Assembly: GCA_947625905.1 (NCBI GenBank)
Contig: CANQQJ010000002.1
Location: 1-64,000, forward strand
Source: an uncultured Clostridia bacterium
GTDB lineage: Bacteria; Bacillota; Clostridia; Monoglobales; Monoglobaceae
Direction: 5' to 3'
DNA length: 64,000 nt
The notes under the pieces were generated by a model. That model saw only the letters and a list, made by a program, of their open reading frames with translations. It ran no database searches and was not told where the DNA came from. Position numbers and translations under genes: made by a program. The stretch's first letter is position 1. The number at the start of each line of letters is the position of its first letter. This document shows positions 1 through 64,000 of the stretch, piece by piece.

Positions 1-134
1 TGTTAGTTTCATTTTACACAAAAGTTGCTATGTTGTCTATTTTTATTTACTGTTGCACTTCACATGATAACATGCCCTGCCGCCAACGGCGGCTGAGGGG
101 GGAGGCAGACATGCGTCAATGAGAGGAAATATTC

Positions 135-938
135 ATGGACATACTTGAAAAAATCGTAACAAAAAAGAAAATATATCTGGAGAACCAAAAGCAGAAGATC
201 AGCTACAAGACCTTAAGGAGCGGGGTTGAGAGATCGTTCGGCTCGCGCAAGGTGATCAGCTTTTACAATGCTTTGAAGGACTACAAAAAGATCTCGATCA
301 TCGCCGAGGTCAAAAAGGCGTCGCCCTCAAAAGGGCTTATACGTCCCGACCTTAACCACATGGACGTGGCTCGGGAATACCTAAAGTCCGACGTGCAGGC
401 AATGTCGGTGCTGACCGAGACCGACTTCTTCCTCGGCAAGCCCGAGTTTTTGCGCGATATCAGCCTGATCTCCAAAATCCCGCTGCTGCGCAAGGACTTC
501 GTGATCGACGACTATCAGATATACGAGGCGAGCGGCCTCGGCGCGTCCGCGATCCTGCTGATCGCGGCAATCCTGGACGATAAGACAATGGGCGAGTTTA
601 TGAAAATCGCCCGCGAGCTTGACCTAGACTGCCTTGTGGAGGTCCACAACGAGGAGGAACTGCGCCGCGTCAACGCGCTGGGCGCGAGGATCGTGGGGGT
701 CAACAACCGCAATCTCAAGACCTTTGAGGAAGACCTGGGCACCACCGAGCGGCTTTTGAACCTGCTCGAGGAGCGCGACAAAAAAGTCCTTGTGTCCGAG
801 AGCGGCATCAGGAGCAGCCGCGACCTTAAATATATCGAGTCGCTGGGCGCCGACGCGGCGCTTATTGGCGAGCTGTTTATGCGGCGGCTGCATATTTCCG
901 CCGCGGTCGACGATCTGAGAAACGGAAGGCTGGGTTGA
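135..938 (+). CDS. trpC: Indole-3-glycerol phosphate synthase
   Basis: This enzyme closes the indole ring from carboxyphenylamino-deoxyribulose phosphate, the fourth step of tryptophan synthesis, in the cytoplasm. The 267-residue protein has the family length and the TIM-barrel signatures: the KKASPSKG phosphate/substrate loop near residue 60, LLRKDFVID near 118, GVNNRNLKTFE near 190 and VSESGI near 220. The ATG follows a GAGAGGAA ribosome site. It is the first visible gene of trpC-trpF-trpB-trpA and is separated from trpF by one base. The 134 bases upstream hold no gene, so trpE, trpG and trpD either lie further left beyond a gap or sit elsewhere. The identification is secure. Confidence 0.97.
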   Translation: MDILEKIVTKKKIYLENQKQKISYKTLRSGVERSFGSRKVISFYNALKDYKKISIIAEVKKASPSKGLIRPDLNHMDVAREYLKSDVQAMSVLTETDFFLGKPEFLRDISLISKIPLLRKDFVIDDYQIYEASGLGASAILLIAAILDDKTMGEFMKIARELDLDCLVEVHNEEELRRVNALGARIVGVNNRNLKTFEEDLGTTERLLNLLEERDKKVLVSESGIRSSRDLKYIESLGADAALIGELFMRRLHISAAVDDLRNGRLG

Positions 939-939
939 T

Positions 940-1566
940 ATGAGCGTTAAAATAAAGATCTGCGGCCTCATGCGCGAGGCGGATGCCGACGCGGTAAACG
1001 CGGCCGGGCCCGACTGCGCGGGATTTGTGTTCTACGAGAAAAGCCGCCGCTGCCTGACGGCCGACAAAGCGCGCGCGATACGCGCTCGGCTCGACCCGAA
1101 GATCAAGGCCGTAGGCGTGTTTGTCAATATGCCGCCCCAAAAAATTGCGGAGCTGGTAAATTCTGTTCCGCTTGACATCGCTCAGCTGCACGGCGGAGAG
1201 ACCGCGGAGGATATAGAAAAACTAAAAACGCTTTGCTCCGGTCTGGAAGTTTGGAAAGCGGCGCGGGTCGGAGACGGCTTTGACCCGAAAAGCCTCGAAA
1301 AATACAAAAATGCCGATCGTCTGCTGCTGGACGCGTATGTCGAGGGCTACGGCGGCAAGGGCAAAAAGATCGAGGATGAGCGCCTGCGCGGCATTGACCT
1401 GAGCGGCGTTATGCTGGCCGGCGGTCTGAACGCGGGCAACATCGCGGACGCGGTCGAAAGGTACCGTCCCTACGGGGTCGACGTCAGCAGCGGCGCCGAG
1501 ACCGACGGGCAAAAGGACGCAGAGAAGATAAAGGACATCGTGAATATCATAAGAAATATAAAATAA
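940..1566 (+). CDS. trpF: Phosphoribosylanthranilate isomerase
   Basis: The enzyme carries out the Amadori rearrangement of phosphoribosylanthranilate, the third step of tryptophan synthesis. The 208-residue product shows the family pattern: the N-terminal KICGLMRE motif with the catalytic cysteine, GFVFYEKSRR near residue 30, QLHGGE near 82 and the C-terminal LAGGLNAGNI and GVDVSSGAET phosphate-binding segments. The start follows the trpC stop by one base, so translation is probably coupled. There is no sign of the trpC-trpF fusion found in enterobacteria. Confidence 0.96.
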   Translation: MSVKIKICGLMREADADAVNAAGPDCAGFVFYEKSRRCLTADKARAIRARLDPKIKAVGVFVNMPPQKIAELVNSVPLDIAQLHGGETAEDIEKLKTLCSGLEVWKAARVGDGFDPKSLEKYKNADRLLLDAYVEGYGGKGKKIEDERLRGIDLSGVMLAGGLNAGNIADAVERYRPYGVDVSSGAETDGQKDAEKIKDIVNIIRNIK

Positions 1567-1587
1567 ATCAAAACGAGGTATAAAATT

Positions 1588-2784
1588 ATGGAAAATAAAT
1601 CAAAGGGCAGATTCGGGCTCTACGGGGGACAGTACGCTCCCGAGACCCTGATGCGCGCCCTGAACGAGCTTGAGGCCGCCTACAGCGAGGCGAAGGCGGA
1701 CCCGGGGTTCCAAAAAGAACTTGAATTCTATTTGAATGAGTACGCCGGCAGGCCGTCTCTGCTCTATTACGCGGAAAACATGACAAAGGACCTGGGCGGC
1801 GCCAAGGTGTACATAAAGCGCGAGGACCTGAACCACACCGGGGCCCACAAGATCAACAACGTGCTGGGCCAGGCGCTTTTGGCGAGGCGCATGGGCAAAA
1901 AGAAGGTCATCGCCGAGACCGGAGCGGGCCAGCACGGAGTGGCCGCGGCCACGGCGGCGGCGCTGTTCGGCATGGAGTGCGAGGTCTTCATGGGCGAGGA
2001 GGACACGCGGCGCCAGGAGCTCAACGTGTTCCGCATGAACCTGCTGGGCGCCAAGGTGACGCCCGTCACATCGGGCACCGGCACGCTCAAGGACGCCTGC
2101 AACGAGGCGCTCCGCGCGTGGGCTGCAAGGGCGAACGACACGCTCTATCTGCTGGGCTCCACCATGGGCCCGCACCCGTACCCCACGATCGTGCGCGACT
2201 TCCAGAGCGTTATCGGAAAAGAGATCAAGGAGCAGATGCTCGAAAAAGAGGGCCGTCTGCCCGACGCGGTCATCGCCTGCGTGGGCGGTGGCAGCAACGC
2301 CATGGGCGCGTTTTATGATTTTATCGGCGACAAGTCGGTGCGGCTTATCGGAGCCGAGGCAGCGGGCGACGGAATAGATACCGAGCGCCACGCCGCCACC
2401 ATGACAAAAGGCACCGTGGGCGTGCTCCACGGCATGAAGTCGATATTTTTGCAGGACAAATCGGGCGGCATAATGCCGGTCTACTCGATCTCCGCGGGTC
2501 TCGATTATCCCGGTGTGGGTCCCGAGCACGCGGCTCTGCGAGACAGCGGCCGCGCCGAATATTATCCGATAACCGACGCCGAGGCGGTCGACGCCTTCCG
2601 CTACCTGACGAGGATAGAGGGCATAATCCCCGCGATCGAAAGCTCCCACGCGGTGGCGCAGGCGATGAAGATCGTGCCCAAAATGGACAAGGACAAGATC
2701 GTTGTTATAAATCTTTCGGGCAGAGGCGACAAGGACGTATATTCGGTAGCCAGATATATGGGGGTGGAAATCAATGAAAAATAG
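1588..2784 (+). CDS. trpB: Tryptophan synthase beta chain
   Basis: This PLP-dependent subunit condenses indole with serine to give tryptophan and works as an alpha2-beta2 complex with TrpA. The 398-residue protein carries the PLP-lysine motif HTGAHKINN near residue 88, the AETGAGQHG loop near 110, the GGGSNAMG phosphate-binding loop near 231 and the C-terminal SGRGDKD motif. The length and motifs are those of the standard TrpB1 class. The ATG lies 21 bases after trpF behind a CGAGGT site. Its end overlaps the trpA start by 11 bases, which suggests coupled translation of equal subunit amounts. Confidence 0.98.
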
Positions 2785-3571
2785 AATAGACTCAATGTTT
2801 GAAGCCCTGAGAGAAAAAGATAAAAAGGCGCTGGTGACGTTTCTGACCTTCGGGGACCCTGACATCGAGACTTCGAAAAAGCTCGTGCTCGCCATGGAGC
2901 AGGCCGGAGCCGATCTGATAGAACTGGGAATACCGTTCTCCGACCCGATGGCCGAGGGCCCGGTTATCCAGGCGGCGAATGTGCGCGCCCTGAAGCATGA
3001 GATAAATCTCGACATAATATTTAAGGCTGTGTCCGAGCTGAGGGAGTCCACGCAGGTTCCGCTGGTGTTTTTGATGTATTTCAACTCGATTTTAAGTTAC
3101 GGCCCCGAAAAGTTTTTCGCGGGGTGCAAGGACGCGGGCGTGGACGGCGTTATTATCCCCGATCTGCCGTTTGAGGAGAGCGGCGAGATCTATGACCTGA
3201 CGCAGAAATACGGAGTATGGCAGATCTCGATGATCGCGCCCACATCGTCGGAGGAGCGGTCAAAGGCGATCTGCGAGAGGGCGAGAGGCTTTCTTTACTG
3301 CGTGTCCTCGATGGGCGTCACTGGAACGCGGGAGGATTTTTCCACCGATTTTGACCGTATGTTCGCCATGCTTAACAAGTATTCCGACATCCCGAAGTGC
3401 ATAGGATTCGGCATATCAAAGCCCGAGCATATCGAGAGTTTAAAGAAATACTGCGACGGCCTTATAGTCGGCAGCGCCATTGTCAAAACGATTGCCGCGG
3501 GCAAGACCGAGGCCGACAAAATAGACGGCGTCAAGGAGCTGACCGCCGCCCTCAAGGCCCCGCTGATATAG
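2774..3571 (+). CDS. trpA: Tryptophan synthase alpha chain
   Basis: TrpA cleaves indole-3-glycerol phosphate and channels indole to TrpB. The 265-residue protein has the conserved glutamate and aspartate region ([17 protein letters not shown], near residues 49-65), the PDLPFEE segment near 130 and the GFGISKPEH phosphate-site motif near 214. It is the last gene of the operon and stops with TAG. A perfect promoter starts four bases after the stop, so the next transcription unit is packed directly against the operon end. No convincing plus-strand terminator for the operon is visible. Confidence 0.97.
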
Positions 3572-3574
3572 CGC

Positions 3575-3603
3575 TTGACAAAGCAGAAAAAGAATGTTAT
3601 AAT
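3575..3603 (+). promoter_or_regulatory. Consensus sigma-A promoter, candidate antisense RNA
   Basis: A perfect TTGACA box is followed after exactly 17 bases by TATAAT, with a predicted start near 3610. No plausible gene with a ribosome site follows on this strand for 500 bases. The transcript would run antisense through the small hydrophobic gene at 3716-3787. Confidence 0.75.
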
Positions 3604-3611
3604 ATAAACGC

Positions 3612-3633
3612 AAAAAGGAGCCCGAAGGCCCCT
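3612..3633 (-). terminator. Intrinsic terminator of toxin message
   Basis: Read on the minus strand, AGGGGCC and GGCTCCT form a seven-pair stem with one G-U pair, capped by a TTCG tetraloop and followed by a T run. On the plus strand the same stem has an A-C mismatch and no T run, so the minus-strand reading is favoured. It would end the message of the small hydrophobic gene. Confidence 0.7.
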
Positions 3634-3715
3634 TAAAGCATCAAAGGCAACCGCAATGCGGCCGGCCGAAAAACAGAATATCAGATATAGCTGCCCTCCG
3701 GTCAAATCAGGGCGG

Positions 3716-3787
3716 CTATATCACTTTCATAGTGAATATAACAAGAAACAAAAATGTAAGGAATATTATTCCCAAAACATGTTTCAC
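3716..3787 (-). CDS. Small hydrophobic peptide, type I toxin-like
   Basis: The gene encodes a 23-residue peptide beginning MKHVLGIIFLTFLF and ending in TMKVI, one continuous hydrophobic helix with lysines at both ends. Such peptides resemble the membrane-active holin-like toxins of type I toxin-antitoxin loci. The GTG start is set by AAGGAGGTG nine bases upstream. A minus-strand promoter (3903-3931) and terminator (3612-3633) define a message of about 285 nt with a 110-nt untranslated leader, long for so small a gene and typical of this toxin class. A strong convergent promoter would produce an antisense RNA. No family assignment can be made from so short a sequence; the toxin role is inferred from layout. 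Confidence 0.55.
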   Translation of the reverse strand: MKHVLGIIFLTFLFLVIFTMKVI

Positions 3788-3902
3788 GCAGCAACACCTC
3801 CTTCAATAGACTCTCGGAAAACCGAGGAATATCTCAGAGGTTCACCTCCTTCCTTTTGAGAATGAGGTGGCCGAACCGCTCTGCTTTACCTTTGATATCC
3901 GC

Positions 3903-3931
3903 ATTATATCATGAATTTCGACAAAAGTAAA
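3903..3931 (-). promoter_or_regulatory. Promoter of small hydrophobic gene
   Basis: On the minus strand TTTACT is followed after 17 bases by TATAAT. The predicted start is near 3896, so the message begins GATATCAAAGG. That 5' end is complementary over about 11 positions to a segment just before the terminator (around 3641-3655), a possible fold-back that could mask translation. Confidence 0.65.
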
Positions 3932-4114
3932 ATTAAATTATCTTTACAAAGGATTGGAGAATAATTGGGCAACGATATTATATTAAAGATTTGGAACGTT
4001 TTTAAAAGTTAACATAAGCAAAGAAAGACGCTCAAAGAATAATGTTGACAGGCAATAACGGAAAAGCTATAATATTTATGACTTACTGTGAAAAATTTAA
4101 AAAGGAAGAGATTT

Positions 4115-5137
4115 ATGTTATATTTTACCTTGATTGTTTATGGCGCTTTATTGGCAACTCTTCTTGTCGGTTGTCGTTTTAATTTTAACGGCAACGTTAA
4201 TCGGGGGGGGGTAGAGTTCTTTTATAATATGAATGCCCTCAGAGGCATATTTGCTATTGAAATTGTTTTGGGGCATGCGGTACATTATAGCGGAAACACA
4301 ATGCTTTTTATGCTGGGCGAATTTATGTTTATAGGAGTTTCCTTTTTCTTTTTTGCTTCGGCCTTCGGAATGGCGCGGTCTTATGACCTAAAGCCCGATT
4401 ATATGCGCGGCTTTCTAATCAAAAAGTGCGGAACGCTGTTTTCAATTGCTATGGTGTGTTTTTTGCAAAATGAATTGATCAGATTTATACTTCATAAAAA
4501 TCTTGGATGGACGGGAAATGTTTTTTCATGTATTTTTGAAGATACAAATTGGTATATTTGGGAACTTATGCTGTTTTACATTTTGTTCTGGGCTGTATAT
4601 TCGTTTGTTAAAAAACGAAAGGTTTTATGGACATCGATACTTGTTGTAATAATTGTACACATAATGTATTTTGCGCACTTTGATATTCCGTTTTATATAA
4701 GCGCAATAGGCTTTTTGATGGGTTTGTTGTTTTATACTTATTATGAGAAATCGGTTCGATTTTTTCGTTCGACAAAAGGAATTTTTACAATTGCGGTAAC
4801 GACCGCTGTCGGTCTTTGCAGCATGTTGTGGGACGGTAATATTTTTGCGAGCGTATATCTCAGAAATATTATGTGTGCCGCATTTCTTTCGGCTTTGGTT
4901 GTAGTTCTTCAATTTGTTCGGTTTGACAACGCGGTTCTTAGGTTTTTAAGTAAATATTCCGCCGAGATATACTTTTACCAATTTATTTATTTGGAAATTT
5001 TCGCAAACAGGGGCACAATAGAAAAAACGCTGCTCATTGTCGGCAGCACACTTATAACGGCTGTTGTTATGAGACCCGTTAACGTTTTTATCAAAGGCTT
5101 GTTTCAAAAGGGATTTAATAAAGCGCGGCAAAATTAA
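4115..5137 (+). CDS. Acyltransferase-3 family membrane protein
   Basis: The protein has about ten hydrophobic segments over 340 residues and matches the Acyltransferase_3 (O-acetyltransferase) pattern, with NALRGIFAIEIVLGHAVHY early in the protein (conserved Arg and His). Members transfer acyl groups to surface sugars or lipids at the membrane. I choose the ATG at 4115 because AAGGAAGAG lies just before it; a GTG at 4088 is in frame but has no ribosome site. A run of nine G at 4203-4211, inside an AT-rich gene, makes it a candidate for on/off switching by slippage. It stands alone between two terminators or promoters, and its base composition differs from the trp and pan operons. Confidence 0.75.
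   Translation: MLYFTLIVYGALLATLLVGCRFNFNGNVNRGGVEFFYNMNALRGIFAIEIVLGHAVHYSGNTMLFMLGEFMFIGVSFFFFASAFGMARSYDLKPDYMRGFLIKKCGTLFSIAMVCFLQNELIRFILHKNLGWTGNVFSCIFEDTNWYIWELMLFYILFWAVYSFVKKRKVLWTSILVVIIVHIMYFAHFDIPFYISAIGFLMGLLFYTYYEKSVRFFRSTKGIFTIAVTTAVGLCSMLWDGNIFASVYLRNIMCAAFLSALVVVLQFVRFDNAVLRFLSKYSAEIYFYQFIYLEIFANRGTIEKTLLIVGSTLITAVVMRPVNVFIKGLFQKGFNKARQN
4203..4211 (+). repeat. G9 homopolymer inside acyltransferase gene
   Basis: Nine consecutive G fall about 30 codons into the acyltransferase. Loss of one G gives TAG at once, and gain of one gives TAA within a few codons, so any length change would switch the gene off. This is the classic form of a phase-variable tract. Confidence 0.7.
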
Positions 5138-5149
5138 GACCGCGCTTTT
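5120..5149. terminator. Bidirectional terminator, acyltransferase and panD
   Basis: Nine perfect pairs (AAAGCGCGG with CCGCGCTTT) enclose an 11-base loop that contains the acyltransferase stop codon. A and T runs flank both sides, so the same hairpin can end the plus-strand acyltransferase message and the minus-strand pan operon. Confidence 0.7.
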
Positions 5150-5157
5150 ATAAAGTT

Positions 5158-5496
5158 TTATATGCTGTTTTCTATGAATTTTATTTTGGGTTTGTGGGTC
5201 TTGGCTTGCTCGTAGTCCATGGTGGCGTAGGCTATGATTATCACCTTGTCGCCCACGCTCGCTTTGTGGGCGGCGGCGCCGTTTAAGCAGACCACTCCGC
5301 TGCCGCGCTCGCCGGGAATGGCATAGGTTATCAGGCGTTCGCCGTTGTTTATGTTTACCACATGCACCTGCTGGTTGGTGAGGATGCCCACCTCGTCCAT
5401 CCAGTCCTCGTCGATCGTTATCGAGCCGATGTAGTTTAAATTGGCGTCGGTCACCGTGGCTCTGTGGATCTTTGAGTTCATGATCTCTATGTTCAT
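5158..5496 (-). CDS. panD: Aspartate 1-decarboxylase (pyruvoyl type)
   Basis: PanD makes beta-alanine for pantothenate. It is a self-processing enzyme: the chain is cut before a serine that becomes the pyruvoyl cofactor. The 112-residue protein contains [20 protein letters not shown], with the Gly-Ser cleavage site at residues 24-25. It also has the [14 protein letters not shown] and [12 protein letters not shown] segments of the family. The ATG follows AGGAGGTG by eight bases. It is the last gene of panB-panC-panD and starts 11 bases after panC ends. Confidence 0.97.
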
Positions 5497-5507
5497 GCGC
5501 GCACCTC

Positions 5508-6365
5508 CTAATTTTCGGGCTCTGCTATGATATTGTCAATCAGTCGCGTCTTTCCAAAGCGGACCGCCAGCGCGATCAGCGTTTTTTGGTCGAGCCTGCC
5601 GCCGCAGGGCTCAAGGCTCGGGAAGGCGCAGCTTTCGATATACTCGATATCCGCGAGGGGTGATTTTGATATCCGCGTCCTTATGTCCTGCTTTATTTTC
5701 TCAAGGTCAGTCTCGCCGCCTTTGATATTATCCTCCGCCTCTTTCAGCGCCGCGCTGAGGCTGAGCGCCTGTTCGCGCTCCTCGGCCGATAAATATGTGT
5801 TGCGGCTGCTCATGGCGAGGCCGTCTTTTTCGCGCACTATCGGGCAGGGCACGATCTCGATGTTCATGTTGAGGTCGGACACCATGCGCATAATGACCGC
5901 CAGCTGCTGCGCGTCCTTCTGTCCGAAGTAGGCGCGGTCGGCCATCGAGATGTTGAACAGCTTGGTAACTACCGTCGCGACGCCGCGGAAGTGGCCGGGT
6001 CTGGTCTTGCCGCAGAGTATCTTGGTGATGCCGCTGTCAACGCTGACAAAGGTTCCGTAGCCGTCCGGGTACATATCCTCGGGCTCCGGGTGGAAAATAT
6101 AGTCCGCGCCGGCCGATTCGGCGGCCTCTTTGTCGCGCTCAAGGTCGCGTGGGTAGGTCTCAAGGTCCTCACCGGGGCCGAACTGGGTCGGGTTGACGAA
6201 AACGCTGACGATCGTTATGTCGTTTTGCTCGGCGCTTTTGCGTATCAGCGACTTGTGGCCCTCGTGAAGGTAGCCCATTGTGGGCACAAGACCGATGGTT
6301 TTGCCTTCGGCTTTTAATTTTTTCGAAACGGCGTTAAGCTCCGCCGGTGTTTTTATTATTTGCAT
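5508..6365 (-). CDS. panC: Pantothenate synthetase
   Basis: PanC joins pantoate and beta-alanine with ATP to give pantothenate. The 285-residue protein has the nucleotidyltransferase signature [13 protein letters not shown], the [18 protein letters not shown] pantoate site and the [13 protein letters not shown] and MSSRNTYLS (KMSKS-like) motifs. The start at 6365 is chosen because AGGAGGAAACACC precedes it; a longer in-frame reading would begin upstream of the ribosome site. It is separated from panB by a 480-base spacer full of intergenic repeats, which may have inserted into an originally tight operon. Confidence 0.97.
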
Positions 6366-6845
6366 GGTGTTTCCTCCTAGCGTAGTGATTAGTGAATAAG
6401 AATAGGACACCTCATCAGTCAGCGGACAAGCCGCTGACAGCTTCCCCTCAAGGGGAAGCCTCTCTTGCCTTCCCCTTGAGGGGAAGGTGGGTTTTTGCCC
6501 GAATGGGCAAAAAGCCGGATGAGGTGGCAGCGTAGGAACTAGGAACCCCTCTCAGTCAGCTTCGCCCCATATCCGCTCACGTTAATGATTTGTGGCCTCG
6601 TTTATATGCGAAATCGGAGTACGATAGTGCCACGAACCCGCTAACGCGGCTCCGGCCGCAGACAGCATTAAGGAAGCTCTTGGTCAAAATTGCAAGCAAT
6701 TTTGAAAGATAGCTCTGAACCCGCAAGCAAGCTTGCTGATTATCCCCAAGGGGCGAGCCTTTCGGGACGCCGGGGTCGTCGTTCCCTACGGCCATTGTTC
6801 GCAAAATGTCGTAGGGGCGGATATTATCCGCCCGTTTGCCTCGCC
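6366..6845. repeat. Repeat-filled spacer between panB and panC
   Basis: I see no gene here. The stretch begins with a TAGTGATTAGTGAATA motif that recurs near 53335 and 61150-61268, then a 119-base multi-hairpin element (6408-6526). After this come several short palindromes, for example around AAAATTGC-AA-GCAATTTT near 6690 and GCAAGC-AA-GCTTGC near 6725. It ends with GGGGCGGATATTATCCGCCC (about 6815-6834), which recurs in opposite orientation near 39800. The pattern is that of decayed intergenic repeats. Confidence 0.65.
6408..6526. repeat. MITE-like multi-hairpin element
   Basis: Perfect nine-base terminal inverted repeats (CACCTCATC and GATGAGGTG) bound 119 bases that contain four consecutive hairpins. 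Examples are CAGCGG/CCGCTG, CTTCCCC/GGGGAAG, CCTTCCCC/GGGGAAGG and TTTTTGCCC/GGGCAAAAA. It has no coding capacity. It lies between panC and panB and would be transcribed with them. Confidence 0.65.
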
Positions 6846-7637
6846 TTAGTTATTTTGCGGGAAACGTCCCTCTTTTACTTCGGTTATATAGTCCGAGACG
6901 CCGGCGGTTATCGCTTGGCCGACCTCGGCGAAGCGCTTCACGAACGACGGCACGTAGTCGTCGAACATGCCCAGCATGTCGTGCAGCACCAGCACCTGCC
7001 CGTCGCAGTCGGGGCCAGCGCCTATGCCGATCGTCGGGATCGTGAGGCTCTCGGTAACTTTTTTCGCAAGATCGCGGGGGATGCACTCAAGCACCAGCGC
7101 GAAGGCTCCCGCCTCCTCCGTCGCTTTCGCGTCGCGCAGCAGCTTTTCCGCGGCCGCGTCGGTCTTCGCCTGAACTCCGAAGCCGCCCAGCTGGTTCACG
7201 CTCTGCGGCGTCAGTCCCAGGTGCGCGCACACGGGTATTCCCGCGTCGGTTATCGCCTTTATGACCTCGGCGACTTCCTCGCCGCCCTCGATCTTGACCG
7301 CCGCCGCGTTCCCTTCCGCTATAAGGGCGCCGGCGTTTTTCACGGCCTCATACTTGCCTAAGTGACAGGACAAAAACGGCATGTCGGCCACGACCATTGC
7401 GCGTCTTGCGCCTCTCGCCACCGCTTTTGTGTGGTGTATCATGTCCGCCATGGTGACGTGGGTGGTGTTGTCATAGCCCAGCATAACGTTGCCCAGCGAG
7501 TCGCCCACAAGTATCATGTCGACGCCCGCGCCGTCAACCAGCTTTGCCATCGAGTAATCGTAAGAGGTCAGCATGGAAATCTTCTCTCGGCCCTTCATTG
7601 CCCGAACGGTTTTTGTGGTGATCTTCTTTTCTGCCAT
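6846..7637 (-). CDS. panB: 3-Methyl-2-oxobutanoate hydroxymethyltransferase
   Basis: PanB transfers a hydroxymethyl group from methylene-tetrahydrofolate to ketoisovalerate, the first committed step of pantothenate synthesis. The 263-residue protein has the metal and substrate motifs of the family: [37 protein letters not shown] (residues 22-58), VVADMPF near 82, VKIEGG near 114 and [12 protein letters not shown] near 132. The ATG follows AGGAGAATG. It is the first pan gene, about 90 bases downstream of the terminator of a small RNA, and an AT-rich TATA-like stretch near 7690-7710 probably holds its promoter. Confidence 0.97.
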
Positions 7638-7734
7638 TTTTCATTCTCCTTTACTTTAATTTCAGCTTTTAGTATGAGTTTCTTCATTATATTATATATA
7701 ATATAAATCCAAAACTACATATTATTGTGTGCAT

Positions 7735-7920
7735 AAAAACAGGATACCCAACATGCGGTATCCTTACAGAGAACGTCAAAACGCGGATCCCGCGCATAAT
7801 TTGCGCGAAACTGTCGATTTTGAAAAATTTTTAAAAAAATCAGTCTCTGTTGGGAACCCAATCAAAGCTTTTGTCGTCATACATAGTGAGAGGCCGATTT
7901 TCGCTCTCTCTATGCCGGCA
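7735..7920 (-). ncRNA. Strongly promoted structured small RNA, unclassified
   Basis: A minus-strand promoter and an intrinsic terminator delimit about 185 nt without a reading frame. The terminator pairs AGGATACC with GGTATCCT (7741-7748 and 7757-7764) and is followed by a T run. Inside are a 5' hairpin (7882-7914, two five-pair helices around an A-A mismatch) and a domain closed by CAGAGA/TCTCTG (7766-7771 with 7844-7849) that holds further stems. Length and promoter strength would fit 6S RNA, but I could not form the long closing helix of 6S. Its place upstream of panB also allows a leader or attenuator such as a pan-type motif, although the expected bulged adenosines were not recognised. 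Confidence 0.5.
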
Positions 7921-7926
7921 AAAATG

Positions 7927-7955
7927 AGTATAGCACACTTTGGAACAAATTGCAA
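7927..7955 (-). promoter_or_regulatory. Promoter of small RNA upstream of panB
   Basis: On the minus strand TTGCAA is followed after 17 bases by TATACT. It predicts a start near 7920, directly before the 5' hairpin of the small RNA. Confidence 0.65.
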
Positions 7956-8029
7956 TATCTTTTTGTTACATAAAGTTACAAACAGGGTTACAAAGAATTA
8001 CAAATTTTATACAAATTGATTCAAACCCC

Positions 8030-8058
8030 TTGACATCTGTCGATTTAGGTATTAAAAT
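8030..8058 (+). promoter_or_regulatory. Promoter of pyrG
   Basis: TTGACA and TAAAAT are separated by 17 bases, giving a start near 8065 and a leader of about 50 nt before pyrG. It is divergent from the small RNA promoter about 75 bases to the left. Confidence 0.75.
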
Positions 8059-8116
8059 ACAAGAGTTAAAGTGTATTTTGCTTTTTATTATAACTATTGA
8101 AAAGGGGGAGATCGTT

Positions 8117-9739
8117 ATGGCCGTTAAATACGTTTTCGTGACCGGCGGAGTTGTGTCCGGCATAGGCAAGGGCATAACCGCGGCGTCGCTGGGCAGACTG
8201 CTTAAGTCCAGGGGCCTGAGGGTCACGATACAGAAATTTGACCCCTACATAAATATAGACCCGGGAACCATGAGCCCGTACCAGCACGGCGAGGTGTTCG
8301 TCACCGACGACGGAGCCGAGACAGACCTTGACCTGGGCCACTACGAGAGATTTATCGACGAGAGCCTGACAAAAAACAGCAATATCACCACCGGCAAGGT
8401 TTACCACTCGGTCATCACCAAGGAGCGCCAGGGCGCGTACCTGGGCGGAACGGTCCAGGTAATACCCCACATCACCGACGAGATCAAGCAGAAGATCTAC
8501 GACGTGGGCGACGAGGGCGAGTCGGACGTGGTCATCACCGAGATCGGCGGAACGGTCGGCGATATCGAGAGCCAGCCGTTTCTGGAGGCGATACGCCAGG
8601 TGGCCTACGACAAGGGCAGAAAAAACGTTATGTATATCCATGTGACGCTGGTGCCTTACCTCAAGACATCGGGCGAGCTCAAGTCAAAGCCCACGCAGCA
8701 CAGCGTCAAGGAGCTTTTGAGCATAGGAATACAGCCCGACATGCTGATCTGCCGCAGCGAGGTGCCGCTTGAGGATTCCCAGCGCGATAAGATAGCGCTG
8801 TTCTGCAATGTGGACCGCGACTGCGTTTTCCAGAACCTCAACTGCGACACGATCTACGACGTGCCGATCATGCTTGAGAACCAGAACCTTTCGGGAAAGG
8901 TCTGCGAGAGACTGGGAATCGAGACCCCGGAGCCCGACCTCCACGAGTGGTACGATATAATAAAACGGGTGAACAGCCTTGACAAAAAGGTCAAGATCGC
9001 GCTGGTCGGAAAGTACGTGGCGCTGCACGATGCGTATCTCAGCGTCGCGGAGGCGCTGCACCACGGTGGCTACGCCTGCGGCGCCGAGGTCGAGATCGAC
9101 TGGGTGGACGCCGAGGAGGTAAACGACGACAACGTGCGCGAGCGCATCGGAGACGCGGACGGAATTCTGGTTCCCGGCGGATTCGGCGACCGGGGCATAG
9201 ACGGCAAGATCTCGGCTATCAAATACGCCAGAAAGAACAAGGTGCCATATCTGGGCATATGCCTGGGCATGCAGCTGGCGGTGGTTGAGTTCGCCAGAAA
9301 CGTCGCGGGGCTCAAGGGGGCGCACAGCTCGGAGCTTGATCCCGACACGCCGTATCCGGTCATCGACCTGATGCCCGAGCAGAAAAATATTTCCGACATG
9401 GGCGGAACGATGAGGCTCGGAGCTTATCCATGCAAGATAAGAGAGAACAGCAGGTTCGCCTCCGAGGCGTACGGCGGATTTGAAAAGATAAAAGAGAGAC
9501 ACAGACACAGATACGAGATGAATAACGACTTCATCAAAGATCTGACCGATATGGGGCTTGTGATAGCGGGTACCTCGCCGGACAATCGTCTGGTTGAGAT
9601 CATTGAGGTAAAGGATCATCCCTGGTTCGTGGGCGTGCAGTTCCACCCGGAATTTAAATCCAGACCCAACAAACCGCACCCGTTATTTAAGCAATTTATA
9701 TATAATTCGCTACTTTGTTCACAAAAAACTGTTAAATAA
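8117..9739 (+). CDS. pyrG: CTP synthase
   Basis: The enzyme aminates UTP to CTP using glutamine. The 540-residue protein has the N-terminal synthase domain ([17 protein letters not shown], Walker-like loop at residues 3-19; [21 protein letters not shown]). It continues with a C-terminal class I glutamine amidotransferase domain holding GICLGMQ (catalytic Cys near residue 381) and the His-Pro-Glu of FHPEF near 515. I choose the ATG at 8117 behind AAGGGGGAG; the reading frame is open further upstream but without a start context. It is transcribed alone from the promoter at 8030. Confidence 0.98.
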
Positions 9740-9782
9740 TTTGGTTATTTTGTTACAATTGTGTGAAAAGCTAAAATACTTA

Positions 9783-9812
9783 TTGACAATTTGCCCTATT
9801 TGGTGTTATAAT
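9783..9812 (+). promoter_or_regulatory. Promoter of S-layer gene
   Basis: TTGACA and TATAAT are separated by 18 bases. The start near 9819 leaves a leader of about 115 nt before the S-layer protein, a common arrangement for highly expressed, stable messages. Confidence 0.75.
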
Positions 9813-9935
9813 CTGTAGTAAGCTAAGAAAAAAGTATGATAGGATAAAAATGTTCTGTTCATATTTTGCTTGGCTCGATAATTAATTTTGTAAAAAAAAT
9901 TAAAATTTTAATATTTTAAGGAGGATTTGAGACAT

Positions 9936-12900
9936 ATGAGAAATCTCAAAAAGGTGATTGCCTTAGTAGCGGTGTTTGCTATGTTGGTAAGCACAGTTGC
10001 GTTTGCGGCTACATTTGATGATGTTGCTGAGAACGATACATACGCTGCGGCAATCGAAACATTAAACCAGCTTGGCATTTTGACAGGCGACGATGCAAAC
10101 AATGACGGCGTTATGAGCTTCCGTCCCAACGACACTATCACAAGAGCTGAGATCACAGCTATCATTGCGAGAATGCAGGGTCGTACAGGCGCGGTTGCTC
10201 AGACAGAGACAATCTTTAAGGATGTTCCCGCCAGCCACTGGGCTTCCGGTTATATCCAGGCGGCTACAAGCACACAGATAATCAACGGTTACGGCGACGG
10301 TAACTTTGGTCCCGATGATAACGTTCTGTATCAGGATGTTGTTAAGATGATCATGGAGACACTGGGTTACAAGAACTACGCTCTCGAGAACGGCGGATAT
10401 CCCGTAGGATATGAGATCGCTGCTCAGAGACAGAAGGTTCTGGACGGTGTTATCGGCGGCGCTGACGGCGTTGAGGCTACAAGAGGAATGGTTGCTCAGA
10501 TGGTTGACAACGCTATCGAGGCACCTTTGATGGACAGAATGGCTTACGGCGGCAACGGCCAGTACGTAATCTATGACGGCACATGGCAGCCCATGAGAAC
10601 CTGCCTGAGCGAGTACCTCGGCATCACCAAGCTGAGAGGTAACGTTGTATCCAACGAGGTTACAGGCTTAAACGGCGCTATGAGCGTTAACTCCTACAGA
10701 GACGAGACAGTTAGAATCGCTCTGACAGACCTCTTTAAGGTTCAGTCGAACAACTATGACACACCTTATGAAGGCTACAATCCCGAGTATGATTTCTATG
10801 TTGGCACGACAAACGCTGCGGATTACTTCGGTTATGATGTAACAGCTTATGCCCGCACAAACGGCACAGATATCGCTACTCTGATTTCTATCATCCCCAC
10901 AGAGGGACAGAACTCTTCGGCTACATTCAACATCGATCAGTTCAGCTACTATGACACAACAAATCGTCCCGCTCTGTACTACATGAGAGGCGAGAATGAC
11001 AGAACACCCACAAGACTGCCCATCGATGATAACGGCGCTTACGTTGTTTACAACGGAATCTGCGGTTATGACATCGCAAGCGTATTCGCTCCTCAGGGCG
11101 ACGCCAACAACACCAACTACAAGGTTGCTGCTGACAGCGCTTACAGCGGACAGGTTACACTGATAGACAACAACCAGACAGCAGGTTATGACTTCATCTT
11201 CGTTGACCTCGCGGTAGGCGGCGTAGTTGAGGAGCTGTCGAACAGAGGCATCCTTTCCTTCAAGAACGCCGTAGGCGACAGAGGCAAGGACAACCTGGTT
11301 AACAGAGTTGAGTTTGAGTCTACAGCTAACAACGCTTACATCAAGATCACAAAGGACGGTCAGCCCTACGATTATACACAGCTCAAGGAGTGGGATGTAC
11401 TTTCTATCGTAGCTAACACTTCAAACAGCGGCAGCGAGTACTATGACATCGAGGTTCTTAACGGCGATGCTACAGCTATCGCGGGCACAGTTAACCGTGT
11501 GGTTACTTCGGATACATCGTCTACAGGATCCGCTTACGAGATCAACGGTACAGCTTATGACGTAGCCGAGGGCGCTTACACACCTTCAACTATCAGAGCC
11601 GGTTCGTCGGGTACATTCTATGTTGACAAGTACGGCAAGATCGTTGCTTACAACAGAGACCTGAACGCTACAAGCGGCACAGGCGCTAACTACGCTTACA
11701 TTCTGAACGCAGAGCTTGCTTCCGGTAACTTCGGCGAGACAGCTCCCGTTATCCAGTTCGTATACAAGGACGGTAATGTGAATACAGCTAACTTCGCTCA
11801 GAACGTTACTATCTACAATCCGACACCCGAATTCGTAGACGGCGGCACAACCAGCGACTACATCACATATCAGTATAAGAACCACGACAACGTTCAGGAC
11901 GCTCTTGATTCAATGATAGGTCAGATCGTTACTCTGAGCGCTTCCAGCGGCTCGATCAGATCGATCACTCTGCCTTATGACAATCAGCCGGGCGTTGATG
12001 CTGATTCCACACTGGATCTCCTGGCCGGCGTTGACCAGTTCACATACGATCAGGAAACTCAGGAACTGAGAATCGGCACAAAGAGAATCGACGTAACTCA
12101 GGATACAACAGTATTCTTCATCGGCAGACCCGGTGACAACTTCAAGTATGGCGAGTCCGCTTCCGGTCTGCCTACAGAAGACTGCACAGTTACAAACGGT
12201 TCTAACCTCGTAACAATGGACGGTAACGCAGCTGTTGCATACTCGAACGCTAACACCAACGGATATGCTGACGTAGTAGTTCTCTACAACACAGATATCG
12301 CCACAAGCCCCGAGTCCGGCGTTGCTATGATAACATCTGTCGGCGAAGGCTCAAACGGCACTCTGTCCGTAAGCTACTATCAGAACGGCGAGCTCATCCA
12401 GGCTCAGACATCCGAGGACTTCAACGATGCTGACCTGACAAGAGACACTCAGGCCGGTTCACTGTTCAAGTTCGGTAAGACCGGTGATTATATCACATCG
12501 GCTACACCTTACCTGACATTCGATGGCGACATCAGATCCGACATCACAAGCGGCGGCGCTAACCCCGGTGTTCCGCAGATCAACAGACTGTATCCCGGAA
12601 CAACTGATGAGGTTGTTACATTCGGTGCTGTTGTTGGAAGAAACGGCAACAGAGTAAGAATCGCTCCCATGGAGGAAGGCGACGTTCTGCCCGACTTTAA
12701 CAACATCACATCTGTATCGCTCAACAACGTACAGGCTAACTACTACGTATATGACGCTTCCAGAAGCAGCAGATCCAGAGTAGGTCTGGGCGGCATCGGC
12801 GACATCTATGTTGACCGTTACCTCGCCGGCGACGAAGGCGTTACAACAAACGACGTAATCACCTACGGCAGCTTCTCAGAGCAGAACCCCGTAGCCGGAA

Positions 12901-12992
12901 TGCTCGACTATGTATATGTAAGAACATACGAGAGAACAGGCGACGTAGTTATCTACATGCAGCGTCAGTATGAGTACACGGTTGTTAAATAA
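9936..12992 (+). CDS. Major S-layer protein with SLH domains
   Basis: The 1018-residue protein has a signal peptide (MRNLKKVIALVAVFAMLVST, cut near VAFA-AT) and then SLH cell-wall anchoring repeats. The first covers about residues 25-80 (FDDVAENDTYAAAIETL, FRPNDTITRAE) and the second about 85-145 (FKDVPASHWASGYI, GYGDGNFGPD). A third near 150-200 is degenerate. The remaining 800 residues are rich in Thr, Asn, Asp and Tyr, as in crystalline surface arrays, and have no enzyme motif. Codon use is strongly skewed to GCT, GTT, ACA and GAC forms, unlike its GCG-rich neighbours, which indicates very high expression. I choose ATG 9936, 11 bases after AAGGAGG; an earlier TTG lies inside the ribosome site. 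Confidence 0.88.
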   Translation: MRNLKKVIALVAVFAMLVSTVAFAATFDDVAENDTYAAAIETLNQLGILTGDDANNDGVMSFRPNDTITRAEITAIIARMQGRTGAVAQTETIFKDVPASHWASGYIQAATSTQIINGYGDGNFGPDDNVLYQDVVKMIMETLGYKNYALENGGYPVGYEIAAQRQKVLDGVIGGADGVEATRGMVAQMVDNAIEAPLMDRMAYGGNGQYVIYDGTWQPMRTCLSEYLGITKLRGNVVSNEVTGLNGAMSVNSYRDETVRIALTDLFKVQSNNYDTPYEGYNPEYDFYVGTTNAADYFGYDVTAYARTNGTDIATLISIIPTEGQNSSATFNIDQFSYYDTTNRPALYYMRGENDRTPTRLPIDDNGAYVVYNGICGYDIASVFAPQGDANNTNYKVAADSAYSGQVTLIDNNQTAGYDFIFVDLAVGGVVEELSNRGILSFKNAVGDRGKDNLVNRVEFESTANNAYIKITKDGQPYDYTQLKEWDVLSIVANTSNSGSEYYDIEVLNGDATAIAGTVNRVVTSDTSSTGSAYEINGTAYDVAEGAYTPSTIRAGSSGTFYVDKYGKIVAYNRDLNATSGTGANYAYILNAELASGNFGETAPVIQFVYKDGNVNTANFAQNVTIYNPTPEFVDGGTTSDYITYQYKNHDNVQDALDSMIGQIVTLSASSGSIRSITLPYDNQPGVDADSTLDLLAGVDQFTYDQETQELRIGTKRIDVTQDTTVFFIGRPGDNFKYGESASGLPTEDCTVTNGSNLVTMDGNAAVAYSNANTNGYADVVVLYNTDIATSPESGVAMITSVGEGSNGTLSVSYYQNGELIQAQTSEDFNDADLTRDTQAGSLFKFGKTGDYITSATPYLTFDGDIRSDITSGGANPGVPQINRLYPGTTDEVVTFGAVVGRNGNRVRIAPMEEGDVLPDFNNITSVSLNNVQANYYVYDASRSSRSRVGLGGIGDIYVDRYLAGDEGVTTNDVITYGSFSEQNPVAGMLDYVYVRTYERTGDVVIYMQRQYEYTVVK

Positions 12993-13059
12993 TTAATTAC
13001 CGAATTATGAGAGGTCCCGAAAGGGAGCACTCAATAAAACAGTAATGTTTTGATTTTTG

Positions 13060-14790
<1,731 letters not shown>

Positions 14791-14982
14791 CTATTTGTCA
14801 GCCCCTTCATCAAAAAATTTTTCATTATCCATAAGGTGAACAAGTTTGGCGGACAACGCCCTTTGTCCGTCATACACTCCCTTAAAGCGGTAAACAGTTC
14901 CGCCTATTTCAAGAGACAGCACTATATCGGGCAGAGAACAGGCGGAAGGATTTTTAGTCTTTATCGGCTCGGAATAATTCAT
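14791..14982 (-). CDS. Small TnpW-like transposon protein
   Basis: This 63-residue protein precedes the recombinase by 75 bases in the same direction. Its core (LSLEIGGTVYRFKGVYDG followed by a helix ending KLVHLMDNEKF) resembles the short beta-beta-alpha TnpW-type proteins encoded next to TndX-like recombinases. The start is supported by GGAGTG ten bases upstream. A regulatory or excision-assisting role is inferred from position only. The similarity is weak. Confidence 0.45.
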   Translation of the reverse strand: MNYSEPIKTKNPSACSLPDIVLSLEIGGTVYRFKGVYDGQRALSAKLVHLMDNEKFFDEGADK

Positions 14983-15028
14983 ATATTAAAACACTCCAAT
15001 TATAAAAATATTGATTTTTCATATGAAT

Positions 15029-15057
15029 ATCTAACCTCAAAAACGAAAGAATTTCAA
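15029..15057 (-). promoter_or_regulatory. Possible promoter of recombinase operon
   Basis: On the minus strand TTGAAA is followed after 17 bases by TTAGAT, about 40 bases before the small gene. The -10 box is imperfect. Two palindromic sites lie 80-200 bases upstream. Confidence 0.35.
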
Positions 15058-15122
15058 GCGGATAAGACCTAAAACAGTACAAAAAATATCGACATAATTC
15101 GGAAAACGGATAAAATATAAGA

Positions 15123-15224
15123 TAATAGCAAGCACAGCAAGTGTGGCCACACTTTTAATAAAAGATTTGCCTATGCCTGCTATTTTGAGAGAATAGCAAG
15201 CACAGCAAATGTGTACACACTTGC
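15123..15224. repeat. Two palindromic direct repeats upstream of recombinase
   Basis: Two copies of ATAGCAAGCACAGCAA lie 68 bases apart, each running into a palindrome. The first is AAGTGTGGCCACACTT (15139-15154, perfect). The second is centred on TGTGTACACA within 15205-15224 (one mismatch over 20 bases). They look like binding sites for a dimeric protein: an operator of the recombinase operon, or recombinase core or accessory sites. Confidence 0.6.
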
Positions 15225-15261
15225 GAATTTTCACTCATTCGCCTCCCGCTGCGAATATTGT

Positions 15262-15283
15262 AAAAATTGGGAGTCTCTCCCAA
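15262..15283 (-). terminator. Minus-strand terminator ahead of RNA leader
   Basis: TTGGGAG and CTCCCAA form a seven-pair stem with a three-base loop. On the minus strand it is followed by TTTTTA. It would stop transcription coming leftward out of the RNA leader region, that is, a possible antisense transcript. It may instead be a remnant of an older leader unit. Confidence 0.45.
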
Positions 15284-15310
15284 ACCCTGATATTGTTTTT
15301 GATATTTTCG

Positions 15311-15339
15311 TTGACTATAACTCCGTATTGTGCTATAAT
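15311..15339 (+). promoter_or_regulatory. Promoter of tandem structured leader
   Basis: TTGACT and TATAAT are 17 bases apart. The predicted start at 15346 is the first base of helix P1 of unit A, so the RNA would begin precisely with the structured unit. The spacer contains CTCCGTATTGTG, the same 12 bases as the terminator loop of unit B. Confidence 0.7.
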
Positions 15340-15345
15340 ATTTTT

Positions 15346-15537
15346 ACCACACAAAATTAAATATTTGCGCTTTGCATTTTTGTTGCAAATAGTATGTATT
15401 TTTTGTCTTTAGGCAAAAATACAAGCTCTACTTTCGCATACTTTTTGTGATATGTAAAGTACGAATAATTTTGTGTGGTAGCAAATTGGAGCTATGTATT
15501 TTTCGTGTGTGGTTCCGTTTGTGACCACACACTTTTT
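15346..15537 (+). ncRNA. Structured leader RNA unit A with terminator
   Basis: Helix P1 pairs ACCACACAAAATT (15346-15358) with AATTTTGTGTGGT (15467-15479), 13 perfect pairs. It encloses a P2 with one mismatch and a P3 hairpin (TGTATTTTT with AAAAATACA), plus an asymmetric bulge CTCTACTTTCGCAT 3' of P3. After P1 come AGCAA, GGAG and ATTTTTC blocks. A terminator hairpin (GTGTGTGGT with ACCACACAC, 15505-15532, then a T run) follows, whose loop TTCCG can pair with the upstream TGGAG. The same plan is repeated in unit B with compensating base changes. I recognise no described riboswitch or ncRNA class. Confidence 0.6.
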
Positions 15538-15587
15538 ATTTTATAAAAATACTTGCTATTTTTTTCGAGGTGTGGTATATTTAATTT

Positions 15588-15747
15588 GCGACATAAGTTA
15601 ATATTTTGACATGATATGTATTTTTCATTGGTAAAAATGCATACTCTTATTTTCACATGCTCATGTCAAAAGTATTGAAAACTTGTGTCGCAGCAATTCG
15701 GAGTTGCATTTTTCATGCGTTGCTCCGTATTGTGGCAACGCATTTTT
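15588..15747 (+). ncRNA. Structured leader RNA unit B with terminator
   Basis: P1 pairs GCGACATAAGTT (15588-15599) with AACTTGTGTCGC (15680-15691). P2 pairs TTTTGACATGA with TCATGTCAAAA. P3 pairs TATGTATTTTT with AAAAATGCATA. The bulge CTCTTATTTTCACAT matches that of unit A. The AGCAA, GGAG and ATTTTTC blocks recur, followed by a terminator stem ATGCGTTGC/GCAACGCAT (15715-15743) and T run. The loop CTCCG is fully complementary to the upstream CGGAG. The terminator ends 20 bases before the start codon of the surface protein, so read-through here would control that gene. Confidence 0.6.
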
Positions 15748-15768
15748 ATTATATGGAGGTATGATGTT

Positions 15769-18700
15769 ATGAAAAGGATTTTAAGTTTAGTTCTGGTGCT
15801 CGTGCTTATGTCAATGATTATCACTGTGCCGACCGTGGCAAGCGCTGAGACAGGAGTCGACACAAATACTGAAATCGCGGTATACAACATACATATAGGT
15901 GATTATATTAAGATGGGAACGTATTATGACGAACCGATCCTGTGGCGCTGTGTGGGTATAGATGAAAAAGGACCTCTTATTTTTTCTGATAAAATAATTT
16001 GCATAAAGCCTTTTGACGCTGCGGGAGAGGCAAATATAACAACCGGTTCTCATGGCAGAGATTCTGGCAGAAAATCTTGGGGATCAAACTATTGGGGCGA
16101 TAGCAATATGCGCTCATGGCTTAATTCAAATGCGTCTGCGGGAAACGTAAATTGGCTGTGCGGCAATCCGCCAGACGCGTCTCACGTATGGAACGGATGG
16201 AACGATTACGACCAAGAAGCGGGATTTTTGACGAACTTCACGCAAGAAGAGCTTAAAGCAATAAAAGAAGTGACACAAAAGTCGATTTTATCATACCCAG
16301 AAATAGATGCCGGAATGGTAAAAATTGGAAATGAAAAGCTAAGATATGTTACAGATATAGCAGATGTGGTTGCAAATTATGATAGCGCCTACTCAGAATA
16401 TATATCCGATAAAATGTTTCTGCTTGATATAAAGCAAATATATATGGTGTATAATAATAGAAACATTTTGGGTGATTATTATATAGGCAGACTTAGCAGT
16501 AAAGCGGTGAAATATTCTGAGTATTCTGTTCCTGATAATTATATTAATGGAAAATGGAATTACTGGCTTCGCACTCCAGACGCAGATTATAATCGTCTAA
16601 TGCGTTGTGTTCAATCGGATGGTTGTATTGATATTGCTAACGCATATCATGATGGTAACAACAATGGAAATCTTGGAGTGCGTCCTGCTTTTTATTTAAA
16701 TCAGGCAACTACAAGCTTTAAATCAGGATCGGGCATCGAAACAGACCCATATATTGTTGATGATACCAATTCGGGCGGAAGTTTAAGCCCAGACAAGGCG
16801 CCGATAATTAAATCGGCAAAGATGACATACGGCGGAGAGACTTATGATATACTGAAGCAGGCGGTGACCGTAGAGGAGGACAGCGGCGCGGACGCGACAA
16901 TAGAGGCGACAGCGGATGATAACGGCTGCAAAAACGTGCATGTTTACGTGACGCAGGGAGTCGGAACCGAGGTTGATATAACGGGGGTCTGCAAAGATAT
17001 AAAGCCCGGAAAAGATTTTTCCGCGAACAAAGATATATACATTCTTGCGATAGACGAGGACACCGGAAAATCGACATCAAAAAAGACCAAGCTCAAGATA
17101 TCGTCATTGGCGAGCGGCAAGCTCGGAGGCCAGAGCGGCGTTGAAGGACTTAATTTTAAGCTTGGCGGCGACACGGGCTTTACCATACCAGACAGCGTGC
17201 CCGTTTTTGGCGGCACGGAGATCAATTGGGAATTTGACTTTATTCCCATTTCGGTCGAGTATGACAGAGAAGACAACAACAAAATAAACGTCGTTTTCGG
17301 AACCAATATAACAAAGACCAAGGATGGCGAGCGGGAATATTTCAGCGATTTTAATTTTAAAGAATACAAAAAAAGTATTAAAAAAGCGGCGAGTAAGCAG
17401 AATAGAACGCTAAAACAGCTTAGAAACGACTTTAAGATGTCCGATGACATAAAAATGAGTATGTTTGGCGGAAATCTGCTCGGCGGAGGCTCCGGAGAGA
17501 AAGGCAGCAGCGTTGATGTGGCGGGATACGCCGAGATGCACATGACCGAAAATGGACTGCAGTTCACCGAGGGACAACTCTGCGTGAATGTTGAGTTTAC
17601 GTATAACTATCAGGGTCAGATATTCATTTGGGTGGTGCCGCTCTATTACGAGTTCGGCGGCGGAGCCGGAGTTGGATTTGAGGGTGGCATGAAGGACGTC
17701 AATCCCATATCATTCTCGCCGGAGTTTGAGGCGTATCTCACCGGCAAGATAATGGGCTCGATAGGCGGCGGAGTCGGAATCGCCAAGGTCGCGACGGCGG
17801 GCGCCGCGGGCGAGGCCGCACTGAACCTCAAAAAAAGCCTCCAAAACTCGTATTTCAAAGCCGATGTTGACGGAAGCGCTAATTTCAACGTCAAGGTGTT
17901 CGGCAAAGAAGTCGCGAAAAAAATTTTCGCGAGCGGCAATTTCCTGATCTACGAGACAGGGAACAGCAAGGGTATGCTGAACAAGCTCAAGGCGTCTGCC
18001 GCAGAAGCCGACGATATGTTCGGCTTTGACGTGAACGCGGTTTATGAAAACGAGCCTCGCGGCTATATCAAAACTCCGACGCTGTGGCTCGGTTCCGAGC
18101 CCGAGGCGGAAGCGGCGGCGGAATACAGCAATAAAAATTTAAAGCGGCTGGCCGAAAATATTTATACCGAGTGCGCTCCGCAGATATGCGAAGCGGGCGG
18201 CGAAAAGATCATGATAATGCAGTGGGATGATCCGAGCAGAAGCGACGCCGACAGAACGATGCTCGTATATTCGGTTTATGACGAGGCAAGCGGTACATGG
18301 TCGGAACCGACTTCGGTCGACGATGACGGAACAGCGGATTTCTACCCGTGTTTCAGAGACGGCTATCTCGTATGGCAGAACGAAAAAACAACGCTTTCGG
18401 ACAATATGACGCTTACCGATATAGCGAAGCTCGGCGAGATATGTGTTTCAAAATGGAACGGAAACGGCTTTGACAAGCCCGCAAGAATAACCGACAACAA
18501 CAGCCTTGACACTCAGCCGCAGATCGCCGTATCGGACGAGGGCGCGAGCGTTGTGTGGACGACGAACACGGACAATGATATAATGGGAATAACGGGAAGC
18601 AACAGCATTATGCGCTCCGATTTTGATGGCGCGGCATGGAGTGCACCGCGCGAGATAAGATCTGGGCTTAACGCTATAACCAACATAACGGCGGGCAGCG

Positions 18701-20124
18701 TGAACGGTGATTTTTATGCCGCTTACGTAACGGACGACGACAACGACCTGAACACCATAGATGACAGGGATATAAAAATAATAGGAAGCGCGGGCGAGAT
18801 ACAGCTCACGCATAACGATGTTCTGGACAGCAACCCGATATTCGCGAATAATATGATATATTACTACAGCGGCGGAAACATAGCGTATTCGGAAATCGAC
18901 GGAACGGGCGCGCAGACTGTTTTCGCGGACGCGAAGGCGGGTCTGACCGACAGCTTTACGGTAAGCGGCAATAATAACGGTGACGCGGCGATCTGGTGGA
19001 CAAAGGCCGAAAACGGCGGAGCGGAGGTGTACTCGACGCTGTTTAAGAACGGCGCATGGAGCGACGAGATCCTAGTGACAAATGTCGGAAACAAGGCGAA
19101 GTATCCGAGCGGCGTTTTAAACGGCGACGGCACAATGCTTGTGGCGTTCAATAACGGTGTTCTTGAAAACAACGAGATCGTAAAGACCGATCTGTATACC
19201 GTCTCGGTGGTTCCGTCATATGATTTGGAAATCACGGACGCGTATATTGACGAGGAAACAATGACGGTATACGCCACTATCAAAAACAGCGGCGAGCTCA
19301 ATATTGACTCATACGCTATAGCGATCAACGACGGCGGGATAAATTCCGAAAAGACGATAACTCAGCCGATAAAAGCGGGAGAGAGCGCCGACGTTTCGAT
19401 AGAGTACAACAAGCCGCAGAACTTCTCAAAAAGAAGCGTTAAGCTCACTGTCTCAATACAAAGCGGCGAGGAGTATTACACCGAGAACAACTCGAAAGAC
19501 TTTGTGATAGGAAATGCGGACATTTTTGTTGACAATGTTTCGGCAAACACGGATGAAACGCTCATTACCGCCGACATTTCAAACATCGGTTATGACAAAG
19601 CCGGCAGCGTAAAGATCAGTCTGTGCGACGGTGATTCGGTGATAGATGAAAGAAATTTGACGCTGTCCGCGGGAGACTCTTCACACGTTGAGTTTTCGAT
19701 CGACAAAGCCTCAATGAGATTCCCCGAAGCGACAAAGACGATTTACGTAAAGGCGGAATTTGACGGCGAGGAAGCGTCGCTCGGCAACAACGACGGATAT
19801 GTTTTGATTGGCAGTCCATCGGGCATGGCGGACCATGAGGCGGAAATATTGGGCTGCGCAAAAACAGACAGCGGATATGTTATAAACACAAATGCGGCCA
19901 ACAATACCGAAAGCGCGGTGTCGTGCAATATGTACGCGGCGGTATATGCGGCGGACGGAACGCTCAAGGCCTGCGGAACGGTTCCCGCGGAGATCGAGGC
20001 AAACAGCGACATCGGCGTTGATATACCGGTATCATGCGAGATAGAGGCGGGCGACACGATCAAAGCCTTCATGTGGTCGGACAGTCTTGAGCCTCTGGCC
20101 TCGCCCGCGGAGCTGGATATGTAA
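15769..20124 (+). CDS. Giant secreted surface protein with DUF6273-like head
   Basis: The 1451-residue protein has a signal peptide (MKRILSLVLVLVLMSMIITV, cut near VASA). A head of about 300 residues (IGDYIKMGTYYDEPILWRCV, NYWLRTPDADYN and GVRPAFYLN) matches the DUF6273 pattern, a C-type-lectin-like fold in Clostridia. The middle is Gly-rich and beta-rich, and a WD/sialidase-like repeat region runs around 780-1160. CARDB-like domains end the chain. No sortase motif or SLH repeat is visible. ATG 15769 follows TGGAGG by nine bases. The first kilobase (leader and head) is AT-rich and the rest GC-rich, so the gene looks mosaic. The C-terminal half resembles the protein at 54071. Expression is probably gated by the two leader terminators. 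Adhesion or glycan binding is a guess. Confidence 0.7.
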   Translation: MKRILSLVLVLVLMSMIITVPTVASAETGVDTNTEIAVYNIHIGDYIKMGTYYDEPILWRCVGIDEKGPLIFSDKIICIKPFDAAGEANITTGSHGRDSGRKSWGSNYWGDSNMRSWLNSNASAGNVNWLCGNPPDASHVWNGWNDYDQEAGFLTNFTQEELKAIKEVTQKSILSYPEIDAGMVKIGNEKLRYVTDIADVVANYDSAYSEYISDKMFLLDIKQIYMVYNNRNILGDYYIGRLSSKAVKYSEYSVPDNYINGKWNYWLRTPDADYNRLMRCVQSDGCIDIANAYHDGNNNGNLGVRPAFYLNQATTSFKSGSGIETDPYIVDDTNSGGSLSPDKAPIIKSAKMTYGGETYDILKQAVTVEEDSGADATIEATADDNGCKNVHVYVTQGVGTEVDITGVCKDIKPGKDFSANKDIYILAIDEDTGKSTSKKTKLKISSLASGKLGGQSGVEGLNFKLGGDTGFTIPDSVPVFGGTEINWEFDFIPISVEYDREDNNKINVVFGTNITKTKDGEREYFSDFNFKEYKKSIKKAASKQNRTLKQLRNDFKMSDDIKMSMFGGNLLGGGSGEKGSSVDVAGYAEMHMTENGLQFTEGQLCVNVEFTYNYQGQIFIWVVPLYYEFGGGAGVGFEGGMKDVNPISFSPEFEAYLTGKIMGSIGGGVGIAKVATAGAAGEAALNLKKSLQNSYFKADVDGSANFNVKVFGKEVAKKIFASGNFLIYETGNSKGMLNKLKASAAEADDMFGFDVNAVYENEPRGYIKTPTLWLGSEPEAEAAAEYSNKNLKRLAENIYTECAPQICEAGGEKIMIMQWDDPSRSDADRTMLVYSVYDEASGTWSEPTSVDDDGTADFYPCFRDGYLVWQNEKTTLSDNMTLTDIAKLGEICVSKWNGNGFDKPARITDNNSLDTQPQIAVSDEGASVVWTTNTDNDIMGITGSNSIMRSDFDGAAWSAPREIRSGLNAITNITAGSVNGDFYAAYVTDDDNDLNTIDDRDIKIIGSAGEIQLTHNDVLDSNPIFANNMIYYYSGGNIAYSEIDGTGAQTVFADAKAGLTDSFTVSGNNNGDAAIWWTKAENGGAEVYSTLFKNGAWSDEILVTNVGNKAKYPSGVLNGDGTMLVAFNNGVLENNEIVKTDLYTVSVVPSYDLEITDAYIDEETMTVYATIKNSGELNIDSYAIAINDGGINSEKTITQPIKAGESADVSIEYNKPQNFSKRSVKLTVSIQSGEEYYTENNSKDFVIGNADIFVDNVSANTDETLITADISNIGYDKAGSVKISLCDGDSVIDERNLTLSAGDSSHVEFSIDKASMRFPEATKTIYVKAEFDGEEASLGNNDGYVLIGSPSGMADHEAEILGCAKTDSGYVINTNAANNTESAVSCNMYAAVYAADGTLKACGTVPAEIEANSDIGVDIPVSCEIEAGDTIKAFMWSDSLEPLASPAELDM

Positions 20125-20151
20125 AAAATAATTAATTCCCAATTAAATTCG

Positions 20152-20173
20152 GCGGGGCTTCGGCCCCGCTTTT
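20152..20173 (+). terminator. Terminator of DUF6273 surface protein
   Basis: GCGGGGC and GCCCCGC form seven G-C-rich pairs around a TTCG tetraloop, followed by TTTT. Confidence 0.85.
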
Positions 20174-20602
20174 GTATTATTAAAAACTTTTAATTATAAC
20201 TAGATTTTTTGTAGTCAATCCAATTGATTCCATATTTGTTTTTAATTTAGCGTTTGATAAAATGTAAAATAAGCGTTCATATGGACTTATAATTTTAGGA
20301 TATAGAATATAAATATATCGTAAAAAATGCTGAGGAGCAAAGCCTTTTTAATTTAATTAATCATTATAATTTTATAATTGGTATTAGGATATTCTATTGA
20401 AATTTTTCTTAAAGTGAAGATTTTTAGGATGCAGTAAAAAAGTTTTGAGTAAAATTCAGAAAAAATCGCACAAAACCCATGTTTAATCTCGCAATAACTA
20501 TTTTAAGTTGATAGTGCTACAGAAATATGCATTATTACTAACTTTCAGATATGCCGAAGGAATATTTTTGAAAAAATGAGGAAACTTAAACGAAAAAATA
20601 GG

Positions 20603-20631
20603 TTGTAATACATAGCAAAATGTGATATACT
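20603..20631 (+). promoter_or_regulatory. Possible promoter of radical SAM operon
   Basis: TTGTAA and TATACT are 17 bases apart. The start near 20638 would give a leader of about 490 nt, which includes the broken frame at 20856-21087. A closer promoter in this AT-rich DNA cannot be excluded. Confidence 0.4.
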
Positions 20632-20855
20632 AAAATATATGAAAGTACGATGTAACTACTGAAACCAATTTAGATTATATTATCAAATTTTTAAACTAAC
20701 ATGGAGTGTTGCTTAAGAATTAAGAAGACATATTTAAAACGATTGAACACCTAAACAGTACAAAGAATTTCTTGATTTTTATACTATACGGCAGTATACA
20801 CTTGAACAATTTTTCGATTGAATCATTATGTCTGTTATATGATAGTATAGCTATC

Positions 20856-21087
20856 CTATAGAGGATTCAGGGATAATAATCAAATATATAAAAATTTTAC
20901 AGAGTATTATATCATATTGGAACAGAGGCTTCGTGAAACGGGTATCAAGTGAGATAAAGGGCGTTCAGATTTATCAATTAGATCGAAACTAAAAACCATT
21001 AAGTATGGAACGGCTAAATGAATTAAATATTATCCCTTAAAAGAAATGTTGGAAAATGATATTAGGGATTATTATAGATTCATGTAA
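20856..21087 (+). pseudogene. Remnant reading frame with two in-frame TGA codons
   Basis: The frame reads FRDNNQIYKNFTEYYIILEQ, then RLRETGIK, a TGA, DKGRSDLSIRSKLKTIKYG, TAK, a second TGA, and IKYYPLKEMLENDIRDYYRF before TAA. It has protein-like composition, and both stops sit where tryptophan (TGG) would read naturally. No family was recognised. It is most likely the decayed end of a gene that belonged to the adjacent module. Confidence 0.35.
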
Positions 21088-21128
21088 AAATATATAATAA
21101 ATTATAAAATGTTTGGAGAGTGATTTTT

Positions 21129-22625
21129 GTGCGATTGGATATTGAAGATAATAGTCTTCACGACTTGCTTTTGAGCAAGAAAGAACACATTGGCGGATCG
21201 TGGATTAATGGTATAGTAAATGTTATAAGTGGCATATCATTGGCAGTTACAATATATTCTGCTAAAATTCCTTTAATTATAATAAGTATTCCATTGTATT
21301 TATTTGCGAGTGGTCTTATCATATTTGGCCTTTTTCAATTTTATAATAATATAGGAAAAAGAGCATATAATTTTGAAAAATTATATAATGATATAAAACA
21401 ATTAAATGTTTTTGAAAATCAGTATTCTTTAGTAGCAATTTTAAATGATTTTGAGGGAGACTCTGCAAACAAAGTATTATTGAAATACTTTCCTTACGGT
21501 TGGGAGACGTATATGTTTTTATCGTATCGCTCCGCAGCTGAAAATGATGAAAATAATGTTAAATCCCGAGTAGCAAGAAGTTTAAAAATCAAATACACAC
21601 AAATAAGTGTAATGTTTCTTGCTGAAATACCAAATCAATCCAAATATTCTCCTGATCGTGGTATAGTTAGACCATATCACAATAAATATTATAAAGTATC
21701 TATAAGTGAGTTTCCAGATTTATTAAAGCAACCAGAGTTTGAATTGGATGGGGCTAAATATAAGTGGATGACATTAGATGAAATGTGGGAAGATAATCAA
21801 ATTAGGACTAATAATGCAGATGTGCTTAGTGAGTTTGAGAAATATATCTTTAATACAAACAAGCAGTTTGTGAATAAGGAATTTACTTATCCTGAAAAAA
21901 TTTATATAAGACTAAATCAAGTTTGTAATCTATCTTGTTCATTTTGTCTTATAAATGAAAAGTCACAAGAACTTTCAACAGAACAACTAAAAAAAGTCTT
22001 AAAAACTTTACAATTAAATGGTGTTAAAAAGGTAAAGCTAACAGGAGGAGAACCAACTTTACATACTGGTTTTATAGAAATTGTCAAATATAGTATTGAT
22101 TTGGGGTTAGAGCCTGTTATTTATAGTAATTTATATATATCTGAAAACATCATTGAACAACTGAAAAAATACCATATTTCCGTATCAACAAGTATTCATG
22201 GTGATGAAAAATTTCACGATTCAATCACATGTGAAGGTGCTTATAAGAAAACTTATACCAATATTTTGAAACTTATAGCAGCCAATATACCGGTTACAAT
22301 ACATATGGTTATAATGAATAAAAATTATGATCTTGCCGAAGTTGTTATACAAGATGCCATTAGATCTGGTGTTGAAAAGGTAACATTTCAAACATTAATT
22401 CCTCGAGGAAGGGGAATTGAATTATTTGATCAGGGAGAGGAAATCATGGATATTCGAAGAAAATTAGAATCATTATATCCATTAGAAGAAAAATATAAGT
22501 CAGACATAAAGATAAGTTTTAGTGATCTTTATGTAAAAGATTGCTACGTGGTAGAAACAGATGGTGCTATTTATATTGAAAAAGGGTATCCTGAGCAGGA
22601 TAAATTTATACGAGGATTAATATAA
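21129..22625 (+). CDS. Two-TM radical SAM protein, possible defence protein
   Basis: The 498-residue protein has three parts. Two membrane helices lie at residues 28-66. A globular region of about 70-235 ends in YKWMTLDEMWEDNQI, which resembles the C-terminal part of NUDIX-fold domains. A radical SAM domain starts near 255, with the cluster cysteines 266, 270 and 273 (CNLSCSFC) and GGEP at 306-309. The core is MoaA-like; only one further cysteine is near the end, so no SPASM cluster domain is evident. The GTG at 21129 is chosen because GGAG lies ten bases upstream; an earlier GTG is inside that site. Its stop overlaps the deaminase start (TAATG), so the two are translationally coupled. The chemistry is unknown. 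A nucleotide-modifying antiviral role like that of prokaryotic viperins is a hypothesis. Confidence 0.7.
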   Translation: MRLDIEDNSLHDLLLSKKEHIGGSWINGIVNVISGISLAVTIYSAKIPLIIISIPLYLFASGLIIFGLFQFYNNIGKRAYNFEKLYNDIKQLNVFENQYSLVAILNDFEGDSANKVLLKYFPYGWETYMFLSYRSAAENDENNVKSRVARSLKIKYTQISVMFLAEIPNQSKYSPDRGIVRPYHNKYYKVSISEFPDLLKQPEFELDGAKYKWMTLDEMWEDNQIRTNNADVLSEFEKYIFNTNKQFVNKEFTYPEKIYIRLNQVCNLSCSFCLINEKSQELSTEQLKKVLKTLQLNGVKKVKLTGGEPTLHTGFIEIVKYSIDLGLEPVIYSNLYISENIIEQLKKYHISVSTSIHGDEKFHDSITCEGAYKKTYTNILKLIAANIPVTIHMVIMNKNYDLAEVVIQDAIRSGVEKVTFQTLIPRGRGIELFDQGEEIMDIRRKLESLYPLEEKYKSDIKISFSDLYVKDCYVVETDGAIYIEKGYPEQDKFIRGLI

Positions 22626-23101
22626 TGAATGATAAAATTCTTAGACAAGTAATGAGCTATTGTATCAATTTAGCAAAGGACAATGCAAAAAATGATCAAT
22701 ATCCAATAGCAGCAATTGTTGCAGATCAAGCTGGGAATGTGTTAACAACGTCGAGTAGTAGTTTGAGGAAAAAGTATGATCCAACAAATCATCCTGAAAT
22801 TGAAGCGATTCGAAAAGCAACTGAAATACTTGAGACTCGTTTCCTTAATGATTACTATTTATTTACTACATTAGAGCCATGTCCGATGTGTACATCAGCT
22901 GCTATTTGGGCTAAAATGAAAGGAATTGTATATGGGGCATATCAAGAAGATGTTATGGAATATATTGATATAAATCATAATAGAAAATTTTCTTGGAGAC
23001 AAATAAGGGTAAAATCCAAAGAAATTGTAAATAATGGATATCCAACGTTAGAATTGTATGAAGGAATACTTAGGGAAGAGTGTAAATTGTTATTCATATA
23101 A
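22625..23101 (+). CDS. Zinc-dependent nucleoside/tRNA deaminase-family protein
   Basis: The 158-residue protein belongs to the cytidine/deoxycytidylate deaminase superfamily. The zinc and proton-shuttle motif is His56-Pro-Glu58 (HPEIEA), and the second zinc motif is Pro-Cys86-x-x-Cys89 (EPCPMCTSA). The PMCTSA form is nearest to guanine deaminase and TadA-like members, so the substrate could be guanine, a nucleoside, a nucleotide or RNA. It overlaps the radical SAM stop by one base and is equally AT-rich. The tight coupling suggests that the deaminase acts on the substrate or product of the radical SAM enzyme, or that both form a toxic or antiviral effector pair. It is not a housekeeping tadA context. 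Confidence 0.8.
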   Translation: MNDKILRQVMSYCINLAKDNAKNDQYPIAAIVADQAGNVLTTSSSSLRKKYDPTNHPEIEAIRKATEILETRFLNDYYLFTTLEPCPMCTSAAIWAKMKGIVYGAYQEDVMEYIDINHNRKFSWRQIRVKSKEIVNNGYPTLELYEGILREECKLLFI

Positions 23102-23285
23102 GTTAAATATATGCCAAAGTTCGATTTGGATTAATGTCAATAATGTAGACAGAAAAAGAGAAGAATTATACACACATAAACATCGCCTCTAACACCACGG
23201 AAAAAGATGTGTAAAAAGGTATAAAAGAAGACCTCTTTGGTGAAAATTATGGTAAAAATAATTTTTATCAAGGAGGTTTTTCGAC

Positions 23286-23905
23286 ATGAAAATACAAAAA
23301 GAAGTTATCAAGGAATATGTAAAAAGCGAGAAATTTACAAACACTGCCGACATCATGGACAGCATTAAATCTATGTTTGCGGATGTTCTGAACGAGGTGC
23401 TTCAGTGCGAGCTTGACGAACAGCTCGGCTACAAAAAACATGAGCGCTCGGATTCCGGCAGCGAAAAGAAAAACTACAGAAACGGCTCTACCAAGCGCAG
23501 AATGAAAACTCAGCTCGGAGAGGTTGAGATTTCCGTTCCCCGCGACAGAAACGGCGAGTATGAGCCTAAGATCATCGATAAGTATCAGCGTAACGCAGAC
23601 GGCTTGGAAAATAAGATATTATCTCTGTATTCTCACGGTATGTCTACACAGGATATACAGGAATAGATAAAAGATTTGTATGATATAAATATATTATCGG
23701 AGCTTGTGTCATTGAGGAGGTTAAACTGAATAGTTCAAGAAAGTCGCAAAGAGCAAATTTGTGTTTCCGACATATGATTAGCTAAAGAACATATTGCATC
23801 TTGCCTAACAAGAATATCACAAAGAAATTGGCGCAGAGGTACAAAAATTGGTACGACATAGTGATCCGACAGCTTGAGATAATGCACGAGGAAAGAACAG
23901 CGTAA
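23286..23905 (+). pseudogene. IS256-family transposase, broken
   Basis: The first 126 codons encode an intact mutator-type N-terminus (ELDEQLGYKKHERSD, ISVPRDRNGEYEPKI). Then TAG replaces the glutamine expected in DIQEQIKDLYDI; the frame continues IKDLYDINI after the stop and then degenerates. A C-terminal tail reappears near 23808-23905 (KNITKKLAQRYKNWYDIVIR ending in ERTA), typical of the family. About 800 bases with the catalytic DDE core are missing. The start follows AAGGAGG. The element is dead. Confidence 0.8.
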
Positions 23906-24055
23906 GCGGAGCTCTGCCCGCATCCCCCAAATTTAACCATTGGCTTTCACTGAAACGGGCACAAAAACGAGACAATCCCATATTTTGTGTAAAGTAAGTT
24001 GTTTAAACCTCCAAGATGGTATATAATAAAAATATCAAATTGGAGGTTTTTAATT

Positions 24056-25306
24056 ATGCCACGTTACAAAAAGAGTGCCGCTGAGCGAGCGGCGGAGAAG
24101 GAAAGACGAGAAAAAATACTCAATTTTGTGCACGAAATGGGTGCCGAGGGGATCGAGGATCTGCATGACGTTTACAAAATGATGATCGGCGCAGTGATAG
24201 ACGGAGGACTCGAAGCCGAGCTTGATGAACAGCTTGGTTACTCTAAGTATGACTATCGCAGCAAAGAAGTCAACAACAGCCGGAACGGTCATTCGAAAAA
24301 GACCTTAAAAACAAGCTTCGGTGATACCGAAATTGCCGTTCCCAGAGACCGCAACGGAGAGTTTGAACCACAGCTTGTCAAGAAAAATCAGACTACACTT
24401 ACAGGAGACATCGAAGAGAAAATATTGTCTATGTACGCAAAAGGAATGACGACTAAGGACATAGAGACGCATATAATGGAGATATACGGACTCGAATGTT
24501 CCGACAGCACCATAAGCCGAATTACAGATAAAATACTGCCCGTTGTGCGGGAATGGCAGTCCAGACCACTCGAAGAGATCTACGCTGTAGTCTTTATGGA
24601 CGCAATACATTTTCACGTAAGGAGCGAAGGCAGGATCGTGAAAAAAGCCGTATACATAGCTATAGGTATACGTATGGACGGATTAAAAGAGGTACTTGGC
24701 ATGTGGGTAGGCGAGAATGAGAGCGCAAAGTTTTGGCTGTCGGTGATGAACGGACTGAAGAACAGAGGCGTCGAAGATATCTTAATTGCCTGTGTAGACG
24801 GCTTAACAGGCTTTCCGGCGGCGATAGAATCGGTATATCCGAAAACAGAGATACAGCAATGCATTATCCATCAAATCAGGAATACGACAAAATATGTATC
24901 CTACAAGGACATTAAGGAGCTAATGGCGGATCTGAAGCGAGTATATGCGGCAGTGGACGAGCCTACAGCTCTTTCGGAGCTTGATGATTTTGATGAAAAA
25001 TGGAGCGTTAAATATCCGAAAATAGCTATATCATGGCGAAAGAATTGGGCAAATTTATCGACATATTTCAAATATCCGCAAGCGGTGAGAACGCTGATAT
25101 ACACGACGAATACCATAGAAGGATTCAACCGACAGCTGAGGAAAGTGACAAAAAACAAAAGCGTATTTCCGACGGATGAGAGCTTGATAAAGATGCTGTA
25201 TCTGGCGATGATAGACATAACGAAAAAATGGACAGGCAAGCGCAAGGACTGGGGAGTGATCCATTCGCAGCTTGAGATATTTTTCGCGGATCGGCTGCCG
25301 GAATAA
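24056..25306 (+). CDS. IS256/Mutator-family transposase
   Basis: The 416-residue protein catalyses copy-out or cut-and-paste transposition through a DDE RNase-H fold. The acidic residues appear in YAVVFMDAIHFHV, ACVDGLTGFPAAIESVYP and NTIEGFNRQLRKVTK, and the C/D(2)H-like IQQCIIHQIRN signature is present. Other family segments are ELDEQLGYSKYD and IAVPRDRNGEFEP near the N-terminus. The ATG follows TGGAGG by nine bases. It appears intact and could mobilise both itself and the degenerate copy. Confidence 0.93.
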   Translation: MPRYKKSAAERAAEKERREKILNFVHEMGAEGIEDLHDVYKMMIGAVIDGGLEAELDEQLGYSKYDYRSKEVNNSRNGHSKKTLKTSFGDTEIAVPRDRNGEFEPQLVKKNQTTLTGDIEEKILSMYAKGMTTKDIETHIMEIYGLECSDSTISRITDKILPVVREWQSRPLEEIYAVVFMDAIHFHVRSEGRIVKKAVYIAIGIRMDGLKEVLGMWVGENESAKFWLSVMNGLKNRGVEDILIACVDGLTGFPAAIESVYPKTEIQQCIIHQIRNTTKYVSYKDIKELMADLKRVYAAVDEPTALSELDDFDEKWSVKYPKIAISWRKNWANLSTYFKYPQAVRTLIYTTNTIEGFNRQLRKVTKNKSVFPTDESLIKMLYLAMIDITKKWTGKRKDWGVIHSQLEIFFADRLPE

Positions 25307-25400
25307 AGCATAAGCCGACCGGTCAAGTCAAGGGTTTGCGCGGCAAACCGCTCCAATGAACGCCCTGCGGGCGCCCTTGACAAGCCCGACCGATTATGCT
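25307..25400. repeat. Long imperfect hairpin in IS 3' region
   Basis: AGCATAA and TTATGCT close a roughly 94-base fold, continued by complementary GACCGGTCAAG-type and CTTGACAAGCC-type arms. Two inner hairpins lie around GGTTTGC/GCAAACC and GCCCGC/GCGGGC-like arms. It begins at the transposase stop codon and may act as a terminator or shield against outside transcription. Confidence 0.5.
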
Positions 25401-25683
25401 ACAGTATAATTAAGGCAGAAATTGAGCAAGTCAATTCCTGCCTCGATAAAACAGATTATATTACCGTTTTGGAGTTTACACAAAATTCGGGACAGTGCCG
25501 CAAAATCCGCAAGACCTCTTCGGTTGCTCTTCAGCAAGCCGTACCCTGCCTTGCGGCAAAAGCCAATATATAATTATTGGCACATTAACCTAAGTTTAAA
25601 CCCATGATTTTCGCCATGTCGATGTCTGTCGCTTATCGCCTACACATCTTTTACACAGAGTTCTGATGACTTTCGTTTAAGAT

Positions 25684-26373
25684 CTATGATAAATATTGTT
25701 GTAGTGTTTCGACCAATTCATATACCCTCGTTGCCGGACAACATTTAGATGGCGGATCATTTCCGTATTGCTCATACTGCTTTCTAGCGCGTTTTATTGC
25801 CATTTCGGTTTTATCTTTCAAAATACGGTATATTTCTTCTATATTTTTTTCATATTTACCATATCCCATTTTTTCAAAATGCCCATCCAGTCTCTTTTTA
25901 TATTCATCACGTATAATATTAGAGTTCATTTCCTGAAAATGCAGCAAAATCCATAACTCAAAGCACTCGTTTGACCAGGCAACATGATATTTGACTTTGT
26001 CATGTCGATTTTCCGCGCTGAATTGGGTATTATCAAAATTATCATACGGAAAATCATCTTTGTCATAAACCAACCATACGGATTTTGCCTCCGGACACCT
26101 TTTTTTCACCACTTCCCGTGCATATTCCAATAAGCCCTTTGTATTTTTACCGGTGCCTTCAACTTTGATCCTGTTATCAGAAACATATCTATAATATTTT
26201 CTGTTTATTTCATCTACTAATCCGTAAAAATAATTTGGCTCTGTTTTTGTACCTTCACATATAATATACATATATTCGGGACACATATGAGTCGTCTCAA
26301 TAGCTTTTTGTTTTTTTGCAAATAAATCTTTGAGCTTTTTTGAATCGCTGGCTTTTAACGGCTTATTACTCAT
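25684..26373 (-). CDS. rloB: RloB-like Toprim-fold protein
   Basis: The 229-residue protein has the RloB pattern of a Toprim-like nuclease. Glu40 lies in IICEGTKTEPNYF, then VWLVYDKDDFP carries Asp104, Asp106 and Asp107, and NECFELWILLHF lies near 135. These acidic residues would bind Mg2+ for nucleic acid cleavage. It overlaps the upstream ATPase gene by eight bases, so the two form one operon. An AAA ATPase with a Toprim partner is the plan of RloAB and, more distantly, of PARIS and OLD-type phage defence systems. It sits directly beside nested IS elements. The role in this organism is inferred. Confidence 0.8.
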   Translation of the reverse strand: MSNKPLKASDSKKLKDLFAKKQKAIETTHMCPEYMYIICEGTKTEPNYFYGLVDEINRKYYRYVSDNRIKVEGTGKNTKGLLEYAREVVKKRCPEAKSVWLVYDKDDFPYDNFDNTQFSAENRHDKVKYHVAWSNECFELWILLHFQEMNSNIIRDEYKKRLDGHFEKMGYGKYEKNIEEIYRILKDKTEMAIKRARKQYEQYGNDPPSKCCPATRVYELVETLQQYLS

Positions 26374-27613
26374 ATAATTCCTCCCAATTCAAAATGCGTT
26401 TAAGATATGGATCCGCACCATATCTTCCTTCCAAATATCGCTTGTTATAAGACTCATCGTTTCTTGTCTTTGTCCCGTCACTTTTTTTGAATGATACAAG
26501 CGAATAAAGATTTGAATTGTGTTCGGCATCAAGTGCGCAGAACCATATTTCATCTCGTCTGAATATACCGGAATTCATCGTTGTCAAATCATGCGATGTC
26601 AGCAATAATTGTGCACCGCGCTTGTTTATCTCATTATTTGTAAACAATCTGATTATATATTCCAACAATTTGGGATGAAGTTTTGCATCCATTTCATCGG
26701 CAATAATTAAATTTCCGTTCAGTAAGCCTTCAACCATTCTGGGTATTAAACTAAACATTTTCTGAGTCCCGCTTGATTCTTCTTTAAACGATATTTCCGT
26801 GTTTCCTTCGGGGATGGTATGCATTACAAAAATATCCTTAATTGATTTGTCATCGCCTCGTTCTATTCGATAATCCGATATGTCAATATCCATTTCGTTT
26901 AACATATTCAGAAAAAGCTTTTTATACTTTTGATCCGACAAAACAGGTATTTTCCTATCCGCTAAAGCTGCATTATAATTAAAATAGTACATCCGTCCAA
27001 ACCACGAAATCGCATTACCTACCATTTCAATATCATAATTTATAAAGATATACGACAAAAGCGACATTGTATTCTTTATTTTATCTGCAGCAACCCCATC
27101 TAAAACAGGGCCTAAATAACAATCATCTATGCTGCGTTCAAAAATTATTAAAGGCTCAGAACTTGAAGTTTCGCGTGCATACAAATTTTCTTCGATTATT
27201 TCCCCATGAAGCAATTGCAATTGATATTTATACTCTATGTTATTTTGTCTGAATAATATATCAAAGCAATTCGGTTTATCTTTGCAATGTGAATCAAATT
27301 TAAAACATTTGTCGTTCATTTTAATTGCGTTTAAGAAATTCTCATCTTTAGCAATAAACTTTTCATCACTTGTTCCACTAAGCAAAACGATTGGACGCAT
27401 AATAAAATCGCGCAAATAAATCAACGCTTCCAATACAGTTGACTTTCCTCCGCCGTTAGGGCCATAGAGTGCAGCTACGGGAAGAAAGGTTTCATCGTCA
27501 TTTGAGTCAGTAATTAAACTGTTATTGTGCTCTTGGATACGTGCCGGAGTAAAATCCAATGTAACCTCATCTCTAAATGATTTGAAATTACTGAACGTAA
27601 ATTGGCTTAACAT
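26366..27613 (-). CDS. rloA: RloA-like AAA15 ATPase
   Basis: The 415-residue protein is an ABC/SMC-like AAA15 ATPase. It has an N-terminal SNFKSFRD segment, Walker A GPNGGGKST at residues 51-59, the signature-like ESSGTQKMFSL near 279, Walker B LIIADE at 302-307 and the H-switch TSHD at 339-342. No nuclease domain is fused, so it is the sensor/motor partner of the RloB-like protein that follows. The start is preceded by AAGGAG, and a promoter lies at 27657-27685. In the related PARIS pair the ATPase senses a phage protein and releases the Toprim effector; by analogy this pair may act in abortive infection. Confidence 0.82.
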   Translation of the reverse strand: MLSQFTFSNFKSFRDEVTLDFTPARIQEHNNSLITDSNDDETFLPVAALYGPNGGGKSTVLEALIYLRDFIMRPIVLLSGTSDEKFIAKDENFLNAIKMNDKCFKFDSHCKDKPNCFDILFRQNNIEYKYQLQLLHGEIIEENLYARETSSSEPLIIFERSIDDCYLGPVLDGVAADKIKNTMSLLSYIFINYDIEMVGNAISWFGRMYYFNYNAALADRKIPVLSDQKYKKLFLNMLNEMDIDISDYRIERGDDKSIKDIFVMHTIPEGNTEISFKEESSGTQKMFSLIPRMVEGLLNGNLIIADEMDAKLHPKLLEYIIRLFTNNEINKRGAQLLLTSHDLTTMNSGIFRRDEIWFCALDAEHNSNLYSLVSFKKSDGTKTRNDESYNKRYLEGRYGADPYLKRILNWEELYE

Positions 27614-27656
27614 AATAACTCTCCTTAAAACTATATTTTGAAAATATATTATTTAC

Positions 27657-27685
27657 ATCATATCACACTTTATTTATTTTTTCAA
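27657..27685 (-). promoter_or_regulatory. Promoter of rloA-rloB
   Basis: On the minus strand TTGAAA is followed after 17 bases by TATGAT, about 40 bases before the rloA start. Confidence 0.55.
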
Positions 27686-28525
27686 GAGTTTATGAGATTT
27701 TTTCTCACAAAATTATAATCTCAATATAAATACGAAAATGTTGCCCGCATATATGATCTTTCCTTTGTGGTATTTGGCATGTCAATGTAAAAATTGCAAT
27801 TAATACAATAATTACAAGCAATGTAACTAAAATTCCGAAAAAATATTTTTCATCACGGCATCGCTCTTTTCCTTAAATCTTAAACAAAATGTTATGTGTT
27901 TTGAAAGTAAGTAAAGTGATCAACCGTTCTTACGTTTTGGCTCTGCCTTTTAGATAGGCATATTTTATTTATGCCCAAATGTTTCTCCGCACAGAATATT
28001 CCGCACTTACAACTATGACTGCCAAATATATAACACCATAATATGATAAATATTTCGAGTTAAAAATCAATTATACAAACGTGGACATTTAAGACTTTAA
28101 TTTTGGGGTTGGTAATATAATTATACTACCATAGCTGGTTTTTAAAAATTCAAGGCTTAAAAATAACGTTTTTACGTGGGTTTTGGAAGTCTATCTTTCC
28201 ACTACTGCGTGACATCTGCCCCTATTTTTTATTATAGTTATATTCTTTTATTGCTTGATTTATCTCGGCCTCAAAAACAAACGATTTCACCGCAGTTTTA
28301 AGGGTATAAAATGCGGACATAAGACACAGAAAAACGGATAGAGCATAGATTTCTCTATCCGTTTTAAATTTTACCCTGTTTGGCAGACTTCGTAATTTGA
28401 TATTACTGTCTTATGGAAATCCCCCAAAAGGGACCTCTTTTTTTGTGTAAAACAGCCAAAGGCGTAAAACGGCTAAGTAAAATATGAATATTATGCCGAA
28501 AATAAGAATATAAGGCAAAAAAAGA
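27686..28525. other. AT-rich gap right of the defence pair
   Basis: I see no intact gene. A hydrophobic frame on the minus strand (about 27720-27880, including FGILVTLLVIIVLIAIFTL) lacks any usual start codon. Another minus-strand fragment near 28230-28290 (FEAEINQAIKEYNYNKK before a stop) resembles the end of an integrase-core transposase. A strong hairpin lies at 28331-28365. These look like decayed mobile DNA. Confidence 0.4.
28326..28365 (-). terminator. Orphan strong hairpin terminator
   Basis: AAAACGGATAGAG and CTCTATCCGTTTT form 13 perfect pairs around a nine-base loop, with T-rich sequence on both sides and the better run on the minus strand. No gene is obviously served. A weak minus-strand promoter (TTGCCT, 17 bases, CATAAT near 28490-28520) could feed a small RNA ending here. 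Confidence 0.45.
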
Positions 28526-28554
28526 TTGACATTCGTAAGATTACGTTGTAAAAT
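28526..28554 (+). promoter_or_regulatory. Promoter of surface glycan cluster
   Basis: TTGACA and TAAAAT are 17 bases apart, giving a start near 28561 and a leader of about 60 nt before the first glycosyltransferase. Confidence 0.75.
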
Positions 28555-28623
28555 AGTTAATATGGATTAATATGTAATAAATGGAAAAATGCGCTGAAAA
28601 CGCGAAATTTGGGAGTGTTGGCG

Positions 28624-29568
28624 GTGAGCGACAAGCTGCTTTCGGTGATAATACCGATCTTTAACGAAGTGAATATCGAGCGCGGAATAAGACGCACTGC
28701 AAACGTTCTCAAGGGCGCGGATATCCCGTATGAGATAATCATGATCGACGATGGCTCCAAAAACGGCGCTTGGGCCGAGATAACACAAATTTGCAAGAAA
28801 TACGACAATATGCGGGGTATCTCGTTTTCGCGCAATTTCGGAAAAGAAAACGCGCTTTGTGCCGGGCTCGACGCGGCGAAAGGGGCCTGTGCTGTATGTC
28901 TCGATTCAGATATGCAGTTCCCACCCGAGGTCATTCCCGATATGTACAAGCTCTGGCTGGACGGATATGAGATGGTGCTGGGCGTCAAAAAGCAGCGCCA
29001 GAACGAGGGCCTTTTGTACCGCTTGTGCTCCAACACGTTTTATTCGGCGCTAAAGAAGATGTCGGGCATAGACCTTAAAAACGGCTCCGACTTTCGGCTG
29101 ATAGACCGCGCGGCGATCGACGCCTGGAAGTCGATGCCCGAGAGGCAGACGTTTTTCAGAGGCATGTCGTCGTGGGTCGGTTTTAAGACAGTGACATACG
29201 AGTTCGACGTGGCCGACCGCGAGGAGGGCGAGTCGAAATGGTCCTTGGGCGGACTTATGAGGCTGGCGATCGACGCGGTCACGTCTTATACAGCGGTGCC
29301 GCTGTACGCGGCGACGTTTTTCGGAATAATATTTTTCCTGTTCGCGATAGCGATGGGCATACAAACGCTCTGCATGTTCTTTACGGGCAAAGCGCAGGGC
29401 GGATTCACAACTGTCATAATGCTGCTTTTGATAATTGGCGCTATAATAATGATATGTCTGGGCATTATCGGAATATATTTAAAAAAAATATACGAGGAAG
29501 TTAAGGCCAGGCCGAGATATATAGTAAGCAAAACAACAGCGAGCGAAAAATTCGGAAACGAAAGCTAG
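28624..29568 (+). CDS. GT2 polyprenyl-phosphate sugar transferase (GtrB/DPM-like)
   Basis: The 314-residue protein has an N-terminal GT-A domain (LLSVIIPIFNE, MIDDGSKNGAW, GISFSRNFGKENALCAGLD, VCLDSDMQFPPEV with the DxD-like SDMQ). A C-terminal pair of membrane helices (about residues 230-290) follows, as in GtrB, ArnC and DPM1-like enzymes. It would load a sugar from a nucleotide donor onto undecaprenyl phosphate at the inner face. The GTG at 28624 is chosen because GGGAGTG lies six bases upstream. It heads an operon with GtrA-like and GT-C-like proteins that could flip and use the lipid-linked sugar. Confidence 0.87.
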   Translation: MSDKLLSVIIPIFNEVNIERGIRRTANVLKGADIPYEIIMIDDGSKNGAWAEITQICKKYDNMRGISFSRNFGKENALCAGLDAAKGACAVCLDSDMQFPPEVIPDMYKLWLDGYEMVLGVKKQRQNEGLLYRLCSNTFYSALKKMSGIDLKNGSDFRLIDRAAIDAWKSMPERQTFFRGMSSWVGFKTVTYEFDVADREEGESKWSLGGLMRLAIDAVTSYTAVPLYAATFFGIIFFLFAIAMGIQTLCMFFTGKAQGGFTTVIMLLLIIGAIIMICLGIIGIYLKKIYEEVKARPRYIVSKTTASEKFGNES

Positions 29569-29580
29569 GGGAGAGAAAAA

Positions 29581-31320
29581 GTGACAAACGCTTTAAGTAT
29601 TTTGAATAAAATATTTCTCGCCGCGGCGATCGTCTGTGCGGTTCTTGCCGCGCTGAATTACGCCGCGCGCGCGTTGAGCGGGCGCGAGGCGAAAGCGCCG
29701 GGTCGAGCGCCCGCGGGGAATACGCGGATAAAATATTTCCGGCCGAATGATATTTCTTTCAGCCCGCGGACTTATTATATAATTCTGGGAATAATCGCGT
29801 TTATCGGCGTCGCGATTCGAGTTTGGCAGTTCGGGTCGGTTCCCGGAGGTTTCAACCAGGACGGCGCGATGGCGGCTGTTGACGCTAAGGCGCTCGCCGA
29901 TCATGCCACCGACCGCTTCGGCACTTTTATGCCCGCGCATCTTTATGCCTGGGGCTACGGACAAATGAGCTCGCTGCTCTCGTATATGACGGCGGTGTTT
30001 GTGAAGATGTTCGGCCTCGGCCCGATAACCGCGAGACTGCCGCAGCTTATTATGAGCGTCGCGGGAGGCGTGTTCTTTTATCTGTTTATCCGCGACATAT
30101 TCGGCAAGGGCGCGGGCTTGATCGCCGCGGCTTTTGTCGCGATAAATCCATGGCAGCTGGTCCAGAGCCGCTGGGCTCTTGACTGTAACCTGCTGCCCCA
30201 CTTCTTTATGGGCGGACTGTATTTTCTGAACAAAGGCCTGACCGGCAAAAGCAGATACACCTATATTTCAATGATATTCTTCGCGCTGTGTATGTACTGC
30301 TACGGCATAACGATATACACAATACCCGTGTTTTTGCTCACGGCCTGCGTATATTATCTGATCAGAAAAAGGCTCAGCGTCAAGGACGCTTTGATATCTG
30401 CCGCAGTGTATCTGGCGATCGCCTGGCCGTTTTTGCTGACTATGGCGGTCAACTTCTTTAAATGGGACACGATCGAGCTGCCGTTTGTCACTATCCAGTA
30501 TTTTTCGGGCAGCGTGCGCTCAAATGATATACTTCTGTTTTCCGACACGCCGATGAAGCAGCTCGCCGCGAATGTCAAAGCGCTGCTCAATACCACGCTG
30601 CTTCAGAAAAAAGACCTGCCCTGGAACGACATAGCGGGCTTCGGAACCATGTTCCTTTTCACAATGCCGTTTTTCTTCGCGGGGTTTATCGAGTTTTTCC
30701 GCCGCAAAACCGACGGCGCGAAAGGACTTGCGCTGCTGGCGCTGCTGACCGGGATATGGGCGGGACTGCTGACCAACAACGTTAACGTCAACAGGATCAA
30801 TATAGTGTATTACGGAATCATGATGTTCTCGGTTTTGGGAATTTATTTTGTGACGACCGAGATAAAATATCTTAAATGGCCCGCGCTCGGAATATACGCC
30901 GTTATGGGCATACTGCTTGTGACGACATACTTCGGCTCGTATGCCGACATGATAAAGGGTCAGTTCTACTACGGATTCGGCGACGCGCTTGCCGAGGCCG
31001 AGGAAAGCGGCGCGGACAAAATCTACGTCACCGCCGACGCGCAGGGCAAGGGCTACTCAAACGTCAGCGAGATACTGACGATGTTTTACGATAAGACCGA
31101 CGCGGAGTATTTTCAGGGCAAGACCAACGAGGACCACGGCAAGCGGCTGCTGCCGTATAAGCAGCGGTTCACCTATGTGAGCATGAGCCCGCAGGTGGTG
31201 AGCGCCTCGCAAAACGAGGACGCGGCATATTTGATCATGGCAAGCGACAGGACGTATTTTGATCAAAGCAAATATAACATAACGCCGCACGGAAATTTCT
31301 GCTCCGTGACAAAGAAATAG
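29581..31320 (+). CDS. GT-C membrane glycosyltransferase (ArnT/PMT-like)
   Basis: The 579-residue protein has one N-terminal helix, then about ten to twelve membrane helices and a soluble C-terminal tail of about 110 residues. The loop VPGGFNQDGAMAAVDAKALA near residue 85 carries the acidic residue typical of the first outer loop of GT39/GT83 (PMT, ArnT) enzymes, and PWQLVQSRWALDCNLLPHFF near 185 matches the family. Such enzymes move a sugar from a polyprenyl-phosphate carrier to a surface acceptor. The GTG start follows GGGGAGAG, 12 bases after the GtrB-like gene. The acceptor is unknown. Confidence 0.75.
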   Translation: MTNALSILNKIFLAAAIVCAVLAALNYAARALSGREAKAPGRAPAGNTRIKYFRPNDISFSPRTYYIILGIIAFIGVAIRVWQFGSVPGGFNQDGAMAAVDAKALADHATDRFGTFMPAHLYAWGYGQMSSLLSYMTAVFVKMFGLGPITARLPQLIMSVAGGVFFYLFIRDIFGKGAGLIAAAFVAINPWQLVQSRWALDCNLLPHFFMGGLYFLNKGLTGKSRYTYISMIFFALCMYCYGITIYTIPVFLLTACVYYLIRKRLSVKDALISAAVYLAIAWPFLLTMAVNFFKWDTIELPFVTIQYFSGSVRSNDILLFSDTPMKQLAANVKALLNTTLLQKKDLPWNDIAGFGTMFLFTMPFFFAGFIEFFRRKTDGAKGLALLALLTGIWAGLLTNNVNVNRINIVYYGIMMFSVLGIYFVTTEIKYLKWPALGIYAVMGILLVTTYFGSYADMIKGQFYYGFGDALAEAEESGADKIYVTADAQGKGYSNVSEILTMFYDKTDAEYFQGKTNEDHGKRLLPYKQRFTYVSMSPQVVSASQNEDAAYLIMASDRTYFDQSKYNITPHGNFCSVTKK

Positions 31321-31385
31321 CTCGGGCGGGGATGCTTAAACCGCCGCGCTTAAACAAGACGGCGGATCATCAGAAGGGAAAAAAT

Positions 31386-31832
31386 ATGAAAGAATTTTTT
31401 GACGCGCTTAAAAGGTTTGACATGAACGCTCTTTTCCGCGCGGAGACAACGAACGGATTTATACAGTTTTTCAGATATATATTTGTCGGCGGGATCGCGT
31501 TTGTGGCCGATGCCGGCGCGCTGTGGCTGTGCGAAAAGTTCATGCATTATTTGATAGCCGCGGCGATCGCGTTTGTGTTCGGCCTGGTTGTCAATTATGT
31601 GCTGTCGGTGTGCTTTGTTTTCAGCGACGGCGAGCGCACGACAAGCAGGACCGCTGAGTTTATAATTTACGCGGTTATCGGCGTTATCGGTCTGGGGCTC
31701 ACCGAGCTTATCATGTGGCTGTTTACCGATGTGATAGGGATCTACTTCCTGCTTTCAAAGATCGTCGCGGCGGCGATCGTGCTTGTCTGGAACTTTGTGG
31801 CGAGGAAGAAGATCATATATACAAAGAAATAA
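31386..31832 (+). CDS. GtrA-family membrane protein
   Basis: The 148-residue protein has four membrane helices and the GtrA signature (FFRYIFVGGIAFVADAGALW early, then VVNYVLSVCFVF and VWNFVARKKIIY at the end). GtrA-like proteins are thought to flip lipid-linked sugars made by a GtrB partner, which is present two genes upstream. I choose ATG 31386, preceded by AGAAGGGAA, over an upstream in-frame ATG without a ribosome site. Confidence 0.85.
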   Translation: MKEFFDALKRFDMNALFRAETTNGFIQFFRYIFVGGIAFVADAGALWLCEKFMHYLIAAAIAFVFGLVVNYVLSVCFVFSDGERTTSRTAEFIIYAVIGVIGLGLTELIMWLFTDVIGIYFLLSKIVAAAIVLVWNFVARKKIIYTKK

Positions 31833-31853
31833 GAGACAGAAAGGTAGTTTTTT

Positions 31854-33398
31854 ATGAAAAAAGCAGTAATAATCGGCGCGGGACCCGCGGGCCTGACCGC
31901 CGCGCACGAGCTCTTGAGCAGGTCAAAGGAATACGACGTGACGATCCTTGAGGAAAGCGACAGAATTGGCGGCATTTCTCAGACGGTCAGATACAAGGGC
32001 AACAGGATGGATATAGGCGGACACCGATTTTTCTCAAAGGACGACCGCGTCACCGAGTGGTGGTACAACATACTGCCGCCCCAGGGCGCGCCGTCCAAGG
32101 ATGATATCCTGCTCGGCCGCTGGCGTGAGTACCAAGAGGGCGGGGCCGATCCCGAAAAGACCAACAACGTTATGCTGAAAAGAAACCGCGTGTCCAGAAT
32201 ATACTATGACGGCAAGTTCTTTGATTATCCCGTTACCATGAAATGGGAGACGATAAAGAACATGGGCTTTTTTACGACCGTGAAGGCGGGATTTTCGTAC
32301 CTGGGAGCTACGGCTAAAAAACTGCCCGAGGACTCGCTCGAAAACTTTTATATAAACCGTTTCGGCAAGGTGCTCTACTCGATGTTCTTCGAGGGTTACA
32401 CCGAAAAGCTGTGGGGCAGGCACCCGAAATATATTTCCGCCGACTGGGGCTCGCAGCGCGTAAAGGGGCTTTCGATCAAGGCTGTTATAAAAGACATGTT
32501 CGGCAAGATATTCGGCGGCAAGAACAAGAAGGTAGAGACCTCGCTGATCGAGGAGTATATCTATCCCAAGCTCGGCCCGGGCCAGCTGTGGGAGACCGTG
32601 CGCGACAGAGCGGCCGAGATGGGTGCCAATGTCAAGATGAACTGCCCGGTCGTTAAGATAAACGAGAAGGACGGAAAAATAAGCGGCGTTGAGTATATAG
32701 AAAACGGCGAGCGAAAGACAATGGAGTGCGACGTGCTGATCTCGTCCATGCCGGTCAAGGACCTGCTCGGCGCGTTCACAAGCCCGGAGCCAGAAATGAA
32801 GAAGATCGCCGACGGCCTGCCGTACCGCGACTTTATCACGGTGGGACTTTTGGTCGACAAGCTCAAGCTTGAAAACAAAACGGATATAAAGACCGTGGGA
32901 AATATCGTGCCCGACTGCTGGATATACGTGCAGGACACGTCGGTCAAACTGGGCAGGATACAGATATTCAACAACTGGTCGCCGTATATGGTCGAGGATT
33001 TTGAAAACAAGGTCTGGATAGGACTTGAGTATTTCTGCGACGAGGGCGACAAATACTGGAACATGAGCGACGAGGATTTTATCGAGTTCGCGAAGGGCGA
33101 GCTCGAGAAGATCGGAGTGATAGACCAAAAAGACGTGCTGGATGCTCACAGAGAGAGGGTCAAGAAAGCGTACCCGGCATATTTTGACACATATGACCGT
33201 ATGGACGAGCTTATCGAGTATCTAAACGGCTATGAGAATCTTTACTGCGTGGGCAGAAACGGCCAGCACCGCTACAACAACATGGACCACTCGATGGTTA
33301 CGTCGTTTGAGACGGTTGACGCGATACTTGAGCACAAGACCGACAAGTCGCCGATCTGGAACGTGAACACCGAGGAGGAATACCACGAGTCAAAGTAA
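31854..33398 (+). CDS. FAD-dependent amine-oxidase/mutase-like enzyme
   Basis: The 514-residue protein begins with the dinucleotide fold [19 protein letters not shown] and the second FAD motif [15 protein letters not shown], followed by [12 protein letters not shown]. It resembles the protoporphyrinogen-oxidase/UDP-galactopyranose-mutase-like flavoproteins common in polysaccharide clusters; [16 protein letters not shown] near 180 is typical of these. The C-terminal [17 protein letters not shown] closes the flavin site. The substrate is probably a nucleotide or lipid-linked sugar, in keeping with its glycosyltransferase neighbours, but cannot be named from sequence. Confidence 0.78.
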
Positions 33399-33463
33399 AG
33401 ACAGGCCTTGCCGCTGCCCGGCGGCCGATCGCGGCGAGTATCGGAAAAAAGGAGATTGAGTTT

Positions 33464-34948
33464 ATGAGGGTTAAAAATAAGGAATTATTAACGCGACTGC
33501 TGATGTGTTTGCTGCCGTTGTTGTTTATGGTCATTGTTAGATCTCTTAAGCTTAACAATGAAGCCGATATTAAGGTGATCATGAGACTGGCCCTTATGGC
33601 GATCGCGGCGTGGGGTGTTTATTCGGCATACCGCGGAAAGCTGAAGCCCGAATGTGCGGTTACGATGATTATTTTGGCGGCGATAGTTCTGCGCTGGGGA
33701 TATACGATGTATACTCCGACAGGCGTCAGAGCCTATGACATCGGACCTTTTGAAAAGACCGCGAACGGACACGCGGGATATATTTATAACATTTTATCGG
33801 GTCATTTGCCTGAGAGCAACGTGAACCAGTTTTATCATCCGCCGCTTTTTTATATGTTGTCAGCCGCGTTTATGAAAGCGGCCTCGCTGATCACGAGAAA
33901 AACTGAGATCGGAAATTTTTTGTATATGTCGCAAATGGTATCCTGCACGGCCGCGTGCCTGGTGCCGGTGTTCACGGACGAAATACTTAAACGTATGAAC
34001 GCGGGCGGATTTGTGAGAGCGGCGGCGCTGCTTTTGATCGCGGTGTTCCCGGCGCAGATCCTCGCCTCCGGCCGCGTTAACAATGACGCGCTTGTTCTTC
34101 TGCTTATGGTTATGGCGCTTTATTTTACGCTGCTTTGGCACAAAGAGCAAAAGATGAGCTATATTATCGGTATTGCGGTAACTATCGGAGCCGGAATGAT
34201 GACAAAGCTCAACGGCGGTCTGGTCGCTTTGGTTACCGGCCCGATCATGCTGTATCATCTGATAAAGACAATTCGCTCCAAAAACAAGGAGGATATAAAA
34301 AATATAATTATACAGCTCGCGGTGTTCGCCGTTATATGTTTCCCGCTGGGTTTGTGGTACCCGATAAGAAACTATATAAAGTTCGGACAGCCTCTTAACT
34401 ATGTGCTCGATCAAGGGAAAAATTCGTTTGTATACACGGGCGACGCGTCTTTTGCGGAAAAATGGCTGCACGTGCCGTTTCTGCATTTTAAGTAGAATCC
34501 TTATATGAATATGGGCGAGGACGTCAACGTCATTATGTCATTGATCAAGACCGGCGTGCACGGCGAATTTTCTTATAACGGCATGTCTGCCCTGCTGGCG
34601 TGGGGTCTTGATTATGTTCATACGGCCCTGCTCATATTGACGGTCGTCTCGGCGGTTTATGTGATAATAAAGCGCAGGGAGTTTGACAAAACGCAGATAT
34701 GGTCCGCCTTGTGGCTGTGGCTGCTGATGCTGGCGTCGTATATTCAGTTTAATTTTGCCTATCCGTATATGTGCACGGCGGACTTCAGATATATGCTGCT
34801 GTGGCAGCCCGCGTCCGCGGCGCTTATCGCGTATTTTACGGATAACTGCAGAATTAATTCGGATTCAAGGCCGCGCAGATATTCTTTCTATGTGTCGGCG
34901 GGCATTACGGCGTTATTCTGCGGTATGTGTGTGCTTCACTTCTGCTGA
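33464..34948 (+). pseudogene. GT-C-like membrane protein with in-frame amber stop
   Basis: Two pieces of one gene lie in the same frame, separated by a single TAG at 34493-34495: 343 codons, then NPYMNMGEDVNVIM and about 150 more residues. The first part has repeated membrane helices and the loop VRAYDIGPFEKTANGHAGYI with an outer-loop Asp, as in PMT/GT83-like enzymes; FYHPPLFYMLSAAF is typical. The stop most simply arises from CAG to TAG. Without suppression the product loses its last third. The start is set by GGAGATTG before ATG 33464. Confidence 0.7.
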
Positions 34949-35029
34949 CGCTGACGCCTCCGGCAGCGCCCAAAAGGGCATATTCGCGGCGCCGCGGCTC
35001 AAAAAATGAACGCCCGAATCGTGTTATAC

Positions 35030-35058
35030 TTGACATTATTTTATCTGTTTGATATAAT
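35030..35058 (+). promoter_or_regulatory. Promoter inside glycan cluster
   Basis: TTGACA and TATAAT are 17 bases apart, after the interrupted gene. It gives the last two membrane genes their own transcription. Confidence 0.75.
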
Positions 35059-35097
35059 ATGCTTCGTGTTTGATTATTAAAAAAGGACGGAACAACA

Positions 35098-36705
35098 ATG
35101 AAAATCGGGTATAAAAACCTTAAAATTATGGCGGTATTATACGCATTTGTGCCGATTATAATATTTTACGCGGGATGGCTGAATATAATATCGGCATTTT
35201 TATTCATTGCCTTATCTGCGGCCGCTGTTTTCTTTTTTATAAAAAACGCGTCCCACAAAGACGGAAAATTCAAATCGCTCACTCTGTCCAAAAAGAAAGC
35301 ATTATTGATCGCCGCCATAGCCTTCGTCTGGTGCTTTATGGCAGGCCAGGGTGGATTTGTGCATCAATCCGCGGATCATGTGGCCCGCAACGCTCTATTT
35401 AAAAATATTATATCACAGGATTGGCCCGTGACATATGACGGCGGAAATACCTTGATGTGCTACTACATCGCTCATTGGATGGTTCCCGCCGTGTTCGGAA
35501 AGCTTGTTTTGTTTATTTCCGGAAGCACGCGCGCGGCGTATATAGTCGGAAACATCGCGCTCCTGCTTTGGAGCGTATTCGGGTGCTGCATAGCGCTGTT
35601 CCTGGTCGCAATGATAACCAACACCGGAAAAAAGCCTATGGTCTTCATAGCGATATTTATGTTCATATTCTTCAGCGGACTGGATATCGTGGGAATTTTG
35701 CTTACAAAAAAAGTAAATATGATCAACGGCAACATGCATCTTGAGTGGTGGAACAAAATATGGATGCAGTACAGCTCGGTCACTACTTGTCTTTATTGGG
35801 TATACAATCAGAGCATTGTGTCTTGGATAATTACATTGTGCATAATCAACGAGACCAAGTTAAAAAACCTTGCGTTGCTCGCTGTATCGACTCTTTTGTA
35901 TGCTCCTCTGCCGTTTTTGGGCATAGTGATAATCTGTGTGCTCAAAGCGGTATCCGCTTTATGCAAGGCGATAAAAGCAAAGAATTTGGGCGCGTTTTTC
36001 AAAGACGCGTTTTCGCCGCAGAACGTTCTCGGATTCCTGTCCGTTGCGCCGGTTTGCGCTCTTTATTACACGGCCAACTCGATCATTGCGGGCTCCGAAG
36101 CAGCGGCTCAGGCGAGCGGAGGCGGAGGCGGGGGCGGCGCCGCCGCGAAAACGGGGTTCCGCGTTTTTGATGATTTTGATAAAGCTTTTAAAAATAAAGA
36201 TGTTGGCGCGCTGAAAAATTACGCAAAATGGTATGCCGCGTTTATGATACTTGAGGCAGGCTTATATGCGGGCATCGTCTTAAGGCGCGTCAAGCCGAAC
36301 ATTGTGCTTATCGGTACATTGGTTTCACTTTTGATAATACCGATATTTCAGCTTGGCCTAAGCGCGGATTTTTGTATGCGCGTTTCCATACCGGGCTTAG
36401 TATATTTGGCGGTTGCTTTTATACAGGTTGTTATGGCGGAAATGCCCGAATGGGGCGAGTACGGCAGCTTTAATAACTGTATGCGGCACAAAAAGCTGCT
36501 CGCCGCCGCTTTTGTCATATTTATTATCGGAGCGGTCACGCCCGCGACCGAGATAAAACGCGAATTTTTGGGCACCGTTACAACGCCGTACAGCGATATT
36601 ATGAAACATTTTGACGAAAGCGGTCCCATGAACGCTGATAATTTTGCCGCAAAAAATTATAAAAATTCTTACTTTTATAAATATTTATGCAAAAAATCGG
36701 ATTAG
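35098..36705 (+). CDS. Multi-pass GT-C-like membrane protein
   Basis: The 535-residue protein has about ten to twelve membrane helices and no soluble catalytic motif. The loop GQGGFVHQSADHVARNALFK with acidic and His residues after the second helix block resembles the first outer loop of GT-C glycosyltransferases. A low-complexity run of seven glycines followed by alanines (near residues 340-352) breaks a long loop. Ribosome site AAAGGACGG precedes the ATG. Function in surface polymer glycosylation is inferred from neighbours. Confidence 0.6.
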   Translation: MKIGYKNLKIMAVLYAFVPIIIFYAGWLNIISAFLFIALSAAAVFFFIKNASHKDGKFKSLTLSKKKALLIAAIAFVWCFMAGQGGFVHQSADHVARNALFKNIISQDWPVTYDGGNTLMCYYIAHWMVPAVFGKLVLFISGSTRAAYIVGNIALLLWSVFGCCIALFLVAMITNTGKKPMVFIAIFMFIFFSGLDIVGILLTKKVNMINGNMHLEWWNKIWMQYSSVTTCLYWVYNQSIVSWIITLCIINETKLKNLALLAVSTLLYAPLPFLGIVIICVLKAVSALCKAIKAKNLGAFFKDAFSPQNVLGFLSVAPVCALYYTANSIIAGSEAAAQASGGGGGGGAAAKTGFRVFDDFDKAFKNKDVGALKNYAKWYAAFMILEAGLYAGIVLRRVKPNIVLIGTLVSLLIIPIFQLGLSADFCMRVSIPGLVYLAVAFIQVVMAEMPEWGEYGSFNNCMRHKKLLAAAFVIFIIGAVTPATEIKREFLGTVTTPYSDIMKHFDESGPMNADNFAAKNYKNSYFYKYLCKKSD

Positions 36706-36792
36706 AACATGTCGGGCGGCAAAGCCGCGCATACGGCTTTCGGCGCCGATGGGCGCGGCTCGAATTTTAAATTTTGAGGATAAGGTGAAAAG

Positions 36793-38859
36793 ATGAAGAG
36801 CAAATTGTCGGGAATTAAAAATTTTTTGAATCGGGAAACGGCGGCGAAATACGCGGCGGTGTTCGCAGGGCTGCTTATCTTGTGCCTGCTGCTTGAGGTT
36901 TTTGTGTTTAATTTCAAGTGGGTGAATTCCGCGTTCGATAAAGAGATCGAGGCCTCGCCAAAGATTAGCAGCGGAGCCGAGAAAAAAGACGGAGAAATAA
37001 AAATAACCGGCGATGAGGCGGTCATCGAGTATGAAAATATCAATCAAAGGATCAAATATATTCGTATTGAGCCTAACAGCGACAATGGCAAAACGGCCGA
37101 GGTAACGATCTCGGCAAACGATGAGGGAAACACCGTGACGATGATCAAGGCGCCGACGAGGACCGTCGTTGTCGGAGTGCCGCGCTCGCAGTATATAAGG
37201 CTGCATTTCAGTGGCGATGTCGCAAAGCTGAGCTTTAAAATAAAGGGCTTAAAAGGCAAATCTATCAGCGAGGACGGCATAGTTTTAAACACCCGAGTGC
37301 CGCTGATGTTTTCGTGGCAGAGATTTTTGATACTGGCGCTCGCGCTCATGCTGCTGTATGTTCTGCGCCCCGGCTCGTCGGTATATAAGATCAAGACAAA
37401 TATGAGAGACAAAAAGCAGCTTGTTGCCGCGGCGGTCCTGCTGCTTGTTCAGGCGCTCTGCTTTTTCCATATGCTGCATTATAACACCGCCGCGCTCACC
37501 TGGCACGAGAAAAAAGAGCACCAGATGCAGTATTACAAGCTGGTCGAGGCATTCAGAGACGGACGCCTGGATGTGGGAGAAGCGTCGGAGGAGCTGCTGC
37601 AGCTTGAAAATCCTTACGATACAAAAAACAGAAATTCCAAAAAAATCCCGTATAAATGGGACCACGCTTACTATAACGGAAAATATTATGTATATTTCGG
37701 TGCCGCGCCGGCGGTGCTGCTGTATTTGCCGTACAACCTGATAACGGGACAGAATTTGCCGAATTACATTGCCGTGTACATTTTCGGACTGTTGATAATG
37801 CTCGGCATATTGCTGCTTTTGTGGGAGGTAATAAAAAAATGGTATCCAAACACGCCGCTTGCGCTGTATTTCCTGCTGTCGGTTGTGTTCGGCGCCGTGT
37901 CGATATTGGGATACGCGGTCTATAAGCCCGACATGTATCTCATTCCGAATATGTCGGCGATAATGTTCGGATTGTTCGGACTCACGCTGTGGCTCTCGGC
38001 CGATGCCAAAGACGAAAACGGTAAAGCGAAACTGTCGTCTCTGCGGCTGGGCTTGGGCTCGCTGTGCGTGGCGCTGATCGCGGGCTGCCGTCCGAATCTG
38101 CTTCTGATAATCGCTTTCGGGATCATGCTGTTTTGGAAAGCGGCTTTTAAGGAGCGGGCGCTGTTCTCCAAAAAGGGACTGAAGCCCACTTTGGCGGTAT
38201 GCCTTCCGTTTGTGTTCGTCGCCGCCGTTGTGATGTGGTACAACTATGCGCGCTTCGGCTCGCCGTTTGATTTCGGAGCGAGCTATAATTTGACGACAAA
38301 CGATATGACTGTCCGCGGCTTTAGGCTCGGCAGGGTAGGCCTGGGCCTGTTCTCGTATCTGTTCCAGCCGCCTAACATTGACGCGGTGTTCCCGTTCCTT
38401 AACGACTTTAGCGCCGCTACGACATATGTCGGCTTGACGCTCACGGAGAAAATGCTGGGCGGCGTGTTCTTCTTGTTCCCGATCCTGCTGATCGGCCTGT
38501 ACGGATTGTTTAAGAAAAATATTTTTGCCGACCGCAGAGTATACAGAGCGGTATACTTTTCGATGATAATAACGGCGGTGATCGTCGTGTTTGATTCCGA
38601 GATCGCGGGACTGCTCACGCGATATTTCCTGGATTTTGTGTGGCTTGATTTTATAGCGGCGTGCCTCACGATATTCGCGATTTATGACACAGAGCCGGAG
38701 CAAAGCAGACGCGGTACGCTTTTGGTCGTTCTCGCTCTGTCCGTTCTGACGCTGGCGGCGGTGTATTTAAGAATTTTCGCCCACAGCGAGGACGCCATCT
38801 TTAAGTCGAATCCGATCCTCCATTACACGGTGCAGCATTTGATCGCCTTTTGGATGTAG
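36793..38859 (+). CDS. Large GT-C-like membrane protein
   Basis: The 688-residue protein starts with a membrane helix (residues 17-38), then an outside beta-rich domain of about 130 residues, then at least ten more helices. GCRPNLLLIIAFG and WHEKKEHQMQYYKLVEAF (long outer loop) resemble bacterial mannosyltransferase-like membrane proteins of glycan clusters. It ends 40 bases before a strong bidirectional terminator and closes the cluster. No family can be fixed by eye. Confidence 0.6.
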   Translation: MKSKLSGIKNFLNRETAAKYAAVFAGLLILCLLLEVFVFNFKWVNSAFDKEIEASPKISSGAEKKDGEIKITGDEAVIEYENINQRIKYIRIEPNSDNGKTAEVTISANDEGNTVTMIKAPTRTVVVGVPRSQYIRLHFSGDVAKLSFKIKGLKGKSISEDGIVLNTRVPLMFSWQRFLILALALMLLYVLRPGSSVYKIKTNMRDKKQLVAAAVLLLVQALCFFHMLHYNTAALTWHEKKEHQMQYYKLVEAFRDGRLDVGEASEELLQLENPYDTKNRNSKKIPYKWDHAYYNGKYYVYFGAAPAVLLYLPYNLITGQNLPNYIAVYIFGLLIMLGILLLLWEVIKKWYPNTPLALYFLLSVVFGAVSILGYAVYKPDMYLIPNMSAIMFGLFGLTLWLSADAKDENGKAKLSSLRLGLGSLCVALIAGCRPNLLLIIAFGIMLFWKAAFKERALFSKKGLKPTLAVCLPFVFVAAVVMWYNYARFGSPFDFGASYNLTTNDMTVRGFRLGRVGLGLFSYLFQPPNIDAVFPFLNDFSAATTYVGLTLTEKMLGGVFFLFPILLIGLYGLFKKNIFADRRVYRAVYFSMIITAVIVVFDSEIAGLLTRYFLDFVWLDFIAACLTIFAIYDTEPEQSRRGTLLVVLALSVLTLAAVYLRIFAHSEDAIFKSNPILHYTVQHLIAFWM

Positions 38860-38898
38860 CTTTCGGCAATAATACAATTTGAATTCGGAAATAAAAAA

Positions 38899-38941
38899 GC
38901 GGCTTTGACATTCGGTTGTCAAAGCCGCCGTGTTTTATTTT
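38899..38941. terminator. Bidirectional terminator of glycan cluster and TPR gene
   Basis: GCGGCTTTGACA and TGTCAAAGCCGC form 12 perfect pairs with a six-base loop. T runs follow on both strands, so it serves the plus-strand glycan cluster and the minus-strand TPR gene. Confidence 0.85.
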
Positions 38942-39681
38942 TTGTAATCTTCAAGCATTTTTTCTATCTCTTGTTTGGACTTAAGGCTCAGGAACGAGAA
39001 CGGCTTGTCCAGCGATTTTTCTATGAGCTCAATGCCTCTTTCCTTTTCGCCGTGTTTTATCAAAAGCTCGCCGAATCCGTAGTAGGCCTCCGGGAACCTC
39101 GGCTCGGGGTCGCGTTTAAGCAGCTCCTCATAGATCTCTCTCGCCTTGTCGTAATCCCCGTTTATCGCGTAGGCCTCGGCCAGGTTGTCGGTGATTATGT
39201 TGTCGTCGCTGTTGTAGTCATAGGCTTCCTCGTTGAACTCGACCGCCTTTTTGCCGTCGCCCTTCAGGTTATACATGATGCCCAGGTTCTGATATATCGT
39301 GGTGATGCGAAAATCGTTGTCGTACACCTCTTCAAGCTTTTCTATCGCCGAATCGAGGTCGCCCTCCTTCCAGCTCACGAGCGCCTGAAGCGACATAAGT
39401 CTGTAGCGGTCGGCGGTGTTGGGCTTGGTGAGCATGTACGCGTCGGAGAAAATCTTTTTCGCCGCCTTGAGCTCGCCGCAGCGCAGGCAGTTGTAGCCGA
39501 AAAGTATCGTGTCTCCGGCGCCTAAGTTTCCCACCTTGCTCGCTATGTTAAAAATTTTCAGCGAGCCCGGGTAGTCGCCTTTGGCGTATTTTTGCTTGGC
39601 GAACAGCGCCACGATGCCCGCGCGTTTGATTATTATAAACACGATCACAACGAGCAGCAGTATTTGCCAGATAAATTTCAT
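38935..39681 (-). CDS. Membrane-anchored TPR protein
   Basis: The 248-residue protein has one N-terminal membrane helix (FIWQILLLVVIVFIIIK) and then about five tetratricopeptide repeats covering residues 30-240 (for example YQNLGIMYNLKGDGKKAVEF and AEAYAINGDYDKAREIYEEL). Such proteins act as scaffolds at the inner membrane surface. The start at 39681 follows AAAAAGGAGCG; a longer frame would start upstream of this site. It lies downstream of asnS, separated by a 230-base repeat region, and may be the last gene of the origin-proximal minus-strand series. Confidence 0.75.
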   Translation of the reverse strand: MKFIWQILLLVVIVFIIIKRAGIVALFAKQKYAKGDYPGSLKIFNIASKVGNLGAGDTILFGYNCLRCGELKAAKKIFSDAYMLTKPNTADRYRLMSLQALVSWKEGDLDSAIEKLEEVYDNDFRITTIYQNLGIMYNLKGDGKKAVEFNEEAYDYNSDDNIITDNLAEAYAINGDYDKAREIYEELLKRDPEPRFPEAYYGFGELLIKHGEKERGIELIEKSLDKPFSFLSLKSKQEIEKMLEDYKK

Positions 39682-39912
39682 AATATTCGCTCCTTTTTGC
39701 AAGCTTCGCTTGCGGTCATAATGCAGAAAAACTTCGTTTTTCTTAAATTGGTTCCGTCCGCCCTGTTCCGCGCGCCCTGTTCCGCGCGGCGGAAGCCTTA
39801 ACGGGCGGATAATATCCGCCCCTACAGAATTTGGCGAGATCCTGTCCGCCTCGCCCCTTGGGGAGAGGTGGCGCCGAAGGCGGCGGAGAGGGGTTTCCTC
39901 GCCCCGCGCGGG
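39682..39912. repeat. Intergenic repeat region between asnS and TPR gene
   Basis: No gene. It contains hairpins GCAAG/CTTGC and GAAAAAC/GTTTTTC, a perfect tandem duplication of GCCCTGTTCCGCGC (39760-39773 and 39774-39787) and GGGCGGATAATATCCGCCCC (about 39800-39819). The last is shared, inverted, with the panB-panC spacer near 6820. Confidence 0.65.
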
Positions 39913-41271
<1,359 letters not shown>

Positions 41272-41299
41272 CTCGTTATACCGTCCTTTTGATCATGTC

Positions 41300-41809
41300 C
41301 TAATCAAGCGAAAATTTGTTTTGCTTGCTGTAGTCCTTGATAAGCTCGGCGCGGGGATAGCCGCGGCTGTGCTCGACCGAGTTTATGTAAAAGCCTCTGC
41401 CGTAGTAAAACCTGATCAAAGGCGTGACGTGCGAGCCTGTGTGCAGGCGCAGGATCTTCACGTTGTTCTCCCGCATAACCTTGTCGACCACGCTCATCAG
41501 TATTTTGCCTATGCCGTTGTTGCGCTGCGTTGACTTGACCGCGAATCGGCTCAGATACGCCTCATGATCGCCGAGGAGCTCGATGCGCACCGCGCCCACG
41601 GGCTGATCGTCGATAAACACGACGAACACCTCTTTGTTCTCGATGTCGCGCAGTACGTCCTCGCTTGTCTCGTTGAGCGCCTCTATGTCGTAGTCGAGGC
41701 CCGCCATCTCGCAATATTTCAAAAACGCGTCCTTGGTTATTTTCTTGATGGCGGGTACGTCCTCGCGGCTTGCCCGCTTGACCTCAAACGCGTAAAGCTG
41801 CTTACTCAT
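41300..41809 (-). CDS. GNAT-family N-acetyltransferase
   Basis: The 169-residue protein has the GNAT fold motifs: FVVFIDDQPVGAVRIELL, the acetyl-CoA loop RFAVKSTQRNNGIGKILM near residue 95 and the C-terminal FYYGRGFY segment. It overlaps the argF stop by eight bases and so belongs to the argD-argF transcript. The acceptor is unknown. An arginine-pathway role (for example acetylglutamate synthesis) is possible because of the position, but general GNAT proteins often sit in such places. Confidence 0.8.
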   Translation of the reverse strand: MSKQLYAFEVKRASREDVPAIKKITKDAFLKYCEMAGLDYDIEALNETSEDVLRDIENKEVFVVFIDDQPVGAVRIELLGDHEAYLSRFAVKSTQRNNGIGKILMSVVDKVMRENNVKILRLHTGSHVTPLIRFYYGRGFYINSVEHSRGYPRAELIKDYSKQNKFSLD

Positions 41810-42737
41810 TTTTATTATCCCCCACCATCAGCATCGCCATAACCGCTTTTTGGGCGTGCAGTCTGTTTTCGGCCTCGTCGAACACCACGCTGCGCTCGCC
41901 GTCGATAACGTCCGCCGTCATCTCAAAGCCGCGGTAGGCGGGCAGGCAGTGCATGAATATGCTGTCGGGCTTCGATTTGTTGAACAGCTCAAGGTCGATC
42001 TGATAACCCTGAAAAGCCTTAACCCTCTTTTCCTTTTCGCTCTCCTGGCCCATGCTTGCCCAGGTGTCGGTATAGACCACGTCGGCGTCGGTTATCGCCT
42101 CCACGGGGGCGTTGGTCATAACTATCTTTGAGCCCAAAACCTTGGCGTCCTCGCGGGCGTTGGCCACGATCTCGGGGTCGCACTCATAGCCCTTGGGCGA
42201 GCTGACGCTGATGTCCATGCCCGCCTTGGCGCAGGCGTAGAGCAGCGAGTGGGCGACATTGTTGCCGTCGCCGATATAGGCGAGCTTGAGTCCGCGCAGC
42301 CGTCCCTTGTGCTCCTTGACCGTCATAAGGTCGGCAAGAGCCTGGCAGGGATGCAGCAGGTCGGTCAGGCCGTTGATTATCGGGATAGAGCCGTATTTCG
42401 CCAGGTCCAGCACATCCTGATGGTCAAACGTCCTGATCATTATGCCGTCCACAAAGCGGCTCATGACTTTTGCGGTGTCGTAGATCGTCTCGCCGCGGCC
42501 CAGCTGGATGTCGTTGGCAGAAAGGAACAGCGCCTGGCCGCCCAGCTGGTATATGCCCGTTTCAAACGAAACGCGCGTCCTGGTGGACGATTTTGTGAAG
42601 ATCATCGCCAGCGTCTTGCCCTTTAAGATGTGGTGCGTCACGCCCGCCTTCTGCTCCTTTTTGAGCTTTGCCGCCAGAGACAGCAGCTGGTTGAACTCCT
42701 CGTGTGAAATATCGTGTATGCTTATAAAATGTTTCAT
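41802..42737 (-). CDS. argF: Ornithine carbamoyltransferase
   Basis: The enzyme makes citrulline from ornithine and carbamoyl phosphate. The 311-residue protein has the carbamoyl-phosphate motif SSTRTRVSFE near residue 51, HPCQALADLMT near 129, the ornithine-site DTWASMGQE near 225 and HCLPAYRG near 262, which separate it from aspartate carbamoyltransferase. It starts one base after argD and overlaps the GNAT gene. Confidence 0.96.
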   Translation of the reverse strand: MKHFISIHDISHEEFNQLLSLAAKLKKEQKAGVTHHILKGKTLAMIFTKSSTRTRVSFETGIYQLGGQALFLSANDIQLGRGETIYDTAKVMSRFVDGIMIRTFDHQDVLDLAKYGSIPIINGLTDLLHPCQALADLMTVKEHKGRLRGLKLAYIGDGNNVAHSLLYACAKAGMDISVSSPKGYECDPEIVANAREDAKVLGSKIVMTNAPVEAITDADVVYTDTWASMGQESEKEKRVKAFQGYQIDLELFNKSKPDSIFMHCLPAYRGFEMTADVIDGERSVVFDEAENRLHAQKAVMAMLMVGDNKNE

Positions 42738-42738
42738 G

Positions 42739-43935
42739 TTATAAAACCTCCTTGACCGCTTCGGTTAAAATGTCAATATCGGAATTTGTGACGATCAGCG
42801 GCGGAACTATCCGCAGCACCCGATCGCCCACGACGCCGACAAGTATTTTTTTATCAAACAGTTTGTTTCCGACCTCTTTGGCGATAGGCTCTTTAAACTC
42901 GACGCCGCGCATGAGACCCGCGCCGCGGACCTCCGCTATCTGCGGACACTCCGACATCAGCTTATTCAGAGAATCGCCCAGATATTCGCCCGCTTTCGCG
43001 GCTTTTTCGAGAACGCCGCCGTTTATCAGCTCGTCCAGAACGACCAGCCCCGCTCTTGTGGACAGCGGATTGCCCCCGAACGTGGTGCCGTGGTCGCCGG
43101 GCTTAAACGCCGACGCGAACTTGTCACACGCGCAGAACGCGCCTATCGGCACGCCGCCGCCCAGACCCTTCGCCATCGTGAAAATGTCGGGCTTTATGCC
43201 GTACAGCTCGTGGGCGAACAGCTTTCCGCATCTGCCGATGCCCGTTTGCACCTCGTCGATTATCAGCGCGATATCGTTCTCGGAGCATATTTTCCGCGCC
43301 TCCTCGGCAAACTCGCGCGACGCGGGGTGAACGCCGCTCTCGCCCTGGATAAGCTCCAGTATAATTCCGGCGGTTTTATTGTTCACCGCGCCTCTCAGCG
43401 CCTCGATGTCGTTTATGTCGATATGCGTGAATTTTTCGATAAGCGGCAGATACGGCGCCTGGTACTTGGGCTGGCCGGTTGCCGCCACTGTCGCCAGCGT
43501 TCTGCCGTGGAACGAGTTTTTGAGGGTTATGAACTCGATCTTCTCCGGTCTGCCCTTTTCCACCTGATATTTTTTCGCAAGCTTTATGGCGCCCTCGTTA
43601 GCCTCGGCGCCGGTCGAGCAGAAGAAAACTCTGTCGGCGCAGGTGTTCTCGACCAGCATTTCGGCGAGGCGCGCCTGGTTCTCAACGTAATAAACGCTAG
43701 AGGTATGCAGCAGGCATCCGACCTGCTCTCTCAGCTCGCGGGTCAGTCTCTCGTGATTATGTCCCAGAGCCGACACCGCTATACCGGCGAAAAAGTCTTT
43801 GTATGTCTCTCCCTCGGTCGATTTTAAGTCGATCCCGTTTCCGCTGACAAAGCAGACAGGGATACGGTCGCCGAAGGTGTTCATGTAATATTTTTTGTCA
43901 AGAGCCTTTATTTGGTCCAAATTTAAATGCTCCAT
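42739..43935 (-). CDS. argD: Acetylornithine aminotransferase
   Basis: This PLP enzyme of arginine synthesis transfers the amino group from glutamate to acetylglutamate semialdehyde. The 398-residue protein shows FCSTGAEANEGAIKLAKKY, FHGRTLATVAATGQPKY, the cofactor Asp in LIIDEVQTGIGRCGKLF and the Schiff-base lysine in TMAKGLGGGVPIGA near residue 250, followed by HGTTFGGNP. It begins three bases after the Cys-rich small gene and lies in a long series that starts at rpmH. An unusual feature is the coupling of arginine genes to the origin-proximal translation and secretion cluster. Confidence 0.95.
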   Translation of the reverse strand: MEHLNLDQIKALDKKYYMNTFGDRIPVCFVSGNGIDLKSTEGETYKDFFAGIAVSALGHNHERLTRELREQVGCLLHTSSVYYVENQARLAEMLVENTCADRVFFCSTGAEANEGAIKLAKKYQVEKGRPEKIEFITLKNSFHGRTLATVAATGQPKYQAPYLPLIEKFTHIDINDIEALRGAVNNKTAGIILELIQGESGVHPASREFAEEARKICSENDIALIIDEVQTGIGRCGKLFAHELYGIKPDIFTMAKGLGGGVPIGAFCACDKFASAFKPGDHGTTFGGNPLSTRAGLVVLDELINGGVLEKAAKAGEYLGDSLNKLMSECPQIAEVRGAGLMRGVEFKEPIAKEVGNKLFDKKILVGVVGDRVLRIVPPLIVTNSDIDILTEAVKEVL

Positions 43936-43938
43936 CGG

Positions 43939-44172
43939 TCATTCTCCTTTCGTGAGCCTGCTTGTCACATAGTCATATCCGCCCTCGCTGTGGGGTATAA
44001 GGCAGGCGGAGCAGTCCTTCACGTCGCCGTTTTCGGTCTTGAGCACGCGGAAGTTTCCGCCGCAGTCGCTCATGCCGTATAAAGGACAAAAGCAGAACAG
44101 ACAGTTTATCCGCTCCGCTTTGTGACAAGGGTAATATTCGCAATCTTTATTCTCGAAAAACCTGTAACCCAT
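43939..44172 (-). CDS. Cysteine-rich small domain protein
   Basis: The 77-residue protein has nine cysteines arranged as DCEYYPCH, INCLFCFCPLYG, SDCGG and DCSACLIPH, the pattern of the Cys-rich small domain family, probably a zinc or iron-sulfur site. The ATG lies one base after the jag stop (TAG-T-ATG) without its own ribosome site, so it is translated by reinitiation. A longer frame overlaps jag and is rejected. The function of the family is not known. Confidence 0.75.
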   Translation of the reverse strand: MGYRFFENKDCEYYPCHKAERINCLFCFCPLYGMSDCGGNFRVLKTENGDVKDCSACLIPHSEGGYDYVTSRLTKGE

Positions 44173-44173
44173 A

Positions 44174-45058
44174 CTAATCCTGAAGCGCGATAACGACCTT
44201 GCGGTTCGGCTCCTCGCCGATGCTGTAGGTCTTAACGTCCTCGCTGCTCTGCAGAGCGGCGTGGATGATCCTTCTTTCATTGGGCGACATGGGCTCGAGC
44301 TCGATATCGTGTCCCTCGCGCAGAACTCTGCGCTCCAGGCTCTTCGCCAGTCTCACGAGAGTTTCCTCGCGCTTGGCGCGGTAGCCCTCGGTGTCGATGT
44401 TGACCTTTATATACGAGTTCTTTTCTTTGTTGACATACAGACTGGTGAGATACTGGACCGCGTCCAGAGTGTCGCCTCTCTTGCCGATAAGCAGACCCAT
44501 GCGCTCGCCCGAAACGGTCACGTCGACCGACTTTCCGCCGTTCTTGGCCTCGATCTTCGCGTCCTCAAGACCCATCATGTGGATAAGGGTCTCCGCGAAA
44601 TACTGAGCGTCGCTGACCGATTTCTCGGTGACCTCGCGTCTCTTTTTCTCGGCGGGCGACAGCTCCTTTTCGGGCTTCGGCGCGGAAGACGGCGCCTTTG
44701 GCGCGACCTCGGTTTTCGGCTCGGCCTTTTTCTCGGGGGCCGGTCTCTTCGGCTTTTCCGCCTTCGCCGCGCGCTTTTCGCGTTTCGCGGCCTCCTCCGC
44801 GGCCTTGGCCGCTTCCTGCTGCTCCATTTTTTTGCGGCGCAGCTCGCGGGTCTCGCGTATTCTCTGTTCCTCCTCGGCCTCTTTGGTGACCCAGGCGGAG
44901 ATTATGACTTCTCTGCCCAGGAGCTTGCCGAGTATTCCCTTGCCAATCTCGCGCTCGACCGTGAACGACAGTTCCTCGACCGGAACGCCGAACTCCTCGG
45001 CGGCGAGACGCAGGGCTTCTTCCTTACTTTTTGCGTTTTTTTCTATTTTTCGCGGCAT
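44174..45058 (-). CDS. jag: Jag/KhpB RNA-binding protein
   Basis: The 294-residue protein has an N-terminal Jag domain (residues 5-55), a charged Ala/Lys/Glu/Pro linker of about 90 residues, then a KH domain with GLLIGKRGDTLDAVQYL near 190-206. An R3H domain follows with PMSPNERRIIHAALQ near 255. KhpB with KhpA binds many RNAs and affects cell division and elongation. It follows yidC with a 35-base overlap and has its own GGAGG site inside yidC. The linker is longer than in many relatives. Confidence 0.93.
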   Translation of the reverse strand: MPRKIEKNAKSKEEALRLAAEEFGVPVEELSFTVEREIGKGILGKLLGREVIISAWVTKEAEEEQRIRETRELRRKKMEQQEAAKAAEEAAKREKRAAKAEKPKRPAPEKKAEPKTEVAPKAPSSAPKPEKELSPAEKKRREVTEKSVSDAQYFAETLIHMMGLEDAKIEAKNGGKSVDVTVSGERMGLLIGKRGDTLDAVQYLTSLYVNKEKNSYIKVNIDTEGYRAKREETLVRLAKSLERRVLREGHDIELEPMSPNERRIIHAALQSSEDVKTYSIGEEPNRKVVIALQD

Positions 45059-46058
45059 TCTGCATTTCCTCCTTTATATCCTCGTCGGTCACGTCAACAT
45101 GAACGACCTTGTTTATGAATATCTGCTGAGCCAGCTGGATAAGTCCGCTCAGTATCCAGTAGAATCCGATCGCCGCTGGCAGCGTGAATGCTATCCAGAT
45201 CGAGAACAGCGGCATCATGATCATCATTGTCTTCATCGTGTTGGGCTTCTCAACGCCGTTTTCATCCTTCTGCACGGGTTGAGGCGGCTGCATTTTCTGG
45301 GTGATATAGCTCGTCAGATACGAGCTTCCGCCGGCCAGCAGCGGAATGAGCCACAGTCCGATCGTGCCCCAAGTGATGCCGCCCTCGGGGAGCCTGCCGA
45401 ATACCAGGCCCAAAAGGCCGCCCAGATCGGGCGTCTGCGACAGGTCTATGCCCAGAAGATTAAAGTCTATCAGCATGTAGTTCTTGCCGGTCTCGGTGAT
45501 AAAGTGACTGTTCATTATCTCCGGATGCTCAAACAGCAGTCTGGCAAAGCGAATCTCGTAGATGCCGAAGTTTTTGAAAGCGTTGTCGGGAAATATGCTC
45601 AGCGACTCGATGTTGAGCGCGGCCAAAAATTGATTGAGCGCATCGGGATTCGAGATGCCCCACTCGTCCACCGCACTGACGATCCTCCAGACGTCCGCGC
45701 TCGCCACGCCCATGATGTAGATTATTGGCTGGCGCACAACATAGTAAAGCGCGAACAGGATCGGAAGCTGAATGAACATAGGCAGACATCCGCTCATGGG
45801 ATTGATCTGATATTTCTGATAGAGCTTCATGGTCTCCTGATTCAGCTTATCTTTATCATTCGCGTACTTTTTCTGGATCTCCATCAAAAGCGGCTGAAGC
45901 TTCTGGGTCTTGAGCATCGACTTCTGCTGCTTGACCGTCAGCGGGATCAAAACAGCCTTGATTATCAGCGTGAACAGAATTATCGCCACGCCGTAGTTGC
46001 CGGTGACAGTGTACATTAATTTGAGGACCCAGCCGAGGGCCAGCATTATATATGACAA
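45024..46058 (-). CDS. yidC: Membrane protein insertase YidC
   Basis: YidC inserts and folds membrane proteins with or after SecYEG. The 344-residue protein has the five-helix Oxa1 core: NYGVAIILFTLIIKAVLIPLT with the conserved groove Arg/Lys region, NPMSGCLPMFIQLPILFALYY, and the late SIWIAFTLPAAIGFYWILSG. There is a hydrophilic insertion of about 90 residues between helices 2 and 3. A basic tail (AAKNRKKRKK) would bind ribosomes. No lipobox is seen, unlike SpoIIIJ. It is the only yidC in the window. Confidence 0.94.
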   Translation of the reverse strand: MSYIMLALGWVLKLMYTVTGNYGVAIILFTLIIKAVLIPLTVKQQKSMLKTQKLQPLLMEIQKKYANDKDKLNQETMKLYQKYQINPMSGCLPMFIQLPILFALYYVVRQPIIYIMGVASADVWRIVSAVDEWGISNPDALNQFLAALNIESLSIFPDNAFKNFGIYEIRFARLLFEHPEIMNSHFITETGKNYMLIDFNLLGIDLSQTPDLGGLLGLVFGRLPEGGITWGTIGLWLIPLLAGGSSYLTSYITQKMQPPQPVQKDENGVEKPNTMKTMMIMMPLFSIWIAFTLPAAIGFYWILSGLIQLAQQIFINKVVHVDVTDEDIKEEMQNAAKNRKKRKK

Positions 46059-46109
46059 TTACAGCACTCCTTACCGTTTAATTTCGTGTGTGTTTATTCG
46101 CTCGCGCGG

Positions 46110-46319
46110 TTACGGATAATCTATGCCGCCCTTTGAAAGGGGGTTGCACCGAAGGATACGCCAAATCGCTTTCAGGCTCCCCCTAAGCGCCCCGTACTTT
46201 TCGATGGCCATAACGGCGTACTGGGAGCAGGTGGGGTAGAACCTGCACGACGGCCTGCCCTTCAGGCGCGAGATGTACCGCTGATAAAATTTGATTATCT
46301 TGATCAACACTTTTTTCAT
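46110..46319 (-). CDS. yidD: Membrane protein insertion efficiency factor YidD
   Basis: The 69-residue protein has the invariant core [31 protein letters not shown] and [16 protein letters not shown], with three conserved cysteines and a basic amphipathic N-terminus. It supports YidC-dependent insertion. The ATG 46319 lacks a clear ribosome site and lies 150 bases after rnpA; a longer frame upstream begins in AT-rich non-coding DNA and is rejected. Confidence 0.93.
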
Positions 46320-46468
46320 AATATTCAAGTAAAGCAATTTGCCTCGTTTTCGGTCATGCCCTCCCGCATAAAGCGAGAACAACAACAGACCTTAATAATA
46401 TAACATGAAACCGAAAAATTTGCAACCGTTTTTTACCATAAAAATATATAATTTATAAATATTTTAAC

Positions 46469-46834
46469 TCAGGTCTGATTGTTGAAATTAATCTGTTTCA
46501 CCGCTCTTTTGACCGCCGACTTAAAATCTCGGCGCAGTCTTTCGAAATCCGCGTCGGGCGCGGAGCTTCTCGCCACCACGACCAGATCGGCGCGGCAGCC
46601 CTCGGGCAGAAGGTCCCCGTTTAAGACCGCCTCGCGGTAGAGCGCCCTAATTCGGCGCTTGGCGCGGTTGCGCCGGGCGGCGCAGCCCACTTTTTTGCCG
46701 GCGGTTATGCCTAAACGGTTCACTCTTTTGTTTTTGAGAGCGTACACCACAAGAGTCGGGGCGACCGCAGTCTTGCCCCGCTTGTATATCCGCTTAAAGT
46801 CAATGTTTTTTTTAAGGCTTATTATGCCGCTCAT
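46469..46834 (-). CDS. rnpA: Ribonuclease P protein component
   Basis: RnpA helps the catalytic RNase P RNA cut the 5' leader of tRNA precursors. The 121-residue protein has the RNR signature GCAARRNRAKRRIRALYREA, the N-terminal KKNIDFKRIYKRGK and LVVVARSSA before the last helix. The start MSGIISLKK is chosen because AGCGGGGACAG precedes it. It lies 80 bases after rpmH in the usual order. Confidence 0.95.
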   Translation of the reverse strand: MSGIISLKKNIDFKRIYKRGKTAVAPTLVVYALKNKRVNRLGITAGKKVGCAARRNRAKRRIRALYREAVLNGDLLPEGCRADLVVVARSSAPDADFERLRRDFKSAVKRAVKQINFNNQT

Positions 46835-46915
46835 AAACGCTGTCCCCGCTAAACTCAAACCCGCCGAAACAAAAAGACGCCGACTGCGGCGTCCGGATCA
46901 CATGCTCGTGATTGC

Positions 46916-47050
46916 TTAGGCAGATAACTTCTTTCTGCCCTTGAGTCTTCTTCTCGCCAAAACCTTACGGCCGTTCTTGGTACTCATTCTCTTTCTGAAG
47001 CCGTGGACCTTTGATCTGTGTCTCTTTTTAGGCTGGTATGTTCTGAGCAT
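46916..47050 (-). CDS. rpmH: Ribosomal protein L34
   Basis: The 44-residue basic protein reads [18 protein letters not shown] and continues with [20 protein letters not shown], the standard L34 sequence ending KKLSA. AAGGAGGG lies upstream of the ATG. It is the first gene of the minus-strand origin cluster and is too short for many gene callers. Confidence 0.98.
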
Positions 47051-47161
47051 CGATATCCCTCCTTAGCAATATATAGGCTTAATTGTTTATCGTGTTATTT
47101 TCGAGCCGGCGCTTCCGCGGCCGCGCGGATATCCGACGCCGTCTCACAAAAAATCTTTATA

Positions 47162-47190
47162 ATTGTACCACGAGTTTTTTCGGTTGTCAA
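47162..47190 (-). promoter_or_regulatory. Promoter of rpmH cluster
   Basis: On the minus strand TTGACA is followed after 17 bases by TACAAT, about 105 bases before rpmH. It is strong, as expected for a ribosomal gene. Confidence 0.75.
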
Positions 47191-47345
47191 GTAATATTTT
47201 ACACAAAATTTGCAAATAAATTTTTATAAAAAATTTTTATAAAAAATTTTCGCATATATTGTTATTTGTAAAAAAGACTTCAACAATATTTTGTGTAACC
47301 GGGCAAAAATTATATTTTCAAAAAAATTTTCCGCCGATTTGGGTG

Positions 47346-47374
47346 TTGAAAATTGATTTTCTTTCTGTTAAAAT
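47346..47374 (+). promoter_or_regulatory. Promoter of dnaA
   Basis: TTGAAA and TAAAAT are 17 bases apart, giving a leader of about 90 nt before dnaA. A GGCGGC/GCCGCC hairpin lies in that leader (about 47396-47415). Confidence 0.65.
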
Positions 47375-47472
47375 ATATTTACATAAATGTTACAGGCGGC
47401 TTAAGTGCCGCCGATTAAATGCCCAAAACCGCGTATTTGCGCGTTTTTATACCCAAATTTTCAAGAGGAGAA

Positions 47473-48816
47473 ATGAAGAAGTTGAGAACTACAGAAAACA
47501 TAAATGACATTTGGTCCGCCGTCACGGCTCAGCTCAGAGACGAGATGTCGGGCGTAGCGTTTGACACTTGGATAATGCCGATCGTTCCTGTCGGCATATC
47601 CGGGACCGAGATCAGGCTCAAGGTCCCGGGCGGGCTCCAGAAGGGCAGCCTCGGCAAGAGCATGATCACGACAAAATACCGCTCGCTTATCGAAAGTTCG
47701 CTCAGGAGCGTCACAGGCAAAGACCTCAGTCTCAACGTGTGCTTCGACGAGGAGGGCGGAAGCAACCGAACGGGCGATCCCATAACCTACGAGGGAATGC
47801 TCAACAATAAGTACACCTTCGAAAATTTCGTCGTCGGCAACAACAACAATCTGGCGCAGGCCGCGTCGCTTGCGGTGGCCGAGAACCCCGCCGGAAAATA
47901 CAATCCGCTGTTTATTTACGGCGGCAGCGGCCTGGGCAAGACCCATCTTTTGCAGGCGATAGGCAATTATTACCTGACCAACAACCCGGGCAAAAAAGTG
48001 CTTTATACCACCAGCGAAAAATTCACCTACGAGCTGGTGAACGCCATACGCGAAAAGACCAATCAGGAGTTCCGCAACAGGCACCGCACGGTCGATCTGC
48101 TGCTGCTTGACGACGTGCAGTTTTTGTCCACCAAGGAGCTGGCGCAGGAGGAGTTCTACCACACCTTCAACGCCCTTTACGAGGCGGGCAAGCAGATAGT
48201 CCTCACGTCGGACAGGCTGCCGTCCGAGACCCCGCATCTGGCTGACAGGCTCAAGACCCGTTTCCAGATGGGTCTGCTGGCGGACATCCAGCCGCCCGAC
48301 TATGAGACGCGGCTGGCGATACTCAAGAGCAAGATCGAAAACGAGTATTTCACGTTCGACGAGGAGATCATGGAGTATGTGGCCAACCACATAACCTCAA
48401 ACGTCCGCGATCTCGAGGGCGCGCTCAAGCGGATCTTGGCGTACGCGGGCATCGAGCGCACAAACACCATATCCATGGAGCTGGCGCAGAAGGCGCTCAA
48501 GGAGATACTGTCCACGCTGCCCCAGCGCAACATCACCACCGCGGTCATTATCGACGAGGTGGAGAAGTATTATCACCTGCCCAAGGGCTCGCTGATAACC
48601 AAAAAGCGCTCGAGCGACATAGCCTATCCGCGCCATATCGCAATGTACATATCGCGCGTTATCTTAGACGAGTCGTACTCGAAGATCGGCGAGGACTTCC
48701 GCCGCGACCACTCGACGGTCATGAACGCGGTCAAAAAGATGAAGAAAATGGTTACCGAAAACCCCGAGCTTCAGGCCAGCATAAAAGAGCTGGTCGCCAA
48801 CATAAAGAGGGATTAG
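47473..48816 (+). CDS. dnaA: Chromosomal replication initiator DnaA
   Basis: DnaA binds oriC and opens it. The 447-residue protein has domain I (DIWSAVTAQLRDEMSGVAFD), the AAA+ core with Walker A GGSGLGKTHLLQA near residue 148, Walker B LLLLDDVQFL near 209 and sensor 2 around NVRDLEGALKRI. It ends with the DNA-binding signature DHSTVMNAVKKM. The start at 47473 follows GAGGAG; a longer frame is rejected. It is followed after three bases by mnmE, not by dnaN. Confidence 0.97.
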   Translation: MKKLRTTENINDIWSAVTAQLRDEMSGVAFDTWIMPIVPVGISGTEIRLKVPGGLQKGSLGKSMITTKYRSLIESSLRSVTGKDLSLNVCFDEEGGSNRTGDPITYEGMLNNKYTFENFVVGNNNNLAQAASLAVAENPAGKYNPLFIYGGSGLGKTHLLQAIGNYYLTNNPGKKVLYTTSEKFTYELVNAIREKTNQEFRNRHRTVDLLLLDDVQFLSTKELAQEEFYHTFNALYEAGKQIVLTSDRLPSETPHLADRLKTRFQMGLLADIQPPDYETRLAILKSKIENEYFTFDEEIMEYVANHITSNVRDLEGALKRILAYAGIERTNTISMELAQKALKEILSTLPQRNITTAVIIDEVEKYYHLPKGSLITKKRSSDIAYPRHIAMYISRVILDESYSKIGEDFRRDHSTVMNAVKKMKKMVTENPELQASIKELVANIKRD

Positions 48817-48819
48817 CTC

Positions 48820-50229
48820 ATGAACGACATGTTTGACACAATAGCGGCCATAGCCACGCCCATAGGTTCAGGCGGCGTGGCTATTATACGCGTCAGCGGC
48901 GAAAATTCCGTAGCCGTCGCCGGCGCCGCGGCGCGGCTCAGGCGGGGGATACCCCTTGAAAAAGCCGAGAGCCGCAGGCTTTACCTGGCGGACATACACA
49001 AAACGGGCGATCCCGACGATATCATCGACGAGGCGCTTGTCGCGGTGATGCGCGCGCCCCGCTCCTACACCGGAGAGACCGTGGTCGAGATCAACTGCCA
49101 CGGCGGGTACCTGGCCGCCGACACGATATTAAAAGAGCTGCTGAGCGCCGGCGCGCGGCCCGCGGAGCCGGGAGAGTTTACGCGCCGCGCCTTTATAAAC
49201 GGCAAGACCGACATGATCGGCGCAGAGGCGGTCATGGACATAATCGACTCAAAAAGCGGCATGGGTCTCGCGAACGCCGCGAGATCGCTGGGCGGCGCGC
49301 TGAGCGATAAGATAAACGCGGTCCGAGACATAATTTTAAACATCACCGCGGAGATCGCGGCGGCGGCCGACTATCCCGAGGAAGTCGATCCCCTGCCGCC
49401 CGAGGAGACCGCGGAACAGATCACGGCGGCGCTTAAAAAAGTGAGCGCGCTGATCGACGGCTTTGAGACAGGGCGCATACTGCGCGACGGCATAGCGGCG
49501 GTCATCGTCGGCAGGCCCAACGTGGGCAAATCGTCGCTGATGAACGCTCTGACCCGCAGCGACCGCGCGATCGTCACCGACATACCGGGCACCACCCGCG
49601 ATACCATAGAGGAGCTTGTGAACATAAAGGGCGCGGCTATGCGCCTTTTGGACACGGCGGGCATACGTGGCGAGACCGACGACAAGATCGAGCAGATCGG
49701 CATCAGCCGCGCGCTCGAGAGCATCGCCGGAGCGGACCTGTGCATATTTGTGGCGGACTCGAGCGCGGAGCTTGACCCCGAGGACCTGCGTATCCTTAAG
49801 GCGGTAAAAGGCAAGCCGACGGTCTGCGCGCTTAACAAGACCGACCTTGAGACCGAGACGCGGCTGACCGCCAAGGCTTTGGCGGAAGCGGCGGGGATCG
49901 GGATAACCGACGTCGTCGAGACAGCGGCGCCCGAAAGCGGAAAGGCCGAGGGCATAGACGCGCTCGAGGAGCGTATCGCCGAAAAATTCGCTCTGGGCGA
50001 TATCGGCAGCGGCGACGTTTATGTTTCAAACACGCGCCAGCGCGACTCTCTCGCAAAGGCGCGCCGGGCTCTGAAGCTGGCGCTTGAGGGAGCCGAGTCG
50101 GGCATGCCTTTCGACCTGCTGCGGATCGACCTTGAGGACGCTCTGGCCGCACTTGGCGAGGTCACGGGGCAGACCGTGCAGGAGGAGATCATAGACAACG
50201 TGTTTTCCCGCTTCTGCGTGGGGAAGTAA
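48820..50229 (+). CDS. mnmE: tRNA modification GTPase MnmE
   Basis: MnmE with MnmG installs the carboxymethylaminomethyl group on U34 of certain tRNAs. The 469-residue protein has the N-terminal folate-binding domain (DTIAAIATPIGSGGVAIIR). Its G domain carries GRPNVGKSSL near residue 228, DIPGTTRDT and DTAGIRGETD, and NKTD as the base-specificity motif. It ends in the catalytic FCVGK. In most Firmicutes mnmE follows jag on the other side of the origin together with mnmG; here it has moved behind dnaA, and mnmG is not in the window. Confidence 0.96.
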   Translation: MNDMFDTIAAIATPIGSGGVAIIRVSGENSVAVAGAAARLRRGIPLEKAESRRLYLADIHKTGDPDDIIDEALVAVMRAPRSYTGETVVEINCHGGYLAADTILKELLSAGARPAEPGEFTRRAFINGKTDMIGAEAVMDIIDSKSGMGLANAARSLGGALSDKINAVRDIILNITAEIAAAADYPEEVDPLPPEETAEQITAALKKVSALIDGFETGRILRDGIAAVIVGRPNVGKSSLMNALTRSDRAIVTDIPGTTRDTIEELVNIKGAAMRLLDTAGIRGETDDKIEQIGISRALESIAGADLCIFVADSSAELDPEDLRILKAVKGKPTVCALNKTDLETETRLTAKALAEAAGIGITDVVETAAPESGKAEGIDALEERIAEKFALGDIGSGDVYVSNTRQRDSLAKARRALKLALEGAESGMPFDLLRIDLEDALAALGEVTGQTVQEEIIDNVFSRFCVGK

Positions 50230-50260
50230 ACTTATTACCGAAAAACATGGGGATAATATT

Positions 50261-51235
50261 ATGAGTGAGATAAGCTTAAATTCGGATTTTATCGAAAAAT
50301 ACGTGCGTTTTTCGAATCCGCAATATATTCAGGTGTATTTATACGCCCGATATTTGAGCGCCGCCGAGGGCGTGGTGCCCGAAGCCGAGCGGCTGGCGGA
50401 GGAACTTTCGATACCGGCTGACCGCGTGAATTTTATTCTGGGCTTCTGGGTGAGCCAAGGCGAGGTCATCCGCGATGAAAACGGCGGGCTGTCGTTTGCG
50501 GCGGAGGACGAGGAAGCGCCCAAGCCGAAAAGCAGGCGATCAAGGGGAGGCGCCAAAATGCGCCCGTCCTACAAAAGCGGCGAGATCGACGCGGCTGCGG
50601 AGCGGAACCGAGTGCTGTCGGGCATGTTTTATCAGGCCGAGAGTATTCTTGGACACACGCTTTCGGGCAACGAGACGGAGCTTTTGTACTCGTTCTACGA
50701 CTGGCTCGGTCTGCCCTGCGAGGTAATAGTCATGCTTTTGAGCTACGCGGCCAAAATGGGCAAGACCGGAAAACGCTACCTCGAGACCGTGGCGATAGAC
50801 TGGGCGGACAAGGGCATCGACACCTTTGACAAGGCCGAAGAATACATATCCCGCCTCGAGGAGATCCACGGCAGGGAATATAAGATACGCTCGATCCTGG
50901 GCATCTACGACCGCGCGCTGAGCCAGACCGAAAAGAAATATATAAAGCTTTGGACCGAGGATATGGACACGCCGCCGGAGCTGGTGGAACTGGCGTACGA
51001 CCGAACGGTCGAGAACACGGGCAAGCTGTCCTGGGCGTACATGAACAAGATACTGAAAAGCTGGCACGACAGCGGCATCAAAGACTCCGCGGGAGTGGAG
51101 CGCGAAGATGTGATACGCGGAAAAACGGCGCCGAAAAAGAAAAATCCGAAGGGATTCAATAATTTTTCGGACAGTGGCGGCACCGACTATTCATCCCTTG
51201 AGGAAAAGCTTTTGGACTTAATGCTTGATAATTAA
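50261..51235 (+). CDS. dnaD: DnaD-domain primosome protein
   Basis: The 324-residue protein has an N-terminal winged-helix region (residues 15-75) and two DnaD/DnaB-like C-terminal domains. These cover about 125-195 (ESILGHTLSGNETELLYSFY, VIVMLLSYAAKMGK) and 205-290, where YIKLWTEDMDTPPELVELAY and ending SWAYMNKILKSW match the YxxxIxxxW signature. DnaD-type proteins help open DNA and recruit the helicase loader. The next gene is that loader, which supports a replication-restart or initiation role. Confidence 0.85.
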   Translation: MSEISLNSDFIEKYVRFSNPQYIQVYLYARYLSAAEGVVPEAERLAEELSIPADRVNFILGFWVSQGEVIRDENGGLSFAAEDEEAPKPKSRRSRGGAKMRPSYKSGEIDAAAERNRVLSGMFYQAESILGHTLSGNETELLYSFYDWLGLPCEVIVMLLSYAAKMGKTGKRYLETVAIDWADKGIDTFDKAEEYISRLEEIHGREYKIRSILGIYDRALSQTEKKYIKLWTEDMDTPPELVELAYDRTVENTGKLSWAYMNKILKSWHDSGIKDSAGVEREDVIRGKTAPKKKNPKGFNNFSDSGGTDYSSLEEKLLDLMLDN

Positions 51236-51257
51236 AATAAAACGAAGGAGTGATTTT

Positions 51258-52232
51258 ATGCAATCGGCTCAGGCGCTCGCTTTGGGCGAGCTTAAAAATA
51301 TAAGAGACAGCCGCGAGGCGGAACTGGAGCGCAGGCGCGCCGAGGTCCGCGCGCGCTCGGATGAGTATGCCGCGATAGAAAACGACCTTCGGCGGGCGGG
51401 CAACGAGCTGCTGCGCTCTATTTTGGGCGGCGAGCGGGATTTTGACAAGATCAAAAACTTTATCCAAAACAAGCAGCGCGCCAAGGCGGCAGTTTTGAAA
51501 AACCTCGGTCTGCCCGAGGATTATCTGGACGAGAAATACAGCTGCGGCACCTGCCGCGACACAGGCTTTGACGACGAGGGCAAAAAATGCCGCTGCCTCA
51601 AGGAGCTGACCGCGAAATACATCATACAAAACTCCAACATGACCGAGATCATGAAGGAGCAGACCTTCGAGAACTTCGACTTCTCGCTGTTCTCGCCCAA
51701 GCCCGACGCCAAAGGCAGAGCGCCGCTCGATATCGCAAGGTCGGCTTACGATAAAGCGGAAAAATTCGCCGACAGCGTCGACGAGGGCGGAAACATACTG
51801 TTAATGGGCGGCGTGGGCACGGGCAAAACCTATCTCTCAAGCTGCATAGGCAACCGCGCGCTCGCTCTGGGCAGAACCGTTTACTACGAGACGGCGTATA
51901 AGCTGTGCGAGCTTTTGGAGAGCGTGCGTTTCGGAAACGACGGAGACGAGAGGACCGAGCAGGCGCAAAGCGTTAAAAAATACGCCGAGGATGCCGACCT
52001 GCTGATAATCGACGATCTGGGCACCGAGTTTCTGACGCAGTTCACTGCCGCGGCGCTGTTTGACCTGTTCGGCGCGCGCCTCAACAGAAGGCTCGCCACG
52101 GTGATATCCACCAATCTGGATTTCGCCGCGATGGACGAGCGCTACAGTCCGCGCATGACTTCAAGAATACTGGGCGAGTACACGATAATCCCCATGCCCG
52201 AAGGCGACCTGAGGCGCAAAAAATACGAATGA
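51258..52232 (+). CDS. DnaI/DnaC-like helicase loader ATPase
   Basis: The 324-residue protein has a long charged N-terminal helix region, a zinc-like cluster (YSCGTCRDTGFDDEGKKCRC, near residues 93-113) and an AAA+ ATPase core. The core has Walker A GGVGTGKTYLSS near 184-196, Walker B DLLIIDDLGTE near 245 and an Arg-rich end (MTSRILGEYTIIPM). This matches DnaI of Bacillus, which loads the replicative helicase. The ATG at 51258 is chosen behind AAGGAG. It follows dnaD by 22 bases. Confidence 0.87.
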   Translation: MQSAQALALGELKNIRDSREAELERRRAEVRARSDEYAAIENDLRRAGNELLRSILGGERDFDKIKNFIQNKQRAKAAVLKNLGLPEDYLDEKYSCGTCRDTGFDDEGKKCRCLKELTAKYIIQNSNMTEIMKEQTFENFDFSLFSPKPDAKGRAPLDIARSAYDKAEKFADSVDEGGNILLMGGVGTGKTYLSSCIGNRALALGRTVYYETAYKLCELLESVRFGNDGDERTEQAQSVKKYAEDADLLIIDDLGTEFLTQFTAAALFDLFGARLNRRLATVISTNLDFAAMDERYSPRMTSRILGEYTIIPMPEGDLRRKKYE

Positions 52233-52298
52233 TACGAACACTCTTTGTTGTAATGTATCTTAACTGTTATGTTTCTCGTATTATTCACGATAAAAGCA

Positions 52299-52345
52299 AC
52301 ATAACCGTCTCGAAAATCGAAGAGACGGTTATGTTAATTTATTTT
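52299..52345 (+). terminator. Terminator of dnaA-mnmE-dnaD-dnaI
   Basis: ACATAACCGTCTC and GAGACGGTTATGT form 13 perfect pairs with a ten-base loop, followed by a T-rich tail. It is the first terminator after dnaA, so the four genes may be one operon. Confidence 0.8.
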
Positions 52346-52381
52346 AGACTACGCCTACGTTGCCCGTGTCAAATAAACATA

Positions 52382-52410
52382 TTGACTGCCAACAAAAAAT
52401 GCGGTATAAT
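52382..52410 (+). promoter_or_regulatory. Promoter of Rpn nuclease gene
   Basis: TTGACT and TATAAT are 17 bases apart, about 30 bases before the start codon. Confidence 0.75.
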
Positions 52411-52440
52411 ATAAATATCAAAAATTATGAGGTGTTTAAT

Positions 52441-53334
52441 ATGCCGACGGATAAAAAGATAGTTAAGCGCAACGTCAAAGACAGCGTGTTTACCAATCTG
52501 TTTCAGGACACAAAATATATAGTGGAGCTCTACAAAGCCCTGCACCCCGAGGCCGGCTATGTGACCGAGGACATGATAGAGATAGTCACTCTCAAGAACA
52601 TACTGACCGACAGCCTGTATAACGACCTTGGCTTTATGATGGACAAAAGGCTGATAGTCTTAGTAGAGGCGCAGTCCACCTGGACGGTGAATATAATACT
52701 GAGGGGCCTTATGTATCTTGTGCAGACATATCAGGACTATATCGAAAAAGAGGAGCTTAACATCTACAGCTCAAAGAAGCTTGAGATCCCGAAGCCTGAG
52801 CTTTATGTTATCTACACGGGCGATAAGAAGGTAGAGGAAAAAGAGATAAGTTTAAGCGAGGAATATTTTGGCGGAGAGAAAATGGCATTGGATGTAAGGG
52901 TCAAGGTGATAACGGAAAGCCGCGAGGGAGACATAATCAACCAATACGTGATGTTCACGCATATATTAAACGACCGGGTAAAGGAATATGGCAGAACGAA
53001 AAAGGCCATAGACGAAACTATAAAAATATGCAAAGACAGGAACATCTTAAAAGAATACCTGTCAAACCACGAAAGCGAGGTGCATGATATAATGTTTTCA
53101 CTGTACGACGATGAGCAGATATTTAACGCCGCAATGAGAGAACACGCCAAAGCGGCCCGCAAAGAAGGCATAAGAGAAGGCGAAATGCGGGGTCGAATGG
53201 AAGGCATAAAAGAAGGCGAAATGCGAGGCCGCATGGAAGGCATAGACGCGATGATAGCGAATATGCGCAAAGCGGGAATAAGCGATGAGATGATACAAAA
53301 TGTTGCAAACATGACGCAGCGTCCGATTTCCTAA
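52441..53334 (+). CDS. Rpn/PDDEXK-family nuclease
   Basis: The 297-residue protein matches the Rpn (recombination-promoting nuclease, PD-(D/E)XK) family. It has KRNVKDSVFTNLFQDTKYIV at the N-terminus, the catalytic region with Asp and LIVLVEAQSTW (ExQ motif) near residues 75-87, and a C-terminal charged helix with tandem REGEMRGRMEGI/KEGEMRGRMEGI units before a small helical end. Rpn proteins nick DNA and are highly mobile. The C-terminal repeats are prone to length change, and a partial second copy follows. Confidence 0.82.
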   Translation: MPTDKKIVKRNVKDSVFTNLFQDTKYIVELYKALHPEAGYVTEDMIEIVTLKNILTDSLYNDLGFMMDKRLIVLVEAQSTWTVNIILRGLMYLVQTYQDYIEKEELNIYSSKKLEIPKPELYVIYTGDKKVEEKEISLSEEYFGGEKMALDVRVKVITESREGDIINQYVMFTHILNDRVKEYGRTKKAIDETIKICKDRNILKEYLSNHESEVHDIMFSLYDDEQIFNAAMREHAKAARKEGIREGEMRGRMEGIKEGEMRGRMEGIDAMIANMRKAGISDEMIQNVANMTQRPIS

Positions 53335-53368
53335 TCACTATTCACTAATCACTAATCACTATGTTGGG
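53331..53368. repeat. TAATCACTA repeat between Rpn gene and its fragment
   Basis: The stop codon of the Rpn gene is part of TAATCACTATTCACTAATC followed by another ACTAATCACTATG. The fragment after it also ends in TAATCACTATG. Related strings lie near 6380 and at 61150-61268, so this is a dispersed repeat that marks the duplication joints. Confidence 0.6.
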
Positions 53369-53563
53369 GTGCATGATATAATGTTTTCACTGTACGATGA
53401 TGAACAGATACAAAAAGCAATGATGAGAGACGCCCGCAAAGAGGGCATAAGAGAAGGTGAAATGCGGGGCATAGACGCAATGATAGCGAACTTAAAGAAC
53501 ATGGGTGTGAGCGAGGAAATGCTGCGGAACGCGGCGAATATGTCGCAGTCACAGCGCTCCTAA
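53369..53563 (+). pseudogene. Duplicated 3' fragment of Rpn gene
   Basis: The 64 codons repeat the C-terminal end of the upstream gene (HDIMFSLYDDEQI, ARKEGIREGEMRGIDAMI) with changes toward the end. It has lost the nuclease domain and one EGEMRGRM repeat, and has no ribosome site. Both copies end at the same TAATCACTA motif, which suggests recombination between repeats. Confidence 0.75.
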
Positions 53564-53626
53564 TCACTATGTTAATATTTAGGCTTGTGAATGATCATTG
53601 TTTGACGGTTAAAAAGAGGCGGGGTA

Positions 53627-53911
53627 ATGTATAAGTTTGACGAATCTAAAATCGTGATCGACTGCGGGGATATCAAAAAGCAGTCGGAGTTTCATGAGAT
53701 AATAGCAGAGCGGCTGGATTTTCCCGATCATTACGGGAAAAATCCGGACGCGCTGTATGACGTTATGTGCGAGCTGCCACCCGTCACGCTGGTTTTAAAG
53801 CGCGTGAAAAGGTTTAAAAAGCACCCGGGCGGCCGAGCGGACCTTATTCTCGCGGTACTCGGCGAGGCCGCCGAGTATAACGACGGCCTTGTGATAGATA
53901 TCGAGGAATGA
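53627..53911 (+). CDS. Barstar-family protein
   Basis: The 94-residue protein has the barstar fold signature: IDCGDIKKQSEFHEIIAERL, then the inhibitory helix region FPDHYGKNPDALYDVMC with the conserved Asp/Tyr/Gly/Asn residues, and a closing strand LVLKRVKRF. Barstar binds and inhibits barnase-type ribonucleases. AGGCGGGG lies upstream of the ATG. No barnase-like gene is visible on either side, so it may be an orphan immunity protein or serve a toxin encoded elsewhere. Confidence 0.85.
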   Translation: MYKFDESKIVIDCGDIKKQSEFHEIIAERLDFPDHYGKNPDALYDVMCELPPVTLVLKRVKRFKKHPGGRADLILAVLGEAAEYNDGLVIDIEE

Positions 53912-53969
53912 GGATGGCCGCCGACAGACATTTAAACGGCTTGATTTTGCGCGGCCGGGGATCGCTTAC

Positions 53970-53990
53970 GCGGTTTCCGACCGCTTTTTT
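53970..53990 (+). terminator. Terminator of barstar gene
   Basis: GCGGT and ACCGC pair around TTCCG and are followed by six T. Confidence 0.75.
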
Positions 53991-53997
53991 GTATATA

Positions 53998-54026
53998 TTG
54001 ACATTTTGTTCATTATGATGTATAAT
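53998..54026 (+). promoter_or_regulatory. Promoter of second giant surface protein
   Basis: TTGACA and TATAAT are separated by 17 bases. The leader is only about 35 nt, in contrast to the structured leader of the related gene at 15769. Confidence 0.8.
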
Positions 54027-54070
54027 ATTACAAATCAATAAAAAAGTATGTTTTAAGCGAGGTGCGAATT

Positions 54071-57000
54071 ATGAAAAGGATATTTTGTTTGATCATGTCG
54101 GCGGTGCTGGCCGCGGCGGTTCCGATCCTGCCCGCGGCTGCCGAGGGCGCGGATGTTGTCGAGATCTCAAGCGCTGAGGAGCTTTTGGCTATCGACGGCA
54201 CAGTCGGCGGAACATATATATTGACCGACGATATTGATATGTCGGGAGCATCCCGCAAGCCGCTTGATGTGTCCGATACGATCATAGACGGAGACGGGCA
54301 CGCGGTAAAAAATCTGACGATAACGGGCAGCTTCGGCGGCGGCACAGTCGGTCTTATCGGCGGAGAGGGCTCCGATAACTTCGTAACAAATCTGGATCTT
54401 GAAAACGTCAAAATAGATATCACGGCGAATGTGTCGGGCAGCATGACGGTAAGCCCGATCGGAAACGCGCGGGCCGAAAACTGCTCTGTGTCAGGAACGG
54501 TCAAGGCGGGCGGAAACGTCTCGCCCCCTGAGGGAGGACATGCCGATTTGAGCGTGTTCGGTCTGGACGACGCGGAGGACTGCATGGCCGAGCTTGACAT
54601 AACCGTCAGCGCACGCGCCGACGAGGACAACGCCGGAATAGAGACGGTCGGAATAAACAACGGAACGAACTGCTATTTTGAGGGCGGCATAAATTCCTCG
54701 GGCAGCGCGTGCGGCATAAGTGACAGTGCGGACTGCTATTTTGAAGGCGACGTGAAGTCCAAGGGCAGCGCGTATGGAATAAACAGCAGCACGGATTGCT
54801 ATTTTGAAGGCGACATAAAGTCCTCGGGCAGCGCGTGCGGAATAGACAACGGAACGGATTGCTATTTTGAGGGCAATATATTGGATGAAGCAGAAGAGAC
54901 AAACTACCACAATGCATCCGCTGTCAGAGGAGATAGCAAGAGCTGTTATTTTATAGGAGACATTAATATAAATATATCCCCACGTGATTACACAGAGTGG
55001 ACAACCATTTTAAGCGGAACCGACTGCATTTTTATAGGTGACGTCAACGCTCGGAATATATCAGGTTTAACCGGTGTCGCGGGTACAAACTGTTATTTTG
55101 AGGGCGATATATATTGTAGCGGCACAGTTGTTGGCACAGATGTTGATGGTGTTGATGGCACAGGCAGCTGCTTTAAAGGAAATATAACGCTTGATCAAGG
55201 TAAGAGTTTAACTGCTATATTATACGGCGAAAATAATTATTTTGAAGGAGACCTGACGTTTATAGGAGCCGGAGGTTCATGGGAGTGCGTGACTGATTAT
55301 TTTGATGAAGGAGAGAATGTTTACTATCTTCCTCCTTTGGGAAAATCACGCAACAGTCATTTCAACGGCAATATTACCGCAACAAATCGCGGAAATACGC
55401 TGACGGGCGTATCGGGAAAATATTTGGGAGTGTGCGCGCGGGGGCACCATATTGTCGACAATACAGCAGAGAGATACGGTATATCTCATTGTCCGACTTG
55501 TAATAATCAGCATGATACAACAGATATGATCTTAAACGTGTACAAGCACGCCTCAAGCACGGCGGCGATGCCGGAGCCGCCAGAGCCGACGGCCGAGAGC
55601 TACGCGCTGCAGGTGGTCGACGAGGTGACCGAGCAGCCGATAGCCGGGGCGGAGGTGACGATCAAGGGCGAAAAGCACACGGCCGATCAAAACGGAGTGG
55701 TAAAGCTGAACGAAAGCCGCCTGATACGCGATATGGAAGTTACGGCAGAGGGCGAGAAGCTGCACAGCGACAAGGTGTATATCGCCAAAAAGGACAGCGT
55801 GAACACGGTCGAGGTAAACGGCTTTGAGCTTGACAAGGAGGATATTTTTTCCGGAAACGATCAGTCGGTCACGATCAAAGGCCCGTCGATCAGCATCGCG
55901 GGCAAAGAATTCAGCATATTCGAGCTGCCGTACAGCTTCAGCACCGAAGACCTGTTTGAAAACGTGAAGGTCGCGTACAACAAGACCGACAAGAGCTACG
56001 AGGTGCTTTTGGGCGACTATGAGGACATAGGCAAGGACACGCCCGAGGGAAAGCCCGAAAACGCCGAGAGCGATGAGTGGCGGGAAATGTACGACGAGGC
56101 GGTGGACATATACGAAAAGGCCGTTGATTCAACGGTCGAGCTTGACGAGATAATCAAGGCGGGAGACCTGTTCAAGCCCAAGAAAAAATCCTTCGGGTTT
56201 GAAGCCGATATGTCGGCGGGAGGGTTCCTGAAATTTAAGGGCGAAAACGGAAAGCTGAGCCTTGCGGAGGGCGGCTTTGTGGTGGCCGCGTCGGCCGAGT
56301 TCAGCGGAGGATATCCGTTGCCGCCCGCGCCGTATGTGTTCATTGCCTTCGGGCTTAAAGGCGAGGCGGGTGCCTCGGCCAAATTTGAGCTGAAAAACGC
56401 GGTGTACACCGATCCGAAGCTCGATATGAAACTTGATATGACGGCGGCGCTGTCGCCGAGGCTCGGCGTGGGCGTTGGCCTGAAAAAGGCGGCGAGCGCC
56501 GAGATAGGCATAGAGGGCAGCATAGAAAACAGTCTGCGCCTGCCCGTGAAGTCGCTTGAGGAAAGCGCGCTGGTCGAGCTTAAAGCCAAGCTCTACTACG
56601 CGCTGCAGTTCCTTTGCTTCACATACGAGGACAGCGTGGAGTTCGCCGGAACGCGGCTGTGGCCGAGAGCGGAAAGCATCTCTCTCGCGTCGATAGACGG
56701 ACCGAAAGACTTAAAGCCCGTGACGCGCGATTATCTCGGCAAAGCGTCGGCCGCGGCCGAGCTTCCCGGAACCTTTAAGGCCGGCATATATCCGTACAGC
56801 GAGGTGCAGACGGCGGATCTCGGTGAAGCGGGAACGCTCGTTGTTTGGCTCGACGACGACGCTTCAAGAACGGCGAACAACCGAACAGCGCTTTACTACA
56901 GCATAGCGAAGGACGGCGTTATGACAACGCCGCAGCAGATAGACGCGGACGGCACGGCGGACTTTGAGTTCAGCCTGTCGGCGCGCTCGGGCAAAGCGGC

Positions 57001-58705
57001 AATAGTATGGCAGAACGCGTCCGAGCCTCTGACCGACGGCGACGATCTTGACTCGGCGGCGAAAAAGATAAACATATCATACGCCGAATTTTCAAACTCG
57101 GCCTGGAGCGAGCCTATCGAAATAACGAGCGGCAATGATTATGAGTACAGTCCGCGCATAGCTCTTGATTATTCGACCGCGTACGTGCTGTACACAACGA
57201 ACAACGAAAACAGCGGAATGCCAGGCGCAAACACCACCGGAGAGACGGTCAGAAAGACCGAGATCGCATACGGAGAGGCGGGAACCGCCGAGATCGTGTA
57301 TGATAATTTGCCGATCGTGTACGACACGGCCGTGGACTCAAACGGCAATACGCTTTGTTACGCCGAAAAGAGCGGCGGCGGCAAAGTTTTGTATAACGAC
57401 CAAGACGAGGCGGACAGCGGCGACGGCATAACGGGTCTTTACGGCAGGGGCGACAATTTGTACTACACCAAAGACGGAACGCTGCGCGAACTCAGCTATT
57501 CCTCGATCTATGAATACGCCGAGTGCCCCGGCGCAGAGAGCATGGCGCTTGTTGAAAACGGCTTAAATGCTGCCGTGGTATACGAGGTGAGCGACGGGTT
57601 CAAGTCAAATCTGTACGCGTCGTTTAGAAATGAAAATTATGAATGGGGAAAACCCGTGCCGATAACCGATCTGGACGAAAAAATACGCTCATACAGCGCG
57701 GAGTCGGACGACGACGGAAACATAACGATATACGCGGTGCTGGCAAAGGTCGATCCGGACAACAATATAGCGGGAGACACAAGGCTCGCGGTGTTCGGCG
57801 CCGAAGCGCGCGAGGATATAGTCCTGGCCGGAGCCGAGCAAAAAGGCTCCGCGGCCCCGGGTGAGACGGCGGCGCTTGAGCTGATGCTCGTTAACAACAC
57901 ATCAAAGGACCTGAGCGAGGTCTCGGTCACTGTTACGGGCTCAAAAGCGGGAGAGCTTTACAGCGGCAGCGCCGCGGCCGATATACCCGCCGGAGAATAC
58001 GGAACTGCGAAAATAGGCTTTGATATCCCGCTCGGCTTTGAGGCGCAGGATGTGTCTGTCACAGTGTCGGCTCCCTCGATAAGCGACGCGGATATGTCAA
58101 ACAATACCGCGTCGGCGTTTATCGGCGGCGCGAATATAGCGGCCGAGATCGACGGAAGCGCGCTGCTCGGTACCGGAAAAGTGAAGATAAAGGTACGCAA
58201 TGCGGGCTCGGAGAGGGTCGACGATATAGACGTCACTTTAAAGGACGAGAACGGAAAAGAGCTGTTTTCGCGGAATATTGCCTCTCTCGCGGGAGGAGGC
58301 GAGGCGGAATTTGAGGCGGAGGTCGATTCGACCCTGTATAATTTCACCGAGAGCTATGAAAGTCTGAGATTAACGGCCGAAGCGGAATGCTCGGCAAAAG
58401 AGACGACGAAGCGCGACAACACCGCGGCGCTGCGGATATCGAGCAAAAAAGCCTTGGCGCTGCGTCTGTCCGAGAGCGAGGCAGTACTGAGACCCGGAGC
58501 CTCATACAGGCCCGCGATAGGCTTCTATCCCGAGATCAGCGTGAACTCGGCGGTATACGCCTATTCAAGCGACGAGAGCGTCGCGGCCGCGGCCGACGAC
58601 GGAACAGTGACCGCGAAGGCGAACGGAACGGCCGTGATAACATACATGTCGCCGCAGGCGGCAAACAAAAAGCGCAGATACAGATCCGCGCTTTTTTATC
58701 AATGA
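54071..58705 (+). CDS. Giant secreted protein with CYFEG repeats and Big2 end
   Basis: The 1544-residue protein has a signal peptide (MKRIFCLIMSAVLAAAVPIL, cut near PAAA). A beta-helix-like region to about residue 480 follows, with GLUG-like motifs and repeated CYFEGDI units, three of them near-identical 21-residue copies. Then come a carboxypeptidase-regulatory or SpaA-like domain (YALQVVDEVTEQPIAGAEVT, near 510-590), a middle domain, WD/sialidase-like repeats (about 900-1220), CARDB-like domains and a Big2-type end (YSSDESVAAAADDGTVTAKA). From about residue 580 onward it parallels the protein at 15769. The ATG follows GAGGTG. No anchor motif is seen. A role in adhesion is a guess. Confidence 0.7.
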   Translation: MKRIFCLIMSAVLAAAVPILPAAAEGADVVEISSAEELLAIDGTVGGTYILTDDIDMSGASRKPLDVSDTIIDGDGHAVKNLTITGSFGGGTVGLIGGEGSDNFVTNLDLENVKIDITANVSGSMTVSPIGNARAENCSVSGTVKAGGNVSPPEGGHADLSVFGLDDAEDCMAELDITVSARADEDNAGIETVGINNGTNCYFEGGINSSGSACGISDSADCYFEGDVKSKGSAYGINSSTDCYFEGDIKSSGSACGIDNGTDCYFEGNILDEAEETNYHNASAVRGDSKSCYFIGDININISPRDYTEWTTILSGTDCIFIGDVNARNISGLTGVAGTNCYFEGDIYCSGTVVGTDVDGVDGTGSCFKGNITLDQGKSLTAILYGENNYFEGDLTFIGAGGSWECVTDYFDEGENVYYLPPLGKSRNSHFNGNITATNRGNTLTGVSGKYLGVCARGHHIVDNTAERYGISHCPTCNNQHDTTDMILNVYKHASSTAAMPEPPEPTAESYALQVVDEVTEQPIAGAEVTIKGEKHTADQNGVVKLNESRLIRDMEVTAEGEKLHSDKVYIAKKDSVNTVEVNGFELDKEDIFSGNDQSVTIKGPSISIAGKEFSIFELPYSFSTEDLFENVKVAYNKTDKSYEVLLGDYEDIGKDTPEGKPENAESDEWREMYDEAVDIYEKAVDSTVELDEIIKAGDLFKPKKKSFGFEADMSAGGFLKFKGENGKLSLAEGGFVVAASAEFSGGYPLPPAPYVFIAFGLKGEAGASAKFELKNAVYTDPKLDMKLDMTAALSPRLGVGVGLKKAASAEIGIEGSIENSLRLPVKSLEESALVELKAKLYYALQFLCFTYEDSVEFAGTRLWPRAESISLASIDGPKDLKPVTRDYLGKASAAAELPGTFKAGIYPYSEVQTADLGEAGTLVVWLDDDASRTANNRTALYYSIAKDGVMTTPQQIDADGTADFEFSLSARSGKAAIVWQNASEPLTDGDDLDSAAKKINISYAEFSNSAWSEPIEITSGNDYEYSPRIALDYSTAYVLYTTNNENSGMPGANTTGETVRKTEIAYGEAGTAEIVYDNLPIVYDTAVDSNGNTLCYAEKSGGGKVLYNDQDEADSGDGITGLYGRGDNLYYTKDGTLRELSYSSIYEYAECPGAESMALVENGLNAAVVYEVSDGFKSNLYASFRNENYEWGKPVPITDLDEKIRSYSAESDDDGNITIYAVLAKVDPDNNIAGDTRLAVFGAEAREDIVLAGAEQKGSAAPGETAALELMLVNNTSKDLSEVSVTVTGSKAGELYSGSAAADIPAGEYGTAKIGFDIPLGFEAQDVSVTVSAPSISDADMSNNTASAFIGGANIAAEIDGSALLGTGKVKIKVRNAGSERVDDIDVTLKDENGKELFSRNIASLAGGGEAEFEAEVDSTLYNFTESYESLRLTAEAECSAKETTKRDNTAALRISSKKALALRLSESEAVLRPGASYRPAIGFYPEISVNSAVYAYSSDESVAAAADDGTVTAKANGTAVITYMSPQAANKKRRYRSALFYQ
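54671..54883 (+). repeat. 63-base tandem repeats coding CYFEG units
   Basis: TGCTATTTTGA recurs at 54671, 54734, 54797 and 54860, exactly 63 bases apart, with high identity between units. More diverged units (SCYFIGDI, NCYFEGDI, SCFKGNI) follow to about 55260. Copy number could change by slippage or recombination without breaking the frame. Confidence 0.85.
58667..58697. terminator. Bidirectional terminator overlapping gene end
   Basis: AAAAAGCGC and GCGCTTTTT pair around a 12-base loop, with six T following. The left arm and loop encode the last residues of the surface protein. On the other strand it follows rny. Confidence 0.75.
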
Positions 58706-58716
58706 TAAGACCCGAT

Positions 58717-60288
58717 TTATTTCGCGTATTCGATGGCTCTCAGCTCGCGGATAACGTTGACCTTGATCTGGCCCGGATACTCCATGGTGTCCTCGATCTT
58801 TTTGACGATATCTTTCGCCATGAGGATCGTGTCGTCGTCGCTGACCTTGTCGGCCTTGACCATGATCCTGACTTCGCGGCCCGCCTGGATCGCGAACGAG
58901 CGGTCAACTCCGTCGAACGAGTTGGAGATCTCTTCCAGCTGCTCAAGACGCTTGATGTAATTCTCCAGATTCTCGCGTCTGGCGCCGGGTCTCGCGGCAG
59001 ATATGCTGTCCGCCGCCTGGACCAGGCACGCCTCGATGGTCTGAGGCTCGATATCGCCGTGGTGCGCCAGGATACAGTGAACGACCTTGTCGTTTTCCTT
59101 GTATTTCTTGGCGAGGTCGGCTCCTATTGTAACGTGCGAGCCCTCGACCTCGTGGTCTACCGCCTTGCCTATGTCGTGCAGCAGTCCGGCGCGTTTCGCC
59201 AGAGCCACGTCCGCGTCAAGCTCGGCCGCCATAAGTCCCGCCAGGTGCGAGACCTCTATCGAGTGCTGGAGCACGTTCTGGCCGTAGCTGGTCCTGAACT
59301 TGAGCCGTCCGATAAGACGGATAAGCTCGGGGTTGAGGCCGTGAACGTTGGTGTCGAACACCGCCTTCTCGCCTTCTTTTTTTACGATGTGGTTGACCTC
59401 CCTGCGGGATTTTTCAACCATTTCCTCAATTCTGCCCGGATGGATCCTGCCGTCGCTGATAAGCTTCTCAAGGGAGCGTCTGGCGACTTCTCGTCTTACC
59501 GGGTCAAAGCCCGAAAGGATAACCGCCTCGGGCGTGTCGTCGATGATCAAGTCGATACCCGTCAGGGTCTCGATGGTTCTGATGTTTCTGCCCTCGCGGC
59601 CGATTATGCGGCCCTTCATCTCGTCGTTGGGCAGGGGAACGACCGAAACGGTCGTCTCGGTAACATGGTCGGCGGCGCATCTCTGTATGGCGCCTGTGAT
59701 GATCTTGCGGGCTTTCTCGTCCGCTTCTTCCTTTGCCTGTTCCTCAACGCTTTTTATAAGCAGCGCGGACTCGTGCTTAACGTCGTCCTCAACCTCTTTG
59801 AGAAGCAGGTCTTTCGCTTGTGAAGCCGTCATGGTGGCGATTTTTTCAAGCTGAGCGATCTGGAGCTTCTTAACACGCTCCACCTCGGCCTGTACCTCCT
59901 CCGCCTCGTTGAGCTTGCGCTGGATCTGTTCCTCGCGCTTCTCGATCATGCGGCTCTTTTTGTCTATCGCGTCTTCCTTTTGCTGCACACGGCGTTCCTG
60001 TCTCTGCAGTTCGTTTCGTCTCTCTTTTGTCTCTTTGTCAAGCTCGCTTCTTAATTTATGTATCTCTTCTTTTGCTTCGATCAGTCTCTCTTTTTTGATG
60101 TTTTCCGCGTCTTTCTCCGCGGTCTTGCTTGCCTCTGAGAGGATCCTCTCGGCCTCCTCCTCGGCGCTGCCGATTTTTACCTCGGCGAATTTTTTTCTAT
60201 ATGAATAGCCGTATTTAAACGCCGCGAATGCCGCCGCAACCCCCAGCAGAAAAACGACTATCAATAATATCCATGGTAATATATTTAT
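58717..60288 (-). CDS. rny: Ribonuclease Y
   Basis: RNase Y is the membrane-bound endonuclease that starts decay of many Firmicute mRNAs. The protein has one N-terminal membrane helix, a long coiled coil (about residues 30-200), a KH domain with [17 protein letters not shown] near 215 and an HD domain with the catalytic [12 protein letters not shown] near 360. The C-terminal tail ends [10 protein letters not shown]. The start is unusual: AGGAGGTG at about 60296-60303 is followed in frame by no ATG, GTG or TTG at normal distance. An ATA at 60288 is correctly spaced; the in-frame TTG at 60306 overlaps the ribosome site and the next TTG is at 60264. I chose 60288 tentatively. Confidence 0.93.
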
Positions 60289-60406
60289 TTTAAAGCACCT
60301 CCTCAATTGATTAAACTTTGTTTTCTATATTTTTATATAGGTAAAGAAGTCGATACAAGTGAATCTGCATAAACAAAAATATGTGCATACATAAAGTCAC
60401 ACATAT

Positions 60407-60435
60407 ATTATACATGAATTTTTGAAAAAAGTCAA
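60407..60435 (-). promoter_or_regulatory. Promoter of rny
   Basis: On the minus strand TTGACT is followed after 17 bases by TATAAT. The start near 60400 gives a leader of about 110 nt. Confidence 0.75.
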
Positions 60436-60479
60436 GCGCCCGCGGCGGGTATTTATTTTATATATGTGTTACGTTTTGA

Positions 60480-60512
60480 TAACAAAAACAAAGACAGCCG
60501 AATATTCGGCTG
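60480..60512 (-). terminator. Terminator of veg
   Basis: On the minus strand CAGCCGA and TCGGCTG pair around ATAT and are followed by TCTTTGTTTTTG. Confidence 0.8.
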
Positions 60513-60577
60513 CCTCTGTGATGCGGAGCGGCTCCGCGCCCCGTTAGATTGTGTTACTCAAGATCGGGAATGTACGA

Positions 60578-60889
60578 TTAAACAATGTCCTCCATTTCGG
60601 GTTCGGAACTCTCAGTAAGATCGGCCTCACCCTCGTCGGGAGTGTAAATAACAAGCTCTACCGACTTGGTCAGAACATCAGCGTAGCTGTATGAAACCCT
60701 GCGCTCGGTTGTGAAGAACTCATTCTGGTTATCAAGCTTCACAGTGAAAATACTGGGATAGGTGCTTTCAATGACTCCTTCTCTTGTAACAATCTGTTTT
60801 CTGCCTTTCTTGGCCGTTAATCTGACTTTGTTGCCCACATTATCGGCAAGATTGGACTTAATTCTTGATAAATCATTTTGACCGTACAA
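60578..60889 (-). CDS. veg: Veg family protein
   Basis: The 103-residue protein matches Veg: IKSNLADNVGNKVRLTAKKG, REGVIESTYPSIFTVKL and RVSYSYADVLTKSVELVIY in the family order. Veg of Bacillus affects biofilm gene control and is strongly transcribed. The start is TTG 60889, eight bases after AGAGGGG; no ATG is suitably placed. A roughly 20-residue acidic tail (EGEADLTESSEPEMEDIV) extends beyond the Bacillus protein. Confidence 0.92.
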   Translation of the reverse strand: MYGQNDLSRIKSNLADNVGNKVRLTAKKGRKQIVTREGVIESTYPSIFTVKLDNQNEFFTTERRVSYSYADVLTKSVELVIYTPDEGEADLTESSEPEMEDIV

Positions 60890-60921
60890 TAATCTAACCC
60901 CTCTTCACAATCATTTTCTGT

Positions 60922-60950
60922 ATTATAACATATTATTACAATTTTGTAAA
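60922..60950 (-). promoter_or_regulatory. Promoter of veg
   Basis: On the minus strand TTTACA is followed after 17 bases by TATAAT, close to the start codon (about 30 bases). Confidence 0.7.
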
Positions 60951-61268
60951 GAGAAATTACAAAATTCTAACAAAAAAGTTACAAATTTGTGTTAATATTC
61001 GAACAACACAGAGATTGGGAGATGTCCCTGTGTTCCCACCTCCGTCAGGCTTCGCCTGACACCTCCTCCCAGGAGGAGGCAACATAGGTACTAGAGATTA
61101 GCGGATAGGTACTAGGCACGGGACGTCGAGGGCGCCGTCCCCTACGAACATAGTGGTTAGTAATTAGCGAATAGTGATTAGAAACTTCAAACGTTCGCGG
61201 GGATGCAGAAACGGTATGCGCCGGTGTATTTCCGCGTATTCGCTATTCACTAATCGCTAATCACTACG
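60951..61268. repeat. Repeat-rich gap upstream of veg
   Basis: No gene. It holds GTCAGGC-TTC-GCCTGAC and CCTCCT/AGGAGG hairpins (61045-61080), a GGGACG/CGTCCC palindromic stretch near 61120-61140 and two blocks of the ATTAGTGATTAG family (61148-61182 and 61241-61268). The last block runs into the stop codon of the DHHW gene. It belongs to the same repeat family as 6366-6845 and 53331-53368. Confidence 0.6.
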
Positions 61269-62465
61269 TTAGTATATATCCCGGCACATTTTGATGTAGT
61301 CGCGGAAGTTGGTGCCGAGGATGTAGTTGGTGATCAGGAAGTCGTCTATCGGCGTGGTGTTCAGGATCTTTGTTATGGTCTGGTCAAACGTTCTGGCGTC
61401 GATCACGATTATCTTGCTGTAGGAGCTTGCCAGCCACGGTATCAGCGCGTTGGAGTACGAGTCCTTGAGCATGAGCAGCGTTTTCTTGGTCGCGCCGTTT
61501 GTGTTTATCTCGATATACGGCTGGTCGCCGCCCAAAAACATGGTGTATGACGCGCCGCGGCTCGTGTCGAACATCTTTCCGGTGTAGGGGAAGGCCTGGC
61601 CCGGGATATAACTGTACGTCATGCAGTCAAAGGGTATGTCGTTGAGCGCGTTTTTGTAATACTCGATCGTGTCGCGGTGGTCGTAGAGGTACGGCGCTTC
61701 CGCCTGGCTGTAGAGGTAGCCCGTGAAGTCCTTGACCTCGCCCTTTTCAAACTCGTCGATATAAAGAGGCATAAAGCCCATCGCCTCGGCCATTTTGTGG
61801 TAGGCGTAGTACGCGCCCAGCTGTGTCCAGTGGTGGTCGGTGCGGAAATATACATACTCGCCCTGCTCAAAGTGCGCCTTTAAGCTGTCGTAAACGTTTA
61901 TGTTTTTGACGCGGTCGTTGAAGTTGTCGTAGAGATAGTCGATCGCCGCTTTCTCACTGTCGCCCACCGTGTTGTAAAACGGCATGAAGTCGATCTGAGT
62001 CGGTATTATCATAGAGTACATTTTAATGCTCTCGGGCAGCTTTTTGGCGTAAAAGTCCACCATGTCTATATACTCGTCCTGCGCCTGTTTGTCGGCCTTG
62101 TATATCTCCATAACGCGATCGTCGGTGACCAGCAGCCGTCCCACGCCGCCCTCGCCGGTGCCCATGTCGGCGTTGCTCTCAACGATCTTGCCGAATGCGT
62201 TTATGCCCTTTTTGTTTTTGTAGCCCGACGAGAAATCCGTGAAGGCGCTGCGGTACCCCACGTTGTCGGAAAGGTAGGTCTCAAAGTCGGACGCGAACTT
62301 TCCCGAGCTCACGCTCTCAAGGCTCGCCTGCGGAAAATCCGCCAGAGCGCGGTTTTCTTTTTGTGAGGCGGCCTCGTCGCGCGGCAGAATGACCACCGTC
62401 ACAAAGCCGGCGATCAGGAAAAGCACAAAAGCTATGACCGTTAAAATTCTTCTCGCAGTTTGCAT
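61269..62465 (-). CDS. DHHW-family (AlgJ/AlgX-like) protein
   Basis: The 398-residue protein has an N-terminal membrane anchor (ILTVIAFVLFLIAGFVTVVI) and an outside SGNH-like domain. Near residue 205 it reads YVYFRTDHHWTQLGAYYAYH, the DHHW signature, and LMLKDSYSNALIPWLASSY near 340 holds the serine-containing block. Relatives act with an MBOAT protein to transfer acetyl groups to polysaccharide outside the cell. It follows the MBOAT gene by 39 bases. Confidence 0.85.
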   Translation of the reverse strand: MQTARRILTVIAFVLFLIAGFVTVVILPRDEAASQKENRALADFPQASLESVSSGKFASDFETYLSDNVGYRSAFTDFSSGYKNKKGINAFGKIVESNADMGTGEGGVGRLLVTDDRVMEIYKADKQAQDEYIDMVDFYAKKLPESIKMYSMIIPTQIDFMPFYNTVGDSEKAAIDYLYDNFNDRVKNINVYDSLKAHFEQGEYVYFRTDHHWTQLGAYYAYHKMAEAMGFMPLYIDEFEKGEVKDFTGYLYSQAEAPYLYDHRDTIEYYKNALNDIPFDCMTYSYIPGQAFPYTGKMFDTSRGASYTMFLGGDQPYIEINTNGATKKTLLMLKDSYSNALIPWLASSYSKIIVIDARTFDQTITKILNTTPIDDFLITNYILGTNFRDYIKMCRDIY

Positions 62466-62504
62466 TTATATTAGTCCTCTCGTAAAAATTCTCAAATTTC
62501 GGCA

Positions 62505-63899
62505 TCAGAACCTGAAATACAGGAACGGGTTGTATGTCTCGCCCACCAGTAGCACAAAGCAGAACGCCAGCAGCGCGAACACCAGGATCGGCGCGACCAA
62601 TATGTTTACCGCCTTGAGCTTGTCCGAGAACCATTCGTAAAGCTTTTTGATTATCGGCGTCGAGATAACGGCGCAGGCGATCAGCAGCCACAGGTTGGAC
62701 ATGAGCGTCGTGAAGCCGTTGTAGTCGTAGAGCTTTCCGGTGCCGCCGAAGGCGCAAACGAACCAGTCGCGCAGAGAGCCGAAGTCGGTGTAGTAGAACA
62801 GCGCCCAGCCCAGCACGAACACGATTATCGTGTAAAGGTGGGCGAAGAACGCAGGCAGCCGCATCAGCTTGCCTTTGAACGCCTTTTTCTCAATGACCAG
62901 CAGTATGCCGTAGTAAAGGCCCCACAGCACGAAGTTCCAGCTGGCGCCGTGCCACAGTCCGGTCAGCATCCACACGAACATGATGTTGAATATCTGGTGC
63001 TTTCGATTGCCGCCCAGCGGGATGTATACATAGTCGCGGAAAAACGTGCTCAGCGACATGTGCCAGCGCCGCCAGAAATCGGTGACGTTTTTCGAAATGT
63101 ACGGATAGTTGAAGTTCTCCAGGAAGTTGAACCCGAACATGCGGCCCATGCCGATCGCCATGTCGGAATATCCCGAAAAGTCAAAGTAAATCTGGAAGGT
63201 GTAGGCGATTATGCCGACCCACGCCGAAAGCATCGACGACTCGAGCATGTTCCCGCTCAGCAGCGCCGAGACCACCGCTCCGGTGCCGTTGGCGAGGACC
63301 ACCTTTTTTATCATGCCCTGGGTGAAGCGAAGCACGCCGTACTCAAAGCCCTTGAGCGTGACTTTTCGGTCGTTGATCTGCTTTTCGATGTCGATATAGC
63401 GCACAATGGGGCCCGCCACAAGCTGGGGGAACATCGAGACGTAGCACAAAAAGTTTATCGGATTTCTCTGGACCTTGACCTCGCCTCTGTACATGTCTAT
63501 GCAGTACGACAGAGTCTGGAAGGTGTAGAACGAGATGCCGAGCGGGAGTGAAAAGTTATAAAACGGAATGTTCAGATGAAAGGCGGAGTTCACGCAGTCA
63601 ACTATCCAGCCCGTGTATTTAAACACCGCCAGCTGGCCGAGGTTGATGAACAGCGCCAGGATAAGCGCCAGCCTCGCCTGCCATCTGCCGAAATATTTGT
63701 TTATAACAAGGCCGCAGACATAAGCGACCGCGGCGCTGAGAATAAGCAGAACGACCCAGACGGGCTCGCCCCAGGCGTAAAATATCAGCGACGCGATAAC
63801 CAGTACCACGTTCCTGTAGGTCACGTTTCCGTTCCAAAAATAAAACAGAAGCACGACCGGCAGAAATATGCACATAAACAACAAGCTTGAAAATACCAT
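62505..63899 (-). CDS. MBOAT-family O-acyltransferase (AlgI-like)
   Basis: The 464-residue protein has about ten membrane helices and the AlgI-type signatures: SLPLGISFYTFQTLSYCIDMYRG, WRRWHMSLSTFFRDYVYIPLGGN and the catalytic His in MLTGLWHGASWNFVLWGLYYG. It would move acyl groups across the membrane for the DHHW partner, modifying an exported polysaccharide. The start at 63899 follows GGGGAG; a longer frame upstream is rejected. A -10 box lies at 63987-63992. Confidence 0.9.
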   Translation of the reverse strand: MVFSSLLFMCIFLPVVLLFYFWNGNVTYRNVVLVIASLIFYAWGEPVWVVLLILSAAVAYVCGLVINKYFGRWQARLALILALFINLGQLAVFKYTGWIVDCVNSAFHLNIPFYNFSLPLGISFYTFQTLSYCIDMYRGEVKVQRNPINFLCYVSMFPQLVAGPIVRYIDIEKQINDRKVTLKGFEYGVLRFTQGMIKKVVLANGTGAVVSALLSGNMLESSMLSAWVGIIAYTFQIYFDFSGYSDMAIGMGRMFGFNFLENFNYPYISKNVTDFWRRWHMSLSTFFRDYVYIPLGGNRKHQIFNIMFVWMLTGLWHGASWNFVLWGLYYGILLVIEKKAFKGKLMRLPAFFAHLYTIIVFVLGWALFYYTDFGSLRDWFVCAFGGTGKLYDYNGFTTLMSNLWLLIACAVISTPIIKKLYEWFSDKLKAVNILVAPILVFALLAFCFVLLVGETYNPFLYFRF

Positions 63900-63986
63900 A
63901 TTTTTCTCCCCAATAGCATATAACATATATAAAGTGCGGCGCCGCGCGGCGGTGCGCATAAAAACCCACTTTAAAATATAAAAGAG

Positions 63987-63992
63987 ATTATA
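63987..63992 (-). promoter_or_regulatory. -10 box of MBOAT-DHHW operon
   Basis: TATAAT on the minus strand, about 90 bases before the MBOAT start. The -35 box would lie beyond the window edge. The leader contains GC-rich palindromic sequence (GCGGCGCCGCGCGGCG-like, near 63935-63955). Confidence 0.5.
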
Positions 63993-64000
63993 CCATCTTT

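Follow-up and report, generated by a model that had tools for sequence, protein, structure and literature searches.

The window analysed here, a stretch of 64,000 nucleotides from an uncultured Clostridia bacterium, carries two RNA units, designated A and B, one behind the other on the forward strand, and they are followed by a Shine-Dalgarno sequence and by a long gene that is presumed to be under their control (Table 1). Each unit comprises, in order, a predicted promoter, a rod of paired segments (P1, P2 and P3), a linker and an intrinsic terminator. A preliminary description, made from the letters of the DNA alone, had taken the pair for a tandem regulatory RNA of an unrecognised class that acts by termination. 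A covariance model (R1), built from an alignment of 22 units of this and related genomes, placed unit A at 15346-15537 and unit B at 15588-15748, no more than one base from where they had first been drawn. The pairings originally given for them were indeed found: ACCACAC/GTGTGGT in P1 of unit A and GCGACA/TGTCGC in that of unit B, GTGTGTGGT/ACCACACAC and ATGCGTTGC/GCAACGCAT in the respective terminator stems, and the loop (CTCCG or TTCCG) with an upstream CGGAG or TGGAG. Two further complementarities had escaped that description, namely that the GGAG of either unit can also pair with a conserved GCUCU/ACUCU motif, and that the linker (UGUAUUUUU/UGCAUUUUU) can do so with the P3 3' strand. Both units fold far more stably than their dinucleotide shuffles (z = -7.5 for unit A and -7.2 for unit B).

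Table 1. Features of units A and B and of the gene behind them, in window coordinates.
Feature	Position	Strand	Remarks
Promoter of unit A (predicted)	15311-15339	+	-35 TTGACT, 17-nt spacer, -10 TATAAT, TG before the -10
Unit A, whole putative attenuator RNA, P1 to terminator U-tract	15346-15537	+	Model R1, 148.5 bits, E 3.7e-27
Unit A, P1, 5' strand	15346-15359	+	Pairs with 15466-15479; perfect inverted repeat
Unit A, inner P2, 5' strand	15391-15395	+	Pairs with 15438-15442
Unit A, P3 hairpin, GUAUUUUUUGUC / GGCAAAAAUAC	15396-15422	+	P3 covariation
Unit A, motif AAAAAUACAAGCUCU (P3 3' strand and GCUCU)	15415-15429	+	Alternative partner of the linker
Unit A, P1, 3' strand	15466-15479	+	Inverted repeat; covariation
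Unit A, linker AGCAAAUUGGAGCUAUGUAUUUUUC	15480-15504	+	Partners: 15415-15429, or terminator 5' arm/loop
Unit A, intrinsic terminator, GUGUGUGGU-loop-ACCACACAC-UUUUU	15505-15537	+	
Promoter of unit B (predicted)	15553-15581	+	TTGCTA, 17-nt spacer, TATATT, TG before the -10
Unit B, whole putative attenuator RNA	15588-15747	+	Model R1, 119.3 bits, E 4.7e-21
Unit B, P1, 5' strand	15588-15599	+	Pairs with 15680-15691
Unit B, P3 hairpin and motif AAAAAUGCAUACUCU (15633-15647)	15618-15647	+	
Unit B, linker AGCAAUUCGGAGUUGCAUUUUUC	15692-15714	+	
Unit B, intrinsic terminator, AUGCGUUGC-loop-GCAACGCAU-UUUU	15715-15747	+	
Shine-Dalgarno GGAGG	15755-15759	+	From sequence
Gene presumed under control, 1451-aa protein	15769-20124	+	DUF6273, CARDB; signal peptide by eye

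The predicted promoter of unit A matches at 11 of 12 positions and ends 6 nt upstream of P1, so that the RNA would start at 15346, exactly where P1 begins, as had been proposed. Initiation would not be confined to that position, as was originally thought, since unit B has a promoter of its own, which likewise ends 6 nt before P1 and predicts a start at 15588. The same arrangement recurs in the family: among the 190 units with recognisable -10 boxes, the box lies exactly 6 nt before P1 in 142 and is preceded by TG in 151, and the spacer measures 17 nt in 127 of 133. Each copy would therefore typically possess its own sigma-A-type promoter, with the predicted start at the first base of P1.

Part of this region has a counterpart elsewhere in the genome. 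A 1.2-kb stretch, 14416-15606, takes in unit A, the first part of unit B and the 5' part of a minus-strand serine recombinase gene (13078-14715); it is 90.6% identical to a stretch of contig C11 (L009), a segmental or mobile duplication. Upstream of the promoter, 15120-15222 contains a 35-bp direct repeat, AGATAATAGCAAGCACAGCAAGTGTGGCCACACTT, whose copies are 89% identical and lie 68 bp apart; it is also found in the C11 copy.

To place the units among their relatives, homologues were collected. In the window's genome (2.96 Mb in 68 contigs), a plain DNA search retrieved a dozen copies, and model R1 found 29, of which 14 had E below 1e-19. Units were present in 35 of 38 genomes of the same family and in all nine of the genera covered (9/9), often with 10-30 copies in each genome; in a sample of the class, 77 of 291 genomes contained them, as did 49 of 181 genera. 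A sample of the phylum comprised 398 genomes, some of them within the class, and was searched with the stricter filters used for large samples; none of the 397 genomes other than the window's own scored at E 1e-6, and these 397 thus serve as a negative control. A pattern scan of named genomes added uncultured Monoglobus, Oscillospiraceae, Ruminococcus, Eubacterium and other Clostridia; most of these come from the gut or rumen of animals. One pattern match in a Porticoccaceae genome (L159) was not matched by the model and is probably due to chance, and a phage origin was discarded, as only a single viral contig matched. Tandem units were seen at about a dozen of the examined loci, once as a triple (L227), usually with a promoter for each member; the tandem arrangement, first regarded as a defining feature, is an occasional and minority form.

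No match to Rfam 15 was obtained anywhere in the window at gathering thresholds, nor on the units and copies examined at permissive thresholds, which answers the comparison with Rfam that the preliminary description had called for. A literature search found no description of the family; an unnamed entry may exist in the supplement of PMC8040213, a study of 3161 candidate RNAs from human microbiomes, which lay outside the search. The RNA class is real, widespread, lineage-restricted and absent from Rfam. Accordingly, of the original proposal, the unrecognised class of regulatory RNA stands, with homologues that covary and no match in Rfam 15, and the tandem form as its hallmark does not. It could be argued that the units belong, as divergent members, to a riboswitch or leader class already described, as the layout of a P1 sensor, a linker and a terminator is common to many of these; however, with no Rfam 15 match on the examined units even at permissive thresholds, and with c-di-GMP an improbable ligand for reasons given below, we regard this as very unlikely.

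The helices of the rod were examined for covariation in two alignments that have few loci in common, namely A2, with 90 units (84 distinct), and A3, with 108 units taken at the loci of the pattern scan, 107 of them distinct. In A2, 92.3% of the 2568 cells of the modelled pairs were paired, as against 77.6% after shuffling and at most 54.5% in slid controls, and double-sided changes occurred in 29 of 32 pairs; in A3 the paired fraction was 93.1% over the 107 distinct sequences. Within A2, P1 was paired in 100% of its cells among the 84 distinct units, with double changes at all seven modelled pairs (7/7), P2 had double changes in five of five, and P3, paired in 85.3% of its cells, had them in nine of eleven; the terminator helix, which is followed by the U-tract, was 99.0% paired. 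When partners were permuted among units and the duplex energies compared, P3 strands preferred their own partners with z of -12.6 (84 units) and -9.8 (37 non-redundant units), and the side arms, which make up the rest of P1 and P2, averaged -19.9 kcal/mol in their native combination, as compared with -7.2 when arms were exchanged between units. Overall, P1, P2, P3 and the terminator covary strongly across homologues, and the units possess a folded, conserved sensor domain like that of a riboswitch.

The same data bear on whether the units could be a small, MITE-like mobile element with P1 as its inverted repeats, to which their multiple and occasionally tandem copies and the perfect inverted repeat of P1 in unit A would lend themselves. 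The arms of P1 do not have a fixed sequence, as such an element should, but vary among copies with compensation (GCCAC, GCGAC, GCCAA, ACCAC and others), and the units keep a steady orientation and distance to genes. Moreover, G-U pairs were frequent and A-C rare in the helices (290 against 41 and 394 against 47, an approximately 7- to 8-fold excess of G-U), which argues for a plus-strand RNA under selection rather than a DNA cruciform. We consider a mobile element extremely improbable, and the units are not a transposon end, a possibility that had been named early on as one that would overturn the regulatory interpretation. It is to be noted that the 19-mers repeated at contig ends in this genome are a different repeat from this RNA. 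Five contigs (L021, L022, L023, L024 and L025) end at one common sequence (TTGACAAGGACAGCTTGAGGCGAAAC...CATTGACAATTGTACA), which probably marks where a repeated mobile element ends.

The linker is complementary to two regions. Its consensus, GGAGC-UAUGCAUUUUU, complements the P3 3' strand together with the unpaired motif behind it (AAAAAUGCA-GCUCU), and its segment CAAUCGGAGC complements the 5' arm and loop of the terminator, GCUUCGAUUG; in unit A, for example, 15512-15521 can pair with linker positions 15482-15492 as an antiterminator. For the linker and the motif, 94.7% of the cells in A2 were paired, slid controls reaching at most 63.6%, and 57 cells were changed on both sides, in comparison with 16 in shuffles. 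In A3, at the two best of the positions left unconstrained by the search pattern, the pairs were U-A in 48 units, U-G in 29 and C-G in 28 at one, and G-C in 75, A-U in 23 and G-U in 7 at the other, with zero unpaired at either. For the linker and the terminator loop, 85.4% of the cells were paired and at most 47.4% in slid controls; double-changed pairs were not in excess over shuffles in these columns (5 versus 4.6).

Since insertions and deletions blur the alignment columns, the duplex-energy test was added, in which the partners were permuted among 84 units and then among 37 non-redundant ones. Linker and motif gave z of -10.8 and -9.1 and linker and terminator loop -10.2 and -9.1, respectively, and controls with reversed linkers had no effect (+1.3 and -0.8). 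The support for linker-loop pairing rests mainly on this permutation. Permutations leave some effects of relatedness in place; both the slid controls and A3, as an additional set of units, speak against relatedness as the cause. The competition of terminator and antiterminator that had been guessed from units A and B is thus borne out by coevolution of linker and loop across units, and the predicted antiterminator and terminator would, by their sequence, be mutually exclusive, as in an attenuator. Their predicted energies are also nearly equal (-15.0 kcal/mol for the prefix with linker-to-loop pairing and -14.8 for the terminator hairpin), as expected of a poised switch. A pass/fail folding test did not separate real linkers from others, as swapped and reversed linkers passed too.

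Together, these features are those of an attenuator in which the linker faces a three-way choice; they strongly suggest regulation by termination, and we infer both that termination is regulated and that there is an effector. As we envisage it, transcription would begin with the first base of P1, and the RNA would fold into the P1-P2-P3 rod. In the putative ON state, the linker CAAUCGGAGC would pair with the 5' arm and loop of the terminator as an antiterminator, the terminator would stay open and the gene would be transcribed. In the putative OFF state, the P3 3' strand and GCUCU would capture the linker, the P3 5' strand being displaced with GCUCU as a foothold, and the terminator would form and stop transcription before the Shine-Dalgarno sequence. 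An effector that stabilises one of the two forms of the sensor would set the choice. The geometry makes demands on this scheme: the rod measures about 25 bp, with the motif at its far end, and the distance from P1 to GGAGC is only about 7 nt, so that pairing of linker and motif requires either a sharp bend or a partial opening of the rod. We infer that the linker can reach P3 with the rod intact, perhaps through a bend at the conserved AAUAUU junction. The length distribution of the 3' side arm peaks at 25 nt, with a lesser mode at 35 nt, which would fit one helical turn, although, in a sample of related units, this is only a hint. With fair confidence, we regard the units as RNAs of a new class that attenuate transcription in cis, candidate riboswitches or effector-responsive leaders.

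The genes downstream were surveyed across the family. A Shine-Dalgarno sequence with a start codon lay no more than 70 nt downstream in 118 of 186 units (median, 22 nt), and the same test on the divergent side was positive in 3 of 187; an intrinsic terminator is thereby predicted between promoter and gene, as an attenuator would have it. For about one-third of the units, no start codon preceded by a Shine-Dalgarno sequence was found within 70 nt; some of these have a gene slightly further on, and for some others the next element is another terminator or convergent genes. This minority, along with the promoter and terminator that each unit possesses, could mean that the units are independent small RNAs that end near genes by chance, with any gene control incidental. 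We judge that quite unlikely, given the asymmetry between the two sides and the coevolution of terminator loop and linker, for which a plain terminator would have no need. Among 108 non-redundant downstream proteins searched against Pfam, 28 had LRR_5, and others matched, among others, MazE/AbrB-like, RCC1, Cu_amine_oxidN1, zinc ribbon, CHAP, dockerin and M23 families; a crude test suggested signal peptides in 61 of 110 proteins. This suggests that many targets are secreted, such as BspA-type LRR proteins, lipoproteins and other envelope proteins. Units at L067, L074, L075, L076, L228 and L217 precede small proteins in which an AbrB/MazE-like domain is joined to a zinc ribbon (MIVKIDSLGRILIPKKYREEF...CANCG), possibly regulators inside the regulon. 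Recurrent small proteins with no Pfam match were seen directly downstream of units in different genomes (L122, L131, L128, L103 and L163). Short reading frames were seen by eye in the leaders of single units; the idea of a leader peptide was dropped because the leaders differ in length among copies by non-multiples of three.

In transcription-terminating riboswitches, a sensor with P1 at the 5' end is followed by mutually exclusive antiterminator and terminator and, just downstream, by the Shine-Dalgarno sequence, and some occur in tandem. The units share this layout, including the occasional tandem, but match no Rfam class, and their linker is matched to both the sensor and the terminator loop. 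T-box leaders of Firmicutes also use terminator and antiterminator alternatives, as do the leaders described here; however, the Rfam T-box model gave no match and the targets are not mainly amino-acid genes. In LoaP/NusG-type leaders, RNA hairpins let the polymerase pass terminators, whereas here the linker could compete directly with the local terminator.

The c-di-GMP-I and -II riboswitches are present from several to many times in a genome, and in Clostridia some of them precede genes for surface and secreted proteins. As the units resemble them in copy number and in their targets, a multicopy surface-protein regulon, c-di-GMP was the first guess for the effector, but they match neither RF01051 nor RF01786 in sequence or structure. 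Furthermore, no GGDEF protein was found in the draft genomes of several carriers, namely the window's own (G000, 94% complete, 29 copies), G014 (21 copies), G028 (12), G019 (10), and G031 and G033 (9 each), which makes c-di-GMP unlikely as effector. A single-contig genome assigned to the same genus (G009) has the reverse of its relatives, with 14 GGDEF domains and no units; G018 is likewise free of units, and the near relatives of these two genomes have many. Of seven genomes checked, two have the c-di-GMP-I riboswitch itself, and it was absent from the other five, the window's among them. All seven have a DAC cyclase and none a c-di-AMP riboswitch, for which reason c-di-AMP was kept as a candidate; as the signal, it is unsupported.

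In the same attenuator, a dedicated protein could bind the sensor in place of a small molecule, whether as antiterminator or as repressor; this alternative overlaps our explanation and departs from it on the effector only. Many of the conserved bases are explained by the alternative pairing and not by an obvious binding pocket, and functionally mixed targets would suit a global protein regulator. Against it, an unsystematic look noticed no regulator gene beside the units, and they match no Rfam family, known protein-responsive leaders included. We view a protein effector as plausible but less likely than not. The more specific form of the riboswitch reading, in which an undescribed class would respond to a global signal other than c-di-GMP and control a surface and secreted regulon through a linker that trades P3 for the terminator loop, is advanced tentatively, at a little short of an even chance.

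With up to about 30 copies in a single genome, and present in many families of Clostridia from gut and rumen, the units would constitute a major unread layer of control over LRR surface proteins, lipoproteins and other envelope proteins, which may be in contact with the host and its diet. The scheme is directly testable, thanks to the many copies and the clear alternative pairings, and an effector, if found, could reveal a signal for surface remodelling in these largely uncultured bacteria.

Two minor observations concern the DNA beyond the 1451-residue protein. At 21120-23101, a 501-residue open reading frame with what looks by eye like a radical-SAM-type CxxxCxxC stretch directly precedes one of 158 residues that looks deaminase-like, and downstream of the gene block, at 23286-25306, two open reading frames resemble, by eye, IS256-type (Mutator) transposases.
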